From positions 744,001 through 808,000 of the forward strand of contig NZ_BMKD01000001.1 in assembly GCF_014643835.1 (NCBI RefSeq): a stretch of DNA of 64,000 bases. The letters are read 5' to 3'. Of the stretch, positions 1 to 64,000 are shown piece by piece (position 1 is the first letter of the stretch; each line of letters starts with the position of its first letter). The position numbers and the translations under genes are program-made. Source of the DNA: Mucilaginibacter rubeus. GTDB taxonomy: Bacteria > Bacteroidota > Bacteroidia > Sphingobacteriales > Sphingobacteriaceae. Below the pieces are notes generated by a model. It was not told the origin of the DNA. It saw only the letters and a program-made list of their open reading frames with translations, and did no database searches.

Positions 1-979
1 AACCTTTTTGCTTTTGCTCAAAAACGTTGGTAGCCAGCCATTGCTCATAGCGCAGCGGGTTGCTGATGGTTACTTCAGGATAGCTATCAGTTGGTGGTAA
101 AGCCGGGGCATCAACAGTATCCCGGTTGATAGGGTATGATTTTACTTTGTTGGCAGTACGCTCGATTTTGGTTAAACGCAATACTTCATCCAGACCTAAT
201 TTTTGGATAAGGTATTTCATACGGGCTTTGTTGCGGTTATTGCGTTCGCCGTAACGGTCAAAAACACGGATCACTGATTCGATATAAGGGATCAGCTGAT
301 CTTCTGGTAAGAACTCTTCAACAATACTGGCTAAAATTGGCTGTGCACCTAAACCGCCGCCAAGCATGATCTTAAACCCACGTTCGCCATTGGCGTTTAT
401 TTTAGGGATAGCACCGATATCATGAATGTATGAAAACGCTGTATCCTCATCGCTTGACGAGAAAGATATTTTAAATTTGCGGCCCATTTCCTGGCATATC
501 GGGTTACGCAGAAAATAATCAAACGTAGCATATGCGTAAGGGGAAACGTCAAATGGTTCTTTTGGGTCAATACCTGCAGTAGGAGAGGCTGTAACATTAC
601 GCACGGTATTGCCACATGCTTCGCGCAGGGTGATGTCATCCTGTGCAAGCTTAGCCCAAAGCTGGGGTGTACGGTCAAGACTTACATAGTGGATCTGGAT
701 GTCCTGGCGGGTGGTAAGGTGGAGATTACTGCTCCCAAACTCGTCAGAAATCTCGGCAATCTTCAATAGTTGCTTAAAGCTAACTTTACCAAAAGGTAGT
801 TTAATACGTACCATTTGCACGCCTGGCTGACGCTGGCCATAAACACCGCGCGCCAAGCGCAAGCTTCTGAATTTTTCATCATGAATTTTACCTTCACGAA
901 AAGCATGGATCTTTTTTTCAAGATCTATAATATCCTTCTCAACAATAGGGTTCTCCAGTTCCGTTCTGAAGCTCTGCAT
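1..979 (-). CDS. Sulfite/nitrite reductase (siroheme, ferredoxin-type), C-terminus beyond window
   Basis: Only the N-terminal 326 residues lie in the window; the left edge cuts the gene. Residues about 40-105 form the ferredoxin-like half-domain of the NirA/CysI family, with RGVYGQRQPGVQMVRIKLP (44-62) and LTTRQDIQIHYV (88-99). EACGNTVRNV (120-129) begins the siroheme-binding domain. The 4Fe-4S cysteines would lie in the missing part. The family reduces sulfite to sulfide or nitrite to ammonia with six electrons; sequence alone does not separate the two. The cysteine-codon leader upstream (1055-1135) favours sulfite reduction for cysteine synthesis. The start is the ATG at 977-979, just after the terminator hairpin. 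An Rrf2 regulator gene lies upstream on the same strand. Confidence 0.85.
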   Translation of the reverse strand, partial: MQSFRTELENPIVEKDIIDLEKKIHAFREGKIHDEKFRSLRLARGVYGQRQPGVQMVRIKLPFGKVSFKQLLKIAEISDEFGSSNLHLTTRQDIQIHYVSLDRTPQLWAKLAQDDITLREACGNTVRNVTASPTAGIDPKEPFDVSPYAYATFDYFLRNPICQEMGRKFKISFSSSDEDTAFSYIHDIGAIPKINANGERGFKIMLGGGLGAQPILASIVEEFLPEDQLIPYIESVIRVFDRYGERNNRNKARMKYLIQKLGLDEVLRLTKIERTANKVKSYPINRDTVDAPALPPTDSYPEVTISNPLRYEQWLATNVFEQKQKG

Positions 980-1001
980 ATTCTATGTATTAATCTTTTA
1001 T

Positions 1002-1033
1002 AAAAAAGCCCCTTTGGCTGTGGCTAAAGAGGC
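1002..1033 (-). terminator. Intrinsic terminator hairpin inside the sulfite reductase leader (attenuator)
   Basis: Read on the minus strand, arms GCCTCTTTAGC and GCCAAAGGGGC pair over 11 positions (one G.U, one mismatch) around the loop CACA. Six T follow at 1007-1002. The hairpin stands after the promoter and leader ORF and 22 nt before the start codon of the reductase, so it must be read through for the gene to be expressed. Confidence 0.75.
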
Positions 1034-1054
1034 ATATATGGTTAAATATTACGT

Positions 1055-1135
1055 TTACAGCCTCGTTTTCTCATTGCACATATAGCAATAAGTCAGCTGG
1101 TTAAGACAAGTAATATTAATGCTCTCACGATTCAT
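1055..1135 (-). CDS. Leader peptide with three Cys codons upstream of sulfite reductase
   Basis: A 26-codon ORF (ATG at 1133-1135, TAA at 1055-1057) contains cysteines at positions 10, 17 and 20, the last two in YCYMC. Its last codons (GAGGCTGT on the minus strand, 1064-1057) are complementary to parts of the downstream terminator: GCCTC at 1033-1029 or ACAGCC at 1021-1016. A ribosome that stops at Cys 17 or 20 would leave this stretch free to break the terminator, while one that reaches the stop codon would cover it. The ATG lies 4 nt after a perfect TAnnTTTG box, so the ORF is probably leaderless. The ORF and complementarity are visible; translation and attenuation are inferred. Confidence 0.55.
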   Translation of the reverse strand: MNRESINITCLNQLTYCYMCNEKTRL

Positions 1136-1139
1136 TTCC

Positions 1140-1147
1140 CAAATATA
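1140..1147 (-). promoter_or_regulatory. Bacteroidota -7 promoter box for the leader and sulfite reductase
   Basis: TATATTTG on the minus strand matches TAnnTTTG exactly. The expected transcription start is within a few bases of the leader ATG. No clear TTG -33 box is seen. Confidence 0.5.
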
Positions 1148-1219
1148 TATATAGTATACGGAAAAAGTAGCATTTAATTTAAAAAAACTGTGTTATGACA
1201 GTTTTATGAAGTTTTAAAA

Positions 1220-1654
1220 TTAAACGCTGATGAGGGTGGTTTCGCGTTTGATGATATCGGCGATGCTGGTTTCGCTTAATATTTTAAGTGTGGCATCTCT
1301 TACATCAACAAATACATCCCTTATGCCGCAAGTGCTTTCCTGGTGGCATTCATCGCATTTGTGGTAAAAGTTTAAGCTGGCGCAGGGCACCATGGCAATA
1401 GGTCCGTCGGTTATACGCATGATACTTACCAGGAATATTTCTTTGGGATCGCGGTTAAGGCTGTAGCCACCACCTGCTCCTTTTTTGCTGTAAAGAAACC
1501 CCGCATTGCGCAGATCAAGCAGTATCTGCTCAAGAAACTTTTTAGGGATTCGTTCAATTTCGGCAATCTTCGAAATTTGCATAGGCGGCTGGTCCATGTT
1601 CTTGCCAAGAACCACAAGTGCCTTTATAGCATACTTAGTTTTTTTTGAAAGCAT
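1220..1654 (-). CDS. Rrf2-family transcriptional regulator
   Basis: The 144-residue protein has the family layout: an N-terminal winged helix (residues 1-65, ending in the wing KKGAGGGYSLNRDP at 57-70) and a C-terminal dimerisation helix. Between them are four cysteines at 91, 100, 103 and 109. IscR and NsrR bind an Fe-S cluster with three cysteines in this loop, whereas CymR (cysteine repressor) lacks them, so a cluster or thiol sensor is likely here. It stands directly upstream of the sulfite reductase leader on the same strand and is a candidate regulator of sulfur assimilation or of Fe-S supply to the reductase. Confidence 0.88.
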   Translation of the reverse strand: MLSKKTKYAIKALVVLGKNMDQPPMQISKIAEIERIPKKFLEQILLDLRNAGFLYSKKGAGGGYSLNRDPKEIFLVSIMRITDGPIAMVPCASLNFYHKCDECHQESTCGIRDVFVDVRDATLKILSETSIADIIKRETTLISV

Positions 1655-1672
1655 TTTCTAAAATAAAACTCA

Positions 1673-1680
1673 CAAAGGTA
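1673..1680 (-). promoter_or_regulatory. -7 promoter box of the Rrf2 gene
   Basis: TACCTTTG on the minus strand matches TAnnTTTG and lies 18 nt before the start codon. A -33 TTG is not evident. Confidence 0.4.
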
Positions 1681-1771
1681 AATAAAGATATTCTCTAAAT
1701 TAACTATTTTTTCGAGTAATATTATAGATTATATAGAAAGGATATTTTATACAGACATTGTTATATAAAAG

Positions 1772-2056
1772 TTACAACTGATGCCTGTCTGAATGACCGA
1801 GGCTTTTACCCGGGTTAACTTTATCACGAACGGCCTGTTTTAACTCTTTGATTTCTGGGAAATGGCCATCAAGCTTGCGGTCAAACAGCGTTTCTTCATC
1901 AATGCTTATCGTATATCTGCCGCTCACTTCGCTTGGTTTTAAGGTAACCCCATTTAGGTCATCGGTAAAGGTTGTAAGCAGTTCCTGGGCCATATAAGCG
2001 GCACGCATCATCCAGTTGCATTTTGGGCAATATTCAATAATTATAGTTGGTTTCAT
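1772..2056 (-). CDS. SelT/SelW/SelH-family (Rdx) thioredoxin-like protein
   Basis: This 94-residue protein starts MKPTIIIEYCPKCNW. CPKC at 10-13 is the CxxC redox motif of the family, with cysteine where animals use selenocysteine. The length and the segment GVTLKPSEVSGRYTISID fit a small thioredoxin-like fold. The family is thought to carry out thiol redox reactions, but no substrate is known for bacterial members. Its ATG overlaps the stop of the upstream MOSC gene by 4 nt, implying translational coupling. Confidence 0.85.
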   Translation of the reverse strand: MKPTIIIEYCPKCNWMMRAAYMAQELLTTFTDDLNGVTLKPSEVSGRYTISIDEETLFDRKLDGHFPEIKELKQAVRDKVNPGKSLGHSDRHQL

Positions 2057-2898
2057 GCTGTTGTGATTGGTTGCTTTGCTACAATAAATCTATCCTCAGT
2101 ATGGGTACTTAAAACCTTAAGTTCGTCACCCACAGAAATTATGCCTGTATTTTCATGTACCAGGTTTTGTCCAAACATGATCTTATTGTTTTTCATACGG
2201 TAAGAAGCCAGGGTTTTTAGAGGCTCCTTAGCTTTCAGGGCTGTTTGCTGATCGATGGTGGTTAACACACAACGTGCGCAAAGTTTTGCCCCGTAGAAGG
2301 TTATCCCTGCTATTGTTATCTGGTTCATCAGGTCCTCGCTATAAGCATCACCGCCGGTAAAAACTATATTGGGACGAAAGCGGTTCATTGGCAAAGGCAA
2401 TGGCATTCGTTTGTTAAGGTCATTAAGCGAAGCCTGCCCAATAAGCAGGAAAGGATAGGCATCTGCAAATGAAGTGATCATGCCGGGTTTGGCGTAGCGC
2501 TGGTCAACTTCGCGTTCACTGTCATCGGGCATGTAAACGAGGCGGCATTTCATATTGAGTGCTTCGCTGAACCACTGGTCAAATCCATTATTTATGTATT
2601 GTCCCATGCAGGTGTCGTCCCATACAGTAAATTGTTGTAAGGGGTTTCTTTCGCCATTAAATGGAATTAATAATGACCCGCCCGAATGATGATGTACAGC
2701 TACACCATCAGTTTCTACTGTCGTTTTGATCAGTGCCATTTGCGGAAACTCCCGTTGGGTTATAAAGTGCCCGTGTTCATTAACCAGCATCCAACGCCTG
2801 TCGTGTTGTAAACCGCGACGGGTAACCTCCGCATTTTGTACCGCAACGCCGCCCAATGATTTAATAGGGTAGATGTATAATTCGCTTACTTGTAGCAT
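2053..2898 (-). CDS. MOSC-domain protein (YcbX/mARC-like)
   Basis: From the ATG at 2896-2898 the protein is 281 residues and begins MLQVSELYIYPIKSLGG, the usual N-terminus of the MOSC N-terminal beta-barrel domain; an in-frame extension to 2994 looks unlike the family. The C-terminal half is the MOSC domain, with the conserved GAKLCARCVLTTIDQ, whose cysteine ligates molybdenum in mARC-type enzymes. YcbX and mARC reduce N-hydroxylated compounds using molybdenum cofactor and separate electron-transfer partners. No 2Fe-2S domain is fused here, so an external donor is needed. The 4-nt overlap with the SelW-like gene makes that protein a possible partner. Confidence 0.85.
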   Translation of the reverse strand: MLQVSELYIYPIKSLGGVAVQNAEVTRRGLQHDRRWMLVNEHGHFITQREFPQMALIKTTVETDGVAVHHHSGGSLLIPFNGERNPLQQFTVWDDTCMGQYINNGFDQWFSEALNMKCRLVYMPDDSEREVDQRYAKPGMITSFADAYPFLLIGQASLNDLNKRMPLPLPMNRFRPNIVFTGGDAYSEDLMNQITIAGITFYGAKLCARCVLTTIDQQTALKAKEPLKTLASYRMKNNKIMFGQNLVHENTGIISVGDELKVLSTHTEDRFIVAKQPITTA

Positions 2899-3089
2899 GG
2901 GGTAAAAATAAATAAAAGAACCATGGTTTTCAGGATTAGAGGATTTCATGATGGCTGAATAAAACTTATTATCAAGGTAATCCATCAATCCCATAAATCG
3001 TGGTTCACACTTTTCTTCACAATCGATTGCTATATCGATTTTTAATTAATATAATTGTTTTATCCAATCTCAAAACCAATTTATAAACT

Positions 3090-4799
3090 ATGCCATTAAG
3101 TAATATAAACGGCAAGGCTAAGGCTAATAATACCTATGATGCCATTGTAATAGGGTCAGGCATCAGCGGTGGCTGGGCAGCAAAAGAGTTATCCGAACTT
3201 GGCTTGAAAACCATTATGCTTGAACGGGGCCGAAACTTTGAGCACATTAAAGATTATAAAACTGCTAATCAGGACCCCTGGGACCGACATCATGCCGGTT
3301 CGCCAACCCAAGCCCAGCGCAAGCAACGCCCGGTGATCTCACGCAACTGGGGAGCGACCGAACCCATTATGGATTACTGGACTGACGAACAGGCCGCACC
3401 ATATACCGAGATTAAACCGTTTAACTGGTGGCGTTCATACCAGCTTGGCGGTCGCTCCATTTTATGGGGCAGGCAAAGCTACCGCTGGAGTGATTTTGAT
3501 TTTGAAGCAAATGCCAAAGATGGGTGGGCCATTGACTGGCCTATTCGATATAAAGACCTTGCACCCTGGTATGATCATGTAGAGAAATTTGCAGGAATCA
3601 GCGGCTCATTGGAAGGCTTACCGCAACTGCCCGATGGTCATTATTTACCGCCGATGGACATGAACGTGGTCGAAAAGGATGTTGCTGCCCGGATCAAGAA
3701 AAACTATAACGGAGCAAGGCATATGATTATTGGTCGTTCCGCGAATTTAACAGCCGCAATTCCGGGACGTACGGCCTGCCAATTCAGGAACCGGTGCTGG
3801 GAGGGTTGCCCTTTTGGAGGATACTTCAGCACGCAATCATCAACTTTGCCTGCTGCTTTGGCAACCGGCAATTTAACGGTCAGGCCATTTTCTATCGTTA
3901 CTAAGATATTGTATGATAAGGATACAAAAAAAGCCAAAGGGGTAGAGGTGCTTGATGCCGAAACCAACCAAACTTATGAGTATTATTCAAAGATCGTTTT
4001 TGTAAACGCCTCTGCTTTGAACAGCGCCTGGGTATTGATGAATTCGGCTACCGAAATTTGGCCTGATGGTTTGGGCAGCAGCAGCGGAGAGTTAGGCCAT
4101 AACATTATGGATCATCATTACAATCTCGGCGCAAGCGGATTGGTTGAAGGTTTTGAAGATAAATATTATTACGGTCGCCGGGCCAACGGTATTTATGTTG
4201 CGCGTTTTGCCAACCTGTTTGGCGATAAACGCGATTACCTGCGTGGTTTCGGTTACCAGGGCGCGGCAAGCCGTATGGGATGGAGCCGTGAGATTGCTGA
4301 ATTGAACATTGGAGCCGACTATAAAGACGCACTTACAGAGCCAGGTCCGTGGACTATAGGCTTAAGCGGTTTTGGTGAATTGCTGCCTTATCACGAAAAT
4401 AAAATTACCCTTGATAAAACCCGCAAGGACAAATGGGGGTTGCCTATTTTAGCGATGGATGCTGAGATCAAAGAAAACGAAAAGAAAATGCGCTTTGATA
4501 TTGTAAGAGAAGCCAAAGCGATGCTTGAAAGTGCTGGTGTAAAAAACATTGAAACCCACGACCGCGGCCACAACGTTGGCGATGGAATTCACGAAATGGG
4601 TACTGCAAGGATGGGACGCGACCCCAAAACATCAGTATTGAATGGCAACAACCAGGTATGGGACGCCAAAAACGTCTTTGTTACCGATGGCGCAGCTATG
4701 ACCTCATCAGCATGTCAAAACCCATCATTAACGTACATGGCAATGACGGCCCGCGCCGCTCATTTTGCTGTAGATGAATTGAAGAAAGGGAATTTATAA
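3090..4799 (+). CDS. GMC oxidoreductase (gluconate/sugar dehydrogenase-like)
   Basis: The 569-residue flavoprotein has the N-terminal FAD dinucleotide motif GSGISG (22-27) with LERGRNF after it. The GMC C-terminal domain contains HEMGTARMG (501-509) and NPSLTYMAMTARAA, where the active-site His and Asn lie. It most resembles the membrane-associated gluconate 2-dehydrogenase large subunit group, which oxidises sugars or sugar acids. The small subunit 3 usual for that group is not adjacent, and no signal peptide or Tat motif is visible. It is divergent from the MOSC gene and followed by a ThuA-like gene, a pairing common in Bacteroidota sugar catabolism. Confidence 0.85.
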   Translation: MPLSNINGKAKANNTYDAIVIGSGISGGWAAKELSELGLKTIMLERGRNFEHIKDYKTANQDPWDRHHAGSPTQAQRKQRPVISRNWGATEPIMDYWTDEQAAPYTEIKPFNWWRSYQLGGRSILWGRQSYRWSDFDFEANAKDGWAIDWPIRYKDLAPWYDHVEKFAGISGSLEGLPQLPDGHYLPPMDMNVVEKDVAARIKKNYNGARHMIIGRSANLTAAIPGRTACQFRNRCWEGCPFGGYFSTQSSTLPAALATGNLTVRPFSIVTKILYDKDTKKAKGVEVLDAETNQTYEYYSKIVFVNASALNSAWVLMNSATEIWPDGLGSSSGELGHNIMDHHYNLGASGLVEGFEDKYYYGRRANGIYVARFANLFGDKRDYLRGFGYQGAASRMGWSREIAELNIGADYKDALTEPGPWTIGLSGFGELLPYHENKITLDKTRKDKWGLPILAMDAEIKENEKKMRFDIVREAKAMLESAGVKNIETHDRGHNVGDGIHEMGTARMGRDPKTSVLNGNNQVWDAKNVFVTDGAAMTSSACQNPSLTYMAMTARAAHFAVDELKKGNL

Positions 4800-4800
4800 T

Positions 4801-4938
4801 TTGGTGATTAGTGAGTGGTTGATTAGGTGAATGGTTTGGCACTAATTGTCAAGTTTTAATTAACCACTCACTTAATCAACCATTCATCAAACATAAAACT
4901 CAATACTCACTTAATCAATATATCAACCACTCACCAAC
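4801..4938 (+). repeat. Intergenic mosaic of direct and inverted repeats
   Basis: The sequence between the GMC and ThuA genes is built from variants of one short unit. ACTCACTTAATCAA occurs at 4866-4879 and 4905-4918. GTGAGTGGTTGATTA near 4811-4825 is the reverse complement of material at about 4861-4880 and 4922-4934. It could fold into alternative hairpins. No gene is seen in it. Confidence 0.6.
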
Positions 4939-4939
4939 T

Positions 4940-5653
4940 ATGAAAAAACTACTTACCATTTGCCTTTTAATAGGCGCACTAATAAGCCAGGTACTTGCTA
5001 AAGATAAGGTACTGATATTTTGTAAAACCGCGGGATTCCCTCATAAATCAATAGCGGTAGGCGTAACTGCAATAATTAAACTGGGGCAGGAAAATAATTT
5101 TGATACAGACAGTACCACTGATGCCGCGAGGTTTACGGTAGATAATTTAAAACAATATAAGGCGGTAATATTTTTAAACACCACCGGCGATGTTTTAAAT
5201 GATGCCCAACAAACTGCATTTGAGCAATATATTAAGGCCGGCGGCGGTTTTGTTGGTGTTCATTCCGCAACTGACACCGAGTATGAATGGCCATGGTATG
5301 GTAAACTGGTAGGGGCTTATTTTAAAAGTCATCCAAAACAACAGGAAGCAACATTACATGTGGTCGACCGTAATTTTATTGCCACTAAACATCTGCCCGA
5401 AACCTGGAAGCGATGGGACGAATGGTATAACTATAAATGGATAGGTGATGATCTGCACGTACTGATCAAAATAGATGAGAAAAGCTACACCGGCGGCGAA
5501 AACGGTGATAATCACCCAATGGCATGGTATCATAACTTCGATGGCGGCAGGGCCTTTTATACCGAATTAGGTCATACTGATGAATCATATGCTGATCCAT
5601 TATATTTGAACCATCTGTTAGGTGGTATCAAATATGCGATGGGAAGTAAATAG
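4940..5653 (+). CDS. ThuA-domain protein (trehalose-utilisation-like), exported
   Basis: This 237-residue protein has a signal peptide (about 1-20, ending QVLA). It is followed by a class I glutamine-amidotransferase-like ThuA fold with GGGFVGVHSATDTEYEWPWY and SHPKQQEATLHVVD, typical of Bacteroidota ThuA-like proteins. ThuA is linked to trehalose or sucrose catabolism in rhizobia, where it acts with an oxidoreductase; the true reaction of the Bacteroidota branch is not established. Placement after a GMC sugar oxidoreductase suggests the two work on the same oxidised sugar in the periplasm. Confidence 0.85.
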   Translation: MKKLLTICLLIGALISQVLAKDKVLIFCKTAGFPHKSIAVGVTAIIKLGQENNFDTDSTTDAARFTVDNLKQYKAVIFLNTTGDVLNDAQQTAFEQYIKAGGGFVGVHSATDTEYEWPWYGKLVGAYFKSHPKQQEATLHVVDRNFIATKHLPETWKRWDEWYNYKWIGDDLHVLIKIDEKSYTGGENGDNHPMAWYHNFDGGRAFYTELGHTDESYADPLYLNHLLGGIKYAMGSK

Positions 5654-5781
5654 TCTGAATCAGAATTTACAGAATTAAAGAATTTTCAGAATAGCCATAA
5701 TAAAAGAGCCTTACTAATCGAAACTTAGTAAGGCCTTTTTGATTCTCTTAATTTTTCAATTCTGTAAATTCTGATTCAGAC
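5653..5781. repeat. Large palindrome with nested bidirectional terminator between convergent genes
   Basis: A perfect 24-bp inverted repeat (5653-5676 with 5758-5781, left arm beginning GTCTGAATCAGAATTTACAG) encloses a second hairpin, GCCTTACTAA / TTAGTAAGGC (5708-5734), followed by TTTTT. Weaker complementarity continues inside the outer arms. It fills the whole gap between the ThuA and MFS genes, and its left arm begins in the ThuA stop codon. It probably ends transcription from both sides. The outer arms resemble a repeated intergenic element of Bacteroidota rather than a simple terminator. Confidence 0.75.
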
Positions 5782-5783
5782 AA

Positions 5784-7043
5784 TTACGCATGCTGTATCG
5801 CTTCAACAAGCGCTTTATTATGTTTATATCTGAACACAAACGGGAAGATAATAGCAATTACCAAAGCATACCCGGCAAACGTAAGCCAGATCCCATGCCA
5901 ATCTTTACCACCGCCCGGCAGCAAAAAGAAATGATCGATAATAAGGCCGCTTGCGATGCTTCCGAAGAATGCCCCGAAACCGTTTACCATCATCATAAAC
6001 AGGCCTTGTGCACTTGCCCTGATATCAGGAGTAGCCTGTGTTTCAACAAACAGCGAGCCCGATATATTGAAGAAGTCGAAAGCCATACCGTAAACAATGC
6101 ATGATAAAACAATCATCCATAAACCACCGGCTGGATCGCCAAAGGCAAAAAGGCCAAATCGTAACACCCAGGCCAGCATACTAAATAACATTACATACTT
6201 AATACCGAATTTGCGCAGAAAGAACGGGATCAGTAAAATAAAAAACGTTTCAGAAAACTGGGAAATAGACATGATAATGGCCGGGTATTTTACGCCGACC
6301 GAATCTTTATAAATGGCTATATTTTTAAAGTCTTGTATAAAGGTATCACCGTACGCATTGGTAAGTTGCAGTGCTGCGCCCAAAAGCATCGAAAATGCAA
6401 AGAAAATAGCAAACTTTGGATCTTTGAATAGTTTAAAGGCATTTAGCCCCAATGAATCAACAAACGATTTGTTATTTGCTTTGGCCGAAAGTGGCGGGCA
6501 TTTAGGAAGACTAAAAGAATAAATGCCAAGTGCAAGGGCTACGGCCGATGCAATATAAAACTGGTTGGGAGAGGTTTCGTTGTGTGTGAGACTCACTGTC
6601 CACAACGCAGCTATGAATCCAATAGTTCCCCAAATCCTGATAGGAGGATAATCTTTAACTACATCTTTGTTGTTACTTTTTAACGCCGAATATGCCACTG
6701 TTATTGATAATGAAAGGGTTGGCATATAAAAGATCATGTTGATCAGCATTACCCAGAAAAAGGCGGAAGGACTGGTAATTAAAGGCAAGGTAAATAAGGA
6801 TGCCGCCCCTAAAATATGCATGATACCGTAAAGCTTTTCAGCATTGATAAACCTATCGGCTATGATACCGGTAAGGGCAGGCATAAATATTGCCGAAATA
6901 CCCATGGTACTGAAGATTGCCCCAAATTGTGCGCCCGACCAATGTTTATCCTGGAACCAGTATGCACCAATGGTAAGCAACCAGGCACCCCAGATAAAAA
7001 ATTGCATAAAATTCATCAGTATTAAGCGGAACTTAATATTCAT
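5784..7043 (-). CDS. MFS transporter, nucleoside:H+ symporter (NupG) type
   Basis: The 419-residue protein has about 12 hydrophobic segments and the NupG/XapB-like N-terminus FRLILMNFMQFFIWGAWLLT, followed by GAIFSTMGISAIFMPALTGIIADR. Members import nucleosides with protons, but the Bacteroidota branch is often found beside sugar oxidoreductase and ThuA genes and may carry other small polar compounds. It is convergent with the ThuA gene across the palindrome. Its promoter is not obvious. Confidence 0.82.
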   Translation of the reverse strand: MNIKFRLILMNFMQFFIWGAWLLTIGAYWFQDKHWSGAQFGAIFSTMGISAIFMPALTGIIADRFINAEKLYGIMHILGAASLFTLPLITSPSAFFWVMLINMIFYMPTLSLSITVAYSALKSNNKDVVKDYPPIRIWGTIGFIAALWTVSLTHNETSPNQFYIASAVALALGIYSFSLPKCPPLSAKANNKSFVDSLGLNAFKLFKDPKFAIFFAFSMLLGAALQLTNAYGDTFIQDFKNIAIYKDSVGVKYPAIIMSISQFSETFFILLIPFFLRKFGIKYVMLFSMLAWVLRFGLFAFGDPAGGLWMIVLSCIVYGMAFDFFNISGSLFVETQATPDIRASAQGLFMMMVNGFGAFFGSIASGLIIDHFFLLPGGGKDWHGIWLTFAGYALVIAIIFPFVFRYKHNKALVEAIQHA

Positions 7044-7236
7044 ATGGTACCGGGTTTAAATAATTTTAGTCAGTGTTAAATTAAAAGCGGAAAGTAGTGA
7101 AATAAATGTAAATCAGAAAGCTACAAGTGTAGAAATTACGATTGTTAAACAGAAATCCGGGGTTGGATTTCTGTTTAATATTATTATTTGTGATAAATTA
7201 TCTTTTGGCAAATCCGAAATCGAAAATCCGAAATCA

Positions 7237-7836
7237 TTAGGATGCTTTACGCTTGTTCAGTTCATCGCGGATCTTGGCGGCTTTTTCGTATGATTCTTCG
7301 GCCAGGGCTTCCTGGAGTTTGGTTTTCAGCTCCTCGGTACTGATAGAAGCATAACCGCTCACTGATGCGCTCACCGATTTTTCTTCGGGCGTTTCGTTGA
7401 TATTTTCCAGGTAAACAAAATCGTTGCCTTCTATAACAATGCCCGCAGTTGAAAGAATAAATTCATAAGTGAAGATAGGACAGTCAAAGCGTACAGCTAC
7501 TGCAATAGCGTCAGAAGTGCGGGCATCTATTTCTACAGAACGCTTTCCGTCGCTGCAAACCAGTTTGGCATAAAATATCCCATCAACCAAATTATAGATG
7601 ATCACTTCCTGAACTTCAATCTGGTAAGCCTGGGCGAAGCTTTTGAACAGGTCGTGCGTAAGCGGGCGGCTTGGGGTCATTTTTTCTATTTCGATAGCGA
7701 TAGCCTGAGCTTCAAAGCTTCCGATGATAATAGGCAAGCGACGACGGCCGCTAACCTCGCCTAAAACAAGTGCATAGGCGCCCGATTGAGTTTGACTGTA
7801 TGATAAGCCGACAATATCAAGCTTTATTTTTTTCAT
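7237..7836 (-). CDS. Bifunctional nuclease-domain protein with C-terminal UVR motif
   Basis: From the ATG at 7834-7836 the protein has 199 residues. Residues 1-135 form the BFN domain (DUF151) with LVLGEVSGRRRLPIIIG and DARTSDAIAVAVR. The last 40 residues (TEELKTKLQEALAEESYEKAAKIRDEL) match the UVR motif of UvrB/UvrC, a coiled protein-interaction hairpin. BFN proteins were described as having DNase and RNase activity in plants, but their bacterial role is unclear. It is the third gene after etfB and etfA, 23 nt behind etfA, so it is probably co-transcribed. Two earlier in-frame ATGs extend only to 7851. Confidence 0.85.
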   Translation of the reverse strand: MKKIKLDIVGLSYSQTQSGAYALVLGEVSGRRRLPIIIGSFEAQAIAIEIEKMTPSRPLTHDLFKSFAQAYQIEVQEVIIYNLVDGIFYAKLVCSDGKRSVEIDARTSDAIAVAVRFDCPIFTYEFILSTAGIVIEGNDFVYLENINETPEEKSVSASVSGYASISTEELKTKLQEALAEESYEKAAKIRDELNKRKAS

Positions 7837-7859
7837 GTTATTCCCCATCACACCTGTAT

Positions 7860-8837
7860 TTATGCTGAAGCTTTATATTCTTTAACGGCTGCTATTAATT
7901 TAGGGAGTACTTCAAACGCGTCGCCCACAATTCCGTAATCTGCCACCTTAAAAAACGGTGCTTCCGGATCTTTGTTTATGACTACAATAACTTTTGATGA
8001 ACTTACCCCGGCCAGGTGTTGAATTGCACCTGAAATACCGACTGCAATATACAAATTTGGACTGACAGCTATACCGGTTTGTCCAACGTGTTCGCTATGC
8101 GGCCTCCAGCCAGCATCTGATACAGGTTTTGAACATGCAGTAGCTGCGCCTAAAAGTTCGGCAAGTTCTTCTATCATGCCCCAGTTTTCGGGGCCTTTTA
8201 AACCGCGACCGCCCGAAACAACGATTTCAGCATCAGGCAATGAAACTTTATCCGTTGAACGAACGATTTCTTTAATCATCGCCTTAAAGTCTGAAGCTTT
8301 AGTTTCAACACTAAAGTCCTCAACCTGGGCAGTACCGCCAGTTTCAACAACTTTATAAGAGTTGGGCACAAGCGCAATAACTTTTATGGCGGAGGTAAGC
8401 TCGACAGTTGCGAAAGCTTTACCTGAAAATGCTGTCTTTTTTACTTTAAACGAGCCGCCTGTCTGTTCAGGTAAAGCAACCGCTCCGTCGGCAACACCGG
8501 CTTCCAGTTTAACACCTATCCGGGGCGCTAAACCACGACCCGAAAATGTGTTTGATAGTACCACAACAGCCGAACCTTCTTTTTTGGCCGCCTCGGCTAT
8601 GACAGAGGCGTAGGCCTGGTTTACAAATTCCTTCAATTTATCTCCTGATACATTAAGCACTTTATCTACACCGTATTTACTTAATAAAGCTAATTCGGTG
8701 GCGTCAACGTTGCCTATTGAAACAGCGGTAAGGGAAGTATTATTTTGATCGGCAATGGCGCGGGCATAAGAAACGGCTTCAAAAACTGATTTCTTGAATT
8801 TGCCCCCGGTATTTTCCGCATATATTAAAACTGACAT
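7860..8837 (-). CDS. etfA: Electron transfer flavoprotein subunit alpha
   Basis: The protein is 325 residues, the usual length. The N-terminal ETF domain is followed by the C-terminal FAD-binding domain with SGGRGLKGPENWGMIEELA, GWRPHSEHVGQTG and AVGISGAIQHLAG, all standard EtfA landmarks. With EtfB it shuttles electrons from acyl-CoA and related dehydrogenases to the quinone pool. It follows etfB at 29 nt on the minus strand. Confidence 0.95.
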   Translation of the reverse strand: MSVLIYAENTGGKFKKSVFEAVSYARAIADQNNTSLTAVSIGNVDATELALLSKYGVDKVLNVSGDKLKEFVNQAYASVIAEAAKKEGSAVVVLSNTFSGRGLAPRIGVKLEAGVADGAVALPEQTGGSFKVKKTAFSGKAFATVELTSAIKVIALVPNSYKVVETGGTAQVEDFSVETKASDFKAMIKEIVRSTDKVSLPDAEIVVSGGRGLKGPENWGMIEELAELLGAATACSKPVSDAGWRPHSEHVGQTGIAVSPNLYIAVGISGAIQHLAGVSSSKVIVVINKDPEAPFFKVADYGIVGDAFEVLPKLIAAVKEYKASA

Positions 8838-8866
8838 ATTTATCTGTTAATGATTTAGATCATAAT

Positions 8867-9604
8867 TTATATAACACGCGCTTCGGTATGCAGCAGCTCA
8901 ACCAGTTTAGCAGTATCATCAGCAGGTATAAGCTTCACCTGGCCGCGTGGAGCAGGTGTTTCATAACTAATGATCTCCGAAAATGTTTTTACCTCAACCG
9001 GTTCAACAACTGTAAGTGGCTTGGTTCGGGCAGACATAATGCCGCGCATATTGGGTATTTTGGGTTCGGCCACACCTTCGGCCGTACCGGCTACAAAAGG
9101 ATAGGGAATAGTTAAAACCTCTTTACCACCTTCAATCTCGCGCTCAACGGTTGCCTCTGTGTCAGCGGCATCTAATTTTTTAATGATGGATACCGATGGC
9201 AGATCAAGCAGTTCGCCAAGCATACCAGCAACTTTTGATCCATTATAATCAATAGATTCACGACCTGTCAGGATCAGATCAAAAGGATTTGATTTTACAT
9301 ATTGCGCAATCTGATATGCTACATACCAGGCATCGTGCGGTTTAGCGTTTATTCGTATCGCATCGGTAGCGCCAATGGCCAGGGCTTTACGTATAGTGGC
9401 TTCTGTATTTGCTTCCCCAACATTTATTACAGTTACTGTACCTTTACCGCCGTCGGTTAGTTCAATGGCGCGGGCAAGTGCAATTTCATCATAAGGGTTA
9501 AGTATAAACTGAACGCCGTTTGTATTAAATTGCGTGTTATTATCAGTAAAAGTTATTTTTGTGGTGGTATCAGGAACATTACTTATACATACCAGAATCT
9601 TCAT
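8867..9604 (-). CDS. etfB: Electron transfer flavoprotein subunit beta
   Basis: This 245-residue protein begins MKILVCISNVPDTTTKI, the classical EtfB start, and contains the AMP-binding ETF fold with TGRESIDYNGSKVAGMLGE and ARTKPLTVVEP. It forms the ETF dimer with EtfA. I chose the ATG at 9602-9604 over the in-frame ATG at 9622 because a perfect -7 promoter box overlaps 9620-9627, so transcription should start between them. It is the first gene of the etfB-etfA-nuclease operon and is divergent from a TPR gene. Confidence 0.95.
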   Translation of the reverse strand: MKILVCISNVPDTTTKITFTDNNTQFNTNGVQFILNPYDEIALARAIELTDGGKGTVTVINVGEANTEATIRKALAIGATDAIRINAKPHDAWYVAYQIAQYVKSNPFDLILTGRESIDYNGSKVAGMLGELLDLPSVSIIKKLDAADTEATVEREIEGGKEVLTIPYPFVAGTAEGVAEPKIPNMRGIMSARTKPLTVVEPVEVKTFSEIISYETPAPRGQVKLIPADDTAKLVELLHTEARVI

Positions 9605-9619
9605 ATCAATAGGTTTTTG

Positions 9620-9627
9620 CAAATTTA
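9620..9627 (-). promoter_or_regulatory. -7 promoter box of the etf operon
   Basis: TAAATTTG on the minus strand is an exact TAnnTTTG match, 15 nt before the chosen etfB start codon. Confidence 0.5.
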
Positions 9628-9649
9628 GTTAAAAAAGATAGAGTTTAAA

Positions 9650-9991
9650 ATGGAGTTAAGCAGATTGAATAAGCTGTTGGAATTTATAAAAAATGAACCG
9701 GATGATGAGTTTCTGAAATATGCCCTGGCAACAGAATATCTGCGTCTGAATGAGACAGATAAGGCTCTTGCTTATTATGAAGACCTGGTAAATAACCACC
9801 CCGGCTATACAGGTACCTATTATCATTTGGGTAAGCTTTATGAAGCGCTAAACCGAAAGGATGACGCCATTAAAACTTATGAAGCTGGTATGAAAGTGAC
9901 AAAAGAAAAGCGCGATAACCATGCTTTTTCTGAATTGCAGGCAGTATATAGGCAGGCAATGGGTTTTGAAGAAGACGATGACGATTATTAG
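9650..9991 (+). CDS. Small TPR-repeat protein
   Basis: The 113-residue acidic protein holds about three tetratricopeptide units, clearest at EFLKYALATEYLRLNETDKA and GTYYHLGKLYEALNRKDDA. TPR helices form protein-binding scaffolds. It lacks a signal peptide, so it is cytoplasmic. It is divergent from etfB, and nothing nearby shows its partner. Confidence 0.85.
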   Translation: MELSRLNKLLEFIKNEPDDEFLKYALATEYLRLNETDKALAYYEDLVNNHPGYTGTYYHLGKLYEALNRKDDAIKTYEAGMKVTKEKRDNHAFSELQAVYRQAMGFEEDDDDY

Positions 9992-10102
9992 TAGTTCATA
10001 GTTAATGGTTAATAGTTCATGGTAGCTCCGCAGTATTGGCTCGTCCATTTTTCGTGAATATATCTATGATCTGCCTGCTATGAACCATGATCTATGAACT
10101 AT
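9992..10102. repeat. Intergenic inverted repeats before chrA
   Basis: TAGTTCATA (9992-10000) is repeated inverted as TATGAACTA (10093-10101), with further TAGTTCATGG / CCATGATC pairs between them. This AT-rich mosaic resembles repeat-built spacers common in Bacteroidota. It may act as a weak terminator for the TPR gene. Confidence 0.5.
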
Positions 10103-10130
10103 CTGCAAAAAACTATCTGCGAATATACAA

Positions 10131-11330
10131 ATGAAGAAACGGCAACTATTATTTCTGCGGGATGTGCTAATTTATACTTTTACCGCTTTTGGCGGACCGC
10201 AGGCCCACATTGCTGTTTTGCTGCGCGAATTTGTTGAAAAACGAAAATATATTACCGAAGATGAGTTGATGGAGCTTAACGCCTTATCGCAGGTATTGCC
10301 CGGCCCTTCGTCAACCCAAACGCTGGTTGGGATAGCCTGGAAAGTGGGTGGACTTAGGCTGGCTATTATTACATTTTTAATTTGGATCCTGCCCTCGGCT
10401 ACTATTATGTGTATGGCGGCTATCAGTTACAGTATGGTTGCTAATAAGGCCAAATTTGCTCATGTAATCAGTTATGTACAGCCTATAGCGGTAGGCATAG
10501 TTGCTTATGCCACTTATACATTTGCCAATAAATTTTTGAAGACCAGGGTCAGCACCATGCTGGCTATTGGTTCACTGATTGTGACACTCATCCTTCAAAA
10601 TGCTTATGCCTTTCCGATACTCATATTGCTTGGCGGCATTATATCGTCGGCCATGGAAACCCAGCAGCATGAAAACGAATTGAGGGTAAAACTATATTCA
10701 AATGTAAATCCTAATAAAGTAGCATACTTTATAGGGATTCTGCTTTTTTTCGCTGCTTTAGGTGCGGTTGTAAATCAAACGTCCCCATTAAGTTTACCAA
10801 TCCGTTTATTTGAAAACTTTTACCGCAACGGCATCCTTATTTTTGGAGGGGGACAAGTGCTGGTACCACTCATGTATACCGAATTTGTTGAGGTTAAGCA
10901 TTACTTAAGCCGGTCGGAGTTTTTGTCGGGATATGCTTTGCAGCAGGCTTTGCCGGGGCCTACATTTTCATTTACTTCGTTTTTGGGCGGCATAACGCTT
11001 GGCAACAAAGGAAACAGCATTTGGGGGCAGGTAATTGGGAGCCTGGTTGCTGTTATTGGCATCAATACACCAGGCCTTATCCTGATCCTCTTTATTGTGC
11101 CGTTTTGGGAGGATCTGAAGAAGATTACACGTATAAAAAACTCACTGAGCGGTATAAATGCAGTAGCTGTAGGTTTTATGGCTACTGCGCTGATTTTACT
11201 GGTAAGGCCTTTTGGCTTAAATTGGACAGCCTATGCCTTAATGATCGGTACGTTCCTGGTGCTGCATTTTACCAAAATAAAAACACCGATAGTGATCATT
11301 ATCGGCGTGGTTTTAGGAATAATATTTTAG
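10131..11330 (+). CDS. chrA: Chromate transporter, CHR family (long, two-domain)
   Basis: The 399-residue protein has two homologous CHR halves. The first begins FGGPQAHIAVLLREFV and contains LPGPSSTQ; the second has FGGGQVLVPLMYTEFV and LPGPTFSF. About ten membrane segments are visible. Long-chain ChrA proteins expel chromate with protons. No ChrB regulator is present, and this subgroup may have another anion substrate. The gene seems to stand alone. Confidence 0.9.
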   Translation: MKKRQLLFLRDVLIYTFTAFGGPQAHIAVLLREFVEKRKYITEDELMELNALSQVLPGPSSTQTLVGIAWKVGGLRLAIITFLIWILPSATIMCMAAISYSMVANKAKFAHVISYVQPIAVGIVAYATYTFANKFLKTRVSTMLAIGSLIVTLILQNAYAFPILILLGGIISSAMETQQHENELRVKLYSNVNPNKVAYFIGILLFFAALGAVVNQTSPLSLPIRLFENFYRNGILIFGGGQVLVPLMYTEFVEVKHYLSRSEFLSGYALQQALPGPTFSFTSFLGGITLGNKGNSIWGQVIGSLVAVIGINTPGLILILFIVPFWEDLKKITRIKNSLSGINAVAVGFMATALILLVRPFGLNWTAYALMIGTFLVLHFTKIKTPIVIIIGVVLGIIF

Positions 11331-11360
11331 CCTCCTGGCCCCCTAAAGGGGAGGTTAGGG
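11331..11360. repeat. GC-rich short palindrome, Bacteroidota-type intergenic element
   Basis: A CCCCT-AA-AGGGG palindrome sits between CCTCC and GGAGG flanks, just after the chrA stop codon and at the broken 3' end of the methyltransferase remnant. The sequence class (CCCCCTAAAGGGG) is familiar between genes in this phylum. There is no T-run, so it is probably not a strong intrinsic terminator. Confidence 0.5.
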
Positions 11361-11710
11361 AACCCAGGGATTACTTTTAACGGCATCATATTCCACAATC
11401 AGCAATTGAGAATTACCTTTAATCCTTTCTCCAACTGTTTTATCAATTTTGGTTTATCAGCTACAAAATGCAGTGAATTTGCCATAAGCACCCCATTCAG
11501 CAACCTAACGCCGATCTGCTCATTTACAAAATCGACTTTTCTGAAATCTATTTTGACGTCATCACTAAACGCAGGAAAATGTTGTTGTGTTTTGTTGATG
11601 GCTGTAATATAACTTTCCGGAGGCAGCAAGCTTGCAAGGGCAAACCTAAATGTGCCGTTTTCGTAACCCGGATCTGCACAGCATTGTGGATGTTCACTTG
11701 TTATTCCTTT
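11355..11710 (-). pseudogene. Remnant of a class I SAM-dependent methyltransferase
   Basis: On the minus strand from 11710 the frame reads a degraded motif I (ENGTFRFALASLLPPESYIT), then KIDFRKVDF and LLNGVLMANSLHFVADKP, followed by KQLEKGLK. At that point the frame shifts and continues in another frame as SQLLIVEYDAVKSNPWVP before a stop at 11355-11357. Intact relatives continue after NPWVP and have about 80 more residues before motif I; both ends are missing and there is no start codon. The 3' break coincides with the GC-rich palindrome at 11331-11360. The family assignment rests on motif order and is moderately sure. Confidence 0.65.
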
Positions 11711-11756
11711 TTATAAGCGCTATAGCTCCGGGCTGTTGCAGGCCTGAAATGAGGAT

Positions 11757-12155
11757 CTAAAACTCTTCGGCCGTGCTACGGCTGTCAATAAAGGGCGAAC
11801 TATAAAGATTTATAATTAAAAGCTTGTAATCAACGATGAAAGTCCATTCTGATGTTTGATTTTTTTTATGGGTAACCAGGTCTTCGCAGCCGAACGCATA
11901 GTCGATATCTAATACTATCCGGAAACTTCCCTGGCCTGTGTTCTCATCAAATTTGATCCTGTCGAAATTTAAACGGGTTACTTCCGGCGAACCTTCCGGC
12001 CTGAATTCGCGCTCAAGCGCATGTTTAAGCTGTTCGTAGTTTGCTGAAAGAGGCTTAAATATAACATTCAGAAAACTTAACAAGCTGGCAGGTTCATCCT
12101 TTAGCTCATCGAGCTGCCCTTTGTGAAGTTTAATTTGCAAGCTGTTTATCATCAA
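11757..12155 (-). CDS. Conserved-looking hypothetical protein
   Basis: I do not recognise this 132-residue protein. It has no signal peptide or membrane segment. The N-terminal part is helical and acidic (KGQLDELKDEPASLLSFLN); the rest reads as a beta-rich domain (GQGSFRIVLDIDYAFGCED, EWTFIVDYKLLIINLYSSP), which could be a small alpha/beta fold. It is isolated, between the methyltransferase remnant and the sigma factor locus. A second in-frame ATG one codon later is an equal start candidate. Confidence 0.6.
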   Translation of the reverse strand: MMINSLQIKLHKGQLDELKDEPASLLSFLNVIFKPLSANYEQLKHALEREFRPEGSPEVTRLNFDRIKFDENTGQGSFRIVLDIDYAFGCEDLVTHKKNQTSEWTFIVDYKLLIINLYSSPFIDSRSTAEEF

Positions 12156-12599
12156 AACAAAATTAAAAACAAAGCCGGATTAAATGAAATGCGAAATAGA
12201 ACGAGTGTTTTTGCGCATTTTGTAAAAAAAAGAGCCGGATAAATTTTGATGCCGAACTGGATATCCTAAGTTAAAAAGAATTAAAAGAGGAATGCCTTAT
12301 TTTTATTTTTTAATTGTTTTTATTACAATAATTACTAAATGAAATCGATTGCTTTTGAATATTTTTCAAAACCAAAGTATGTCCCGTTTCTTAGGATGTA
12401 TCAAGAATGTCTCCGCTATAAATCTTAACTTTTAAATGGCCCGTTTAGTAAAAAAGGCTTGTTAGAGATCCTGGTTTTGAGTAAAGTGATGATTTTTTAA
12501 TATTTTTTTAATAATTGTTGTTTTGACAATAAAAGTTTTTACATTTAGCTTTCTATAGTAGCCCAACCTATTTAATTATAAACCAGTTAAGACCAATTC
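12156..12599 (+). promoter_or_regulatory. Long AT-rich spacer with probable promoter of the sigma/FecR/SusCD locus
   Basis: No ORF, RNA gene or strong hairpin is visible in this 444-base gap. A TTG (12518-12520) lies 19 bases before TACATTTA (12540-12547), one mismatch from TAnnTTTG with the spacing typical of Bacteroidota, 53 bases upstream of the sigma factor ATG. Confidence 0.4.
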
Positions 12600-13130
12600 A
12601 TGGAGATTTTGAACGATGCTCATATTATTGAGCAATTAAAATTGGGGAACAAGGAGGCCTTTGAAGCAGTATTTAAAAAATACTATAAGCTGCTTAATGT
12701 ATCGGCCTTTTATATTTTACGGGATGAAATGGAAGCTGAAGATACCGTTCAGGGTTTTTTTGTTGATCTTTGGGAAAGACAATTATATACCAATATTAAT
12801 TCGTCATTAAAAGCTTATTTAACTACAGCAATCCGTAACAGATGCCTCAAAAAAGTTGAAAGCGAAACACGAACGCAAAAAAAATTGGTAGATTATAAAT
12901 ATACACTTACCGAAATAGAGGAGGAAGAAACACCTGTACCGGAAATTTATCCTGAAAAAGTGCTGGCCGATTTGTCGATACAGCGGATGCAGGCTTTTAC
13001 GCTGGTGCATTATGAGCATAAAAAGTATAAAGATGCGGCCCTTGAAATGGGCATTAGCATAAATTCTTTGAAAACTCATTTAAAACTGGCAATAAAAACT
13101 TTAAAAGAAGGGTTAAAGAGTGCCAAATAA
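12600..13130 (+). CDS. ECF RNA polymerase sigma factor (SusCD-locus type)
   Basis: The 176-residue protein has sigma region 2 (KEAFEAVFKKYYKLLNVSAF, EAEDTVQGFFVDLWE) and region 4 with the helix-turn-helix DAALEMGISINSLKTHLKLA. It lacks regions 1 and 3, as ECF factors do. In Bacteroidota such factors are held by an inner-membrane FecR anti-sigma factor and released when a SusC-type receptor binds its substrate. The FecR gene follows at 37 nt and SusC two genes on. Confidence 0.92.
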   Translation: MEILNDAHIIEQLKLGNKEAFEAVFKKYYKLLNVSAFYILRDEMEAEDTVQGFFVDLWERQLYTNINSSLKAYLTTAIRNRCLKKVESETRTQKKLVDYKYTLTEIEEEETPVPEIYPEKVLADLSIQRMQAFTLVHYEHKKYKDAALEMGISINSLKTHLKLAIKTLKEGLKSAK

Positions 13131-13167
13131 GTTCACCCTTTTTATCCATAATGAGGTCTTATAAATA

Positions 13168-14313
13168 ATGACATACAATAAAGCGTATTTTCAGGAACTG
13201 ATAATTGAGCAAATTACAGGCGTAATAAGTGAGGAAGACAGTCATTTGCTTGAACAGGCTATACAAAATGATCCCCGGATTAAACAACTGTGGGATGAAA
13301 TGCAACAGGTACTTACTTCAAATAAAGCTCAAACCTTCTTTAATAATATTGATGAAAATAAAGCCTGGGATACAATCCAGGCCGAAATAAAGCCGGTGCG
13401 ATCGATCAGGCCTGGCTGGGCAGGCGCAGTAAAATGGCTTTCTGTAGCAGCTTTATTATGCATCGCGTTTACCGCAGGATATTATTGGCGGCAAATGCCT
13501 GTTAATGCTCTTGTTGCTGCAAAAAAGAATCTTAAAACACCGGCCATTGAGCTACGATTGGCAAACGGGCAGCATATCAACCTGTCTGATACCAGCAAAA
13601 AGGTGATCAATATGTCGTTTGCTCATTTAAAGAAAAGTGTTAACGGTTTAAGTTACCAGGTGGATAATAGTAAAAGTGAAGAGTGGAGCACACTCGTTAT
13701 TCCTTCAAAATTAAACTACCGGATAGTACTTTCAGACGGTACACAGGTTTGGTTAAATTCTGTATCAAGCCTGCGCTTCCCGTTTTCATTTTTAGGCAAA
13801 ACCAGGGAAGTGTACTTAACAGGCGAAGCTTTTTTTAAAGTTGCAAAAAATGCTGCCCACCCGTTTATAGTTCATACAGGCCAAACTGATGTAAAAGTTT
13901 TAGGTACTGAGTTTAACGTAAATACTTATCATGCCGGTGAAACAGTAACTTCGTTGGTTGAAGGCTCGGTATCAACAAGCGGTCAGGATAAACAAAAAAT
14001 GCTTTTACAACCTGGCTACCAAGCTGTTTATACATCGGGGGCTGGGTTTCGGGCCCAACCATTTGATTCTGCTGTTGAACTGGCCTGGATGAATGATATT
14101 TATTATTTCCATAACATTAAACTTCACGATATAAGCGATGTGCTGCTCCGCTGGTTTGATGTAAAAGTGGTTTTTGACGATCCAGCGAAAGCCGACGAAG
14201 CATTTAGTGGTGCTATTCAAAAAAACAAACCAATTGAAGTTTTCATTCAAAATATTAAAGCATCTGCAGGAGTTTCGGCCCTTTTAAAGGAAGGGGTTTT
14301 ACACATCAGGTAA
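13168..14313 (+). CDS. FecR-family anti-sigma factor
   Basis: The 381-residue protein has a cytoplasmic N-terminus (1-85) that should bind the sigma factor, one membrane helix (about 88-107, LSVAALLCIAFTAGYYW), and a periplasmic FecR domain. That domain contains LSDGTQVWLNSVSSLRFP and VYLTGEAFFKVAKNAAHPF. The C-terminal DUF4974-like part (YFHNIKLHDISDVLLRWFDVK) has the STN-like fold thought to receive the receptor signal. It lies between the ECF sigma and SusC genes. Confidence 0.92.
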   Translation: MTYNKAYFQELIIEQITGVISEEDSHLLEQAIQNDPRIKQLWDEMQQVLTSNKAQTFFNNIDENKAWDTIQAEIKPVRSIRPGWAGAVKWLSVAALLCIAFTAGYYWRQMPVNALVAAKKNLKTPAIELRLANGQHINLSDTSKKVINMSFAHLKKSVNGLSYQVDNSKSEEWSTLVIPSKLNYRIVLSDGTQVWLNSVSSLRFPFSFLGKTREVYLTGEAFFKVAKNAAHPFIVHTGQTDVKVLGTEFNVNTYHAGETVTSLVEGSVSTSGQDKQKMLLQPGYQAVYTSGAGFRAQPFDSAVELAWMNDIYYFHNIKLHDISDVLLRWFDVKVVFDDPAKADEAFSGAIQKNKPIEVFIQNIKASAGVSALLKEGVLHIR

Positions 14314-14552
14314 GAAAGCGCCACGGTTAAACCACAACCTGTTTCCCGGTTATTTAATGCCTGGCCCTTAAGCGCCATGGGAATCATTTGCCCTTGTTTG
14401 TCAAATGGGTAGCATTAGTAATGCATTGAAATAGTGTTGATTAACAATGTTTGTTTTTCATTGTAATAAAAAAAATACAATTTTTCTTGTTTCCGTTCAC
14501 CCGTTTTAGCAGGAACAGGTCTTAGAGAAAACCAATCGTAAACCCAATAAAT

Positions 14553-17500
14553 ATGGAGAGAATTCTATTCAGCCGGCGGCTTATACTGCCCTTTATTTTT
14601 CTTTTATTGGTAACCCGGTATAGCGCTGTACAAGCGCAGGGTACTGGACCAATAACACTTAAAAAGGCTAACATCAGTTTGGCCGATGTATTTAAATCAA
14701 TCAAAAAGCAAACGGGCCTAACCGTTTTTTACAGTAACACTCTTTTGAATGACAAAGAATTGGTTACTGTTGATTTTAAAAACGCTGAACTGAAAGAAGT
14801 GTTCGGCGTTCTTTTGAAAGGAAAAAACCTGAATTATGTAGTGCGTGACCAACTCGTTGTTATTGAAAAGAGCGAACCCGCGCCCGTTGTAAACCCTCCC
14901 AAAAAAGAACCTGCAGGAGCCGTCGTTCCTAAAAAAGTGCAGGGGATTGTTTCTGACGACAAAGGCCTTACTTTACCAGGTGTAAGTGTTAAGGTTAAGG
15001 GAACCATGAACGGCACACAGTCAGACATGGATGGAAAGTACACTCTTAATTTAAAGGAAGGCGGAGGGTCAATTATTGTATTTTCATTTGTGGGATCAAA
15101 ATCGCAGGAATTTGATCTTGCAAACTATTCTCCATCAGCCGGCGGCGTTTATAAAATTAATGTGCAAATGGGCGCTGATAAAAATGGCCTTGAAGAAGTT
15201 ACCGTAGTTGCCTACGGTACGCAAAAAAAGGCGAGCCTTGTTAGTTCGATTACCTCTATAAACCCTAAACAGCTCAAGGGGCCGTCAAGTAACCTTACCA
15301 CCATGTTGGCAGGCGTTGTACCGGGGATGATCTCTTACCAAAGAAGCGGTGAACCGGGTGCTGATAATGCCCAGTTCTTTATCAGGGGCGTGGGTACGTT
15401 TGGAGCTGGTAAGGTTGATCCGCTGATATTGATCGATGGTATTGAAATGGGCACCACCGATCTGGCAAGGCTTCAACCGGATGACATATCGGGCTTTTCG
15501 GTGCTGAAGGACGCTACAGCCTCATCACTATATGGTGCAAGGGGGGCAAACGGTGTAATATTGGTTACAACTAAGCGTGGTGAGACGGGGGCTGTAAAAT
15601 TCAATATCCGCGGTGAAAATTCAACATCATCAAACGTTAAGAATATTGATCTGGCCGATAATATTAGTTACATGACATTGGCTAATGAAGCGGTACTTAC
15701 CCGTAATCCGCTGGGCATCTTGCCTTATTCGCAAAATAAAATAGACCATACTGCAAAAGGTGATGACCCGCTGTTATATCCCAGTAATAATTGGATCAAG
15801 CAGTTGATCAAAACCAAAACCAATAACCAACGGTTTAATATGAACGCCAGCGGCGGGTCAGAAAAAGCTAAGTACTATCTGGCCATGACCTATAATATTG
15901 ATAATGGCAACCTGGCCGAGAACAGCCTTAACAATTTCAGCAATAACATTAAGCTGCAATCATATTCTCTTTTATCAAATACAACTTTAAACCTTACTAA
16001 AACCACTGAGGCGGTGGTGAGCTTAAAAGGCCAGTTTGATAGTTATCATGGGCCTATCGGCGGTGGTGGTTACACTTTTTTAAACGCCCTTTGGAGTAAC
16101 CCTGTCGCTTTTCCGGCAATTTATCCGGGTAATTTGCTGCCATATGTAAATCACCCGCTTTTCGGTAATGCCATTATACCTGGTGGCGGTTTGTATATGA
16201 ATCCTTATGCGCAATCCCTGTCTGGTTTCCAAAGCTCAAATACCAGCACACTGACAGCGCAATTAAGCTTAAGTCAAAAGCTTGATTTTATAACGCAGGG
16301 TTTATCGGCAAGGGCAATGGCGTATACTACGCGTTATTCATACTTCACTGTTTCACGTCAGTATAGTCCTTATTATTACCAATCGGATGTAGTTAACGGA
16401 ACGTTTAATGGCTTAACGCTACTTAATAACGGTTTGGCAGGCAGCAGCATTGGCAATACGCCAACCGAATATTTGACTTATAATCAAGATCCGGCGTTAA
16501 ATGTTTCTAATTCCATAGCTTACATTGAAACGGCGGTAACCTATAACCGCACCTTTGCTCAAAAACATGCTGTTAGCGGGTTACTGATCGGGACTATGCG
16601 TAACTATCTTACAGGTAATGCCAAAACATTACAATTATCATTGCCGTCACGTAATCAAGGGGTATCGGGCAGGTTTACCTATGGTTATGATAACCGGTAT
16701 CTGTTTGAGTTTAACTTTGGTTACAATGGGTCTGAGCGTTTTGCAAGTAATCATCGTTTTGGTTTTTTCCCGTCTGTGGGTGCGGGTTGGGTAGTGTCGA
16801 ACGAGAAGTTTTTTGAGCCATTACTTTCAACTATTGATAATCTTAAATTCAGGGTTACCTATGGTTTAGTAGGTAATGATCAGATCGGAAAGCCGGAAGA
16901 TCGGTTTTTCTATTTGTCTGACGTTAGTTTAAATAATGGCGCCTATGGCCAGTTTGGTACCAACTACCTATATAGCAGGCCGGGCGTAGCTACCAGACGT
17001 TATGAAAATCAGAATATTACCTGGGAGCAATCAAGGCAAACTAACCTCGGTATGGATTTAACTGTGGCCAAAAACTTCACCTTAACAGTTGATGCCTACC
17101 AACAAAAACGTGACAATATTTTAATGGTACGCAGCACCATCCCAACCTCTATGGGTTTGCAAGCTGATATATCTTCAAACGCAGGTAAATCATCCAGTAA
17201 AGGTGTGGACATTGCTATGGATTACAAGAAAAACTTTAACAACTCTTTCTGGATCCAATCGCGCGGTACGCTTACTTATGCTAAGAGCAAGCTGTTGAAA
17301 AATGAAGAACCTGTTTACCCAAATAACCTTCAATACCTGAGCAAAGTAGGTAATTCCTTAAGCCAGATATATGGCCTTATAGCCGAGCGGTTATTTATTG
17401 ACAATGTAGAGGTAGCCAACTCGCCCGTCCAAAGCTTTGGCGACTATAAAGCCGGCGATATTAAATACCGCGACATGAATGGCGATGGAAAAATAACCAG

Positions 17501-18065
17501 TTCGGATATAGTGCCGATAGGGTATCCGCAAGTGCCGGAAATCATCTACGGTTTCGGTTTTTCTGTTGGGTATAAAAACTTCGATATCAGCGCGTTTTTC
17601 CAGGGCTCGGCAAGGTCTTCTTTCGTCATCAATTCAGCAGATATTTCTCCGTTTTATTTAGTGAGCGGCCTGCAGAACAACGGCCTTAACACAGGTAACC
17701 AAAGCGGTCTGTTAAAATCAATTGCCGATGATCACTGGTCTGAAGATAATCGTAACCCTTACGCGTTTTGGCCACGCTTAAGTAATACTATACAAGCCAA
17801 CAACAGCGCAACCCCAAATTCTCCAACATCAACATGGTGGTTAAGGAATGGCTCGTTCCTGCGCCTGAAGTCGGCAGAACTTGGATACAATTTCAATAAG
17901 AGTCAACTCAAGTTTATCCATTTGAATAGCGCACGTATCTATCTAAACGGCTTAAACCTGTTAACCTTCAGTAGCTTCAAGCTTTGGGATCCCGAAATGG
18001 GAACCTCAGGATTGGGTTACCCGATTCAAAAAGTATTTAACGTGGGCCTGCGGGTAGAATTTTAA
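14553..18065 (+). CDS. SusC/RagA-family TonB-dependent outer-membrane receptor with STN domain
   Basis: The 1170-residue protein has a signal peptide (about 1-29). An STN signalling domain follows (about 40-105, ISLADVFKSIKKQTGLTVFY), which marks receptors that talk to FecR. Next come a CarboxypepD_reg-like domain (about 128-205, DKGLTLPGVSVKVKGT), the plug with VTVVAYGTQKKASLVSSI and SSLYGARGANGVILVTTKRG, and a 22-strand-type barrel ending KVFNVGLRVEF. It imports a SusD-captured glycan or peptide with TonB energy. The substrate cannot be read from the sequence. SusD follows at 19 nt. Confidence 0.95.
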   Translation: MERILFSRRLILPFIFLLLVTRYSAVQAQGTGPITLKKANISLADVFKSIKKQTGLTVFYSNTLLNDKELVTVDFKNAELKEVFGVLLKGKNLNYVVRDQLVVIEKSEPAPVVNPPKKEPAGAVVPKKVQGIVSDDKGLTLPGVSVKVKGTMNGTQSDMDGKYTLNLKEGGGSIIVFSFVGSKSQEFDLANYSPSAGGVYKINVQMGADKNGLEEVTVVAYGTQKKASLVSSITSINPKQLKGPSSNLTTMLAGVVPGMISYQRSGEPGADNAQFFIRGVGTFGAGKVDPLILIDGIEMGTTDLARLQPDDISGFSVLKDATASSLYGARGANGVILVTTKRGETGAVKFNIRGENSTSSNVKNIDLADNISYMTLANEAVLTRNPLGILPYSQNKIDHTAKGDDPLLYPSNNWIKQLIKTKTNNQRFNMNASGGSEKAKYYLAMTYNIDNGNLAENSLNNFSNNIKLQSYSLLSNTTLNLTKTTEAVVSLKGQFDSYHGPIGGGGYTFLNALWSNPVAFPAIYPGNLLPYVNHPLFGNAIIPGGGLYMNPYAQSLSGFQSSNTSTLTAQLSLSQKLDFITQGLSARAMAYTTRYSYFTVSRQYSPYYYQSDVVNGTFNGLTLLNNGLAGSSIGNTPTEYLTYNQDPALNVSNSIAYIETAVTYNRTFAQKHAVSGLLIGTMRNYLTGNAKTLQLSLPSRNQGVSGRFTYGYDNRYLFEFNFGYNGSERFASNHRFGFFPSVGAGWVVSNEKFFEPLLSTIDNLKFRVTYGLVGNDQIGKPEDRFFYLSDVSLNNGAYGQFGTNYLYSRPGVATRRYENQNITWEQSRQTNLGMDLTVAKNFTLTVDAYQQKRDNILMVRSTIPTSMGLQADISSNAGKSSSKGVDIAMDYKKNFNNSFWIQSRGTLTYAKSKLLKNEEPVYPNNLQYLSKVGNSLSQIYGLIAERLFIDNVEVANSPVQSFGDYKAGDIKYRDMNGDGKITSSDIVPIGYPQVPEIIYGFGFSVGYKNFDISAFFQGSARSSFVINSADISPFYLVSGLQNNGLNTGNQSGLLKSIADDHWSEDNRNPYAFWPRLSNTIQANNSATPNSPTSTWWLRNGSFLRLKSAELGYNFNKSQLKFIHLNSARIYLNGLNLLTFSSFKLWDPEMGTSGLGYPIQKVFNVGLRVEF

Positions 18066-18084
18066 AAGCTTTCAAATTAATTAT

Positions 18085-20061
18085 ATGAAAAGTAATTTTA
18101 TACAAAAAATTAAGCAATCGGTATTAAGTCAAACACCAAAGAGGAATATCTCCCTGGTAATAATGACCTTAATAATGATTGTACCGGTAACATCTTGTAA
18201 AAAATCATTTTTGGATGTTGTTCCTGATAACGTATCAACAATAGCCAACGCCTTTGTTTCACAAACCGAGGCAGAGAAGTATTTGTTTACCTGCTACTCA
18301 TACCTGCCAACGGAAACAGATCCCACTTATAATGTTGGGCTTACCGCCGGTGATGAAGTTTGGGTGGAAGACCCTGCAAATCACATACGGTCAACAAACG
18401 TACTGCAACTGCCCAGAGGATTCCAAAACTCGTCTGACCCTATAGCCAATTATATGAATGGTACCAGGGACGCGGCTGCGAATTATAAGGCTATACGGGA
18501 TTGTAATGTCTTTATTGAAAATGTCAGCGACAAAAGCAAAGTGCTGGATTTGGATATTGACACACGTGAGCGTTGGATAGCAGAAGCCCAATTCTTAAAA
18601 GCTTTCTATCATTTTCAACTTTTCAGAGCTTATGGGCCAATACCCATTATCGATAAAAATCTGCCCATTGACGCGTCCATCGACGATATACGGGTAAAAC
18701 GCAGGCCGGTTGATGAAGTAGTAAATTATATAGCCGGATTATATGATCAGGCTGCTGCAAAACTACCTTTAACAATCAGGAATGAAGGAAGTGAACTGGG
18801 TCGTGTTACCAAGGCGGCTGCTTTGAGTATGAAAGCCAAATTGCTGGTAACGGCGGCAAGTCCGTTGTTTAATGGCAACCCGGATTATAATTCATTCAAG
18901 AATAAGGATGGCGAGCAGTTGTTTAACCCTACTTTTAGTGTCGAAAAATGGCAGCGCGCTGCCGATGCCTGCAAAGCAGCCATTGATTTTTGCGAATCCC
19001 AAAATATACGCCTTTATACGTTTCCTACACCTACTAATCCACTTAGTCAAACTACTATGACTCAAATGGGTATCAGGAACGCGATGAGCGAAAAGTGGAA
19101 TGAAGAACTGATATGGGGGCTAACTGCCAATAATAACATCAACTATAATTCATTCTTCCAGTCGATGTGCGCCGGGCAATATGATTTTAACAATGCCGAT
19201 GCCGCAAAGTCAGCCAATCGCCCGTTACTTGGCCCTACCTTAAAAATGGCTAAGATGTTCTACACTAAACACGGGGTGCCGATTAACGAAGATAAAACGC
19301 TTGACTTTAGTGATATAGCTCAGCTAAGGGTTGGTACACATGACGAGCGTTTTAACATCAAAGAAGGGGAAACAACTGCAAGGCTTAATTTTGACCGGGA
19401 GCCACGTTATTATGCCGACCTTGGATTTGACCGCGGTGTTTGGTATATGGCCAACAGCCCAACTAAAACCGATGAAGATACCTGGTGGATGAAGGCCCGC
19501 GGTGCCGAAGTTGGGCAATCGTCACCTATACCAATTGCTGGTTTTTATATGAAAAAAGCCCTTAACTGGCACTACGAATGGGCAACGGTTACCTATATCA
19601 ATTACCCTTGGCCCGAAATGCGTTTGTCTGATCTGTATTTGCTTTATTCAGAGGCATTAAATGAAGCTCAGGGGCCTGTAGCTGATGTATATACCTACGT
19701 AAACCGCGTGAGAGCGCGGGCCGGCCTGCCTACGGTTCAGGATGCCTGGACTAATTACAGTATTAATCCAACCAAATACACTACAAAGGATGGAATGCGG
19801 TCAATCATTCAGCGTGAGCGCAGCCTTGAACTTTGTTTTGAAGGCCACCGGTTTTGGGATCTATTGCGCTGGAAAACAGCCGGTATTGAACTTAACGGAA
19901 ACGTAACAGGATGGACAATAAGCGAAAATTCACCTCAGTTGTATTATCGCGAACGGCTGATTTTTTCGCGGCATTTTGTGATTCCGCGCGATTACTTATG
20001 GCCAATAAAAGAAAGCGATTTACTGGTTAACCAAAACCTGGTTCAAAACCCTAACTGGTAG
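18085..20061 (+). CDS. SusD/RagB-family surface glycan-binding lipoprotein
   Basis: The 658-residue protein has a lipobox at PVTSC (Cys 38) after an unusually long N-terminus. It has the SusD landmarks SFLDVVPDN, AEAQFLKAFYHFQLFRAYGPIP, MRLSDLYLLYSEALNEA and ERSLELCFEGHRFWDLLRWK. It forms the lid on the SusC barrel and binds the ligand at the cell surface. At this length it belongs to the larger SusD proteins. It is immediately followed by two more surface lipoproteins. Confidence 0.95.
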   Translation: MKSNFIQKIKQSVLSQTPKRNISLVIMTLIMIVPVTSCKKSFLDVVPDNVSTIANAFVSQTEAEKYLFTCYSYLPTETDPTYNVGLTAGDEVWVEDPANHIRSTNVLQLPRGFQNSSDPIANYMNGTRDAAANYKAIRDCNVFIENVSDKSKVLDLDIDTRERWIAEAQFLKAFYHFQLFRAYGPIPIIDKNLPIDASIDDIRVKRRPVDEVVNYIAGLYDQAAAKLPLTIRNEGSELGRVTKAAALSMKAKLLVTAASPLFNGNPDYNSFKNKDGEQLFNPTFSVEKWQRAADACKAAIDFCESQNIRLYTFPTPTNPLSQTTMTQMGIRNAMSEKWNEELIWGLTANNNINYNSFFQSMCAGQYDFNNADAAKSANRPLLGPTLKMAKMFYTKHGVPINEDKTLDFSDIAQLRVGTHDERFNIKEGETTARLNFDREPRYYADLGFDRGVWYMANSPTKTDEDTWWMKARGAEVGQSSPIPIAGFYMKKALNWHYEWATVTYINYPWPEMRLSDLYLLYSEALNEAQGPVADVYTYVNRVRARAGLPTVQDAWTNYSINPTKYTTKDGMRSIIQRERSLELCFEGHRFWDLLRWKTAGIELNGNVTGWTISENSPQLYYRERLIFSRHFVIPRDYLWPIKESDLLVNQNLVQNPNW

Positions 20062-20098
20062 ATATAGCGACAATATGTTTAACAATAAAAACATTCAC

Positions 20099-21304
20099 AT
20101 GGAAACAATGAAATTACGGGCTGCTTTCTGGATCGGGTTGTTAGCAATAATAATAACAGGCTGTAAGCAGGAAACACTTAATAAACCTACTATAACTAAT
20201 AACAACCCGCCTGGAGTTGTTACCAACGTGCAGGTACAAAACGAAAACGGTAAAGCCAGTTTAACTTATACGTTACCCGGAGATAATGATCTGTTTTACG
20301 TAAAAGCAGTTTACGAAACCTCTCCGGGTAAAACACGCGAGGTAATTGCATCACGCTACACTAATACATTAACTGTTGATGGCTTTGGCGATACTCTGGC
20401 ACATGTGATAAAACTTTACGCGGTAAATTCAAGCGAAAAGGCTTCGGCACCTGTTAGTGTCACAGCAAACCCTTTAACGCCACCATATCTTCTTGCTTAC
20501 CGATCACTTAAAATAACTGCTACTTTCGGTGGTTTTAACATTGCTTGTGATAACCTTACCCAGGATAACCTGGTTATTGTACCAATGGTTGATACCGCTA
20601 ACAATGGTTTATATGTGCAGCCAAAGGGTATGGATAATGTTTACAGTAACAGTATTTCAATAAAGGCCGCTGTAAGAGGCCAGCCGGCTATTGAGCGGAA
20701 GTACGCATTCTTTGTAAGGGATAGATTTTTAAATAAATCCGACACTTTATTTTTAAATCTTACACCTTTTTATGAGGAGCAGTTTTCAAAATCGGATTGG
20801 TCGGTTTACAAGCTGCCAGGCGACGCAACCAACTTGTATTCATATACCGATGTAACCAAAATTTTTGATGGAAACTTTACCGGCGGTTGGCCAAATTGCC
20901 TCTTCACGGTTGAAAGTGCCGGAAGCCCGCAAATGGTAACAATCGATCTTGGTAAACAAAGGGTATTCAGCCGCTTTATTCTCAATCCATTCATCGAGAT
21001 CGGTAATGTATATTATGTAAGGGGTAATTTGCGTGATTTTGAAATATGGGGATCAAATTCGCCAAATGTGAATGGCTCGCTGGATGCTTCGTGGACAAAA
21101 TTGTTAACCTGTAATATAGTAAAACCATCTGGTTCACCTTCAGGTACGGAAACAGCTGCTGATTACAAATATGCACATGATGGATGGGGCTTTGATTTCC
21201 CGGCCGGATTAAGTGCTTACAGATACATCAGGATCAGGAGCTTGCGTAATTGGACAGGATCGTACTTTATGAGTATCAGTGAATTTACCATGTTTGGAAA
21301 GTAA
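20099..21304 (+). CDS. Surface lipoprotein, DUF4959-DUF5126-DUF5000 architecture
   Basis: From the ATG at 20099 (another lies at 20108) the protein has 401 residues and a lipobox IITGC. In order it shows a DUF4959-like N-terminus (PPGVVTNVQVQNENGKASLT), a middle beta domain like DUF5126, and a C-terminal discoidin-like DUF5000 (FDGNFTGGWPNC, QMVTIDLGKQRVFSRFIL, YRYIRIRSLRNW), a fold that often binds carbohydrate. Proteins with this layout usually follow SusD in glycan loci and are taken to be surface glycan-binding proteins. The domain names are from memory of the family layout; binding is inferred. Confidence 0.82.
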   Translation: METMKLRAAFWIGLLAIIITGCKQETLNKPTITNNNPPGVVTNVQVQNENGKASLTYTLPGDNDLFYVKAVYETSPGKTREVIASRYTNTLTVDGFGDTLAHVIKLYAVNSSEKASAPVSVTANPLTPPYLLAYRSLKITATFGGFNIACDNLTQDNLVIVPMVDTANNGLYVQPKGMDNVYSNSISIKAAVRGQPAIERKYAFFVRDRFLNKSDTLFLNLTPFYEEQFSKSDWSVYKLPGDATNLYSYTDVTKIFDGNFTGGWPNCLFTVESAGSPQMVTIDLGKQRVFSRFILNPFIEIGNVYYVRGNLRDFEIWGSNSPNVNGSLDASWTKLLTCNIVKPSGSPSGTETAADYKYAHDGWGFDFPAGLSAYRYIRIRSLRNWTGSYFMSISEFTMFGK

Positions 21305-21338
21305 CAAGGCCGATGCATTTATCAATTTAATTACAATT

Positions 21339-22583
21339 ATGAAACTATATAAAATAACATCATGCTATCTTTTAGTGCTGGCCGTTTTCATTATGAGCGC
21401 CTGTACCAAAATGGATGATTATAAAAAGAAATATGAGCCCAATGGGGCAATAATATATCCGGGCAAACTGGATTCCGTTCAGGTGTTTTCTGGCCGGAAC
21501 CGTGTTTTGCTAACTGGTCTGTTTACATCTGACCCTAAAATTGTGAAATACCGGGTATACTGGAACAGTAAACAAGATTCGATAGAAACGCCTGTAACCC
21601 GTACATCAGGGGTTGACACGGCTAAATTGGTCATACCTAATTTGCCTGAAGGTACAATGACCTTCGAGGTCCGCACTTTTGATAACGGGGGCCATATTTC
21701 CGTTCCGGTTACATTGGCTGCTAATGTATATGGTACTCTTTACCAAAGTTCACTTATCAACAGAGGTATAATCGCGGTCAAATTACAAACAGATGGCTCA
21801 GCTTTAATTAACTGGGCTGACGTGAATGCTGATGACGGGTTGGTTTCAATGGAACTAAAATACACAGACGCTGCCAACAAACAACGTGATACAGTAATTG
21901 TATCGCAGCCAACTGGTTTAACCACATCTCTCCCTAAATTTAATGCTGGAAAAACGCTTAGTTACCGCACAGGTTTTAAACCCAATAAAACGGCCATCGA
22001 TACTTTTTATGCAGATTACGTAGACCAGAAAGTAATTGATGTAACTAATGCTTACCTCTTAAACACAGGGCCTTTTCAAAGAAACACCTTTGATGGCCGT
22101 TGGGGAACCCTCGCTGCGCCCTGGATAACCAATGCGGCGGCCAAAAATAAAGATGGCGGTACCAATGGGGGCTACAGTTCTGATGGCGGTGGTACCATTA
22201 ACTGGGAAACATGGAATAATACCCCGGTAGTAAACGGTATCGTATATCAGGTTACTTCTTCGCAGCTATCGGCAGGAAGTTATACTGTGTCATTTGATGC
22301 CTATTCGGAAGTGCAATCAAATTCATCGGTTTATTGTGTGGCAGCCGCCGGAGGGAACGGCATCCCGATACTCGCAAACCTTTCAACAGCGCTGGGATCT
22401 GTAAAGATGTATAACGGTGCAAAGGCTGGTACAACCAGTCCGAGTTCAAGGGATGTGAAAACTTTTACTTTTACACTTTCTTCACCGCAGGTTGTGTCCA
22501 TAGGATTTCTGGGTAACCTGGTTGGTAATGGAAACCCAGGCAATTATTTTACGGTGTTTAATATTAAACTGTTTAAAAATTAA
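21339..22583 (+). CDS. Surface lipoprotein, DUF4998 plus DUF5013-like domain
   Basis: From the ATG at 21339 the protein has 414 residues and a lipobox IMSAC, then TKMDDYKKKYEPNGAIIYPG, the characteristic DUF4998 start. Two fibronectin-like modules follow (VLLTGLFTSDPKIVKYRVYW), then a C-terminal beta-sandwich (WGTLAAPWITNAAA to the end) resembling DUF5013. It is the last gene of the SusCD locus and ends at a strong terminator. It is probably a surface glycan-binding or structural partner of SusCD. The frame stays open upstream to 21279, but that would overlap the previous gene and bury the signal peptide. Confidence 0.82.
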   Translation: MKLYKITSCYLLVLAVFIMSACTKMDDYKKKYEPNGAIIYPGKLDSVQVFSGRNRVLLTGLFTSDPKIVKYRVYWNSKQDSIETPVTRTSGVDTAKLVIPNLPEGTMTFEVRTFDNGGHISVPVTLAANVYGTLYQSSLINRGIIAVKLQTDGSALINWADVNADDGLVSMELKYTDAANKQRDTVIVSQPTGLTTSLPKFNAGKTLSYRTGFKPNKTAIDTFYADYVDQKVIDVTNAYLLNTGPFQRNTFDGRWGTLAAPWITNAAAKNKDGGTNGGYSSDGGGTINWETWNNTPVVNGIVYQVTSSQLSAGSYTVSFDAYSEVQSNSSVYCVAAAGGNGIPILANLSTALGSVKMYNGAKAGTTSPSSRDVKTFTFTLSSPQVVSIGFLGNLVGNGNPGNYFTVFNIKLFKN

Positions 22584-22590
22584 AAGTGAT

Positions 22591-22622
22591 AAAAAGTCCC
22601 TGGTGTTAGCCAGGGACTTTTT
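22591..22622. terminator. Bidirectional intrinsic terminator of the SusCD locus
   Basis: AAAAAGTCCCTGG pairs with CCAGGGACTTTTT around a short loop, giving A and T runs on both sides. It stands between the convergent DUF4998 and MFS genes. Confidence 0.85.
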
Positions 22623-22653
22623 ACTTTAATATAGCTATGGTTTACAATTGAGC

Positions 22654-23862
22654 TTATTCATAAATGGCTACTTGTACGGGTTCGTCCTCTGGTATTTCGT
22701 CAATTTGAGCTGATATCGATTTTTTTGTAGCATTTGAGGTAATAAAACTCATGCCAAATGCAAGTAAAAGCAGGGGTACTGTCATCCAGATTACCTGATG
22801 GATACCATAATGAGCAATCACAAAACCACCCAGTAAAGTGCCCAATGTAATACCGGCGTTAAAGAAGGAGGGAAGCAGGCTGTTTACAAAGTCAAGCGCT
22901 GGTTCCTGAATGCCATGGGTAAGCTGTATATTTGCCGCTAAAAATCCTCCGGTGTGTATAAATCCCCAAACTGAAAGAATAATAACCATTGGAATAAAAT
23001 GCCCGCCAAACAGATATGCCAAAACATGGGTTGCAACTAAAGAAAGCAAAAACAGCCGCGTTGTAAGCGTTACATTTTTACTAAGCGCTATACCCATAAG
23101 CCAGTTGCCGGCTATCCCTGTACCTCCAAATACCAGCAGCATGATGCTAATTTGAGCTCCGCTCATACGCGAAACTTTATCCAGGTATTCGGCAAGATAA
23201 CCATAGGTGGCAAACATGCCTGCCAGGATAATGGTTGAAGCCAGTAGCTTAATCCATAAGTGTACACTCCGCAGCAGCTTTACCTGGCTTTTGGGACTTG
23301 CCTGTTCCTCATTAACGGGCATTGAAGGTGCAAATAGCGTCAACGCGCCAAAGGCTAATAGGTTAATGACGGCTGATAAGATAAAAGATGCCCTCCAGCT
23401 AAAAATATCTGCCATATAAGTGGTTAAGGGTACGCCCAACACGGTGGCAACGCTAAGTCCGGCCATTACTATAGAGATGGCTTTGGGCGCATCTTTTGGC
23501 CCTGCTTGTTTTGCAGCTGCAGTCATGGATACAGCCCAAAACACCGGGTGTAAAAACGCCGGTAGTATACGGGCAATCATAAGCACGGTGAAGTTCGGCG
23601 CTATTGCTGATAACAGGTTAGAAACAACAAATATTCCCAATACCAGGCACATCACAAATTTGCGGTTAAGACGTGCTGTTAGCATATTGGTAAACGGTCC
23701 CGCAAGCGCCACCGTTAACGCGAAGGCACTAAGCAGCCAGCCTGCCGTATCAATGGAAATATGAAATTCTTTCACCAGGTCGGGAAGGATACCGATAACC
23801 CCGAACTCCGTGGTTATGATACCGAAGGCACCAAGGGCCATAATGTAGATTAATCTATTCAT
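22654..23862 (-). CDS. MFS drug/sugar efflux transporter (DHA1, AraJ-like)
   Basis: The 402-residue protein has 12 membrane segments. It starts MNRLIYIMALGAFGIITTEFGVIGILPDL, the usual start of the AraJ/YdhP-type DHA1 pumps, with a TARLNRKFVM loop between helices 2 and 3. Such pumps export small hydrophobic or sugar-like compounds with protons. An ArsR-family gene lies upstream on the same strand, and similar motifs precede both genes, so ArsR probably represses the pump. Confidence 0.88.
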   Translation of the reverse strand: MNRLIYIMALGAFGIITTEFGVIGILPDLVKEFHISIDTAGWLLSAFALTVALAGPFTNMLTARLNRKFVMCLVLGIFVVSNLLSAIAPNFTVLMIARILPAFLHPVFWAVSMTAAAKQAGPKDAPKAISIVMAGLSVATVLGVPLTTYMADIFSWRASFILSAVINLLAFGALTLFAPSMPVNEEQASPKSQVKLLRSVHLWIKLLASTIILAGMFATYGYLAEYLDKVSRMSGAQISIMLLVFGGTGIAGNWLMGIALSKNVTLTTRLFLLSLVATHVLAYLFGGHFIPMVIILSVWGFIHTGGFLAANIQLTHGIQEPALDFVNSLLPSFFNAGITLGTLLGGFVIAHYGIHQVIWMTVPLLLLAFGMSFITSNATKKSISAQIDEIPEDEPVQVAIYE

Positions 23863-23883
23863 GAGTAGATATATTTAAATATT

Positions 23884-23901
23884 TGAATGTTTCGATGTTT
23901 T
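23884..23901. promoter_or_regulatory. Candidate ArsR site before the MFS gene
   Basis: AATGTTTCGATGTTT (23886-23900) differs at two positions from AATGTTTCTATGTAT beside the ArsR gene (24283-24297). It lies 22 bases upstream of the MFS start. Confidence 0.4.
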
Positions 23902-23940
23902 CGCATTGAAATAGCAGGTTAAATCAGAAGATATTAATAC

Positions 23941-24216
23941 TTAACTTTTCAATTCGTTCAGGCAGGCAATGTATTCATCAAGTACCTGCTGGTTCAATAC
24001 ATATTTAAGGTTGCGGCCTTCTTTTTGTGATAACAATAAATCGGCATCAACCAGCTGTTTAAGATGGTGTGATACGGAAGGTTGGGTAAGGTCAAGGAGG
24101 TCGTTTACCTCCGCACAGTAAAGGCAATCTTTCCTTTTTTTAAACTGTTGTAAAATAGCTATCCGGTTTGCATCGCTCAGCGCCCTGGATATTTTCTCTA
24201 TTTTTTTGTTGTCCAT
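23941..24216 (-). CDS. ArsR-family winged-helix repressor
   Basis: The 91-residue protein is a minimal ArsR fold: the recognition helix lies in LLDLTQPSVSHHLKQLVDAD and the wing in LLSQKEGRNLKYVLN. Cys 32 and the segment KKRKDCLYCAEV give a CLYC pair (about 32-35) near the position of the ELCVCD metal site of ArsR, but the arrangement is not the classic arsenite motif, so the inducer is unknown. It lies upstream of the MFS gene and likely controls it and itself. Confidence 0.88.
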   Translation of the reverse strand: MDNKKIEKISRALSDANRIAILQQFKKRKDCLYCAEVNDLLDLTQPSVSHHLKQLVDADLLLSQKEGRNLKYVLNQQVLDEYIACLNELKS

Positions 24217-24277
24217 TTTTTTGCCGTCAATTATATGTAATCAACGTTATAATGTAAAGGTAAAATAATATTAACAT

Positions 24278-24293
24278 ATAGAAATGTTTCTAT
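24278..24293. promoter_or_regulatory. Palindromic operator upstream of the ArsR gene
   Basis: ATAGAAATGTTTCTAT is a perfect palindrome with 7-bp arms and a TG centre, 62 bases upstream of the ArsR start. It shares AATGTTTC with the site before the MFS gene. Confidence 0.55.
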
Positions 24294-24446
24294 GTATTTA
24301 AAGCATATAAATGACAATAAAAGGATATATGGGCAGGCCTTATGGAGGAGAGATGCTTCTCCGATGCTTCATTTTGTCACAAATACCCCCGTTTGTTGGC
24401 ACTTTTGCCTGTTTAATAGTGATCGTGCTGATCTTAATTTTATGGT

Positions 24447-24755
24447 ATGAAGGTAGTAAGAGTACAATACACCACACGCGCGGAGTTTGCGGCCACCAAT
24501 CAGCGGAACATCGCTGCCATTGTTGAAGAGTTGAAAACTTTAAATCATCCCGGTATTAAATATACAGCATGGCTATTGCCCGACGGTAAAACATTCATGC
24601 ATTTCGATCAGCTCGAAAATGAAGAAGCCCACCTTGTATTACAAGGGCTGGCTTCGTTCCATAAGTTTGCTGACGAACTTGAAGCCAGTGATTTAGAAGT
24701 CGAACCCAAGCTTGAGCTGCTTTCGCTTGTGGCGTCTACGGAGACCTATTTTTAA
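24447..24755 (+). CDS. Small hypothetical protein, dimeric alpha-beta-barrel-like
   Basis: This 102-residue protein reads as beta-alpha-beta-beta-alpha-beta. VVRVQYTTRAEFAATNQRNI is followed by VEELKTLNHPGIKYTAWLLPDGKTFMHFDQLEN, a pattern seen in antibiotic-monooxygenase-like (ABM) dimeric barrels. I see no catalytic residue. It stands alone between ArsR and Lrp genes. A hydrophobic overlapping frame starting at 24311 looks accidental. Confidence 0.6.
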   Translation: MKVVRVQYTTRAEFAATNQRNIAAIVEELKTLNHPGIKYTAWLLPDGKTFMHFDQLENEEAHLVLQGLASFHKFADELEASDLEVEPKLELLSLVASTETYF

Positions 24756-24765
24756 TGCACTAAAA

Positions 24766-25239
24766 CTACTGTTTGCCGATTGGTAAAGCCGTTTCTGTTT
24801 TCGCAGCTTTCATCACGAGTTTGGTTTCTACTTTACCAATTGCAACGACCGCGAAAAGCCGGTTCATCAAAAAATCATAGTACTCTTTGCGGTCTTTTAC
24901 GGTTACCTTAAGTATAAAGTCAAAATCGCCGGTGAGGTGATAGCATTCCAGTACTTCCGGAAGTTTAATGATCTCACTTTCAAAATGACTTAAACTGTGC
25001 TGACTGTGATCTTTCAGTTGCACATGCGTAAAGGTCATGAAATCCAGCTCGAGCTTTTCATGATCAAGCACCGCAACGTATTTTTTAATATAGCCTCGCT
25101 CCTGGAGCGAACGGATCCTGTTATTGATAGGAGTAGTGGTTTTGTTAAGCTTAAGGCCTATCTCCTGGCCGGTAAGGCGCGCATTTTCCTGTAAAAGCTG
25201 GAGTATGCGGATATCTGTTTCATCGAGTTGGTTGAGCAT
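24766..25239 (-). CDS. Lrp/AsnC-family transcriptional regulator
   Basis: The 157-residue protein has the N-terminal helix-turn-helix (ETDIRILQLLQENARLTGQE, GLKLNKTTTPINNRIRSL) and the C-terminal RAM domain (CYHLTGDFDFILKVTVKDRKEYYDFL) that binds an amino acid and drives oligomers. It is divergent from an L-threonine dehydrogenase gene, so threonine or another amino acid is a likely effector. An inverted repeat at 25297-25326 in the shared spacer is a candidate binding site. Confidence 0.92.
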   Translation of the reverse strand: MLNQLDETDIRILQLLQENARLTGQEIGLKLNKTTTPINNRIRSLQERGYIKKYVAVLDHEKLELDFMTFTHVQLKDHSQHSLSHFESEIIKLPEVLECYHLTGDFDFILKVTVKDRKEYYDFLMNRLFAVVAIGKVETKLVMKAAKTETALPIGKQ

Positions 25240-25296
25240 GAGAGTTATAAAAACTAAAATATAAGCTTTAAATATTTATCAAAAGTTTTAAAACCT

Positions 25297-25326
25297 GTTT
25301 TTAAGAAGATTTTTAGTCTTAAAAAC
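25297..25326. promoter_or_regulatory. Inverted repeat between the Lrp and threonine dehydrogenase genes
   Basis: GTTTTTAAGA (25297-25306) pairs perfectly with TCTTAAAAAC (25317-25326) across a 10-base spacer. Its place between divergent genes fits an Lrp-type operator better than a terminator. Confidence 0.5.
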
Positions 25327-25387
25327 CAAATTTTAAGTGCTGTGTGGATTATGAGATTGTGAATATACAATTTTACATCGTAATACT

Positions 25388-26386
25388 ATGGAGCACGACA
25401 AAAAACAACTATCGCCGGTAATCCTTGTTACGGGCGCCCGGGGGCAGATCGGTACCGAACTGGTTGCCGCTTTAAGAAATGTTTATGGCAGGGAACAAGT
25501 AATTGCCACCGACTTACATGATGCTATGGCAACCCCGGATTTAGAGGGGCCATATCATCAGTTAAATGTATTAGATAAAGATGAGCTGGAAAACCTGATT
25601 GCTACCTACGGAGTAACTCAAATTTATCATCTTGCAGCTACCTTATCTGCCAAAGGAGAAGAGGCTCCGTTAAAAGCATGGCACCTGAACATGCAAAGCC
25701 TGCTCAATATATTGGAAGCAGCCAAAGATCATAAATTGGATAAAGTGTTCTGGCCGAGCAGTATTGCCGTATTCGGGCCATCAACAGCACGTAAGATCAG
25801 CCCCCAGAATGCTTTGCTTGATCCGCAAACGGTCTACGGTATCAGTAAGGAAGCTGGTGAACAATGGTGCGCCTATTACAGGGAGCATTATGGGGTGGAT
25901 GTACGCAGCTTGCGTTATCCGGGATTGATCAGCTACAGCGCGCCGGCTGGCGGGGGTACTACAGACTATGCAGTAGCTATATTTCACGAAGCTTTGCAGA
26001 ATGGATCTTACGAATGCTACCTGAACCCCGACACCGCATTACCTATGATGTATATGGATGACGCGGTAAGGGCTACACTTCAACTGATGAACGCGCCCGT
26101 GGAAGCACTCAAAGAACGCGGAGCATATAATATCGGTGCTTTAAGTTTTACACCTGCTCAGCTTGCCGCAGAGTTGAAAAATCACCTGCCCGATTTTACC
26201 ATTAGTTATAACACCGACAAGCGCCAGTCCATTGCGAACTCATGGCCCGCCGGTGTTGAGGATGCTGAAGCAAGGCGCGACTGGAACTGGCGTCCTGAAT
26301 ATGATCTTGTTACTATGACTGCAGATATGCTCGGTCATCTTACACCTGTTTATAAAAATAACAGCAATACTGCCGCAGTGAGTTAA
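25388..26386 (+). CDS. L-threonine 3-dehydrogenase, extended-SDR (epimerase-like) type
   Basis: The 332-residue protein has the NAD motif VTGARGQIGTEL (near residue 15), the active site YGISKEAGE, FWPSSIAVFGPST, and RYPGLISYSAPAGGGTTDYAV. The last two are landmarks of the UDP-galactose-epimerase-like L-threonine dehydrogenase of Flavobacterium. It oxidises L-threonine to 2-amino-3-oxobutyrate using NAD, feeding glycine formation. The divergent Lrp gene supports amino-acid control. A sigma factor gene follows at 11 nt and may share its transcript. Confidence 0.85.
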   Translation: MEHDKKQLSPVILVTGARGQIGTELVAALRNVYGREQVIATDLHDAMATPDLEGPYHQLNVLDKDELENLIATYGVTQIYHLAATLSAKGEEAPLKAWHLNMQSLLNILEAAKDHKLDKVFWPSSIAVFGPSTARKISPQNALLDPQTVYGISKEAGEQWCAYYREHYGVDVRSLRYPGLISYSAPAGGGTTDYAVAIFHEALQNGSYECYLNPDTALPMMYMDDAVRATLQLMNAPVEALKERGAYNIGALSFTPAQLAAELKNHLPDFTISYNTDKRQSIANSWPAGVEDAEARRDWNWRPEYDLVTMTADMLGHLTPVYKNNSNTAAVS

Positions 26387-26397
26387 ATAAGGGTTTA

Positions 26398-27252
26398 ATG
26401 AGAGACCTGAATATTACCCAATCGATCACAGCCCGGGATGCTGCTTCGCTGGAAAAGTATTTTAGTGATATTGCCCGCGAGCCAACTATCAATACGGAAG
26501 AAGAAGTTCTGTTAGCTCGGAAGATCCGGCAGGGAGATCTGTCGGCTTTGCATAGGTTGGTAAAGGCCAATCTGCGTTTTGTGGTTTCCGTGGCAAAAAA
26601 GTATCAGCACCAGGGCATGCCCATGGGCGACCTGATAAGCGAAGGTAATTTGGGTTTGCTTGAAGCTGCGAAACGGTTTGACGAAACCCGCGGCTTCAAG
26701 TTTATATCTTATGCAGTTTGGTGGATCAGGCAGCGAATCATGGAAGCGCTGTTGGATAAAACGCGGATGATCCGCCTGCCTGCCAACCAGGTGGATATGA
26801 TTGTTCATGTTAACAGGGCTACAGGGGTTCTGGAACAACGACTTGAGCGACTGCCCGTTCAGGATGAAATAGCGGCATTCCTGGAAACTGCTGAATGGAA
26901 AGTAAAAGAAGCTTTACATGTGGCTCCTTTTACTCATTCGTATGATAAAGCCGATACACCCGGCAATGACGGATACAGCCTGCTTGATCGTTTACATACA
27001 GATGAACCCGGAATAGAAGGCCTTTTGGAAGCTTACCAACTTAAACAACAGCTTGATGATTTGCTTAATAAGCTAAACGATGCTGAACGATCTGTTGTGT
27101 TTTATCATTATGGTCTGGACGGGCACAGTGAACTCTCGGCTCCCGAAATCGGTAACCGGCTTGGTATTAGCGCAGAAAGAGTGAGGCAGCTAAGAAACCG
27201 GGCTATTGACAAGCTTAGGGAAAGTGCTAATTTGCAAAAACTTGAAATTTAA
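26398..27252 (+). CDS. RpoD-like sigma-70 factor, probable paralogue of the housekeeping sigma
   Basis: This 284-residue protein is as short as the primary sigma of Bacteroidota and keeps its start pattern (MRDLNITQSITARDAASLEKY). Region 2 is well kept (NLRFVVSVAKKYQHQGMPMG, ETRGFKFISYAVWWIRQRIM). Region 3 and region 4 are diverged, with GNRLGISAERVRQLRNRAID at the -35-reading helix where the primary sigma normally has a pattern like FDLTRERVRQIKEKAIRRL. I therefore read it as an alternative group 2 factor and not rpoD itself. It lies 11 nt after the threonine dehydrogenase gene. Confidence 0.8.
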   Translation: MRDLNITQSITARDAASLEKYFSDIAREPTINTEEEVLLARKIRQGDLSALHRLVKANLRFVVSVAKKYQHQGMPMGDLISEGNLGLLEAAKRFDETRGFKFISYAVWWIRQRIMEALLDKTRMIRLPANQVDMIVHVNRATGVLEQRLERLPVQDEIAAFLETAEWKVKEALHVAPFTHSYDKADTPGNDGYSLLDRLHTDEPGIEGLLEAYQLKQQLDDLLNKLNDAERSVVFYHYGLDGHSELSAPEIGNRLGISAERVRQLRNRAIDKLRESANLQKLEI

Positions 27253-27397
27253 GATAAAGGGTAGGGATTTATTTTCTGTGTCTTAATTTCTTTCGGTGCT
27301 TTATCCTTTGTTTGTTAACTTCACTAGCCCATTATTCAGGGCTAATTTGCGACTAAAATGAGCTCCTGAACCATTTATCTTGCATTCGCTGAATTAA

Positions 27398-27409
27398 GCA
27401 AACGTTTGC
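27398..27409. promoter_or_regulatory. LacI-type palindromic operator upstream of GH35
   Basis: GCAAACGTTTGC is a perfect 12-bp palindrome with the central CG typical of LacI/CcpA-type sites. It is flanked by partly symmetric TTAA and GCTAA, 121 bases upstream of the beta-galactosidase start. No other strong signal is seen in the 278-base spacer. Confidence 0.55.
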
Positions 27410-27530
27410 GCTAAATTAAGATCGCAGGAAATTAGGCATTCCTATTTAACCTTTATAATTTAGGAACTTAAAAACATCATGGTCGGTACACTTAATATAC
27501 GGTCAATCATGTTCAACCCTACAAATGCAA

Positions 27531-29387
27531 ATGAAAAAAATACTCCTCTCTTTATTATTGCTAACCCTCATAATTTCACAGGCTTTTAGCCAGGCGAAAC
27601 ATAGTTTTAAAATTGCTGATGGCAACTTTATTTATGATGGAAAACCCATCCAAATCCACTCGGGCGAAATGCATTTTGCAAGAATCCCTAAAGCTTACTG
27701 GAAGCAGCGCCTGCAAATGCTCAGGGCAATGGGTATGAATACGGTTGCTACTTACGTTTTCTGGAACCATCATGAGGTCAGTCCGGGTGTATGGGATTTT
27801 AAAACGGATAACCGCGATATCCGCGAGTTTGTAAAAACAGCACAGCAGGAGGGCTTAATGGTAATATTAAGGCCGGGGCCTTATGCTTGTGCCGAATGGG
27901 AATTTGGCGGCTATCCTTGGTGGCTCCAAAATGATAGACAATTGGTTATCCGCAGTAAAAACGAACGCTTCCTTGATTCATGCAAAACTTATATTAACCA
28001 GTTGATGGGGCAGGTTAAAGACCTGCAAATAACCCATGGCGGGCCAATAATCATGGTTCAGGCCGAAAATGAATTTGGATCATATGTAGCCCAGCGTAAG
28101 GATGTGCCGCTTGCCGATCATAAAATTTACAGCGCAGCTATAAAAGATCTGCTTTTAAAAGCGGGCGTTGATGTGCCATTGTTTACTTCTGATGGCGACT
28201 GGTTGTTTGAAGGCGGCGTAATTAAAGGGGCATTGCCAACTGCCAATGGCGAAGGTGATACCAAAAATTTGAAGAAGCTCATTAACCAATATAACGGAGG
28301 AAAAGGCCCTTATATGGTGGCCGAATATTATCCTGGCTGGCTTGACCATTGGGGCGAGAAATTTGAAAAAGTATCCGAGACCTCGGTAATTAAAGACCTG
28401 GAGAAGTACTTGAAAGATACCGTATCATTTAATATATACATGGCACATGGTGGCACCAATTTTGGTTTCACAAGCGGTGCTAATTATGACAAGGAACATC
28501 AAATTCAGCCGGATATCACCAGCTATGATTATGACGCCCCTATCAGCGAGGCAGGATGGGTAACTCCCAAGTTTACAGCTATCCGCAACCTGATGAAAAA
28601 GTATGCAGCTTATGCTATTCCTGAAGTACCCGCGCAGCTTCCGGTGATCCAGATACCGGTTATTAAGCTTACCAAAACGGCCGATTTGCTGGAGATGGCG
28701 AAAGACCAGCCCGCTGTAGAAAGCGATACCCCGCAAACATTTGAAACGCTTAAGCAAGGCCATGGCTATGTATTATACAGCCGTAAATTTACCCAACCTG
28801 TCAGCGGCACTTTAAATCTGGAAGGCCTGCGGGATTATGCAACCATATATGTAAATGGCGAAAAAGTTGCAGAGCTTAACAGGCAAAGTAATAAATTTAG
28901 CTGCCCTGTAAATATTCCTTTTAATGCGCGTTTGGATATTTTGGTTGAAAACCTTGGCAGGATCAATTACGGGGGCGAGATCATTCACAATCTTAAAGGA
29001 ATCATTAGCCCGGTGAAGGTTGATGATCATGAAATTACAGGCAACTGGCAAATGTATAAGCTACCTATGGATAAAGTGCCGACGCTCGGGGCAGGCACAA
29101 CAAACACAACCGGCCATCCAGCAATTTATCAGGGGACATTTGACCTGAATAAAGTGGGAGATACCTTTTTAGACATGAAGAATTGGGGTAAAGGTATAGT
29201 ATTCGTAAACGGGATCAACATTGGTCGCTATTGGAAAATTGGCCCGCAGCAAACGCTTTATTTGCCAGGCTGCTGGCTTAAAAAAGGTACAAACAGTATC
29301 GTTGTACTTGATCAGTTGAATGATATCCAGCAAACAGAGATCGCTACGGTAACCGTGCCGGTATTAGATGGCCCGGTAAGTAAATAA
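27531..29387 (+). CDS. Beta-galactosidase, glycoside hydrolase family 35
   Basis: From the ATG at 27531 the protein has 618 residues with a signal peptide ending near FSQA. The GH35 barrel begins with HSGEMHFARIPKAYWKQRL. The acid/base is the second Glu of QAENEFGSY (about E181) and the nucleophile the Glu of VAEYYPGWLDHWGE (about E265), matched to the known GH35 pattern. C-terminal jelly-roll domains follow (YILYSRKF-like region to NGINIGRYWKIGPQQTLY). It cleaves terminal beta-galactose residues, probably in the periplasm. It is a single gene with a LacI-type operator upstream and a terminator downstream. Confidence 0.93.
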   Translation: MKKILLSLLLLTLIISQAFSQAKHSFKIADGNFIYDGKPIQIHSGEMHFARIPKAYWKQRLQMLRAMGMNTVATYVFWNHHEVSPGVWDFKTDNRDIREFVKTAQQEGLMVILRPGPYACAEWEFGGYPWWLQNDRQLVIRSKNERFLDSCKTYINQLMGQVKDLQITHGGPIIMVQAENEFGSYVAQRKDVPLADHKIYSAAIKDLLLKAGVDVPLFTSDGDWLFEGGVIKGALPTANGEGDTKNLKKLINQYNGGKGPYMVAEYYPGWLDHWGEKFEKVSETSVIKDLEKYLKDTVSFNIYMAHGGTNFGFTSGANYDKEHQIQPDITSYDYDAPISEAGWVTPKFTAIRNLMKKYAAYAIPEVPAQLPVIQIPVIKLTKTADLLEMAKDQPAVESDTPQTFETLKQGHGYVLYSRKFTQPVSGTLNLEGLRDYATIYVNGEKVAELNRQSNKFSCPVNIPFNARLDILVENLGRINYGGEIIHNLKGIISPVKVDDHEITGNWQMYKLPMDKVPTLGAGTTNTTGHPAIYQGTFDLNKVGDTFLDMKNWGKGIVFVNGINIGRYWKIGPQQTLYLPGCWLKKGTNSIVVLDQLNDIQQTEIATVTVPVLDGPVSK

Positions 29388-29408
29388 TATAATTTAACTT
29401 AATGAATG

Positions 29409-29437
29409 ACGGCAGGAGACTATCCTGTCGTTTTTTT
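29409..29437 (+). terminator. Terminator after GH35
   Basis: ACGGCAGGA pairs with TCCTGTCGT (one G.T) across a five-base loop and is followed by seven T. The rest of 29388-29684 shows no gene. Confidence 0.75.
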
Positions 29438-29684
29438 ATGGCTGTTATTTAACAGGATTGGGTTTTAATATTTAACTATTACTATTTAAAAATAAGAGGT
29501 AATTTAACCTATCGTTTATATCAATAGATAAGCCTTAATAATAGTTCTAAATATTCGTACGGGTTGGTATATTCACACTTAATTATGAAATCCTTAAGTT
29601 AGATTAAGGAAAATAAATCCTGTTTCTTATTCCCGAACGAAACAATTTGTAAGCTTTTGGTTTGATAATAAGTGCCGTAAATCG

Positions 29685-32054
29685 ATGAAGATCAGTAAGG
29701 TTCTATATGTTATATTTATATTATTGATCGGAACCATAGCGAGGGTATCTGCCCAAAATACCTATGTAGCCGCGGTGCACGGCGTACTCGATCTTCGTAA
29801 TCAGCCTGTCAATGATAAAATTGAACTGACCGGAAACTGGCTGTTTTATTGGAACCAATTAATAAATCCCAATGACACTACTGCTATTAAGGACAGGCTT
29901 TTGGTTGAGTTTCCATTTAAATGGAGTGGATATGCCTGGCGGGGCAAAAAGCTACCTGCGTTTGGCTATGGTACATACCGGCTTAAAATTTTACTTCCCC
30001 AAAAACATGGCGAATTAAAGCTGGGCATGCCTGATGTTTACAGCGCGTACAGGCTGTATATTAACAAAAAGTTAGTATCATCAAACGGGAAGGTAACTAC
30101 TTCCGGAAAGGGATTTGAAGCACATTGGGAATATCATGCTGTTGCCCTGCCCAACAGTGATACCATCAATATTACATTACAAATTTCCAATTTTATACAC
30201 AGTAAAGGAGGAATCAGTAAACCCATTTTCATAGGGCCTGCGGAAAGAATTGACCTGGCCCGGCATCGCGCCGAAGGTATTGATCTGATGCTGACGGGCT
30301 GTTTACTGATGGGGGGATTATTTTTTCTTGGTTTATATCTGCTGGGCAGCCGTGATAAAGCCATTTTACTTTTTGCCTTGTTCTCGATAGTTTATAGTTA
30401 CCGGATCATAGGTACAGATAACTATGTGCTGCACACCTTATTGCCTGATATTAACTGGTACATAACGGCCCGGTTGGAATATATGAGCTTATTTTCGGGG
30501 ATAGGTCTGTTTGGGCTTTACACGTTATACTTATATCCGGCAGATGTAAATCGGCGGGTTGTAAATATTATTAATGGCATTTGCTTTTCGTTCACTTTAA
30601 TGACATTATTTAGTCCTCCGTGGATTTTTACCCAGCTCGTGAACCCATTTTTAGCAGTGATGCTGTTTTGCCTCGTTTATATTCCATATGTATACTCAAA
30701 AGCCTGGCGCAATAACAGGCCTGGATCTGTTTATGCTTTAATGAGCGCGTTTGCTTTAATGTCGGTATTTGCGATATCGCTTTTTCATTACTGGGCATTA
30801 ATACCTCCGTTGCAGCTGGTTAGTTTTTTAGGATATATCGCTTTTTTCTTTTTGCAGTCGCTTGTGTTAGCGCACCGGGTATCATTTGTATTGAAAAAGG
30901 CGAGGGCTGAAGCCGAACAGGGTTTAAAGGTTAAAAGTGAATTTTTGAGCACGATGAGCCACGAAATCCGGACACCGCTTAATTCGGTAATAGGGATGAG
31001 CCATCTGCTGCTTAAGAACGAGCCACGCAAGGATCAGATCGAACATCTCAACGTCATGCTTTTTTCGGCTAATAACCTTTTGGCAATAGTGAATGATGTA
31101 CTGGATTATAACAAGATAGAAGCCGGGAAGATAACTTTTGAAAGCATTGAAATGGACCTGGCTGCACTTGCCCGTAATGTAGTAGGTGGTTTGCAAACAG
31201 TAGCACATGATAAGGATATAACCCTACGCCTTGATTTTGATAAGAAATTGCAGCATAAACTGCTTGGCGATCCCACCCGCTTATCGCAGGTAATTACTAA
31301 CCTGGTTCATAATGCTATAAAGTTTACCCCAAGCGGGGAGGTTGTGTTAGGGATTGAGGTGAAAGAACAAACCGAAACTACGGCCACATTAATGGTGTTT
31401 GTTAAAGATACCGGTATCGGTATCCCCCGTGGCAAACAAAAACTCATATTTGAACGCTTTACCCAGGCCGATTCGTCCATATCACGCAGTTTTGGTGGGA
31501 CAGGTTTAGGTCTCGCAATCAGTAAAAAAATATTGGAGTTACAAGAATCGTCCTTGCAGTTGATTAGTGAGGAAGGAGTAGGCTCGGTATTTTATTTTAT
31601 TAAAACCTTTGAAAAAGCTGGTAAAATATCAGAGGCGGTTAATGTTAACGTTAAACCCGATGCAAATGATAAGCTTCTGAACGGGATCTCTATCTTGCTG
31701 GTTGATGATAACCCGATGAATGTGCTGGTGGCGCAAACTTATTTAAAACGCTGGGGGGCTGCTACCGATGTGGCAACCAACGGACAGGAAGCACTTGACA
31801 AGCTGGATACGTCAAAACATCGTCTTGTGTTGATGGATTTGCAAATGCCTGTGATGGATGGGTATGAATCCACAAAAAAAATGAGATTGAACGGTATAAA
31901 TATCCCCATTATAGCGCTTACCGCCAATCTTCCCAAAGACGTAGAGGACGAAGCTTATAAAACAGGTTTTGACGATATTGTGATGAAACCTTTTTTACCC
32001 GATGAACTGCATAGTAAAGTATTGCACCACGTTTTTAAGCAGGAGCATGTGTAA
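29685..32054 (+). CDS. Hybrid sensor histidine kinase with 7TM-DISM sensor and receiver domain
   Basis: The 789-residue protein has a signal peptide (about 1-24) and a periplasmic beta-sandwich sensor domain (about 30-190, ELTGNWLFYWNQLINP). A seven-helix 7TMR-DISM membrane block follows (about 200-395). Then come HisKA with the phosphorylated His in STMSHEIRTPLNSVIGMSH, an ATPase domain (HNAIKFTPSGEV, GTGLGLAISKKILEL), and a C-terminal receiver (LLVDDNPMN, VLMDLQMPVMDG). Such kinases sense carbohydrates or other extracellular cues. There is no separate DNA-binding output here, so it must signal through a partner elsewhere. Confidence 0.92.
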   Translation: MKISKVLYVIFILLIGTIARVSAQNTYVAAVHGVLDLRNQPVNDKIELTGNWLFYWNQLINPNDTTAIKDRLLVEFPFKWSGYAWRGKKLPAFGYGTYRLKILLPQKHGELKLGMPDVYSAYRLYINKKLVSSNGKVTTSGKGFEAHWEYHAVALPNSDTINITLQISNFIHSKGGISKPIFIGPAERIDLARHRAEGIDLMLTGCLLMGGLFFLGLYLLGSRDKAILLFALFSIVYSYRIIGTDNYVLHTLLPDINWYITARLEYMSLFSGIGLFGLYTLYLYPADVNRRVVNIINGICFSFTLMTLFSPPWIFTQLVNPFLAVMLFCLVYIPYVYSKAWRNNRPGSVYALMSAFALMSVFAISLFHYWALIPPLQLVSFLGYIAFFFLQSLVLAHRVSFVLKKARAEAEQGLKVKSEFLSTMSHEIRTPLNSVIGMSHLLLKNEPRKDQIEHLNVMLFSANNLLAIVNDVLDYNKIEAGKITFESIEMDLAALARNVVGGLQTVAHDKDITLRLDFDKKLQHKLLGDPTRLSQVITNLVHNAIKFTPSGEVVLGIEVKEQTETTATLMVFVKDTGIGIPRGKQKLIFERFTQADSSISRSFGGTGLGLAISKKILELQESSLQLISEEGVGSVFYFIKTFEKAGKISEAVNVNVKPDANDKLLNGISILLVDDNPMNVLVAQTYLKRWGAATDVATNGQEALDKLDTSKHRLVLMDLQMPVMDGYESTKKMRLNGINIPIIALTANLPKDVEDEAYKTGFDDIVMKPFLPDELHSKVLHHVFKQEHV

Positions 32055-32156
32055 GATGTTCCTGAATCAAACTTCCTGTTTATTTTCTGAATAAAAATTT
32101 CATTTACTCATAGGGGTAAAATGATCCTGGCGTGTTTCAGGATAAATTTTACTAAA

Positions 32157-32291
32157 ATGAACAGATTAGCTTCCTTATTACTTCTTATTACTTTTATTTA
32201 CCCTCCCGATAATAATTGGGCCAGGCGGATAATGGAGGAAAATAAATGGATAAACATCCTTACAACCATTAATTACCGCGTTAAGATTTAA
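32157..32291 (+). CDS. Possible small ORF directly upstream of the second ECF sigma gene
   Basis: This 44-codon frame starts with a hydrophobic MNRLASLLLLITFIYPP segment and ends 4 nt before the sigma factor ATG. TAAATTTT at 32143-32150 is one mismatch from the -7 box and would make the ORF nearly leaderless. It may be a coupled leader peptide or a chance frame in the 5' region. No homologue comes to mind. Confidence 0.25.
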   Translation: MNRLASLLLLITFIYPPDNNWARRIMEENKWINILTTINYRVKI

Positions 32292-32295
32292 TTGA

Positions 32296-32901
32296 ATGTT
32301 AACCCAAACTGATGATATTTTGGATATAAATAGCGAACAATTGATCCCGCTACTGCTCTCGGGCGATGAGCCGACCTTTGAAAAGGTATATAAGCACTTC
32401 ATCAGGCCGTTGCATGTGTACGCTATCTCTATTTTAAGAGATGAAGATACGGCGAAGGGGATGGTACAAAACGTTTTTATGCGGCTGTGGGAACGAAAGG
32501 AACGGCTGAATTTTACCGGCTCGATAAAGGCCTACTTGTATGGCGCGGTTTATAACGAATGCCTTAACAACCTCAGGCACCAGAAAGTAAAGGTTAATCA
32601 CCAGCAGCACGTACTGTATATGACAAAGGATAAAGTTGATAGGGGCGCCGGTATGGAACTGCTTGACCTCAAGGAAAAATTACAACAGGCATTGAATGAC
32701 CTTCCCGAAAAATGCCGCACAGTGTTTCAGTTGAGCAGGTTTGAGGATTTAAAATACCAGGAAATTGCTGATGAATTAGGCATCTCCATAAAAACGGTAG
32801 AAAACCAGATGGGCAAGGCCCTGAAAACATTACGGATCAAATTAGTTGATTACCTGCCGTTGATCATTTGGGTTATCAGCCGGGCTTTTAATATTATTTA
32901 A
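32296..32901 (+). CDS. ECF RNA polymerase sigma factor
   Basis: This 201-residue factor has region 2 (EPTFEKVYKHFIRPLHVYAI, FMRLWERKERL) and region 4 (LPEKCRTVFQLSRFEDLKYQ, then IADELGISIKTVENQMGKAL). The hydrophobic last 15 residues (LPLIIWVISRAFNII) are unusual for a soluble sigma factor and might aid membrane contact. It is followed by FecR after one base, so the two are translationally coupled. Confidence 0.92.
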   Translation: MLTQTDDILDINSEQLIPLLLSGDEPTFEKVYKHFIRPLHVYAISILRDEDTAKGMVQNVFMRLWERKERLNFTGSIKAYLYGAVYNECLNNLRHQKVKVNHQQHVLYMTKDKVDRGAGMELLDLKEKLQQALNDLPEKCRTVFQLSRFEDLKYQEIADELGISIKTVENQMGKALKTLRIKLVDYLPLIIWVISRAFNII

Positions 32902-32902
32902 C

Positions 32903-33865
32903 ATGATGGACGATTTATTAACCAAATACATGCTGAACGAGACCACGCCGGTTGAGAATGAAACCATCAACCGCTGGCTTGGCGAAAATGACGATAACCG
33001 GAAATATTTCGATCATTTTAAACTGATCTGGGATACCAGCCGCGAACTTAAAATAGAAAGTAAGCTTGATCCCGAAGCTTCATGGGCCGAATTTAAACAG
33101 CTGGCGCAAAACAGGGATGAAGCACCGGCTACAATTAAATCTTTAAAACCGGTAAACCGCTGGCTTAAAATGGCTGCTATGTGGCTGGTGATATTGGGAA
33201 GTGCGGGGATCTTGTACACCGTATTCAAACCGGTCAAAGTCAATATGCTTACACTGCAAAGCGGCAAAATAGTACGCAAGGTTACGTTATCTGATGGGTC
33301 ATCGATCACCATGAATAAAAACTCGGTGTTGAATTACCCGGACAGATTTACCGGCGGTACCAGGGAGATATCATTAAAGGGAGAAGCCTTTTTTGATGTG
33401 GCTCATGATAAATCAAAACCATTTATGATCCACGTAAATGATGTAGTTGTGAAGGTGGTAGGCACATCGTTCAATATCAAAACTACCGGCGCCAATACCG
33501 AGGTTATTGTTGAAACCGGCGTGGTGCAGGTAATTCAGCAGGAGATCATTGTAAAGCTAAAGCCGAAAGAGAAAGCATCGGTGCAGGGTGGTCGCCTGCA
33601 AAAAGGCAGCAGCCAGGATGAGCTATATAATTATTATCGTACCCAAAAGTTCGTAGCTAATAAAACACCACTGTGGCGGCTTGTGGATGTGCTTAATGAG
33701 GCCTACCATGCAAATATTGTGATAGATAATAAAAAGCTGGCTAACAGGACTATAACAACCACATTTAAAGCAGATTCACTTGACGGGATATTAGAGGTCA
33801 TAAGCAAAACCCTGGGCGATGTTAAAGTGGTCAAAAAACCTCATCTCATCATAATCAAAAACTGA
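32903..33865 (+). CDS. FecR-family anti-sigma factor
   Basis: The 320-residue protein has a short cytoplasmic part (1-88, with MLNETTPVENETINRWLGEN), a membrane helix (about 90-108, MAAMWLVILGSAGILYTVF) and a periplasmic FecR domain (VTLSDGSSITMNKNSVLNYP, EISLKGEAFFDVAHDKSKPF). The C-terminal DUF4974-like end is WRLVDVLNEAYHANIVIDN. Its stop codon overlaps the ATG of the next gene (TGATG), so the STN protein is made together with it. Confidence 0.92.
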   Translation: MMDDLLTKYMLNETTPVENETINRWLGENDDNRKYFDHFKLIWDTSRELKIESKLDPEASWAEFKQLAQNRDEAPATIKSLKPVNRWLKMAAMWLVILGSAGILYTVFKPVKVNMLTLQSGKIVRKVTLSDGSSITMNKNSVLNYPDRFTGGTREISLKGEAFFDVAHDKSKPFMIHVNDVVVKVVGTSFNIKTTGANTEVIVETGVVQVIQQEIIVKLKPKEKASVQGGRLQKGSSQDELYNYYRTQKFVANKTPLWRLVDVLNEAYHANIVIDNKKLANRTITTTFKADSLDGILEVISKTLGDVKVVKKPHLIIIKN

Positions 33866-35598
33866 TGGAAAAGAAACTAAGCATATTATTTTATATAATG
33901 CTCGTGTTGGCGGGCTGCCTGCTCATTACCAATGCGCTGGCGCAGGATAACCTGAACCGTACTGTAGCGCTCAATGTTAAACAAAAAAAGATAGCCGAGA
34001 TCCTCACCATTATCGGCGAAAAAGGGAAGTTTTATTTCTCGTACAGCAATGATGTCATCAAAACCGATAGTGTGGTGAGCATAGTATCATCCGGGCAAAC
34101 GATCAAAAACTTACTTGATGAGCTGTTTCATGGCAGGGTTGATTATAAGGAGTCGCCGGGATATATTATACTCCGGCCTACCCCGTACAGGTTAGCCCTT
34201 GTGCCTGATACCCTGGCCGGGCCAGGCAATGTTTATTACATCAGCGGGTACGTGTATGATGATATCACCGGTAAAAAACTTTACAATGCCAGTGTTTATG
34301 AAAAAAATTCGCTGGAATCAACCCTTACCGATCAGAACGGTTACTTCCAGCTCAAGATAAAAGCCAATGGTATGATTACACTTAATGTAAGTAAGGAGCT
34401 ATATCGTGACACCAGTATCAATTTTTTAAATAATGTAAACGTATCCATAAAGTCACGCGAATATTATTACAGCGCCGATGCCGCAAATTCAAAATCAGAC
34501 AGGAGCTGGCTGGGCAGAATGTTCCTTTCATCCGGCCAGAAAATACAGAACCTTAATTTAGGTGGATATCTTTCAACGGTTCCGGTACAAACCTCGCTTT
34601 TACCAAGTTTAGGAAGCCATGGTATGATGAGCGGGCAAATAGTCAATAACTTTTCGCTCAATATTTTAGGGGGATATAACGGTGGCGTTAATGGCGTTGA
34701 ACTTGGCGGACTGTTTAATATCAACAAACAGGAAGTTAAATATGTACAGGCCGCCGGGCTCTTTAATATTGTTGGGGGTAACAGCAAAGGCGTTCAACTG
34801 GCCGGCATTAATAATAACGACCAGAAAAACATAGAAGGTATCCAGGCGGCTGGTATATATAATATGGTAAAAGACAGTCTTAAAGGCGTTCAGCTTGCCG
34901 GGATCTTTAACCACGTGAGCAATAGCAAAGGCATCCAGGCGGCAGGTATTTACAATTACACCCGGAAAAACAACAAAGGTTTTAGTATCGCAGGGATAGC
35001 CAATGTTACAGGCAACGAAGCAAGCGGAATACAGGTAGCAGGAATTTTTAATAAAGCCCGGGTGATAAAAGGCGTGTCATTTGCTATGGTAAATATTGCC
35101 GATACGCTTGATGGTTATGGCATCGGCTTATTGAATATTTCGCGTAATGGATATGCTAAAATTGAAGTGTACAGTAACGAGATCGCTACAACAAACATCG
35201 CCTTTAAATCGGGGAATGCTAAACTGTATTCCATCATATCAGGCGGCGTTAATTTTACAGATAAGCATGTTTATTATAGCACAGGTTTTGGCTTAGGTCA
35301 CGATTTTATCTTCAATAACAATATGTCACTGTCAGCTGAAGGTTCGACTCACTTACTATTGGCAAAAGGATGGAAAAACCAAAATCAGATAAACCGGGTA
35401 AGCGCGTTGCTCAATTTCAGGGCAGGTTCAAAAGTTAGCTTCTTTGCAGGGCCGTCGTTTAATGTTTACACTAATTATGGCAATCATCCCGGAGACAGCG
35501 ATATTCAGCAGATCATAAAAAACAAACCCGGTTTGATTGATTGGGGTAACCGCACAAAAGGTTGGATCGGTTGGTCGGCCGGTATCACGATATTGTAA
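33865..35598 (+). CDS. Exported STN-domain protein with AGIxN surface repeats, no TonB-receptor barrel
   Basis: The 577-residue protein has a signal peptide (about 1-26) and an STN domain (about 33-105, LNVKQKKIAEILTIIGEKGK). A CarboxypepD_reg-like domain follows (about 123-195, YISGYVYDDITGKKLYNASV). From about 265 to 430 there are nine or so units of about 20 residues built on GxQxAGIxN (for example KGVQLAGIFNHV, KGIQAAGIYNYT). The end looks like outer-membrane beta strands. STN normally sits on SusC or FecA receptors and signals to FecR; here the plug and 22-strand barrel are absent. It is coupled to FecR by a TGATG overlap. The repeats recall those of LA_2272-type surface proteins. Confidence 0.8.
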   Translation: MEKKLSILFYIMLVLAGCLLITNALAQDNLNRTVALNVKQKKIAEILTIIGEKGKFYFSYSNDVIKTDSVVSIVSSGQTIKNLLDELFHGRVDYKESPGYIILRPTPYRLALVPDTLAGPGNVYYISGYVYDDITGKKLYNASVYEKNSLESTLTDQNGYFQLKIKANGMITLNVSKELYRDTSINFLNNVNVSIKSREYYYSADAANSKSDRSWLGRMFLSSGQKIQNLNLGGYLSTVPVQTSLLPSLGSHGMMSGQIVNNFSLNILGGYNGGVNGVELGGLFNINKQEVKYVQAAGLFNIVGGNSKGVQLAGINNNDQKNIEGIQAAGIYNMVKDSLKGVQLAGIFNHVSNSKGIQAAGIYNYTRKNNKGFSIAGIANVTGNEASGIQVAGIFNKARVIKGVSFAMVNIADTLDGYGIGLLNISRNGYAKIEVYSNEIATTNIAFKSGNAKLYSIISGGVNFTDKHVYYSTGFGLGHDFIFNNNMSLSAEGSTHLLLAKGWKNQNQINRVSALLNFRAGSKVSFFAGPSFNVYTNYGNHPGDSDIQQIIKNKPGLIDWGNRTKGWIGWSAGITIL

Positions 35599-35643
35599 GT
35601 GTGCTTTAATATGTCCAAATTTGTGCAAATCAATAATCACCTG

Positions 35644-36114
35644 ATGAAAAAACTCCTTTATCTCATTTTGTTCTGCGCATCGTCAGCTTGTTTTGCCCAG
35701 GATTCGAATAAAGACGTAACTTTCTTAAACCCATCTACAGTTGGTAAGCCATTTGGCTATTCTCACGCTGTAATTGTTGATCTGGGTAAAAATAAAATGG
35801 TGATCATGTCGGGTCAGGTTGGTTTGGATCAGGCCGGCAAGCTTGCCGGCAAAGGTGATCTCGCGAGCCAAACTGAGCAGGTTTTTGCCAATATCAAAAA
35901 CATTGTTGAGGCTGCAGGCGGGACCATGAATGATCTGGTTGAGTTGAACTACTATATCATAGACGCATCGCAGGTGCAGGTAGTTCGTAATATCAGGGAT
36001 AGATATGTGAATACAAAGCAACCACCGGCAAGTACACTGGTGCAGGTAAGCAAGCTTTTCAGGGATGATATTTTAATTGAGATAAAAGCGACGGCTGTTA
36101 TCAAAAAGAAGTGA
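35644..36114 (+). CDS. RidA-family protein with signal peptide
   Basis: From the ATG at 35644 the protein has 156 residues: a signal peptide (MKKLLYLILFCASSACFAQ) and then a RidA/YjgF domain with FGYSHAVIVDL, GDLASQTEQVFANIKNIVEAAGG and PPASTLVQVSKLFRDDILIEIKATA. Classical RidA hydrolyses reactive enamines in the cytoplasm. Exported relatives occur in Bacteroidota, and their substrate is unknown. The Arg of the usual RIEIE/VEIEA end is replaced by an ILIEIKA pattern. It lies 45 bases after the STN protein gene and may share its transcript. Confidence 0.85.
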   Translation: MKKLLYLILFCASSACFAQDSNKDVTFLNPSTVGKPFGYSHAVIVDLGKNKMVIMSGQVGLDQAGKLAGKGDLASQTEQVFANIKNIVEAAGGTMNDLVELNYYIIDASQVQVVRNIRDRYVNTKQPPASTLVQVSKLFRDDILIEIKATAVIKKK

Positions 36115-36125
36115 GGTTAATATTA

Positions 36126-36157
36126 AGCCTACGAAGTTTTAAAAACTTCGCAGGCTG
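36126..36157 (+). terminator. Hairpin after the RidA gene
   Basis: AGCCTACGAAGTTTT pairs with AAAACTTCGCAGGCT with a single mismatch, a 14-bp stem with internal T and A runs. It can serve transcripts from both sides. Confidence 0.6.
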
Positions 36158-36166
36158 ATTTACGTG

Positions 36167-36361
36167 TTACCATTTTTTATTGGCAACCCTTGCTGCCTTT
36201 ACCTGTGCAGCAGTTACCGTATTTGCCTTATTGCCAAAGGCCATTAATTTAAAAAAAACCGACGACAGGTTTCCTTGTCGCCGGTTTTTATGCCTTGTTT
36301 ATGCCTGTGAGGCAATACTTGTAAGTGAGATTATGAATAATAAAATGAGAGCTTTTTTCAG
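36167..36361 (-). pseudogene. Internally deleted cytochrome c gene
   Basis: Right behind the sugar dehydrogenase gene on the minus strand a frame from 36361 reads LKKALILLFIISLTSIASQA, a complete signal peptide, and then stops (36299-36301). From 36244 another frame reads AFGNKANTVTAAQVKAARV and stops at 36167-36169. The latter is the C-terminal tail I know from small c-type cytochromes that follow such dehydrogenases (usual context YIRNSFGNK). The haem-binding CxxCH core is gone, and between the pieces there is a terminator-like hairpin at 36256-36289. The start ATG is also lost (CTG). Confidence 0.65.
36252..36289. terminator. Hairpin inside the cytochrome c remnant
   Basis: ACCGACGACAGG pairs with CCTTGTCGCCGGT (wobbles and a bulge). 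A T-run follows it on the minus strand (36252-36259). It can end transcription of the dehydrogenase gene. Confidence 0.6.
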
Positions 36362-36368
36362 TCTGTTA

Positions 36369-37676
36369 TTATTTTTTATAGGTGATTTTATAAATATTTC
36401 CAGCTACATCATCGGTAACGTAAAGTGAGCCATCCGGGCCTTGCGCCAAGCCGCATGGACGGTGGGCCGCAGCACCTGAAGCTGTATTAGCAGCAGAGCC
36501 AGAAAAGCCGTTGGCAAAAACTTCCCACTGACCATCGGGCTTGCCATCTTTAAATGGTTGAAATACCACGAAGTAACCAGCCTGCGGTTCAGGTGCGCGG
36601 TTCCATGAACCATGAAAAGCGATGAATGCACCATTTTTATATTTCGCGGGGAACTGATCGCCGGTATAAAATAACAGGCCGTTAGGGGCAAGGTGGCCCG
36701 GATAAGCAGCTGCGGGGTCGATAGCATCTTTTCCGCCTTCAATCTTGCCGTCGCCGCCATATTCAGGCATCAGCATTTTTTTATGTTGTTCCTGGTCGTA
36801 ATACATATAAGGCCAGCCTGCATTATCTCCTTTTTTAAGCGCATACATACACTCGGCAGGTAATATGGCCGATTGTTTAGCAGTGAAATATTGTGGATAG
36901 AATTCAAAAAGCTGATCGCGGCCGTGCTGCATTACAAAAAGCTGGTTGTTTTGCTGATTCCAGGTGATACCTACAACATTACGCAGACCGGTAGCATAAC
37001 GTACACCATCGCCATAATGCTGATTCAATTTATCCGCTTTAAACTGCCAGATGCCGCCGGCCGAATCTAAAATAGGGCAGCCCTTTTGGCCCGGAGAACC
37101 TTTTTTACGGTCTTCAACCTGGCAGGCATTTGAGTAAGCGCCAATGTTTACGTAAATGTTGCCATCGTTATCAAGCGTTATGGCCTTAGCTTCGTGCTCG
37201 TGGCGGCTAATAAGGCCGGTCACTATTTTTTCGGGCTGATCAGGATTGATCACCTCGCCCTTATCGTTCAGTTTATAACGAAAAACCTCTTCATCCGACG
37301 ATGCATACAGGTATCCGTTTTTAATCGACATACCTGTGCCGCTATAAGCGCCAAAGCTGTTCTTTACGGTAGCCTTGCCGCCATCTTCGTGAAGCATTAA
37401 TATCCCCTTGTTGTTTTTAACATTGGTAAGCTTTACATAGATGTCGCCTTGCGGTGTAATGGCAATATGGCGGGTACCACCAAGTTTTTCAGCAATAATA
37501 CTGGCGCTAAAGCCTTCTGGAGTTTTAATACCCGCGTTTTCTGTTGATGGAGCAGGGGTAGAAGTGCTATCAGCAGTTTTCTTTGAGTCGCTATTACTTT
37601 TGCAGGCTGTAATAAACATAATACCTGCCATAGCAACTACAGGCAGTATGGAACGTAATAATTTGCGGTTTTTCAT
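36369..37676 (-). CDS. PQQ-dependent sugar dehydrogenase (sorbosone dehydrogenase family), lipoprotein
   Basis: The 435-residue protein has a lipoprotein signal (MFITACKSNSDSKK, Cys about 25). A six-bladed beta-propeller with GTRHIAITPQGDIYVKLTNV, RHEHEAKAITLDNDGNIYV, ATGLRNVVGITWNQ and HRPCGLAQGPDGSLYVTDD fits the soluble glucose/sorbosone dehydrogenase family. It oxidises aldose-type sugars using pyrroloquinoline quinone in the periplasm and passes electrons to a cytochrome c. The cytochrome gene that should follow is reduced to a remnant, so it needs another acceptor or is itself decaying. Confidence 0.87.
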   Translation of the reverse strand: MKNRKLLRSILPVVAMAGIMFITACKSNSDSKKTADSTSTPAPSTENAGIKTPEGFSASIIAEKLGGTRHIAITPQGDIYVKLTNVKNNKGILMLHEDGGKATVKNSFGAYSGTGMSIKNGYLYASSDEEVFRYKLNDKGEVINPDQPEKIVTGLISRHEHEAKAITLDNDGNIYVNIGAYSNACQVEDRKKGSPGQKGCPILDSAGGIWQFKADKLNQHYGDGVRYATGLRNVVGITWNQQNNQLFVMQHGRDQLFEFYPQYFTAKQSAILPAECMYALKKGDNAGWPYMYYDQEQHKKMLMPEYGGDGKIEGGKDAIDPAAAYPGHLAPNGLLFYTGDQFPAKYKNGAFIAFHGSWNRAPEPQAGYFVVFQPFKDGKPDGQWEVFANGFSGSAANTASGAAAHRPCGLAQGPDGSLYVTDDVAGNIYKITYKK

Positions 37677-37950
37677 GGTAAAGATTAATGGTTATCAAAT
37701 TAAGTAAATATACCGATAATCCTAAAATCTGTTTTGTAGTAATCAAGTGACACTTTATGGTTTATTTAACCATACCAATTAATAAAATTTGGCAGCAATA
37801 GATTGCGGTATTAATTGTTTGAAATAAAATTTGGTTAAATAGCTTGTGGGTAAAACATAGTATCAATCAACTAATGTTGTGACATATAATGCTGTGTTTG
37901 ATTAAACCATTGCTGATAGATATCGTCCTAACTATATAAAATTTACAATT

Positions 37951-38754
37951 ATGAAGAAGTTAGCCATATTATCAGCAATAGCAGCCGGAAGCTTATTTAT
38001 CAGTAAAGCCAACGCCCAGGTATCTATACAATTTGGTATCAATATCCCTGCTCATCGTGTTTATGTACCGGCCCCTCCTCCGCCAGTAGTAGAAGAAGAG
38101 CCTGTTTATGATGATAACGTAAATGTTAGTGACGACGATGATTATTACTATTTACCGGAAGTAGAAGCTTACTATAATGTAGGTGCAGGATGCTACTACT
38201 ACAATGACGGCAGCCGCTGGGTAAGCTGTGCTTATCTGCCAGGCGCTTACCGTGACTATAACTGGCGTACTGCTGTACGATACGAGGTAAGAGCGCCACG
38301 ACCATACTTGCGTCACGATTTTTACAGGCAAAGGTGGGGCGGTTACATGGGCGACCGTGGTAACTGGGGTCACCGTTTTGACAGAAGGCCTGCAGGCGGC
38401 TATGCTTATCGCCCGGGTTGGGGTGGTGACCGTGGAAGCTGGGGCAGAAGACCTAATCCGTATGATAACCGTGGTAACTGGGGAAGTGGCAGAGATAATC
38501 ATAACTGGGGCAACGGTAATCATGACCGTGGTAACTGGGGTAATGGAAACCAATCTGACAATGACAACCATGGTAACCATGGCGGATGGGGTAACGGACA
38601 GCCTAACAATGGCAACAATGATAACCATGGCGGTCATGACAATCGCGGCAACTGGGGTGGCCGACCATCAAACGGCGGCGGTTATGACAGGGGCAATGGT
38701 GGTGAGCGTTTTTCTCAAAATGGAAATTACGGCCGGGGCATGCGCAGGTTTTAA
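37951..38754 (+). CDS. Exported Gly/Asn/Trp-rich repeat protein
   Basis: The 267-residue protein has a signal peptide (about 1-22, ending SKANA). A proline and acidic linker follows (YVPAPPPPVVEEEPVYDD, SDDDDYYYLPE), then a small conserved-looking block (YYNVGAGCYYYNDGSRWVSC) and a low-complexity tail from about 125 built on RGNWGNGN, DRGNWG and NHGGWGN. A basic stretch (APRPYLRHDFYRQRWGG) precedes the tail. Similar proteins occur in Mucilaginibacter-type genomes without assigned function; a cell-surface or matrix role is a guess. Open frames in the other five readings are composition artefacts. Confidence 0.75.
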   Translation: MKKLAILSAIAAGSLFISKANAQVSIQFGINIPAHRVYVPAPPPPVVEEEPVYDDNVNVSDDDDYYYLPEVEAYYNVGAGCYYYNDGSRWVSCAYLPGAYRDYNWRTAVRYEVRAPRPYLRHDFYRQRWGGYMGDRGNWGHRFDRRPAGGYAYRPGWGGDRGSWGRRPNPYDNRGNWGSGRDNHNWGNGNHDRGNWGNGNQSDNDNHGNHGGWGNGQPNNGNNDNHGGHDNRGNWGGRPSNGGGYDRGNGGERFSQNGNYGRGMRRF

Positions 38755-38781
38755 TATTCTAACTCCCTATATATTAACTGG

Positions 38782-38810
38782 AAGGTCGCCTGTTATGGGC
38801 GATCTTTTTT
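38782..38810 (+). terminator. Terminator after the Gly/Asn-rich gene
   Basis: AAGGTCGCC pairs with GGGCGATCTT (wobble) around TGTTAT and is followed by TTTTTT. Confidence 0.7.
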
Positions 38811-38886
38811 GTTTATATATTGTTGTGCATTTTTGAGTTATCCTGCATGCATTAATTAATAAGTAATATAAACCATTTATTATCTA

Positions 38887-38925
38887 CTAAACCTGTTTAG
38901 CATTACTATTTATATTATATATTTG
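38887..38925 (+). promoter_or_regulatory. Promoter and palindrome of the LacI gene
   Basis: TATATTTG (38918-38925) is an exact TAnnTTTG box 19 bases before the start codon. CTAAACCTGTTTAG (38887-38900), a palindrome with 6-bp arms, lies where the -33 region would be and could be an autoregulatory site. Confidence 0.5.
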
Positions 38926-38944
38926 GTTTTAAAATACTAAATCC

Positions 38945-39958
38945 TTGAAGAAGAAATTATCTATAGTTGACATTGCCAATAGCCTGAATATATCTAAAAC
39001 TACGGTATCTTTTATCCTTAATGGTCGCGCGCAGGAAAAACGCATCAGCGATGAGTTGGTGAAGCGCGTACTTCAATATGTGAAAGAGGTTGGTTATAAA
39101 CCCAATTCGTTAGCCAAAAGTTTACGCACCGGCAAATCAAATATCATCGGCTTGCTGGTGCAGGATATTTCCAATCATTTTTTTGCCACAATAGCCCGCC
39201 GCATAGAGGACCTTGCTTACCAAAACGGTTATAAGATCATTTACAGCAGTACAGATAACGATACGCAAAAAACGCGCGAACTGATAGCTATGTTTCGCGA
39301 CAGGCATGTTGATGGGTACATTATTACCCCGCCCGATAATATTGAAGAGGATATCAGCGATTTGATCAAAGATGGTTTCCCTGTGGTACTTTTTGACCGC
39401 TACCTGCCTAAAGTAGCTACCGACTATGTAGTGGTTGATAACCTGTTCAGCACCTTTAACGCCACACAGTACCTTATTGATAAAGGACATAAAAATATAG
39501 CTTTTATAACTTACAGCTCTATCCAAACTCAAATGATAGAAAGGCTTGAAGGTTATGAAAAAGCCATGCACCAAAGCAAATTAAAACCCAATATAACCGA
39601 GGTCGATTTTCACACTACTGTTCAGGAACTGCTTAAGTTAATGACAAACTTCCTGGAAAAAAATAAAGATGTCGATGCCATTCTGTTCGCCAATAATCAT
39701 TTGGGCAAATGCGGCTTGAAGGCCATCCGTAAGGCAGGTAAAAATATACCGGGTGATATTGCTTTGATCGCGTTTGACGATTACGAACTTTTTGAATTGT
39801 ATACCCCAGCTGTTACCGCTATAGCTCAGCCAATTGACGAAATAGCCGACAACGTGATCAAGCTGCTGATGGAAAGGCTTAACGCTGCTGTCCCCGAAGA
39901 AAAAAATCAACACATAACATTAGCAACCGAACTAATTATCAGGGATTCATCAAACTAA
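38945..39958 (+). CDS. LacI-family transcriptional regulator
   Basis: The 337-residue protein starts with TTG (no ATG fits). It has the LacI helix-turn-helix IVDIANSLNISKTTVSFILNG, the hinge helix region KPNSLAKSLRTGKSNIIGLL and the periplasmic-binding-like ligand domain, ending FELYTPAVTAIAQPIDEIA. Such regulators respond to sugars. The nearby GH35 operator GCAAACGTTTGC (27398) has the classical LacI form and could be a target, though 11 kb away. The neighbours offer no obvious sugar operon. Confidence 0.92.
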   Translation: MKKKLSIVDIANSLNISKTTVSFILNGRAQEKRISDELVKRVLQYVKEVGYKPNSLAKSLRTGKSNIIGLLVQDISNHFFATIARRIEDLAYQNGYKIIYSSTDNDTQKTRELIAMFRDRHVDGYIITPPDNIEEDISDLIKDGFPVVLFDRYLPKVATDYVVVDNLFSTFNATQYLIDKGHKNIAFITYSSIQTQMIERLEGYEKAMHQSKLKPNITEVDFHTTVQELLKLMTNFLEKNKDVDAILFANNHLGKCGLKAIRKAGKNIPGDIALIAFDDYELFELYTPAVTAIAQPIDEIADNVIKLLMERLNAAVPEEKNQHITLATELIIRDSSN

Positions 39959-40015
39959 TGAACTATTTTGCAGAATGAATTCAGGGTGATGATGCACCAC
40001 GTCCTGAACGATTGA

Positions 40016-40702
40016 TTATTTCAATTCATCTTTCAATATAGCCCAAACATTATTGGCTACAATCTTTGCACCCTGAGCGGTAGGGTGGATGCCATCGCCC
40101 TGGTTAAGTGAGGGTACGCCTCCAACGCCTTGCAATAAAAAGGGGACAAGGGCCATATTGTTTTTTTTAGCCAGATGGGGAAAAACGTTTTTAAACTTAG
40201 CGGTATAATCGGCGCCCATGTTCGGCGGTACCTGCATGCCCAGCAAAACAAGTTTAGCATCAGGATATTTGGCTTTTACCTTATCTACTATGGACTGAAG
40301 ATTTTTGGCGGTTTCGCTTACCGGGATGCCACGAAGGCCATCGTTGGCGCCAAGCTCTAATACAAAAACGTCTACTTTTTGCTTTAACAGCCAGTCTATG
40401 CGGCCATTGCCGCCTGCGGTAGTTTCGCCGCTTAGTCCGGCATTTATTACTTTATACGGTAATTTTAATGAATCAACCCGGCGACTGATAACGCCGGGAA
40501 ATGCATCTGCAGGATCATCGAGGCCGTACCCGGCAGTGAGGCTATCACCAAAAAACAAAACAATTTTCTTTGATGCCGAATCGGTTTTGACATTTTCTGT
40601 GGCAGCTTGCGCCTGATCATTGTTTGATGATTTAGCACCATCGCCGCAACCTGCCATTGTGAGGGCCGCAAGCAAGATACCGCTTAATGTAACTTTGTTC
40701 AT
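40016..40702 (-). CDS. TesA-like SGNH esterase/lysophospholipase, lipoprotein
   Basis: From the ATG at 40700-40702 the protein has 228 residues and a lipobox (LTMAGC). The SGNH blocks are complete: FFGDSLTAGYGL (nucleophile Ser), NAGLSGETTAGG (Gly), ELGANDGLRG (Asn) and GDGIHPTAQG (Asp/His). It hydrolyses acyl or aryl esters in the periplasm. It is the last gene of a ybbA-ybbP-tesA-like operon on the minus strand, 20 bases behind the permease. Confidence 0.9.
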   Translation of the reverse strand: MNKVTLSGILLAALTMAGCGDGAKSSNNDQAQAATENVKTDSASKKIVLFFGDSLTAGYGLDDPADAFPGVISRRVDSLKLPYKVINAGLSGETTAGGNGRIDWLLKQKVDVFVLELGANDGLRGIPVSETAKNLQSIVDKVKAKYPDAKLVLLGMQVPPNMGADYTAKFKNVFPHLAKKNNMALVPFLLQGVGGVPSLNQGDGIHPTAQGAKIVANNVWAILKDELK

Positions 40703-40722
40703 ATAAAATAAATACAATGCGC

Positions 40723-43281
40723 TCAGGCGTTTGTTCTTAAAATCTCAAGCGGCGGTTTGTTTAATACCCCACGGCTATTCAGTAAGCCAATAACAACCGT
40801 CAGCAAACTTACTATTAAAAATAGCACAAGTGCTGGTAATATATTCACACTGTATGGTATTTCAAAACTATATTTTGCCAGGAAATAAGTACCCGCAAAA
40901 GCTATCAGGATTCCGGTTAAGGCCGACAGGCTGCCCAAAAACCAATACTCCAACGCTGTTATAGTGAATATTTGTTTACGGCTTGCACCAAGCGTACGCA
41001 ATAAAACACTTTCCTGGATGCGCTGATATTTGCTGATCCGCACAGATGCTATTAGTACCACAATACCTGTTATAATACTGAACGCGCTCATGAAACGTAT
41101 AACGTAGCTGATTTTACTTAACAGCTCATCAACAACACTTAAAATTAGCCCCAGATCAATTATCGAAACGTTAGGATAAGCCCTTACTACAACCTGCTGA
41201 AAAGCTGCTGATACCTTGTTTGATGGCACGTGTGTCATCAACACATGAAATTGCGGTGCACCCTCAAGTATTCCCTTCGGAAAAACCACCTGAAAATTGG
41301 TTTGTACCTTACCCCAGTTAACCTTGCGGATACTGGCAACATATGCCGGCATTTGTACGCCCTGCACATTAAATACTATTTTGTCGCCAATTTTAAGGTT
41401 GCCCCGTTTAGAGAGGTTTTCTTCAACAGATACCGGGATTTCTTTTGAAGGATCGGCTTTGCCAATCCATTTGCCATCCAGCAATTTCTCTGATGATGTT
41501 AACGAATCTCTGAACGTTACACGGTACTCCCAGGTAAACACACCATGCTGTATTTTAATAGTAGTGTCTTTTGCAAGGTCGGCGGCCGTTTTACCGTTGA
41601 TTTGTTCAATACGCATCGTAACAATAGGCACTTGTTGCAGCACAGGAAGTCCCTGTTGCTTTGTTAACTGAACAACCCCTTTTTCCTGGCTGCTCTGAAT
41701 ATCAAACAATATCATGTTTGATTGATTGCCGCTTGTAGAAAGATTGACTTGCTGTACCAATAATGTCTGCACAAAATAAAGTGTACAAATAAACATGGTA
41801 CTTAAACCAATGGATACGATAAGAATAATGGTTTGATTATTGGGGCGGTATAAATTCGCAAATCCCTGTCTCCATAAGTAGCTCCATGAGCCTTTTACTA
41901 TTGCTTTTGTGATACGCATTAATAGCCAGGCTGTTGCCGTAAGGATCATAAAGGCAATCAGGATTCCTAACGTAAACAGGATACTGCCAATGATGCTGTC
42001 TAATTGTAAATATGTAAATGCTATCACAAATACCAGTATCAGCAAATACACGAGCCAACGCAAAGGATCACGCCTGTTGCCACTTTCATCAAACGAGATA
42101 CGAAGCGTATTGAGCGGCGAGATATTGCGAACGGAGATTAAAGGTAGTAAAGCAAATAGTATAGAGATAATCACACCCAGTAAAATACCCTGGCCAATAG
42201 CCATCCACGAAATTTGTACGGAAATGGTAAACGGTAAAAAGTCCTTAAATACAATGGGGAGTAAATGTTGAACAGCGGTACCCAATATAGCCCCGGTAAC
42301 AGAACCGATAATCCCGATGCCTACAATTTGTATCAGGTAAATCAAAAATGCTTCGGATGATTTAACACCAAGACAACGCATAATAGCTATCGATGCAATT
42401 TTTTCTTTTACATAAATATGGATTGCGCTGGCTACACCAACGCAACCTAATAATAAGGCTACAAAACCAACCAGCGATAAAAAACGGCTTAGATCACCGA
42501 AGGCTCGCCCCGTATTGTCTTTTTTTGTTTCGATGGTTTCAAAGCGCATCCCTGCCTTGTCAAGCATAGGATCGATCTTTTTCCCGATCTTATCTACATT
42601 AACCGACGAATTAAACTTATAATAAAAACTATAATTAACCCGGCTGCCAATTTTTACAAGCCCGGTTTGCTCCAGGTATTGCATGGGGATATAAACTACG
42701 GGGGCAATACCCGCCATTACACCGCTTTGGCCTGGTGCTTTATTCAGGATACCGGCAATCTGGAAGTTGAGGTTACCTACTTTCACAGAATCACCCACTT
42801 TAGCATTAAACTGTAGCATCAGGGTTTTATCAACCAACGCCATTCTGCCTTTCTTGAAGGTAAGTCCGGCTACCTCGGGTGTGGTTTCTAAAGTGCCGTA
42901 GTAGGGGAAATCTCCGTGTAAAGCCCTGATCTGCACCAACCGGGTACCATTGGTGCGCGGAAAATAAGCCATGGACGCAAAGCTTCGTTCCTGTGAGCGG
43001 TCGTCGCCTAATGAATCGAGCATATGCTTTAATTTATCGTCGACCGGTTTGTTGCCGGAAATAGATAAGTCGGCACCAATCAGCGTAGCGGCCTGATCGT
43101 TCACATCATTCTGTACATTGTATTTGAACGAATAAATAGCCACCAGCGCAGCAATCCCAAATACGATGGCCGATATAAAAAGGAACAGCCTTGACCGGTT
43201 GCGCCGGCTATCGCGCCAGGCCATCCGAAACAGCCAGGGGATATTTATTTTTCTTTTGAAATCAATAGCAGTATTATCCAT
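40723..43281 (-). CDS. FtsX-like ABC permease, YbbP type
   Basis: From the ATG at 43279-43281 the protein has 852 residues. It has an N-terminal membrane helix (about 25-45), a large periplasmic domain, three helices (about 265-400), a second group of helices in the middle, another periplasmic domain, and the C-terminal FtsX block (RIQESVLLRTLGASRKQIF). This ten-helix layout marks the YbbP/type VII family, which couples cytoplasmic ATP use to periplasmic work and does not carry a substrate across the membrane. The start is 4 bases after the stop of its ATPase gene; a longer frame to 43314 would overlap that gene. Confidence 0.87.
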   Translation of the reverse strand: MDNTAIDFKRKINIPWLFRMAWRDSRRNRSRLFLFISAIVFGIAALVAIYSFKYNVQNDVNDQAATLIGADLSISGNKPVDDKLKHMLDSLGDDRSQERSFASMAYFPRTNGTRLVQIRALHGDFPYYGTLETTPEVAGLTFKKGRMALVDKTLMLQFNAKVGDSVKVGNLNFQIAGILNKAPGQSGVMAGIAPVVYIPMQYLEQTGLVKIGSRVNYSFYYKFNSSVNVDKIGKKIDPMLDKAGMRFETIETKKDNTGRAFGDLSRFLSLVGFVALLLGCVGVASAIHIYVKEKIASIAIMRCLGVKSSEAFLIYLIQIVGIGIIGSVTGAILGTAVQHLLPIVFKDFLPFTISVQISWMAIGQGILLGVIISILFALLPLISVRNISPLNTLRISFDESGNRRDPLRWLVYLLILVFVIAFTYLQLDSIIGSILFTLGILIAFMILTATAWLLMRITKAIVKGSWSYLWRQGFANLYRPNNQTIILIVSIGLSTMFICTLYFVQTLLVQQVNLSTSGNQSNMILFDIQSSQEKGVVQLTKQQGLPVLQQVPIVTMRIEQINGKTAADLAKDTTIKIQHGVFTWEYRVTFRDSLTSSEKLLDGKWIGKADPSKEIPVSVEENLSKRGNLKIGDKIVFNVQGVQMPAYVASIRKVNWGKVQTNFQVVFPKGILEGAPQFHVLMTHVPSNKVSAAFQQVVVRAYPNVSIIDLGLILSVVDELLSKISYVIRFMSAFSIITGIVVLIASVRISKYQRIQESVLLRTLGASRKQIFTITALEYWFLGSLSALTGILIAFAGTYFLAKYSFEIPYSVNILPALVLFLIVSLLTVVIGLLNSRGVLNKPPLEILRTNA

Positions 43282-43285
43282 TAGC

Positions 43286-43975
43286 TTATCCGTTAATGGT
43301 TTTTTCGTCGGCAATCAGTTTGCCGCCTTTGATCCTGATGATGCGCTGGGTTTTGGCTGCCAACTCAAGATCATGGGTCACCACTACAAGTGTAGTACCC
43401 GCTTCCTTATTCAGGTCGAAAATGAGTTTGATCACCTTGTCACTGGTTTCTGCATCGAGGTTTCCCGTAGGCTCGTCGGCAAAGAGGATCCGGGGGGCAT
43501 TTGAAAAAGCACGAGCCAATGATACACGTTGCTGTTCACCACCCGAAAGCTGGAGCGGGTAATGATGTCCGCGCTCTGATAAGCCCACTTTATCTAAAAG
43601 ATCCCAAGCCCTTGCTTTGATGTTTTTTTCGCCTCTAAGCTCAAGTGGCACCATGACGTTTTCGAGCGCAGTAAGTGTAGGTAGCAACTGGAAATTCTGG
43701 AATATGAAACCTACATGCTGATTCCGCACTTGTGCACGCTGATCTTCAGTAAGCTTATTAAGGTTAATACCATTAAGCTCAACAGTGCCTGAAGTTGAGC
43801 GGTCGAGCCCGGCACAAAGGCCAAGCAGGGTGGTTTTTCCGCTGCCTGATGGCCCAACTATAGCATTGGTTGAACCTGCCGCCACCGAAAAATTTATTTG
43901 ATCGAGCACGGTGAGCGTACGACCGGCACTTTGGTATGTTTTACTTAAATCAGAGATATTGAGGATATTGTCCAC
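43286..43975 (-). CDS. ABC ATP-binding protein, YbbA/LolD type
   Basis: With GTG at 43973-43975 the protein has 229 residues, as in the family; the in-frame ATG at 44044 would read through the terminator at 44001-44030. Walker A is GPSGSGKTT, the signature LSGGEQQRVSLARA, Walker B ILFADEPTGNLD and the switch HD in VVTHDLELA. It energises the YbbP-type permease encoded 4 bases downstream. It is the first gene of the operon with the TesA-like esterase. Confidence 0.9.
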   Translation of the reverse strand: MDNILNISDLSKTYQSAGRTLTVLDQINFSVAAGSTNAIVGPSGSGKTTLLGLCAGLDRSTSGTVELNGINLNKLTEDQRAQVRNQHVGFIFQNFQLLPTLTALENVMVPLELRGEKNIKARAWDLLDKVGLSERGHHYPLQLSGGEQQRVSLARAFSNAPRILFADEPTGNLDAETSDKVIKLIFDLNKEAGTTLVVVTHDLELAAKTQRIIRIKGGKLIADEKTING

Positions 43976-44000
43976 AGATGTTTTTTTATGGTATAGATAC

Positions 44001-44030
44001 AAAAAAGCCGGGGTTGTTACCACGCCCGGC
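44001..44030 (-). terminator. Terminator after the GNAT gene
   Basis: On the minus strand GCCGGG pairs with CCCGGC and is followed by TTTTTT. It separates the GNAT gene from the ybbA-like operon. Confidence 0.65.
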
Positions 44031-44080
44031 CATTGAATGTCCAAGTATTATGCCATCTTTACTTTTAGCTGACATTGAGT

Positions 44081-44686
44081 TTAAAGGCGGCTTTTCAAGC
44101 TGTCTCTTAGTTTATTTTCCCATTCGTCTTTTAAAATACTCAGCACAATCGAGTCACGGCGGCTGCCATTGGCAAGAGGCGTATGATTTCGCAAAACGCC
44201 TTCAACTGTACAACCAATGCTTTTCATGGCAGCTATGCTTCGCTCGTTTCGAGCATCGGCCCTGAATTCCACACGCTCTATTCCCAGTTGGTCAAAAGCC
44301 AATTGAAGCAGCAAAAATTTACAATGTTTATTAAGTCCCGTACCCCTGAACTTTTCGCCATACCAGGTATAGCCTAACTGTAAGGTTTGATAGGCAGGCT
44401 GAATATCATAGAAACGGGTACTGCCTGCATACCCGCCGCTTGCTTTATCAAAAATTATAAAAGGATATTCCCTACCTGTAGTGCGGCCATTAGCAGCTGC
44501 TTTAATATAAGCTCGCATGCCATCCTCGCCGGCAGCACTTGTGAGTGAGTAATTCCAGGTGTCGGGTTCATTGATGGCAAAAGGGAGCAGGTGGTCAAGG
44601 TCAGTTTCCTGCAAGGGGCGTAATAGTACCCTGTCGTCTTCTAAAACATAGCTTGCTTCGGGGTGGAATGCAGTGCTCATCGTCAA
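44081..44686 (-). CDS. GNAT-family N-acetyltransferase (RimJ/RimL type)
   Basis: The 201-residue protein (alternative ATG at 44680) reads VLLRPLQETDLDHLLPFAIN at the start. It has the acetyl-CoA region GYTWYGEKFRGTGLNKHCKF and the C-terminal IERVEFRADARNERSIAAMK, typical of RimJ/RimL-like acetyltransferases that modify protein N-termini or small amines. The substrate is unknown. It lies 21 bases behind the MarR gene on the same strand and may be co-transcribed with it. Confidence 0.88.
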   Translation of the reverse strand: MTMSTAFHPEASYVLEDDRVLLRPLQETDLDHLLPFAINEPDTWNYSLTSAAGEDGMRAYIKAAANGRTTGREYPFIIFDKASGGYAGSTRFYDIQPAYQTLQLGYTWYGEKFRGTGLNKHCKFLLLQLAFDQLGIERVEFRADARNERSIAAMKSIGCTVEGVLRNHTPLANGSRRDSIVLSILKDEWENKLRDSLKSRL

Positions 44687-44707
44687 TTGTTGTTACTGGT
44701 ACTGAAG

Positions 44708-45340
44708 TTAAGCTTTATCTGCCATTGCAAGCTCATACATCTGGTCAAAAGGTTTATTTTTTAGTTCGATGGCAACAGCCGAGTTCCGCTGCTCACAATA
44801 TTTTAGCATTTCATAGCAATCGGTTAAAATATCATCATCGATACCTTTAAAAGTCATTTCCACCACTTTTCCAGAGATCTTATAATATTCGTCAAGAGCC
44901 GCAATACCCTTCTCGGTTATTTTGATCAGCTTAGCCCGTTTGTCATCGGGGGAGGTTCGTTCATCTATCTTGTTTTCCCGGATGAGCCGGTTAATGACTT
45001 CCATGCCGGTTGTTGTTTCGGCAAACATATAGTTGATCAGGTCGCTTTTTCTTACCTCCCCAAGGTGAAGTAAACCATTTAGGTAATAGAAACTTTCGGC
45101 AGGAGGGATGCCGATGTGGTTAACTGCCGACCGGAAATAAAGTGAATAAGCGCTCAGGATGCGGCCGAGGGTTTTAAGCAAGTATGCGCCGTTCATGATG
45201 CGCTCACCTTTTTTGCCGGCTTGTTTAGGCTTTGGGCGTTGCTTTTGCAGGTAGTATCTGCAAAATGCTTCTACAGTAGGTTGTTCGCTTACTTCTTCAA
45301 AAACAGTCCATTCTTCAACTAATTGCACTATTGGTTTCAT
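44708..45340 (-). CDS. MarR-family regulator, long N-terminus
   Basis: At 210 residues it is longer than the usual 140-160. Residues 1-60 are extra and include a basic segment (QKQRPKPKQAGKKGER). The winged helix follows (LHLGEVRKSDLINYMFAETT, with wing ENKIDERTSPDDKRAKLIKI). It is divergent from a two-gene ABC exporter, and the spacer carries repeated AAATAGAAATATAT elements. It therefore probably represses the exporter and itself. Confidence 0.87.
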   Translation of the reverse strand: MKPIVQLVEEWTVFEEVSEQPTVEAFCRYYLQKQRPKPKQAGKKGERIMNGAYLLKTLGRILSAYSLYFRSAVNHIGIPPAESFYYLNGLLHLGEVRKSDLINYMFAETTTGMEVINRLIRENKIDERTSPDDKRAKLIKITEKGIAALDEYYKISGKVVEMTFKGIDDDILTDCYEMLKYCEQRNSAVAIELKNKPFDQMYELAMADKA

Positions 45341-45373
45341 TTTATTCCGGTTTAGGTGTAAAATTATAAATTT

Positions 45374-45443
45374 ATTTCTAAAATGTTTTAATTATTCCCA
45401 AATAGAAATATATTTGTCAAACTATATCGAAATAGAAATATAT
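45374..45443. promoter_or_regulatory. Repeated operator-like elements between MarR and ABC exporter genes
   Basis: AAATAGAAATATAT occurs at 45400-45413 and 45430-45443 as direct repeats 30 bp apart, about three helical turns. An inverted core ATTTCTA is at 45374-45380. An exact -7 box TATATTTG (45409-45416) overlaps the first copy, so a bound protein would block it. Confidence 0.5.
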
Positions 45444-45587
45444 GGAAAATAAGAATGGCTTACCGTTCCGTTCTGATTTATTTCGATAATTTTAGATTGA
45501 AATAAAAATGTTTTGCAGGTTCAGTCGTCAACTATAATAAAAGCGCGATTTGATACCCGCAAAAGAGAATTATAAATCAAGATCACT

Positions 45588-47342
45588 ATGCAACCTGATC
45601 CTACAAAAAAAACAAACAATAAACCTCCCGGCGTATTTAGTTTGCTGAAACCATATAAAGGGCTTGTGGCGCTGTTACTGTTATTTGCTTTACTGGGCAA
45701 CGCCATGAACCTTTGGCTGCCTAAAATTATAGCTAACGGTATTGATGCCTACTCCAATCATCATTTTGTGATAAACGAGGTTATGGCCAAATTTCTGACG
45801 GCGACAATTGTGGTATTTTTGTTTGCAGGCTTACAGGCAATTGTGCAAATATATGCATCTGAAAAAGTAGCGCGTGATCTCAGGCAGCAACTGGCTGATA
45901 AAATATCCCGCCAAACCCATGCTTTTATCGAGCAGGCAAACCCTTCAAAACTGTTAACCAACCTTACTTCGGATATCGATTCGATCAAACTATTCGTATC
46001 GCAGGCTTTGGTTTCTATTGTATCGTCGCTATTTATCATTATTGGCTGCAGTGTTATGCTGCTCACCATTAACTGGAAACTTGCGCTGGTTGTGATCACT
46101 ATTATTCCCATCATTGGCGGTACTTTTTTTTACGTTTTGAAAAACGTGCGCGCGTTGTTTATGAAAAGCCGCGGCGTTATCGACCAGCTTAATAAAGTAA
46201 TTAATGAGAGCATACTCGGCGCAGCACTCATCAGGGTGATCAACTCGCAGCAGTTGGAATACAATAAATTCCTGGCCGCCAATACCGAAGCAAAGGATTA
46301 CGGTTTAAAGATCCTTGGTTTTTTTGCCGGGCTCATTCCTATTGTAACGTTTACCGCTAACATGGCAGCATTTACTATTTTGGTAATGGGCGGGCATTTC
46401 GTAATCAGCGGCAGCATGACCCTGGGTAGTTTCGCGGCTTTCAACAGCTACCTGTCGTTATTGATATTCCCGATATTCATTTTAGGTTTCATGAGCAACC
46501 TGATAGCCCAGGCTACGGCTTCATTTACGAGGATCAGCATGGTTTTGAATGCGCCGGATGTTACCGACGGTGGCCCGTTGAAGGATACTTTGCGCGGCGA
46601 TGTGGAACTGAGGAACGTTACAATAAGCTACGGCCAAAAATCGGCGCTGAAAAACATCTCATTTAAAGTTAAGGCAGGTTCAAAGATCGCCATCATCGGG
46701 CCTACATCTGCCGGTAAAACGCAATTATTGTACCTGCTCACCGGCTTGATCAATGCTACCGAAGGTGAAGTGTTGTTTGACGGCAAAGCCCTTGCCGAAT
46801 ATGACAGTGAAACCTTTCACCGGCAGGTTGGCTTTGTTTTTCAGGATAGCATTATCTTTAATATGAGCATTCGTGAAAATATCGCTTTCAGCGATACGGT
46901 GACTGATGAATCGCTTCAAAAAGCGATTGAAACAGCCGAGTTAAGTACGTTTATCGATAACCTGCCCGACAAATTGAGCACTATTGTTTCTGAACGGGGC
47001 TCAAGCCTTTCGGGCGGACAAAAGCAACGCATTATGCTTGCCCGGGCACTTGCAGTTAATCCAAAGGTTTTGCTGCTTGATGATTTTACTGCCAGGGTTG
47101 ATAACAATACCGAAAGGAAGATCCTGGCAAATATTCAAAAGAACTATCCGGGTTTAACACTGATATCGGTAACCCAAAAGATTGCCTCTGTTGAACATTA
47201 CGACCAGATCATTTTGCTGATGCAAGGCGAAATAGTAGCCAGCGGCGTGCATGATGAGCTGATGAAAACCAGTCCGGATTATGTACAGATCTTTAATTCA
47301 CAGCAAAGCACCAGCAATTACGAACAGGGTGTTAGCCATTAA
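45588..47342 (+). CDS. ABC exporter half-transporter with degenerate ATPase site
   Basis: The 584-residue protein has six membrane helices (about 25-300) and one nucleotide-binding domain: Walker A GPTSAGKTQ, Q-loop VFQDS, signature LSGGQKQR, Walker B VLLLDDFTARVD. The catalytic Glu after Walker B is Asp (DD instead of DE), and the switch His is replaced by Gln in LISVTQKIA. Both changes mark the non-hydrolysing half of heterodimeric exporters such as TM287/288. Its partner follows 34 bases on. The substrate is likely a drug or lipid, but this is not shown by the sequence. Confidence 0.9.
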   Translation: MQPDPTKKTNNKPPGVFSLLKPYKGLVALLLLFALLGNAMNLWLPKIIANGIDAYSNHHFVINEVMAKFLTATIVVFLFAGLQAIVQIYASEKVARDLRQQLADKISRQTHAFIEQANPSKLLTNLTSDIDSIKLFVSQALVSIVSSLFIIIGCSVMLLTINWKLALVVITIIPIIGGTFFYVLKNVRALFMKSRGVIDQLNKVINESILGAALIRVINSQQLEYNKFLAANTEAKDYGLKILGFFAGLIPIVTFTANMAAFTILVMGGHFVISGSMTLGSFAAFNSYLSLLIFPIFILGFMSNLIAQATASFTRISMVLNAPDVTDGGPLKDTLRGDVELRNVTISYGQKSALKNISFKVKAGSKIAIIGPTSAGKTQLLYLLTGLINATEGEVLFDGKALAEYDSETFHRQVGFVFQDSIIFNMSIRENIAFSDTVTDESLQKAIETAELSTFIDNLPDKLSTIVSERGSSLSGGQKQRIMLARALAVNPKVLLLDDFTARVDNNTERKILANIQKNYPGLTLISVTQKIASVEHYDQIILLMQGEIVASGVHDELMKTSPDYVQIFNSQQSTSNYEQGVSH

Positions 47343-47376
47343 ACATAAAGTTAGCGCCTGAAAAATATTGATTATA

Positions 47377-49137
47377 ATGAACTACGATCTTAACCAATTA
47401 GGTAAAAATCAGCCAAAAACTTCTACGCTGGCCGGGTTAAAAAAGCTGCTGCAGCTGATAGCTCATGAAAAGCGTACGCTCATCATTGCTTTTTTTGCCA
47501 TCCTTGTTAACTCCACACTTAACCTGCTTGGGCCGCTTATTATCGGTCATACCATTGACAAATATGTGCAGCACAAGGATTTTAGCGGGGTTTTACATAA
47601 TGCGGCTATTTTATTTTGTATGTACCTGGTAGCTTTATTTACCAGCTATAAGCAAACCACGCTGATGGGAGGGGTGGGGCAAAGGATGTTGTTTACCTTG
47701 CGCAATTCTATCTTTAATAAGTTACAGCAATTGCCGGTAGCCTTTTTTAATCAGAACAAGGCCGGCGACCTGATATCGAGGGTTAACAACGATACCGATA
47801 AGCTTAATCAATTCTTTTCCCAGTCATTGATGCAGTTTATCGGCAATATCTCTATTATGATCGGCGCCGGTATTTTTTTGCTGGCTATCAATATTGAGCT
47901 GGGAGCGGCTGCTTTATCTCCGGCCTTGGTCATTCTGTTTTTAACGCTGGTATTATCACCATGGATAAAAAGGAAAAATGCAGCAAATTTGAAAAGTACA
48001 GGTGCATTGAGCGGTGAGATCCAGGAGAGCATTAATAATTTTAAAGTGATCATCGCTTTTAACCGGCGCGATTATTTCAGGAAGCGTTTTGACATAGCTA
48101 ACAATCAAAACTATAAAACAGCTATCGGATCGGGCCTGGCTAACAACGTGTTTGTGCCGGTATATGGTTTATTTGCCAGTATGGCCCAGCTTACCGTCCT
48201 GTGCTTTGGTATCTACCTGATCAGTAAAGGTATGTTCTCTATCGGGTTGCTGGTGAGCTACTTATCATATGCTACCAATTTTTATAACCCGTTAAGGCAA
48301 TTAGCTGCTTTATGGACAAACTTTCAGCTGGCGATGGCGGGCTGGGACAGGATCTCGCAGATCTTATCCCTTGAAACCGATTTACCCGTGCTGCAGGCAG
48401 GCATTAACGAACCAGATGCTGCTTTATTAGAGTTCAGACATGTGCACTTTAGTTATGATGAAAGCCGGGAGATCCTCCATAATATCTGCTTTAAATTAGA
48501 GCGTGGCAAAACCTATGCCTTGGTTGGCCCCACAGGTGGCGGCAAAACAACAACGGCTTCATTAATAGCACGTTTGTATGACCCTACTAAAGGGTTGGTG
48601 TTACTTGGCGGGAAAGATATCAGGAGTTTTACGGCCGAGGAACGCAGCCGAAAAATAGGCTTTATTTTACAGGAGCCGTTCCTGTTTACAGGCACGGTAA
48701 GAGATAATATCCTTTATGGCAACGAGCTTTTTCAAGATCATACCAACGAAGAAATGGAACAGGTGATCAGGGATGCCAACCTGGGCAGCCTGCTGGCAAT
48801 TTTTGAAGAAGGGTTGGACACCAAAGTTCTATCAGGCGGCGACAGCATTAGCTTGGGCCAGAAGCAGCTTATTGCCTTTATGCGGGCTGTTTTACGCAAC
48901 CCGGAAATTTTGATACTGGATGAGGCAACAGCCAACATTGATACCATTACCGAAAAATTGCTGAGCGACATTTTGGATAACCTGCCAAAAACTACTACAA
49001 GGGTAATAATAGCACATCGTTTAAATACGATTGAAAATGCTGATGAGATCTTTTTTGTAAACTCGGGTGAGGTGATCAGGGCTGGATCATTTGATGACGC
49101 TATGGATTTATTGTTGCAAGGAAAGAGGGTAAGCTGA
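47377..49137 (+). CDS. ABC exporter half-transporter with catalytic ATPase site
   Basis: From the ATG at 47377 the protein has 586 residues: six helices and an NBD with Walker A GPTGGGKTT, Walker B ILILDEATANID (catalytic Glu present) and switch His in VIIAHRLN. The signature is SLGQKQ instead of SGGQ. In a heterodimer this altered signature faces the degenerate Walker site of the partner, so the two proteins complement each other: one active site and one site that only binds ATP. An extra GGDS segment precedes the signature. Confidence 0.9.
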   Translation: MNYDLNQLGKNQPKTSTLAGLKKLLQLIAHEKRTLIIAFFAILVNSTLNLLGPLIIGHTIDKYVQHKDFSGVLHNAAILFCMYLVALFTSYKQTTLMGGVGQRMLFTLRNSIFNKLQQLPVAFFNQNKAGDLISRVNNDTDKLNQFFSQSLMQFIGNISIMIGAGIFLLAINIELGAAALSPALVILFLTLVLSPWIKRKNAANLKSTGALSGEIQESINNFKVIIAFNRRDYFRKRFDIANNQNYKTAIGSGLANNVFVPVYGLFASMAQLTVLCFGIYLISKGMFSIGLLVSYLSYATNFYNPLRQLAALWTNFQLAMAGWDRISQILSLETDLPVLQAGINEPDAALLEFRHVHFSYDESREILHNICFKLERGKTYALVGPTGGGKTTTASLIARLYDPTKGLVLLGGKDIRSFTAEERSRKIGFILQEPFLFTGTVRDNILYGNELFQDHTNEEMEQVIRDANLGSLLAIFEEGLDTKVLSGGDSISLGQKQLIAFMRAVLRNPEILILDEATANIDTITEKLLSDILDNLPKTTTRVIIAHRLNTIENADEIFFVNSGEVIRAGSFDDAMDLLLQGKRVS

Positions 49138-49310
49138 TCTTTCTTGGGATATGGATATGCGGTATCATGGTTTTGCCTTGTTTTTTATCCGGACTTGATA
49201 AATCGTTTTAAATTTTGGAGATAAATTGCCGGTATATAAAATAGTTGTCCGATCAACACTAAATAATTGCTAAATTATTTTTACAATTGCATATAAACTT
49301 AACCTAAGTT

Positions 49311-50015
49311 ATGCATAAGTACAGCGGCGAAACGCGCATTTTAGTTGCAACAGATTGTATCATATTTGGATTCGACGGGGCAAATATTAAGTTATTGCTT
49401 GTTCAGCGTGGCCTTGAGCCCGAAAAACACAAGTGGAGCCTGATAGGTGGTTTTATAAAACCAACCGAATCACCCGAAGACGCTGCAAACCGTGTGCTTG
49501 AATTGCGCACCGGGCTTAAGAATGTGTATATGGAGCAGTTCCAGGTATTCGGTAAACCGGAACGTGACCCGGTAGAAAGGACCCTTTCCGTTGCTTATTT
49601 CGCGCTTATCGACATCCATAAATATGAGGCCCAACTAAGTGAAGAATATCACCCCGAATGGTTTTTACTGGATGAGATGCCCGATTTGATCTTTGACCAT
49701 AATGAAATGGTGCGCCTCGCTAAAAGACAACTGCGCTATAAAGCCGCGCTTCACCCGATTTTATTTCAATTGCTTCCGGAAAAGTTCACCATTCCGCAAT
49801 TACAGGCCCTTTATGAAGGAGTTTATCAAACCAAGTTTGATGACAGGAACTTTAGCCGTAAGCTGCTTTCAACAGGTTTGCTTGTAAAGCTCCCTGAAAA
49901 GGATAAGCTTTCATCAAAAAAAGGTGCATTTTACTACAAACTTGATCAGTCACATTACGAGGAAAATTTTGAAAAGTTCCTGAACCTGGTGCCCAACCCT
50001 GATAAGTTTTTTTAA
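49311..50015 (+). CDS. Nudix-related transcriptional regulator (NrtR/AraR-like)
   Basis: The 234-residue protein has a Nudix domain (about 8-150) and a C-terminal winged helix (about 155-230, LPEKFTIPQLQALYEGVYQT). The Nudix box GGFIKPTESPEDAANRVLEL keeps the Gly and first Glu, but the REUxEE core has become RVLELR, so hydrolysis should be lost. This is the known pattern of Nudix-derived repressors, such as AraR of Bacteroides (arabinose) and NrtR (NAD). The effector cannot be told and no target operon is adjacent. Confidence 0.85.
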   Translation: MHKYSGETRILVATDCIIFGFDGANIKLLLVQRGLEPEKHKWSLIGGFIKPTESPEDAANRVLELRTGLKNVYMEQFQVFGKPERDPVERTLSVAYFALIDIHKYEAQLSEEYHPEWFLLDEMPDLIFDHNEMVRLAKRQLRYKAALHPILFQLLPEKFTIPQLQALYEGVYQTKFDDRNFSRKLLSTGLLVKLPEKDKLSSKKGAFYYKLDQSHYEENFEKFLNLVPNPDKFF

Positions 50016-50660
50016 CATGCAGGACAAATGCGTTTTAATATTTTAGTGACAACGCCTTGTTGTTTATATAGCTGACGAGATGATGTCGGTTAGCTATTAG
50101 CATCAAATGACCCTTGTTTTATGACCTGATGCGGGTTAAATTCGTCGGGGTCTTATCAGCATGCTTTTACCAATGGCAGGCAACATTCGAATGTATGGGA
50201 CTACTCAGAAAATCTGTTTAGTGTTAACCCTGTAAAATATAAATAATTGATTATTAGGTATTTGAATGCTTGGTATTTAAAATGTGTTAAGTCGTGTTAA
50301 CCCCTGTTAGTTGCGTGTGTCCGGTTTTAACATGTGTTTTTTATTATCATCCGGACCTGCTGGTGGGGTTTTATAGATAGCCATGTTGCTGACACTGTTA
50401 ACACGGAGATAGTTCCCAAAACCATTGCCAAACGATGGCAACACGACGATCAGAAATACACCATCCAAAATGCTCTTGAAGTTTATGATCCGCGGAAAAG
50501 CAACTTGAGCTTAGTTATAAATTAAACGCAGCTAATTATAAAATTGACCGGGCAAATAACGGCATGGTTATTTTATATAATCATATACCGTATCAATTAA
50601 AGGTTTTTGTATTTTTAAAGGGTTAGTTTAATACTATCAAACCAATTCAACTAAACACTT
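50016..50660. other. Long spacer without a supported gene
   Basis: I find no recognisable gene, RNA or repeat in these 645 bases. A 63-codon frame at 50334-50525 shows no start signal, domain or favourable composition. The last 100 bases are AT-rich and probably hold the promoter of the PKD protein gene. Confidence 0.5.
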
Positions 50661-53600
50661 TTGAGCAAGATAATTTTTTTGCGGTCGTTAAGCCTCTCTT
50701 TTATTTTCATATGCATTGCTATTTGCACTAACGCGCAAGGTTCAAACCAGGGTACGGAGTTTTATACTGCATATATTGATCACGTTGATGGTGCAGCAGG
50801 CAGTCCTACCGCGTTGGGCAGGGGTAGTCAGATGGACCTTTACATAACTGCCGACGTAAATACCACTGTAACAGTTGAAGTTGCAGATGGTAGCTTTTCA
50901 AGTACCTACCAGGTTAAGGCGAAGGATATATTAACGGTAGCTATTCCCCCCGAAGCCTTTGTAGGAAACCAGGGGCAGTTTTTAAAGGGGATTCATATCA
51001 AGTCGTTAAAACCTATTGCAGTTTACGCGCATATTTTTGCAGAGAATGTATCGGGCGCAACGCTTCTGCTGCCCGTCAATACGCTCGGTAAAGATTACCT
51101 CTCCATTAACTATAAACAAATATCAAACTCAAACAACGGTACGAAAAATACTGAAGGCGTACCCTCATATTCAACCTTTGCGGTAATAGCTACAGAAGAT
51201 AATACCACGGTTGAAATAACACCCTCGCAACCACTGCTAAACGGGATCCCTGCAAACCAACCATTTACCGTAAATTTAAAAAAAGGCGAAGTATACCAGG
51301 GATTATCAGCTACTGACCTTACCGGTACCCGCATCCACTCAATTGTGAGCGCTGCCGGGGCCTGTAAAAAAATCGCTGTTTTCTCAGGCAGCTCAAAAAT
51401 AAGCATAGGGTGCCAGGGCGATAAGGGATCATCAGATAACCTCTTTCAGCAGGTTTATCCTTTAGCAGTTTGGGGTAAGAACTATGTGACCGCACCTTTA
51501 AAAGGGCGCTATTATGATATCTTAAGAATAGTGCTTAGTTCGCCCGATACAAAAGTTACAGTAAACGGTGCCGCGCCAACGGGAGGGCTAAACAATGGTT
51601 TGTATTACGAGTTTACATCAACTACGACTAATGTTATCACTGCCGATAAACCAATCCAGGTAGTGCAATATGCGGTAACCCAGGGCGAAGGTTTAAATTG
51701 CCAGTTTATTCAAGGTGATACAGGTGATCCTGAAATGATCTATCTGACCCCGATTGAACAAACACTCGATCACGTTACGCTAAACTCAACCGGAAACTAT
51801 AGGATCCTGAATAATTTTATTAATGTTATTATTAAAACAACTGCAGTGCCAACGTTTTCACTCGATGGAGAACCTTATACCCAGTTTTCTCCTGTGCCGA
51901 ACAGTATTTACTCCTATGCACAAATCAGTGTAAACGCAGGCGTGCACAATATCAAAGCTTCAGACGGGTTCAACGCAATTGCCTATGGGTTTGGCAAAAC
52001 GGAATCATACGGTTATGCTGCAGGCACCAACCTTAAAAACCTGAATGAGTTCATTGCCTTATTAAATCTTTCGGATAAGTCGGTACAGGCCAATGGCTGC
52101 GTCGATACTCATTATAAACTGCAGCTTACGCTGCCATTTCAAACCAATAAAATAAGCTGGGATTTTAAGGATGGCAGTGCTGCTGTTGTTGTAGACAACC
52201 CAATACCAACCGGTTCAATCATAAAGGATTCGAAGGTGCTTTATACTTATGAATGTCCGGTAGATAAAACCTATATCGACGGTGATTATAGTGTAGTGGC
52301 GACTGTATTTAACCCTATTGCAGATGAATGCGGATCGAACGAAGATATAGAGTTTGATTTTAATATATCATTGCCACCGGTTGTAAAGTTCAATTTTGCA
52401 AATACCTGTTTTGGCAGCGATGTTCAATTCACCGACCAGTCAACCTCAGGTACACGGCAAATTAAAACATGGCGATGGGACTTTGGCGATGGGTTAACTG
52501 ATGTTGTGCAAAACCCTGTACACAAATATGCCCAACCCGGTTATTACCTGGTTAAACTTTTTGTTACCAATGAAAATGGATGCGGCGCTGCATCTGATCC
52601 AATAAAGATCCATATATCAAAACCACCTCTTGCATCTTTTAGCTATTCGTCGCCGAGCTGTACAGGTCAGGATGTTACATTTACGGATAAGTCCACATCT
52701 GCCGAAGGAAGTATCATTAGCTGGCAATGGGACTTTGGTGATGGCACACCGGTTGAAATTCTTAAAAGCAAGAACCCATTTAACCATACATTTAGTGAAC
52801 CGGGAGATTATTTAGTTAAGCTAACCGTCACAAATGATAATGGTTGTACAAGTAATATAGCCCCGCTGCCTGTTAAAGTTTATCCTGTGCCGGTAGTGGA
52901 TTTTTTATTGCCCGATGCCTGTGAAGATGACTTTGTTCAGTTTACTGATCGAAGCACAATTGCTGATGCCACAGAAGCTGAATTTACCTACGATTGGAAT
53001 TTTGGTGACCCTAATGCAACACCAGCTAACCCGAATATTTCCCACGGGAAAAACCCGAAGCACAAGTTTTTAGCCGGCAACTATCAGGTTACACTTAAGG
53101 TTACTTCAAAAAATGGATGCTCTTTTACATCGGCTTCAAAGTCATTAACAATTAACGGTAGCAAACCAAAAGCTAAAGTAATTATTAAGGATCCGGCTGG
53201 TTTGTGCAGCGCTCAGGAAGTATTTTTTGAAAACCAATCCTCGGTTAATTTCGGCGAGATTACCCGGCTGGAGGTTACTTATGACATCAACGACCCATCA
53301 ACTACGATAGTTTATGACCATCCGGTATATGGAATGCAACTCAGGCATAAATACCCTTTATTTACATCAGGATCGCGGCAGGTTACCTTGCGAGTAATTG
53401 CATATTCGGGTACATCATGCTCTGATGTCGCAGAAATCCCGGTTAATTTAAAAGCATCGCCTGTCGTCATCTTTGATCAGGCGCCGGTTTTTTGTATCGA
53501 ATCGGAGCCCAAAAAATTGTTGCCAAAACCTCAGGGCCCTGTTGGCTCCGGTGTGTTTTCAGGAACAGGGATTAGTACAGATGGTGTGTTTAACCCTGCT

Positions 53601-54194
53601 GTTTCGGGCGTCGGCGAATTTGATATCATGTACATTTATACCACCCGGGACGCGTGCGCTGATACAGTTATGCAGCAGGTTAAGGTAGATGCATCGCCTG
53701 TTGTAACGTTGGGGCCGGATTTTACTATGCTTGAAGGCACAAAGCGTGTTTTAAAACCCATAGTAAACGATAATAACTTAAGTTATAAATGGACACCAGC
53801 AACAGGCCTTGATCATGATAATGTGGCTAATCCTGTTGCAAGTCCGTCGCAGGATATTACCTATCAGGTAGTGGTTACATCGGCACATGGATGCCAGGCT
53901 ATGGCCAGCGTATCGGTAAAGGTTTTAAAGTTTTTAGTCGTTCCCAATGTGTTTACGCCTAATGGAGATGGGGTAAATGACATTTGGAATGTTAAATATT
54001 TAGAAAGTTATCCAAATAATAAGGTTGACGTATACAACCGATTCGGAGAAAAGGTATATTCGTCAATTGGTTATAGTATACCCTGGGATGGGAAATACAA
54101 AGGCTCATATTTGCCTCCCGGGACTTATTATTATATTATTGATCCGAAAAATGGCCGGGAGGTTATTGCAGGTAATGTGACCATTATCAGATAA
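50661..54194 (+). CDS. T9SS-exported PKD-repeat surface protein with gliding-type C-terminal domain
   Basis: This 1177-residue protein begins with TTG and has a signal peptide ending TNAQ. Residues about 30-440 resemble the IgGFc-binding N-terminal region (QGTEFYTAYIDH, FAVIATEDNTTVEITPSQP). About four PKD domains follow from about 573 to 930, with WRWDFGDG and WQWDFGDG landmarks, and then an Ig-like part. The C-terminal 85 residues (VVPNVFTPNGDGVNDIWNV to VIAGNVTIIR) are the gliding motility-associated/T9SS type B sorting domain. It is exported by the type IX system and likely acts in adhesion. PorP/SprF follows after one base. Confidence 0.9.
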   Translation: MSKIIFLRSLSLSFIFICIAICTNAQGSNQGTEFYTAYIDHVDGAAGSPTALGRGSQMDLYITADVNTTVTVEVADGSFSSTYQVKAKDILTVAIPPEAFVGNQGQFLKGIHIKSLKPIAVYAHIFAENVSGATLLLPVNTLGKDYLSINYKQISNSNNGTKNTEGVPSYSTFAVIATEDNTTVEITPSQPLLNGIPANQPFTVNLKKGEVYQGLSATDLTGTRIHSIVSAAGACKKIAVFSGSSKISIGCQGDKGSSDNLFQQVYPLAVWGKNYVTAPLKGRYYDILRIVLSSPDTKVTVNGAAPTGGLNNGLYYEFTSTTTNVITADKPIQVVQYAVTQGEGLNCQFIQGDTGDPEMIYLTPIEQTLDHVTLNSTGNYRILNNFINVIIKTTAVPTFSLDGEPYTQFSPVPNSIYSYAQISVNAGVHNIKASDGFNAIAYGFGKTESYGYAAGTNLKNLNEFIALLNLSDKSVQANGCVDTHYKLQLTLPFQTNKISWDFKDGSAAVVVDNPIPTGSIIKDSKVLYTYECPVDKTYIDGDYSVVATVFNPIADECGSNEDIEFDFNISLPPVVKFNFANTCFGSDVQFTDQSTSGTRQIKTWRWDFGDGLTDVVQNPVHKYAQPGYYLVKLFVTNENGCGAASDPIKIHISKPPLASFSYSSPSCTGQDVTFTDKSTSAEGSIISWQWDFGDGTPVEILKSKNPFNHTFSEPGDYLVKLTVTNDNGCTSNIAPLPVKVYPVPVVDFLLPDACEDDFVQFTDRSTIADATEAEFTYDWNFGDPNATPANPNISHGKNPKHKFLAGNYQVTLKVTSKNGCSFTSASKSLTINGSKPKAKVIIKDPAGLCSAQEVFFENQSSVNFGEITRLEVTYDINDPSTTIVYDHPVYGMQLRHKYPLFTSGSRQVTLRVIAYSGTSCSDVAEIPVNLKASPVVIFDQAPVFCIESEPKKLLPKPQGPVGSGVFSGTGISTDGVFNPAVSGVGEFDIMYIYTTRDACADTVMQQVKVDASPVVTLGPDFTMLEGTKRVLKPIVNDNNLSYKWTPATGLDHDNVANPVASPSQDITYQVVVTSAHGCQAMASVSVKVLKFLVVPNVFTPNGDGVNDIWNVKYLESYPNNKVDVYNRFGEKVYSSIGYSIPWDGKYKGSYLPPGTYYYIIDPKNGREVIAGNVTIIR

Positions 54195-54195
54195 A

Positions 54196-55212
54196 ATGAA
54201 GCGAATTTTATATACTCTACTTATTATTGCCGTAACAATTCAATTAGCAAAAGCACAGCAACGGCCGCAGTACACTCAATACGTATTCAATAATTACCTT
54301 TTAAATCCTGCGTTAAGCGGTATTGAAAACTATACCGATGTAAAACTGGGTTATCGCAGCCAATGGACAGGGCTTGAAGGCGCGCCGGTAACATCCTATT
54401 TTTCAGTAAACGCGCCTATAGGTAACCGGTTTTTACAGGGCGATGCTACTGCATTTCCTGCGGGTGGAGGTTTAAACCCATCAAGCAGGTCATATACACA
54501 AAATTACATGGCTGCGGAGCCGCATCATGGCGTGGGCTTAATGGTGGTGTCTGATAAAACAGGCCCGATAACACAAACCAATATTGACGCTACTTACGCT
54601 TATCACCTCGGCCTCACCGAAACATTGAATTTAGCGGTAGGGGTGTCTGCCGGAGTAAGTCATAATATTATTGACAAAAGTAAACTCACTTATGTTGACC
54701 AAAATGACCCAACCATTAATAGCATCGCGGGCGCGCAGTGGAAACCTGATTTGGGAGTAGGCGTATGGGCTTATTCATCTAATTATTTTTTTGGTGCGTC
54801 GGTACAGCAAATCCTTCCGCAAAATTTATATGTAACTACTTCGACAACTGCTGTACAAAACAAAACGGTACCCCATTATTTTGTGACCGGCGGCGTTAAG
54901 CTTTTCGTATCTGATGATATTACGCTTATGCCTTCAGCCTTGTTGAAATTTATAGCACCGGTTCCGGTAACTTTTGATGTGAACATGAAAATGTCATTTA
55001 AAGACAGGTTCTGGATTGGTGGTTCATACCGCCGCAATGATTCATACGCGGCATTGGTTGGATTTAACCTGAGTTCGCTTATTAATGTTGGCTACTCATA
55101 CGATTTTACAACATCTGCCCTAAATACGGTGAGTCATGGTTCGCATGAAATTGTGTTAGGCATCCTGCTTAATAATCGATATAAAGTAACTTGCCCTCAG
55201 CATACTTTTTAA
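54196..55212 (+). CDS. PorP/SprF-family type IX secretion outer-membrane protein
   Basis: The 338-residue protein has a signal peptide (about 1-20, ending AKAQ). It starts QRPQYTQYVFNNYLLNPALSG, the hallmark of the PorP/SprF family, then a 14-strand-type barrel with HHGVGLMVVSDKTGP. SprF-like proteins attach to or help secrete the type B CTD partner encoded just upstream, and the one-base gap indicates coupling. Confidence 0.93.
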   Translation: MKRILYTLLIIAVTIQLAKAQQRPQYTQYVFNNYLLNPALSGIENYTDVKLGYRSQWTGLEGAPVTSYFSVNAPIGNRFLQGDATAFPAGGGLNPSSRSYTQNYMAAEPHHGVGLMVVSDKTGPITQTNIDATYAYHLGLTETLNLAVGVSAGVSHNIIDKSKLTYVDQNDPTINSIAGAQWKPDLGVGVWAYSSNYFFGASVQQILPQNLYVTTSTTAVQNKTVPHYFVTGGVKLFVSDDITLMPSALLKFIAPVPVTFDVNMKMSFKDRFWIGGSYRRNDSYAALVGFNLSSLINVGYSYDFTTSALNTVSHGSHEIVLGILLNNRYKVTCPQHTF

Positions 55213-55473
55213 TTTTAAAAAGCGTTTTTAATATACTGGCGGATAAACTGCCGTATCGTTCGAGATTAGTCCGAATCAAGCTCTGTAATCCGGTTCGGCT
55301 CGCGAAGGCGCAATTATGCCATGCTGCATAACATTTATAAACTATTTTGAAGCTTCCTAATAATTACAACTATAATAGTTTTAATTTACGATATTTAATT
55401 TCTTAAAAGGATAAAAAATAAAACAATACAATTGTTTCGTAGGTTTATTAAATAACAACTAAAATTAAAACCT

Positions 55474-55875
55474 ATGAATACCAATAATGAAAACTGGGGA
55501 AACCAGGATAATGATCGTAATGATTTTGAAAACAACACCAACTCATTTTCTGTGAATGGTGATGAAGCCTATCCAAACCGTGATCTTGAAAACGATGATG
55601 ATGATCTGGATGAGGTAGACGATATAGTAGACTATGATGAACAGCCTGAAGTAGAAAAACCCGAAGACGAACAGGTGGGTACCCATAGTCAATCGGAGAT
55701 TGACCAGCCCAACAGAAGCGCCGACACCTCATTTAGCGAGCAAACAGATGTAACACCGCCGAATAAAAAGGAATTTCCATCGGTAGGCCCCGCTAAAACT
55801 GATTTTGAGAGCCGCCCGCAAGGACGCACCACCGGCAGGATGGTTGGTCATGAACCAGGAACTGAAGGAATTTAG
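55474..55875 (+). CDS. Small acidic disordered protein
   Basis: The 133-residue protein has almost no hydrophobic segments and runs of acidic residues (LENDDDDLDEVDDIVDYDEQ). Asn dominates the N-terminus and the C-terminus is Gly/Pro/Arg-rich (GRTTGRMVGHEPGTEG). No domain is recognised. Hydrophilic, disordered proteins of this kind are often stress-induced. TACAATTG (one mismatch to the -7 box) lies about 50 bases upstream. It is followed by another small hydrophilic gene, and the two likely form an operon. Confidence 0.65.
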   Translation: MNTNNENWGNQDNDRNDFENNTNSFSVNGDEAYPNRDLENDDDDLDEVDDIVDYDEQPEVEKPEDEQVGTHSQSEIDQPNRSADTSFSEQTDVTPPNKKEFPSVGPAKTDFESRPQGRTTGRMVGHEPGTEGI

Positions 55876-55879
55876 TAAA

Positions 55880-55885
55880 AGGAGG
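55880..55885 (+). promoter_or_regulatory. Perfect Shine-Dalgarno before the second small gene
   Basis: AGGAGG ends 8 bases before the ATG at 55894. Strong Shine-Dalgarno sites are rare in Bacteroidota, and I noticed no comparable one at other starts in this window. Confidence 0.6.
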
Positions 55886-55893
55886 GTATAATC

Positions 55894-56127
55894 ATGAATG
55901 ATTATAAAAATGACTATCCTGCTTCCCGGCAGGGTAATATTAAGGAGACCAGGGAAAGTAACATTAAAGACAGCTATAACTATGCTGCCCGAAACAACCC
56001 CTGTCTTGAAACAAAAGGTCCTCAAAGAAAACACTTTAAAGTTTTACATGAGGATGGGAGCCTGGCTGATCTTCCGGATCCAAATGTTGAAGGAGCAGGT
56101 GTCGGAGATGGCACAATAGGCCGTTAA
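55894..56127 (+). CDS. Small hydrophilic protein of unknown function
   Basis: The 77-residue protein is rich in Asn, Lys, Glu and Gly. It has a KVLHEDGSLADLPDPNVEG segment and a C-terminal GAGVGDGTIGR. It has no membrane segment. It follows the acidic gene by 18 bases with a perfect Shine-Dalgarno, and a bidirectional terminator follows. I recognise no family; the pairing suggests joint stress-related expression, which is inference. Confidence 0.65.
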   Translation: MNDYKNDYPASRQGNIKETRESNIKDSYNYAARNNPCLETKGPQRKHFKVLHEDGSLADLPDPNVEGAGVGDGTIGR

Positions 56128-56131
56128 GCAA

Positions 56132-56160
56132 AAAAGGTGACCGAAATGGCCACCTTTTTT
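56132..56160. terminator. Bidirectional terminator
   Basis: AAAAAAGGTGACC pairs with GGCCACCTTTTTT around GAAAT. It separates the small hydrophilic gene from convergent arginine decarboxylase. Confidence 0.8.
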
Positions 56161-56184
56161 ATGCTGTTATGATTAGATTTACAA

Positions 56185-57579
56185 TTACGTGGTATAACCC
56201 AGAATTTTCAATACTTGCTTGCTGTTTTGCTCTTCTCCAAACACCTCAAAGTTAAACGTTTCGTCCCTGTTACGGCGAATGATCACATGCTTGGGTGATG
56301 GCAGTAGGCAGTGGTGGATACCGCCGTAGCCACTTAATACTTCCTGGTAGGCGCCGGTATTAAAGAAGCCTAAATATTGCACCTTACGGGTTTTAGGCAT
56401 AAATACGCTGTTCATATGCGCTTCCTGGTTGTAATAATCCTGCCCGTCGCAGGTGATACCCCCAAGGTTTACACGTTCGTATTCCGAATCCCAGTTGTTA
56501 ACCGGCAACAGGATATATTTTTGGTTCAACGCCCAAACGTCAGGCAGATTGGTAATAAACGAGCCATCAAGCATCAGCCAGCGTTCGCGGTCGTTTTGTT
56601 GTTTACGGCCTAATACCTTGTATAGGATACCAGAAGCTTCGGCTACAGTATACTTACCGAATTCGGTAATGATATCCGGTTCCATGGTATCATGCTCAGC
56701 ACATATCTCTTTGATCCGGCTTACTATTTCGTTGATCATGTATTCATAATCAAAATCGAAAACCAGTGAATCTTTAAATGGCATACCACCGCCAATATCA
56801 AGCGTATCCAGATGCGGGTTTACTTTTTTGAATTTGCAGTAAAGAGTTACATATTTTTCAAGCTCGTTCCAGTAGTATGGTGTATCGGATATACCGGAGT
56901 TGATGAAGAAATGTAACAGCTTAACCTGGAAGTTAGGGTTATCCTCAATTTTGTTATGATAAAAATCAATAACATCTTCCATACGCACACCCAAACGTGA
57001 AGTATAAAACTGAGAATCAGGCTGTTCTTCAGCTGCGATCCGGATGCCCAGATTGCAAGGGGTGTCCATCTCAATTTCGTCGTCGTAAAGGTTAAATTCT
57101 TCTTTATTATCCAATACCGGAATGATGTTTTTAAAGCCATCATGCAGCATATCAATAATATATGTTTTGTACTGGAAGGTTTTAAAGCCGTTGCATATTA
57201 CGGTTATATCCTTTGTTACAGTACCTTTTTTCTCCAGTGCATCAATCATCGGCATATCAAAGGCCGATGATGTTTCCAGGTGGATCTCGTTTTTCAGGGC
57301 TTCTTCAACAATGTGCTTGAAATGCGAGCTCTTGGTACAATAGCAGTATTTATAACTGCCGCGATAGTTGTTTTTGATGATGGCCTGTTGAAACAGCAGT
57401 TTAGCTTGCTGGATCTTTTTGGATATCATAGGCAGATAAGTAAAGCGTAAGGGAGTACCGTACGTTTCAATCATCTCCATCAAATTTAGGTCCTGAAAGT
57501 ATAGTTCATCGTCGATGATCTCAAAACCATCCTGTGGAAAGCCTACACTTAAGTCAAGAAATTCCTGATAACTCTGCAT
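56185..57579 (-). CDS. speA: Arginine decarboxylase (short Bacteroidota form)
   Basis: The 464-residue PLP enzyme has the alanine-racemase-like barrel of fold III decarboxylases: YGTPLRFTYLPMISKKIQQA, the PLP-lysine region SYKYCYCTKSSHFKHIVEEA, and LDIGGGMPFKD for phosphate binding. It lacks the large insert of E. coli SpeA (about 660 aa), as is normal in Bacteroidota, where this form is annotated as arginine decarboxylase. It makes agmatine for polyamine synthesis. Decarboxylation of another basic amino acid cannot be fully excluded. It is a single gene. Confidence 0.87.
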   Translation of the reverse strand: MQSYQEFLDLSVGFPQDGFEIIDDELYFQDLNLMEMIETYGTPLRFTYLPMISKKIQQAKLLFQQAIIKNNYRGSYKYCYCTKSSHFKHIVEEALKNEIHLETSSAFDMPMIDALEKKGTVTKDITVICNGFKTFQYKTYIIDMLHDGFKNIIPVLDNKEEFNLYDDEIEMDTPCNLGIRIAAEEQPDSQFYTSRLGVRMEDVIDFYHNKIEDNPNFQVKLLHFFINSGISDTPYYWNELEKYVTLYCKFKKVNPHLDTLDIGGGMPFKDSLVFDFDYEYMINEIVSRIKEICAEHDTMEPDIITEFGKYTVAEASGILYKVLGRKQQNDRERWLMLDGSFITNLPDVWALNQKYILLPVNNWDSEYERVNLGGITCDGQDYYNQEAHMNSVFMPKTRKVQYLGFFNTGAYQEVLSGYGGIHHCLLPSPKHVIIRRNRDETFNFEVFGEEQNSKQVLKILGYTT

Positions 57580-57809
57580 CCTTAAAAATTTTGGGGCAAA
57601 AATGTAATTTTTAAACGGAATATTTGGCTATTTGTTAGGATTAATTTTATTGACAGAATGTAATGTTTTTGAGGTAGAAGCCGGATTGGCCAGTACTTAC
57701 TGCAATACAGCAGGTTCCGGTTGATAATCAATAGATATTTTCGATAATAACAAACCTGGAGTATAGGTGACCGAGGGTTAGCAGAAATTCAAAATTCTGA
57801 TGGACATAC

Positions 57810-58790
57810 CTATGCTACAGCCGCTTCTTTGTTATATTTATTACGGTAATCAATTGGCGAGAGCCCGGTGATCTTTTTAAAAACTGTACGAAATGCTTTG
57901 GCATCGGTATACCCAACATCATACATTACCTCATTGATGTTTTTGGGGGTACTTTCCAATTGTTTTTTGGCTGCTTCAATTTTTACGCGCTGTATATATT
58001 CGACCGGGGTATTGTTGGTGGCTTTTTTAAACCGGCGTTCAAAATGCCTGCGGCCAATAGCATACATTGATGACAGGTCTTCAACTGAGATTTTTTCGGT
58101 AACGTTATTCTCTATGTATTCCTGGGCTTGCTTTATAGGATTGTCTTCATGTTTTTTTTGCCCGGTGAACATAGCAAATGGGGACTGACTTTTCCGGTCG
58201 ATCTCTAAAGCATAGATCTTGGCGGCCATGATGGCTATATCCCGACCAGCATATTTTTCAATCAATAACAGTAATAAACTCCAGTAAGAGGTAGCGCCGC
58301 CGCTTGAATATAAACCCTGCTGTTCGGTAACAATACGCCCGTCAACCAGCTTCACTTCCGGGAACATATTTCTGAAGGCATCAGCTGTAATCCAATGGCT
58401 GGAACACTCTTTACCGTTCAATAACCCTGTAGAGGCCAATATGAATGAGCCGATACAAAGACTTGCTATTTCGGCGCCGTTGTTATATTGGTTGATGATC
58501 CACGGTACAAAATCCCGGTTTACGTTTACCGCATTTTGAAGATCGCCGCTTATGGCAGGGATGATCACCATATCGCTTTTTTGCAGATCGCTTAACAAAA
58601 TATCCGTATGAACCGAAAACATGCCGCCATGCACCTTAACTTCTTTAGAAAGCCCAACCATCTGTACGTCAAAAACAGGTTGCCTCCCCATGGATTGTAA
58701 AAAATCGTTGGCGCCTGTAAAAATGGTTCGGGCGTCAACGATGCTGGCTAAAACTGCTTCGTTGGGTATCAGGATGGCAACATGTTTCAT
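57810..58790 (-). CDS. GlxA-type regulator: DJ-1/PfpI domain plus AraC helix-turn-helix
   Basis: From the ATG at 58788-58790 the protein has 326 residues. Residues 1-190 form the DJ-1/PfpI fold with the nucleophile-elbow region ASLCIGSFILASTGLLNGKE (Cys kept). Residues about 225-315 hold the AraC double helix-turn-helix (RRHFERRFKKATNNTPVEYI, EVMYDVGYTDAKAFRTVFKK). GlxA-type regulators sense small metabolites by unknown chemistry. It is divergent from a DoxX-family gene that it may control. The in-frame region up to 58850 is less family-like. Confidence 0.9.
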   Translation of the reverse strand: MKHVAILIPNEAVLASIVDARTIFTGANDFLQSMGRQPVFDVQMVGLSKEVKVHGGMFSVHTDILLSDLQKSDMVIIPAISGDLQNAVNVNRDFVPWIINQYNNGAEIASLCIGSFILASTGLLNGKECSSHWITADAFRNMFPEVKLVDGRIVTEQQGLYSSGGATSYWSLLLLLIEKYAGRDIAIMAAKIYALEIDRKSQSPFAMFTGQKKHEDNPIKQAQEYIENNVTEKISVEDLSSMYAIGRRHFERRFKKATNNTPVEYIQRVKIEAAKKQLESTPKNINEVMYDVGYTDAKAFRTVFKKITGLSPIDYRNKYNKEAAVA

Positions 58791-58898
58791 TTTATTATTG
58801 TATAACTGGTTATCTGGGATAAAGATAGCGAACACTAAAGTCGCAAACAACCCCTTAACAAGTCCTTTTTACGTGCTACACAACTTTATCGCCCGAGA

Positions 58899-58906
58899 TA
58901 ACTTTG
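58899..58906 (+). promoter_or_regulatory. -7 promoter box of the DoxX gene
   Basis: TAACTTTG is an exact TAnnTTTG match 42 bases before the DoxX ATG. Confidence 0.45.
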
Positions 58907-58948
58907 TATCGTTAACAAATATGTAAATCACACAAAACAAATATCATC

Positions 58949-59371
58949 ATGAAACCAAAAACAATTAAAACCCTTTATTGGATCTTTACCGTCCTTTTTT
59001 TATTAGCTATGCTTGGCGATGCATACGGAGGGATCACAATGCAGCAGGCAGGCAAAGATTCATTAGCTAAACTTGGTTACCCTTTTTACCTCATGGTTAT
59101 TATGGGGGCGGCAAAAATAGCAGGTGTACTGGCCATAGCTCAAACCAGGTATCAGGTTATTAAAGAATGGGCTTATTCAGGCTTCACCATCAGCTTTATC
59201 GGTGCATTTTTATCATGGCTTGCTGTTGGAGCCGGGGCAGCTATGCTCATTCCGCCGGTAGTTATGCTGCTTGTTATGTTCCTTACCTACTATTTATGGA
59301 AAAGGTATGAGCAGGTAAAAGAGCTGGGCTTAACCAATACCAAACTTGCCGGAAATACCGAACTGGCTTAA
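58949..59371 (+). CDS. DoxX-family membrane protein
   Basis: The 140-residue protein has four membrane helices (about 8-28, 48-68, 75-95, 100-120) and the DoxX-like pattern YPFYLMVIMGAAKIAGVLAI. DoxX-like proteins are small inner-membrane proteins linked to redox or quinone-type reactions, often without proof. It is followed by a dihydrofolate-reductase-like gene and preceded by the divergent GlxA-type regulator, a grouping common in Bacteroidota. Confidence 0.87.
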   Translation: MKPKTIKTLYWIFTVLFLLAMLGDAYGGITMQQAGKDSLAKLGYPFYLMVIMGAAKIAGVLAIAQTRYQVIKEWAYSGFTISFIGAFLSWLAVGAGAAMLIPPVVMLLVMFLTYYLWKRYEQVKELGLTNTKLAGNTELA

Positions 59372-59433
59372 TGTTTTTAGTTTAATTATAAATTCCGGGT
59401 TTATCAATAAACCCGGTTTGCTTGTTTATCACC

Positions 59434-60009
59434 ATGCGCAAACTAATTGTATCCTTAAACATTACGCTGGATGGTTTTGTAGCGGCGGAGGATGAGGGCC
59501 TTGATTGGCACTATCAATACTGGACGGATGAAATAGCCGAGACAACAACAGAATTGCTTAGCCGGGCCGATACTATTTTATTGGGTAAAAACACCTATCA
59601 GGCTATGGCTGCCTATTGGCCTTTTCAGGCCAAGTGCATGAACTTTCCGCGTACGGATATTGCTTATGCAGATATGATGAACAACTACCTAAAAGTGGTT
59701 ATGTCCTCAACAATGACCTCCGTGTGGTGGAACAATTCATTACTGCTCAAAGGAAATCTGAAGAAAGCTGTTGAGCATTTAAAAAAGCAGCATGGCCGTG
59801 ACATCCTTACTTACGGAAGCATCAGTGTGGTTAAAAAACTGGTGACCGCGAATTTGGTTGATGAGTACCAGTTTTGGATCCACCCGGTAATTTTAGGCAA
59901 TGGTAAAGCACTTTTCAAGGGGGTAAAAAATACCTTACCTTTAAAACTGGTTTTAAAGAAAGTTTTTTCATCGGGTGTTATTTTGATGGTTTATCAATCA
60001 CATAATTAA
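59434..60009 (+). CDS. Dihydrofolate reductase-like / RibD C-terminal-domain protein
   Basis: From the ATG at 59434 the protein has 191 residues and begins MRKLIVSLNITLDGFVAAED, the typical start of the YyaP/RibD_C family. It also has ADTILLGKNTYQAMAAYWP and DILTYGSISVVKKLVTANLV for NADPH binding. The family fold is that of dihydrofolate reductase, but its substrates are mostly unknown. It follows the DoxX gene at 62 bases. Confidence 0.88.
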   Translation: MRKLIVSLNITLDGFVAAEDEGLDWHYQYWTDEIAETTTELLSRADTILLGKNTYQAMAAYWPFQAKCMNFPRTDIAYADMMNNYLKVVMSSTMTSVWWNNSLLLKGNLKKAVEHLKKQHGRDILTYGSISVVKKLVTANLVDEYQFWIHPVILGNGKALFKGVKNTLPLKLVLKKVFSSGVILMVYQSHN

Positions 60010-60113
60010 CTTAGGTAACAGAATCAAACCAACCGGGTTAAAACGCATCTTTACTGCTGACACACTGTTGTCAATAGCGCGTTGCACCTTTGTATATAAA
60101 AATGTGATCCGTT

Positions 60114-60437
60114 ATGAACAGAGCCGACAGGTTGCTCAGAGTATTGGTGCTGCTGCAAACCAGGGATATGGTTTCTATCGACCTGCTGAAATCACATTTT
60201 CATATCAGTACCCGTACAGCCTATCAGGACCTTGAGTGCCTGAAGCAATTAAAAATAACAGTGACCTTTGAAGCTGAAAAGGGGTGTTTGGTTTTAGTCG
60301 CAAGCTGCCCTTCACCCGATAGAAAAAATGACATCATTTCTCAGCCTATGCTGGTTATTCCGGCGGCCATAAAAAATGAAATGTTATCAATTATCCCGCG
60401 TGTGGTAAATAATGATCCTCAAAACTCATCGTCGTAG
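60114..60437 (+). CDS. Orphan HTH protein (DeoR/WYL-type N-terminus without WYL domain)
   Basis: The 107-residue protein has an HTH_11-like winged helix (NRADRLLRVLVLLQTRDMVS, FHISTRTAYQDLECLKQLKI) that normally begins 300-residue WYL regulators. Only about 45 residues follow (ending NNDPQNSSS), so the ligand domain is absent. It may be a truncated gene or a genuine short regulator. Its 3' end overlaps the convergent transmembrane HTH gene by 19 bases. Confidence 0.65.
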   Translation: MNRADRLLRVLVLLQTRDMVSIDLLKSHFHISTRTAYQDLECLKQLKITVTFEAEKGCLVLVASCPSPDRKNDIISQPMLVIPAAIKNEMLSIIPRVVNNDPQNSSS

Positions 60438-61705
60438 TTTACCTTTCCATTTTTTAACCGCACATAATCTACCGATCCTGTACCCTGGAACCGGAAAACA
60501 ATCCCGATTATTTTAGCCCGACTGATTCCTTTATTCACTGTGTAAATAGGTTTGTTATCAATGAAAATCAGTGCCTTTCCATTGTGTGATTCAATTTTAA
60601 GCGATACATATTTTTCAAAATCTACCCCAAAGGCCGATAGATCATGTTTTTTACCGGATGCCTCATAACCTGCAAAATACATGTCGAGATCAGATACACA
60701 GCCTTTAGTACTTAGTGGAATCCAGATAGCAGTGCCTTTACACAGTATATAAACAGTACTTAGACGGCAAGCAGCCGCGCCCTCGTTATAGTTGTTTTTT
60801 ACGGATGTTTCAAATGTGAAATCATCGCTGTAAATCTCGCCGTAATCGCTTACATTGGTATAAACCACAAAAGGAGGGGCAGGCTGCAGGGCAATATTTC
60901 GCTCTTTGATCTTTTCGGGCGATAGGGAAAGCTTACCATCGCCTAAGGCATCCATTTTTTCATAATAAACGGGAACAGGCTGCTTTTCAACTACGGGTAG
61001 CCATCCGTTCGATTCAATAAACAATTCATGCTGTTTTACAATTTTTCCACCGACAATAAGCTTGGCGTAATAGAAATCGGGGAAATAATAAATGGACGTA
61101 TGCTGGCGGTCGTTTTTGGAAACGTTAACCCGTAAATGCCTGTCCCATGATTGCTGAATAGCTACCGAATCATATGGAGATTTACTTGCATCAAAATCAA
61201 ACACAACTGAATTAGGTAATCCTGATGTGATCACCTTTTTACTGCTGAAAGTATAATCCTTAGGGTTGATAGCCGGTGTTGTTTTCGAATGTTCGGTACG
61301 TGAAGCTATTATCAAAACCAATAAAATACCCATCAGCGTTAAAGCGCCCAAAGCATAGCGCATTGATCTGAACTGTTTTTTTACAGGCCGGGGTTTCGGT
61401 TGAGGGAGATTGACCGATATATCAGCAGGAACAAACCGCATACTGAATACCCTGAAGTTTTCATAACCTAAAAACTGAGCCAGCGTATCCATGGTATAGG
61501 TATTGGGCAGGCTGTCATATTTAACTTTGCCCCAGATGCGCTTCAGCGTAACGTGGCTAATAGAAGCGCCGGTCTTCTCCCTTATCTTTTCGCTAAGGTT
61601 TATAAAATCCTGGTTCTTCCAGTTACTACTGTCGCCCCAGCCGGTGAAGGCCTCGTATTGTTTTATCAGTTCGGTAATAAGCAACGCTTGTGCAGGCATA
61701 TCCAT
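60419..61705 (-). CDS. Transmembrane protein: N-terminal HTH-like domain, one helix, extracytoplasmic beta-sandwich
   Basis: The 428-residue protein (alternative ATG at 61699) has residues 35-90 like a helix-turn-helix (ASISHVTLKRIWGKVKYDS, YTMDTLAQFLGYENFRVF), a pattern I know from several Bacteroidota proteins of unknown function. A basic proline stretch (PQPKPRPVKKQFR) is followed by one membrane helix (116-134) and an outside domain. The last 190 residues look like a laminin-G/concanavalin-type sandwich (YSDDFTFETSVKNN, LKIESHNGKALIFIDNKPIY). The layout suggests a one-component transmembrane sensor. It is divergent from a DoxX-like gene, with three 10-bp iterons between. Confidence 0.7.
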   Translation of the reverse strand: MDMPAQALLITELIKQYEAFTGWGDSSNWKNQDFINLSEKIREKTGASISHVTLKRIWGKVKYDSLPNTYTMDTLAQFLGYENFRVFSMRFVPADISVNLPQPKPRPVKKQFRSMRYALGALTLMGILLVLIIASRTEHSKTTPAINPKDYTFSSKKVITSGLPNSVVFDFDASKSPYDSVAIQQSWDRHLRVNVSKNDRQHTSIYYFPDFYYAKLIVGGKIVKQHELFIESNGWLPVVEKQPVPVYYEKMDALGDGKLSLSPEKIKERNIALQPAPPFVVYTNVSDYGEIYSDDFTFETSVKNNYNEGAAACRLSTVYILCKGTAIWIPLSTKGCVSDLDMYFAGYEASGKKHDLSAFGVDFEKYVSLKIESHNGKALIFIDNKPIYTVNKGISRAKIIGIVFRFQGTGSVDYVRLKNGKVNYDDEF

Positions 61706-61742
61706 TGGTCAAAAATAGCCGGTAAATCAGTTCAAATATTAT

Positions 61743-61772
61743 TTGTACAGGCTTGTACCAACTTGTACAGGC
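61743..61772. promoter_or_regulatory. Three tandem 10-bp iterons
   Basis: TTGTAC starts at 61743, 61753 and 61763, exactly one helical turn apart. The first and third units are identical (TTGTACAGGC); the middle one is TTGTACCAAC. They lie in the spacer between the transmembrane HTH gene and the DoxX-like gene. Confidence 0.55.
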
Positions 61773-61855
61773 TGTGAATTGCAATAGCCTGGCGGGCGAA
61801 CTAATTTTATCAGCAATTCGAAAATTAAGCCTAATATACCATAACCTAACCAACA

Positions 61856-62227
61856 ATGAAACAAATACTAAGCAGGATCAGTGCATACATTTATGCCACA
61901 GTAACGTTCATATTCGGTATCCAGCATTTTATGTATGCCGATTTTGTGGCAACGCTTGTACCCGGCTGGATCCCATTCCATCTATTTTGGGTATATCTTA
62001 CGGCGGTTGCACTTATAGCCGCTGCAATTAGTATCTATGTTAATCTGTATGCTCAATGGGGATGTTTTTTATTAGGATGTATGATATGGGTGTTTATTTT
62101 AACGATCCATATCCCGCTGCTGATCGACAGTCATTTCGATGCAGGTAAAATAACCAATGCCCTGAAAGATACAGGGCTCGCATCATGTGCCTTTATACTT
62201 GCGGCTATCTATGATCGGCAGGGGTAA
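61856..62227 (+). CDS. DoxX-like four-helix membrane protein
   Basis: The 123-residue protein has four membrane helices (about 8-28, 40-60, 65-88, 103-119) with FIFGIQHFMYADFVATLVPG and WIPFHLFWVYLTAVALIAAA, the pattern of small DoxX-like proteins. The His in the first helix is conserved in relatives. Its function is unknown. It is divergent from the transmembrane HTH gene across the iterons and is the likely target of that protein. Confidence 0.78.
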   Translation: MKQILSRISAYIYATVTFIFGIQHFMYADFVATLVPGWIPFHLFWVYLTAVALIAAAISIYVNLYAQWGCFLLGCMIWVFILTIHIPLLIDSHFDAGKITNALKDTGLASCAFILAAIYDRQG

Positions 62228-62634
62228 AATTATATCCTATCGTATGTAACCTGAATGCGTTTGTTGTGTGAACGAAATCAGCTTATCTCATGAACAAAAA
62301 AAACGGCCGATACAGTTGCTGTTTGAATAAAGTAGATAATCCTAAAAAGATCATAACTGAACTGGATAAATAGGGAAGCCGAATTGTGCAAACACTTACC
62401 AACAATTATATATATCCACCTGTTAGCCGGCTTGCACAAGCAAGCCGGCTAACGGTCATTAAAAGCATAAATTATCCAGCCTCACACCACCTGTCTGGTA
62501 CAAGTTTAAAACGAGGGAACCTCTGGTTTTTGCGCAAAATTACGTATGAAAATACCGTATTTTAACGGATTGATATTTGGCCGATTGCTTTGTAAATTGG
62601 GAAACATTTTTATGTCTGTTAAACCAGCAACCTT
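62228..62634. other. Spacer with a perfect hairpin, no supported gene
   Basis: This 407-base gap holds a perfect 14-bp stem (GTTAGCCGGCTTGC at 62422-62435, its complement at 62440-62453, loop ACAA) without a T-run. A 27-codon frame at 62290-62373 (MNKKNGRYSCC start) has no support beyond its start and stop codons. No -7 box is clear. Confidence 0.6.
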
Positions 62635-63690
62635 ATGTTTAATTCCCCAATTATCGATCTTGCGCTCACGCTGTCGTTCACCTATTTTTCGCTCAGTCTA
62701 ACTGTTAGCACAATTCATGAGTATCTATCCGCTCTGCTTAATAAGCGGGGAGAGTATCTGAAAAATGCTATTGACTGTTTACTTTTTGACCAGGACTGGA
62801 AAAAAATAGCTGAAAAGCTTTATAACAATCCGAACATTACATCTTTAAAAAAGGATTTAAACAGTTTGCCATCATATATCCCAGCGGGCAATTTTGCCGC
62901 GGCTTTAATGGATCAGTTTAAAGACGATAAAAATATTATCCTTGATATGAATAAGATCAGGGACGTTTTAACAGATGATGGAATAGCGGCACAGGTTGGT
63001 ATCTCTGCCGGTATCAGGAAACTTCTTCTTAATTTTTATGAACGCGCCCAGGGCGATCTTCAGAGTTTTCAAAAACAGATCGAAACATTTTATAATTCGG
63101 CCATGGACAGGGCCTCGGGAGTTTATAAACGATCGTCTCAGCTTATTGTATTTATTATTTCGGTGGTAATCTGTGCCTCCTTGAATGTTGATACCATAAA
63201 TATTGTGAACAAGCTTTGGGGTAACCAGGAAGCACTGAAACATACAGCCGATAATTTACAAACCGTAGTTAAACAAGTAAACGAAAAAGGATATAATCCT
63301 AAAACTGATACGATAAAGTTTGAAGCCAGCAAAGTAACGGTTATTAAAAACATACCTGCCGATACAAGTAAAAACGCACCTAACGGAAAAAAAGTCGCCC
63401 AGCAAATCAGCACAGTTAGTACGTTTCTGGTAAGCTCTGGTATTCCTGTAGGTTGGACGGCACAAAATACTCCAGATTTGAAGGGTAAAACATTCTGCCA
63501 AAGCCTTTTGTCCCTTTTAATCAAGATAACGGGTTTATTATTAACAGCTATCGCTTTAATGTTAGGCGCTCCCTTTTGGTTCGATTTGATCAATAAAATT
63601 GTAAGTTTACGTGCGGCAGGCAAAAAGCCTGAAGAAGAAGCAACCACACCAACTAAGAATACCACCGTAACCGTAAAACCAGTAGGCTAA
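62635..63690 (+). CDS. Membrane protein of unknown function, coupled to a subtilase gene
   Basis: The 351-residue protein has one helix near the N-terminus (about 8-26), a helical soluble part (30-165), a second helix (about 168-186), a polar loop, and a long hydrophobic end (about 290-317) followed by LINKIVSLRAAGKKP. The motif GAPFWFDLINK (311-321) is one I associate with a widespread family of uncharacterised membrane proteins. No enzyme motif is seen. Its stop overlaps the ATG of the protease gene (TAATG), so the two proteins are probably made in fixed ratio and act together. Confidence 0.7.
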   Translation: MFNSPIIDLALTLSFTYFSLSLTVSTIHEYLSALLNKRGEYLKNAIDCLLFDQDWKKIAEKLYNNPNITSLKKDLNSLPSYIPAGNFAAALMDQFKDDKNIILDMNKIRDVLTDDGIAAQVGISAGIRKLLLNFYERAQGDLQSFQKQIETFYNSAMDRASGVYKRSSQLIVFIISVVICASLNVDTINIVNKLWGNQEALKHTADNLQTVVKQVNEKGYNPKTDTIKFEASKVTVIKNIPADTSKNAPNGKKVAQQISTVSTFLVSSGIPVGWTAQNTPDLKGKTFCQSLLSLLIKITGLLLTAIALMLGAPFWFDLINKIVSLRAAGKKPEEEATTPTKNTTVTVKPVG

Positions 63691-64000
63691 TGCGTATTAA
63701 AGTAACCAAGCTGCTCAATACCAGGGTAGGAGGCGCTCATACAACCTATCAAACCGGTGCTGTAAGAGAGCCGGGTGACGAGATAGAAGTAACGGGTACT
63801 GTGCAGGGAGAGGAACTTGATGGAAACAATACCTGGTATAAAGTGGGTGACGATGCTAATAGTCATTATTGGAGCGGCGGGGCCGAACAAATAGATGGCG
63901 TCGGGAGCAATTATCAGCAATGGATGATTGACTTGAACCTGCCGGAGATTTGGGGCCGGTATGCAGGTACAGGCGTTGGTGTTGCTGTGGTTGACACCGG
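63690..64000 (+). CDS. Subtilisin-like serine protease (S8) with N-terminal SH3-like domain, cut by window end
   Basis: The first 103 residues are present. Residues 1-70 resemble a bacterial SH3-type barrel (MRIKVTKLLNTRVGGAHTTY, EIEVTGTVQG, NTWYKVGDDANSHYW). From residue 76 the peptidase starts: QQWMIDLNLPEIWGRYAGTG and VGVAVVDTG, whose Asp 102 is the catalytic Asp of the S8 triad. The His and Ser parts lie beyond the edge. There is no signal peptide, so the protease probably stays in the cytoplasm or at the membrane with its coupled partner. Confidence 0.85.
   Translation, partial: MRIKVTKLLNTRVGGAHTTYQTGAVREPGDEIEVTGTVQGEELDGNNTWYKVGDDANSHYWSGGAEQIDGVGSNYQQWMIDLNLPEIWGRYAGTGVGVAVVDT

Follow-up and report, generated by a model that had tools for sequence, protein, structure and literature searches.

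Putative ribosome-dependent attenuator reading cysteine codons upstream of sulfite reductase genes in Bacteroidota

The classical transcription attenuators that operate through a leader peptide are those of Proteobacteria (trp, his, thr, leu and ilv), and the Bacteroid-trp RNA acts as a trp leader. Bacteroid-trp (RF01692) is listed as a cis-regulatory RNA of Bacteroidetes (PMC2864571); this paper and the others cited here were available in part, and what we take from them refers to that part. For cysteine, the short ORF uORFC-8-2 precedes cysS in Rhodobacterales, carries tandem Cys codons, usually at positions 14 and 15, together with an intrinsic terminator, and is predicted to act by Cys attenuation (PMC8632094). 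Cys leader peptides have also been predicted for cys operons of Actinobacteria, without conserved terminators (PMC1262725), and the mycobacterial Cys leaders are, according to papers that cite the work, leaderless and act on translation (PMC9031893; PMC13236596). In F. psychrophilum there are 'strong clues' that amino-acid operons are attenuated through leader peptides, with no mention of cysteine in the available text (PMC9723704), and leader-peptide-like sORFs have been described in B. thetaiotaomicron (PMC7366714). Our search of the open literature by title and start of abstract, with subscription papers and supplements outside its scope, yielded no named Cys or Cys/Met attenuator in Bacteroidota among the matches listed. 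The preliminary description of the locus studied here knew of no described case of this form in this phylum, which agrees with our search as regards a cysteine attenuator; amino-acid leader attenuators in general were already suspected there.

The window analysed is a stretch of 64,000 nt from the soil bacterium Mucilaginibacter rubeus. All of the elements that had been reported in front of its sulfite reductase gene, namely a -7 box, a 26-codon ORF with Cys at 10, 17 and 20, a six-T terminator and the reductase start, lie where they had been placed. The features of the locus, in the direction of transcription, are:

1220-1654, minus strand (same strand as the reductase): Rrf2 regulator gene (Rrf2 match), upstream of the leader.
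1147-1140, minus strand: -7 promoter box TATATTTG, of the TAnnTTTG type, conserved in relatives; its end lies 4 nt 5' of the leader ATG, with GGAA as the spacer.
1135-1055, minus strand: leader ORF of 26 codons, MNRESINITCLNQLTYCYMCNEKTRL, with its ATG at 1135, a stop that ends at 1055, and Cys at 10, 17 and 20.
1106..1108, minus strand: Cys codon 10, 46 nt 5' of the antiterminator; position not conserved.
1085..1087, minus strand: Cys codon 17, 25 nt 5' of the antiterminator, by comparison the conserved regulatory position.
1076..1078, minus strand: Cys codon 20, 16 nt 5' of the antiterminator; Met codon 19 adjoins it.
1058..1062, minus strand: predicted 5' strand of the antiterminator, GGCTG, inside the last two codons of the leader ORF.
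1033-1008, minus strand: terminator hairpin GCCTCTTTAGCCACAGCCAAAGGGGC, predicted at -11.8 kcal/mol.
1022..1026, minus strand: predicted 3' strand of the antiterminator, TAGCC, at the top of the 5' arm of the terminator.
1007-1002, minus strand: U-tract of the terminator, TTTTTT (six T).
2..979, minus strand: sulfite/nitrite reductase, the putatively controlled gene (ATG at 979; Pfam NIR_SIR and NIR_SIR_ferr), cut by the window edge.

The leader peptide MNRESINITCLNQLTYCYMCNEKTRL has no match among NCBIfam families, and the window has none among 4,227 Rfam families at gathering score. Near the Rrf2 and reductase genes, at 1772-2056, lies a gene for a SelT/SelW/SelH-like (Rdx) protein. A CTAC-rich stretch at 1151-1170 is conserved in relatives, is shared by loci with and without a leader and overlaps the expected -33 region (by eye); it may serve as an operator for the Rrf2 protein encoded next to it. 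We rejected ACTAAATTGGT (or its complement) as a fixed operator motif, since only 4 of the 171 upstream regions described below contain it.

As relatives we used the best 80 of 582 named reductase loci, mainly from Mucilaginibacter, Pedobacter and Sphingobacterium, which together with the window make 81 loci. A leader was called where a distal TAnnTTTG box is followed 3-30 nt on by an ATG or GTG that opens at least 10 codons (the boxes of L014 and L037 deviate from TAnnTTTG and were let in by hand). By this rule 47 of the 81 loci, the window included, have a leader ORF, and 10 further loci have a box in range and no ORF. Cys occurs at least once in 46 of the 47 distal-box ORFs and at least twice in 40, and an intrinsic terminator stands between ORF and gene in 41 of the 47. 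Cys codons number 118/939 (12.6%) in frame, against 75/986 (7.6%, itself high) and 10/986 in the other two frames. The peptide is otherwise variable: that of a close relative, L001, differs from the window's at many residues and keeps the Cys cluster, and some in Pedobacter finish with MMCCCCKTQ or similar. Type strains with the leader include Pedobacter suwonensis, P. rhizosphaerae and Mucilaginibacter dorajii. In Sphingobacterium a leader was found in 0 of 15 loci. Whether relatives conserve the frame, the Cys codons and the place of the promoter had been set beforehand as a test of the preliminary description, and the result was favourable: the relatives keep the ORF, its Cys codons and the terminator, and they show covariation in the antiterminator.

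A few loci look like possible decayed leaders. L007, which has the sole distal-box ORF without Cys, keeps box and terminator and breaks one antiterminator pair; L032 has a box and no ORF by the rule; in L025 the promoter box lies immediately 5' of the terminator hairpin, and L024 resembles it, its hairpin being weaker (by eye).

The antiterminator is predicted from the ends of the leader ORFs. In 17 Mucilaginibacter leaders the ORF ends in GGCTR, which pairs with YAGCC at the top of the 5' arm of the terminator; 89.1% of cells are paired (against 85.3 ± 1.2), and covariation reaches 0.223 (against 0.143 ± 0.022), a value attained by 0 of 500 shuffles. This helix ends in a G-C pair in 10 leaders, in A-U in 5 and in G-U in 2; when six pairs are counted, the outermost is unpaired in 9, and L001 and L007 each break one inner pair. 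These 17 were chosen from 26 Mucilaginibacter leaders, the nine left out (L010, L014, L016-L019, L021, L026 and L086) having a different ORF end. With all 26 and a five-pair helix the signal is weaker (90.8% paired against 88.9 ± 0.8; covariation 0.193 against 0.158, 5 of 500 shuffles). GGCTT is present in 7 of the nine and pairs fully with an AAGCC located a few bases to the 5' side on that arm; as a general structure GGCTT x AAGCC was rejected, as over the 26 it is paired in 76.2% of cells and its covariation rises when it is shifted by one column. In Pedobacter the corresponding pairing reads GRCTG x CRGTC (n = 11), with motifs chosen by eye and L028-L030, L033, L034, L038 and L046 kept outside the set and read by eye.

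It had been proposed that the ORF end could pair with either of two segments of the terminator. The conserved pairing is GGCTR x YAGCC, which covaries (n = 17), whereas GAGGC x GCCTC was dropped as a conserved antiterminator: it is 75% paired and shows no double changes, and of its two outer pairs one is disrupted in 9 and the other in 11 of the 17 leaders. The latter pairing is possible in the window and gives the lowest-energy fold of its free RNA: when the RNA is exposed from nt 71 onward, GAGGC pairing is predicted to give a fold of -13.1 that lacks the terminator, and with exposure from nt 92 onward the terminator is predicted to form (-13.0). Duplexes predicted locus by locus are weak, with a mean z of -0.83 over 40 loci and p ≤ 0.05 in 3, and that of the window (z -1.61, p 0.09) is not significant. 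The covariation argues for a conserved antiterminator that would be exclusive with the terminator, the signal being weaker with all 26 leaders and weak in single loci.

The distance from Cys codon to antiterminator is fixed. All 16 Cys-bearing leaders of the Mucilaginibacter set of 17 have a Cys codon whose first base is exactly 25 nt upstream of the antiterminator, and in 15 of them the stop codon starts 5 nt past the first base of the antiterminator. In L023 the stop lies 7 nt before the antiterminator, 12 nt further upstream than usual, and the Cys distance is still 25 nt. Counted from GGCTT, a Cys codon stands at 25 nt in 7 of the nine left-out leaders, at 24 nt in L021 and at 21, 24 and 27 nt in L026. 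The Pedobacter distance is 21 or 22 nt in 9 of the 11 leaders, L047 (36, 30) and L059 (51, 27) being different. A ribosome whose A site holds a Cys codon covers about another 12 nt downstream, so the antiterminator would be left free, and a ribosome at the stop codon would cover it. The regulatory Cys codon thus appears to be placed such that a stalled ribosome would free the antiterminator and a finishing ribosome would hide it.

We extended the comparison to a sample of the class, in which 92 of 395 genomes carry the reductase; 90 of their upstream regions were analysed (G384 is at a contig edge and G137 was left out), and the window, the 80 named loci and these 90 make 171 upstream regions, two locus pairs among them being identical. 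A terminator is present in 97 of the 171. A short ORF with at least two Cys in nine residues, followed by a terminator with a U-tract, occurs in 70 (median dG -14.0). By family label, 14 of the 26 families of the class sample have at least one leader with at least three Cys in nine residues before the terminator, f2 being counted through L099 alone, the start of which is uncertain. Families f41 and f45 have one leader each with two Cys in nine, and ten of the 26 have no such leader, including f54 (0 of 9 genomes); in L150 a Cys/Met ORF is present and a terminator, by the rule, is not. Stronger leaders come from outside the window's family, for example MTNAQFDMKMMNTACCCCCLFPMRS (L126), MNYTIHTILNKGMMCCMMCCCPRGMEMSC (L138) and MKNTSKQNFSFHMCMCMCMCCCMRGDSGDLYSS (L161); the window's own copy, with three spread Cys, is by itself among the weaker leaders.

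Expected numbers of such runs were obtained by shuffling the region 5' of the first terminator, with the start Met not counted. Short ORFs with at least three Cys in nine residues before a terminator occur in 43 of the 171 regions against 0.8 expected; the same test gives 26 against 0.2 for Met, 23 against 17 for Leu, 14 against 9.2 for Ile, 22 against 5.6 for Asn, 18 against 2.4 for Thr and 8 against 1.0 for Val. Because shuffled sequences may contain fewer ORFs, we repeated the test per ORF, which gives 50 of 148 against 3.1 expected for Cys, 29 against 0.6 for Met, 21 against 6.6 for Thr, 23 against 9.2 for Asn, 8 against 4.3 for Val and 24 against 33.6 for Leu. Thr, Asn and Val are thus also somewhat above the control in both tests, which counts against the Cys/Met reading. 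Cys makes up 14.2% and Met 9.7% of residues in the 70 leaders; the corresponding values are 2.5% and 2.7% in a set of 67 further short ORFs that precede terminators, which were picked for low Cys, so that the Met contrast alone is independent. Met has a Cys no more than two residues away in 47 of 69 cases in the window and the loci up to L093 (20.7 ± 3.5 when permuted) and in 62 of 96 in the remaining leaders (25.8 ± 4.1). The Cys codons of the leaders are TGT in 138 cases and TGC in 102. These codon and shuffle statistics ignore shared descent, against which the count of families (14 of 26) is a safeguard. Taken together with its relatives, the Cys-leader arrangement of the window lies far outside what chance would give.

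The downstream genes belong to sulfate assimilation. At L001 the reductase is followed by ORFs resembling SUMT, a siroheme synthase/permease and a PAPS reductase (named by eye). Among 30 cysD loci, most of them from genomes that carry the reductase leader, 7 (L177, L185, L186, L188, L190, L191 and L192) are separate operons with a Cys/Met leader (at least three Cys in nine) and terminator of their own, in the order leader-cysC-cysD-cysN, with cysC and cysN assigned by eye; L175 and L199 pass a loose rule (two Cys in nine) and were not counted, and L171 and L174 have less than 1,500 nt upstream. In 8 of the 30 loci cysD lies less than 10 kb from the reductase, on the same strand by coordinates. 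Genes like metY/CGS were rejected as additional targets, since the loose rule was satisfied at a single locus of 30, by an unconvincing candidate 1.3 kb upstream. At L120 (G010) two consecutive short ORFs with CCCC runs are each followed by a terminator, as in apparent tandem Cys attenuators. More than one terminator also lies upstream of the reductase in L121, L126, L122, L129, L110 and L153.

The position of the promoter box suggests where transcription would begin. The TAnnTTTG box of F. psychrophilum occupies -12 to -5 (PMC9723704); on this spacing, an ATG that follows the box by 4 nt would be +1. Exactly this distance is found in the window and in 22 of the 47 ORFs of the 81-locus set; in the wider set it is found in 18 of 49 box-bearing leaders, 21 of the 70 leaders having no such box within reach, in a table that is approximate as the automatic choice took another or longer ORF in some loci (for example L019, L033, L064, L067 and L110). 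The leader is therefore often predicted to be leaderless. Leaderless mRNAs are rare in the phylum, at 5.5% in F. psychrophilum (PMC9723704), and about 3.7% of 5' UTRs in B. thetaiotaomicron are shorter than 10 nt (PMC7366714).

We propose, with a probability of roughly 0.86, that sulfate assimilation is controlled here by ribosome-dependent transcription attenuation, in which the leader reads Cys codons and probably also Met codons. The comparison of loci displays the ORF, the Cys/Met codons, the terminator, the covarying antiterminator, the fixed Cys-antiterminator distance and the gene context, and we infer stalling, termination in vivo, cysteine or methionine as the signal, and the start site. 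The transcript would begin with the leader ATG or just a few bases upstream. With ample charged tRNA-Cys, the ribosome would reach the stop codon and hide the ORF end, the terminator would form and the operon would be shut. With scarce charged tRNA-Cys, the ribosome would stall at the Cys cluster, and the ORF end GGCTG would be free to pair with TAGCC at the top of the 5' arm of the terminator; the terminator would then be unable to close, and the reductase operon would be read. The leader would thus very probably let the cell make its sulfate-assimilation enzymes only when cysteine, perhaps methionine, is short. The Cys-codon attenuation put forward in the preliminary description gains support from the conserved ORF, Cys codons and terminator and the covarying antiterminator, and now extends to Met enrichment and to many families. 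A still broader claim, to which we would give slightly better than even odds, is that throughout much of this class of Bacteroidota an attenuator reading Cys and Met, both of them end products of the pathway, serves as the regulon switch for cysCDN and the sulfite reductase operon; it would often be leaderless, and tandem in some genomes.

The nascent leader peptide, rich in Cys and Met, might itself be the sensor, binding metal or sensing thiol redox and arresting the ribosome to drive the same switch, and Met/Cys runs such as MCMCMCMCCCM (L161) do resemble metal ligands. Arrest peptides usually conserve sequence, however, and these peptides share no fixed sequence or spacing beyond their Cys/Met content. 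What is conserved is the distance from codon to antiterminator, and the genes are those of sulfate assimilation, including cysCDN, so that we consider a peptide sensor improbable. Translation attenuation, by which the ORF would govern access to the reductase start and the hairpin would be incidental, is how mycobacterial cys genes are described (PMC13236596, available text). It is a still less probable account of leaders in which the partner of the antiterminator is the terminator arm, not the reductase start, and in which the Cys-bearing ORF leads into a U-tract terminator as often (70/171) and as stably (-14.0) as reported above. The hairpin could also merely stop transcription from the Rrf2 gene, which lies upstream on the same strand, the ORF being there by chance; yet the conserved promoter box sits between Rrf2 and the hairpin, 46 of 47 ORFs contain Cys and the antiterminator covaries, and this explanation is scarcely credible.

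The attenuation reading that we prefer describes a real and widespread element of a known kind; as far as searched, its signal in this phylum and its mixed Cys/Met codon make-up are new. Bacteroidota would gain a testable amino-acid sensor for sulfur assimilation that works with near-leaderless translation. A single leader reading both sulfur amino acids, as the mixed Met/Cys codon clusters ahead of sulfate-assimilation operons suggest, would be a rarity, and we know of no other leader that does so. Box, Cys/Met ORF and terminator together offer a simple rule for finding the regulon in unannotated genomes.

Among known systems, Bacteroid-trp is another family, as the window does not match it; of 32 related genomes searched, 2 have a match at E ≤ 0.001 and none has one over the cut-off. 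The leader resembles uORFC-8-2 in combining a short Cys ORF with an intrinsic terminator and a prediction of Cys attenuation; uORFC-8-2, however, controls cysteinyl-tRNA synthetase, belongs to alpha-proteobacteria and, in the available text (PMC8632094), is described without mention of Met enrichment. With the poly-Cys leader ORFs of mycobacteria it shares a run of Cys codons before cys genes, leaderless in mycobacteria; those leaders differ, in the available text of the papers cited above, in belonging to Actinobacteria, lacking a conserved terminator hairpin and acting by translation attenuation, whereas the Bacteroidota leader has a terminator. Like the attenuators of Proteobacteria, it consists of a short ORF with codons for the end product, an intrinsic terminator and a predicted exclusive antiterminator, with the distance of the codon expected to set the stall. 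Unlike them, it belongs to Bacteroidota, uses Cys (and Met) codons, is often predicted to be leaderless, appears to work as a two-strand switch at the end of the ORF and occurs, apparently in tandem, in at least one relative.
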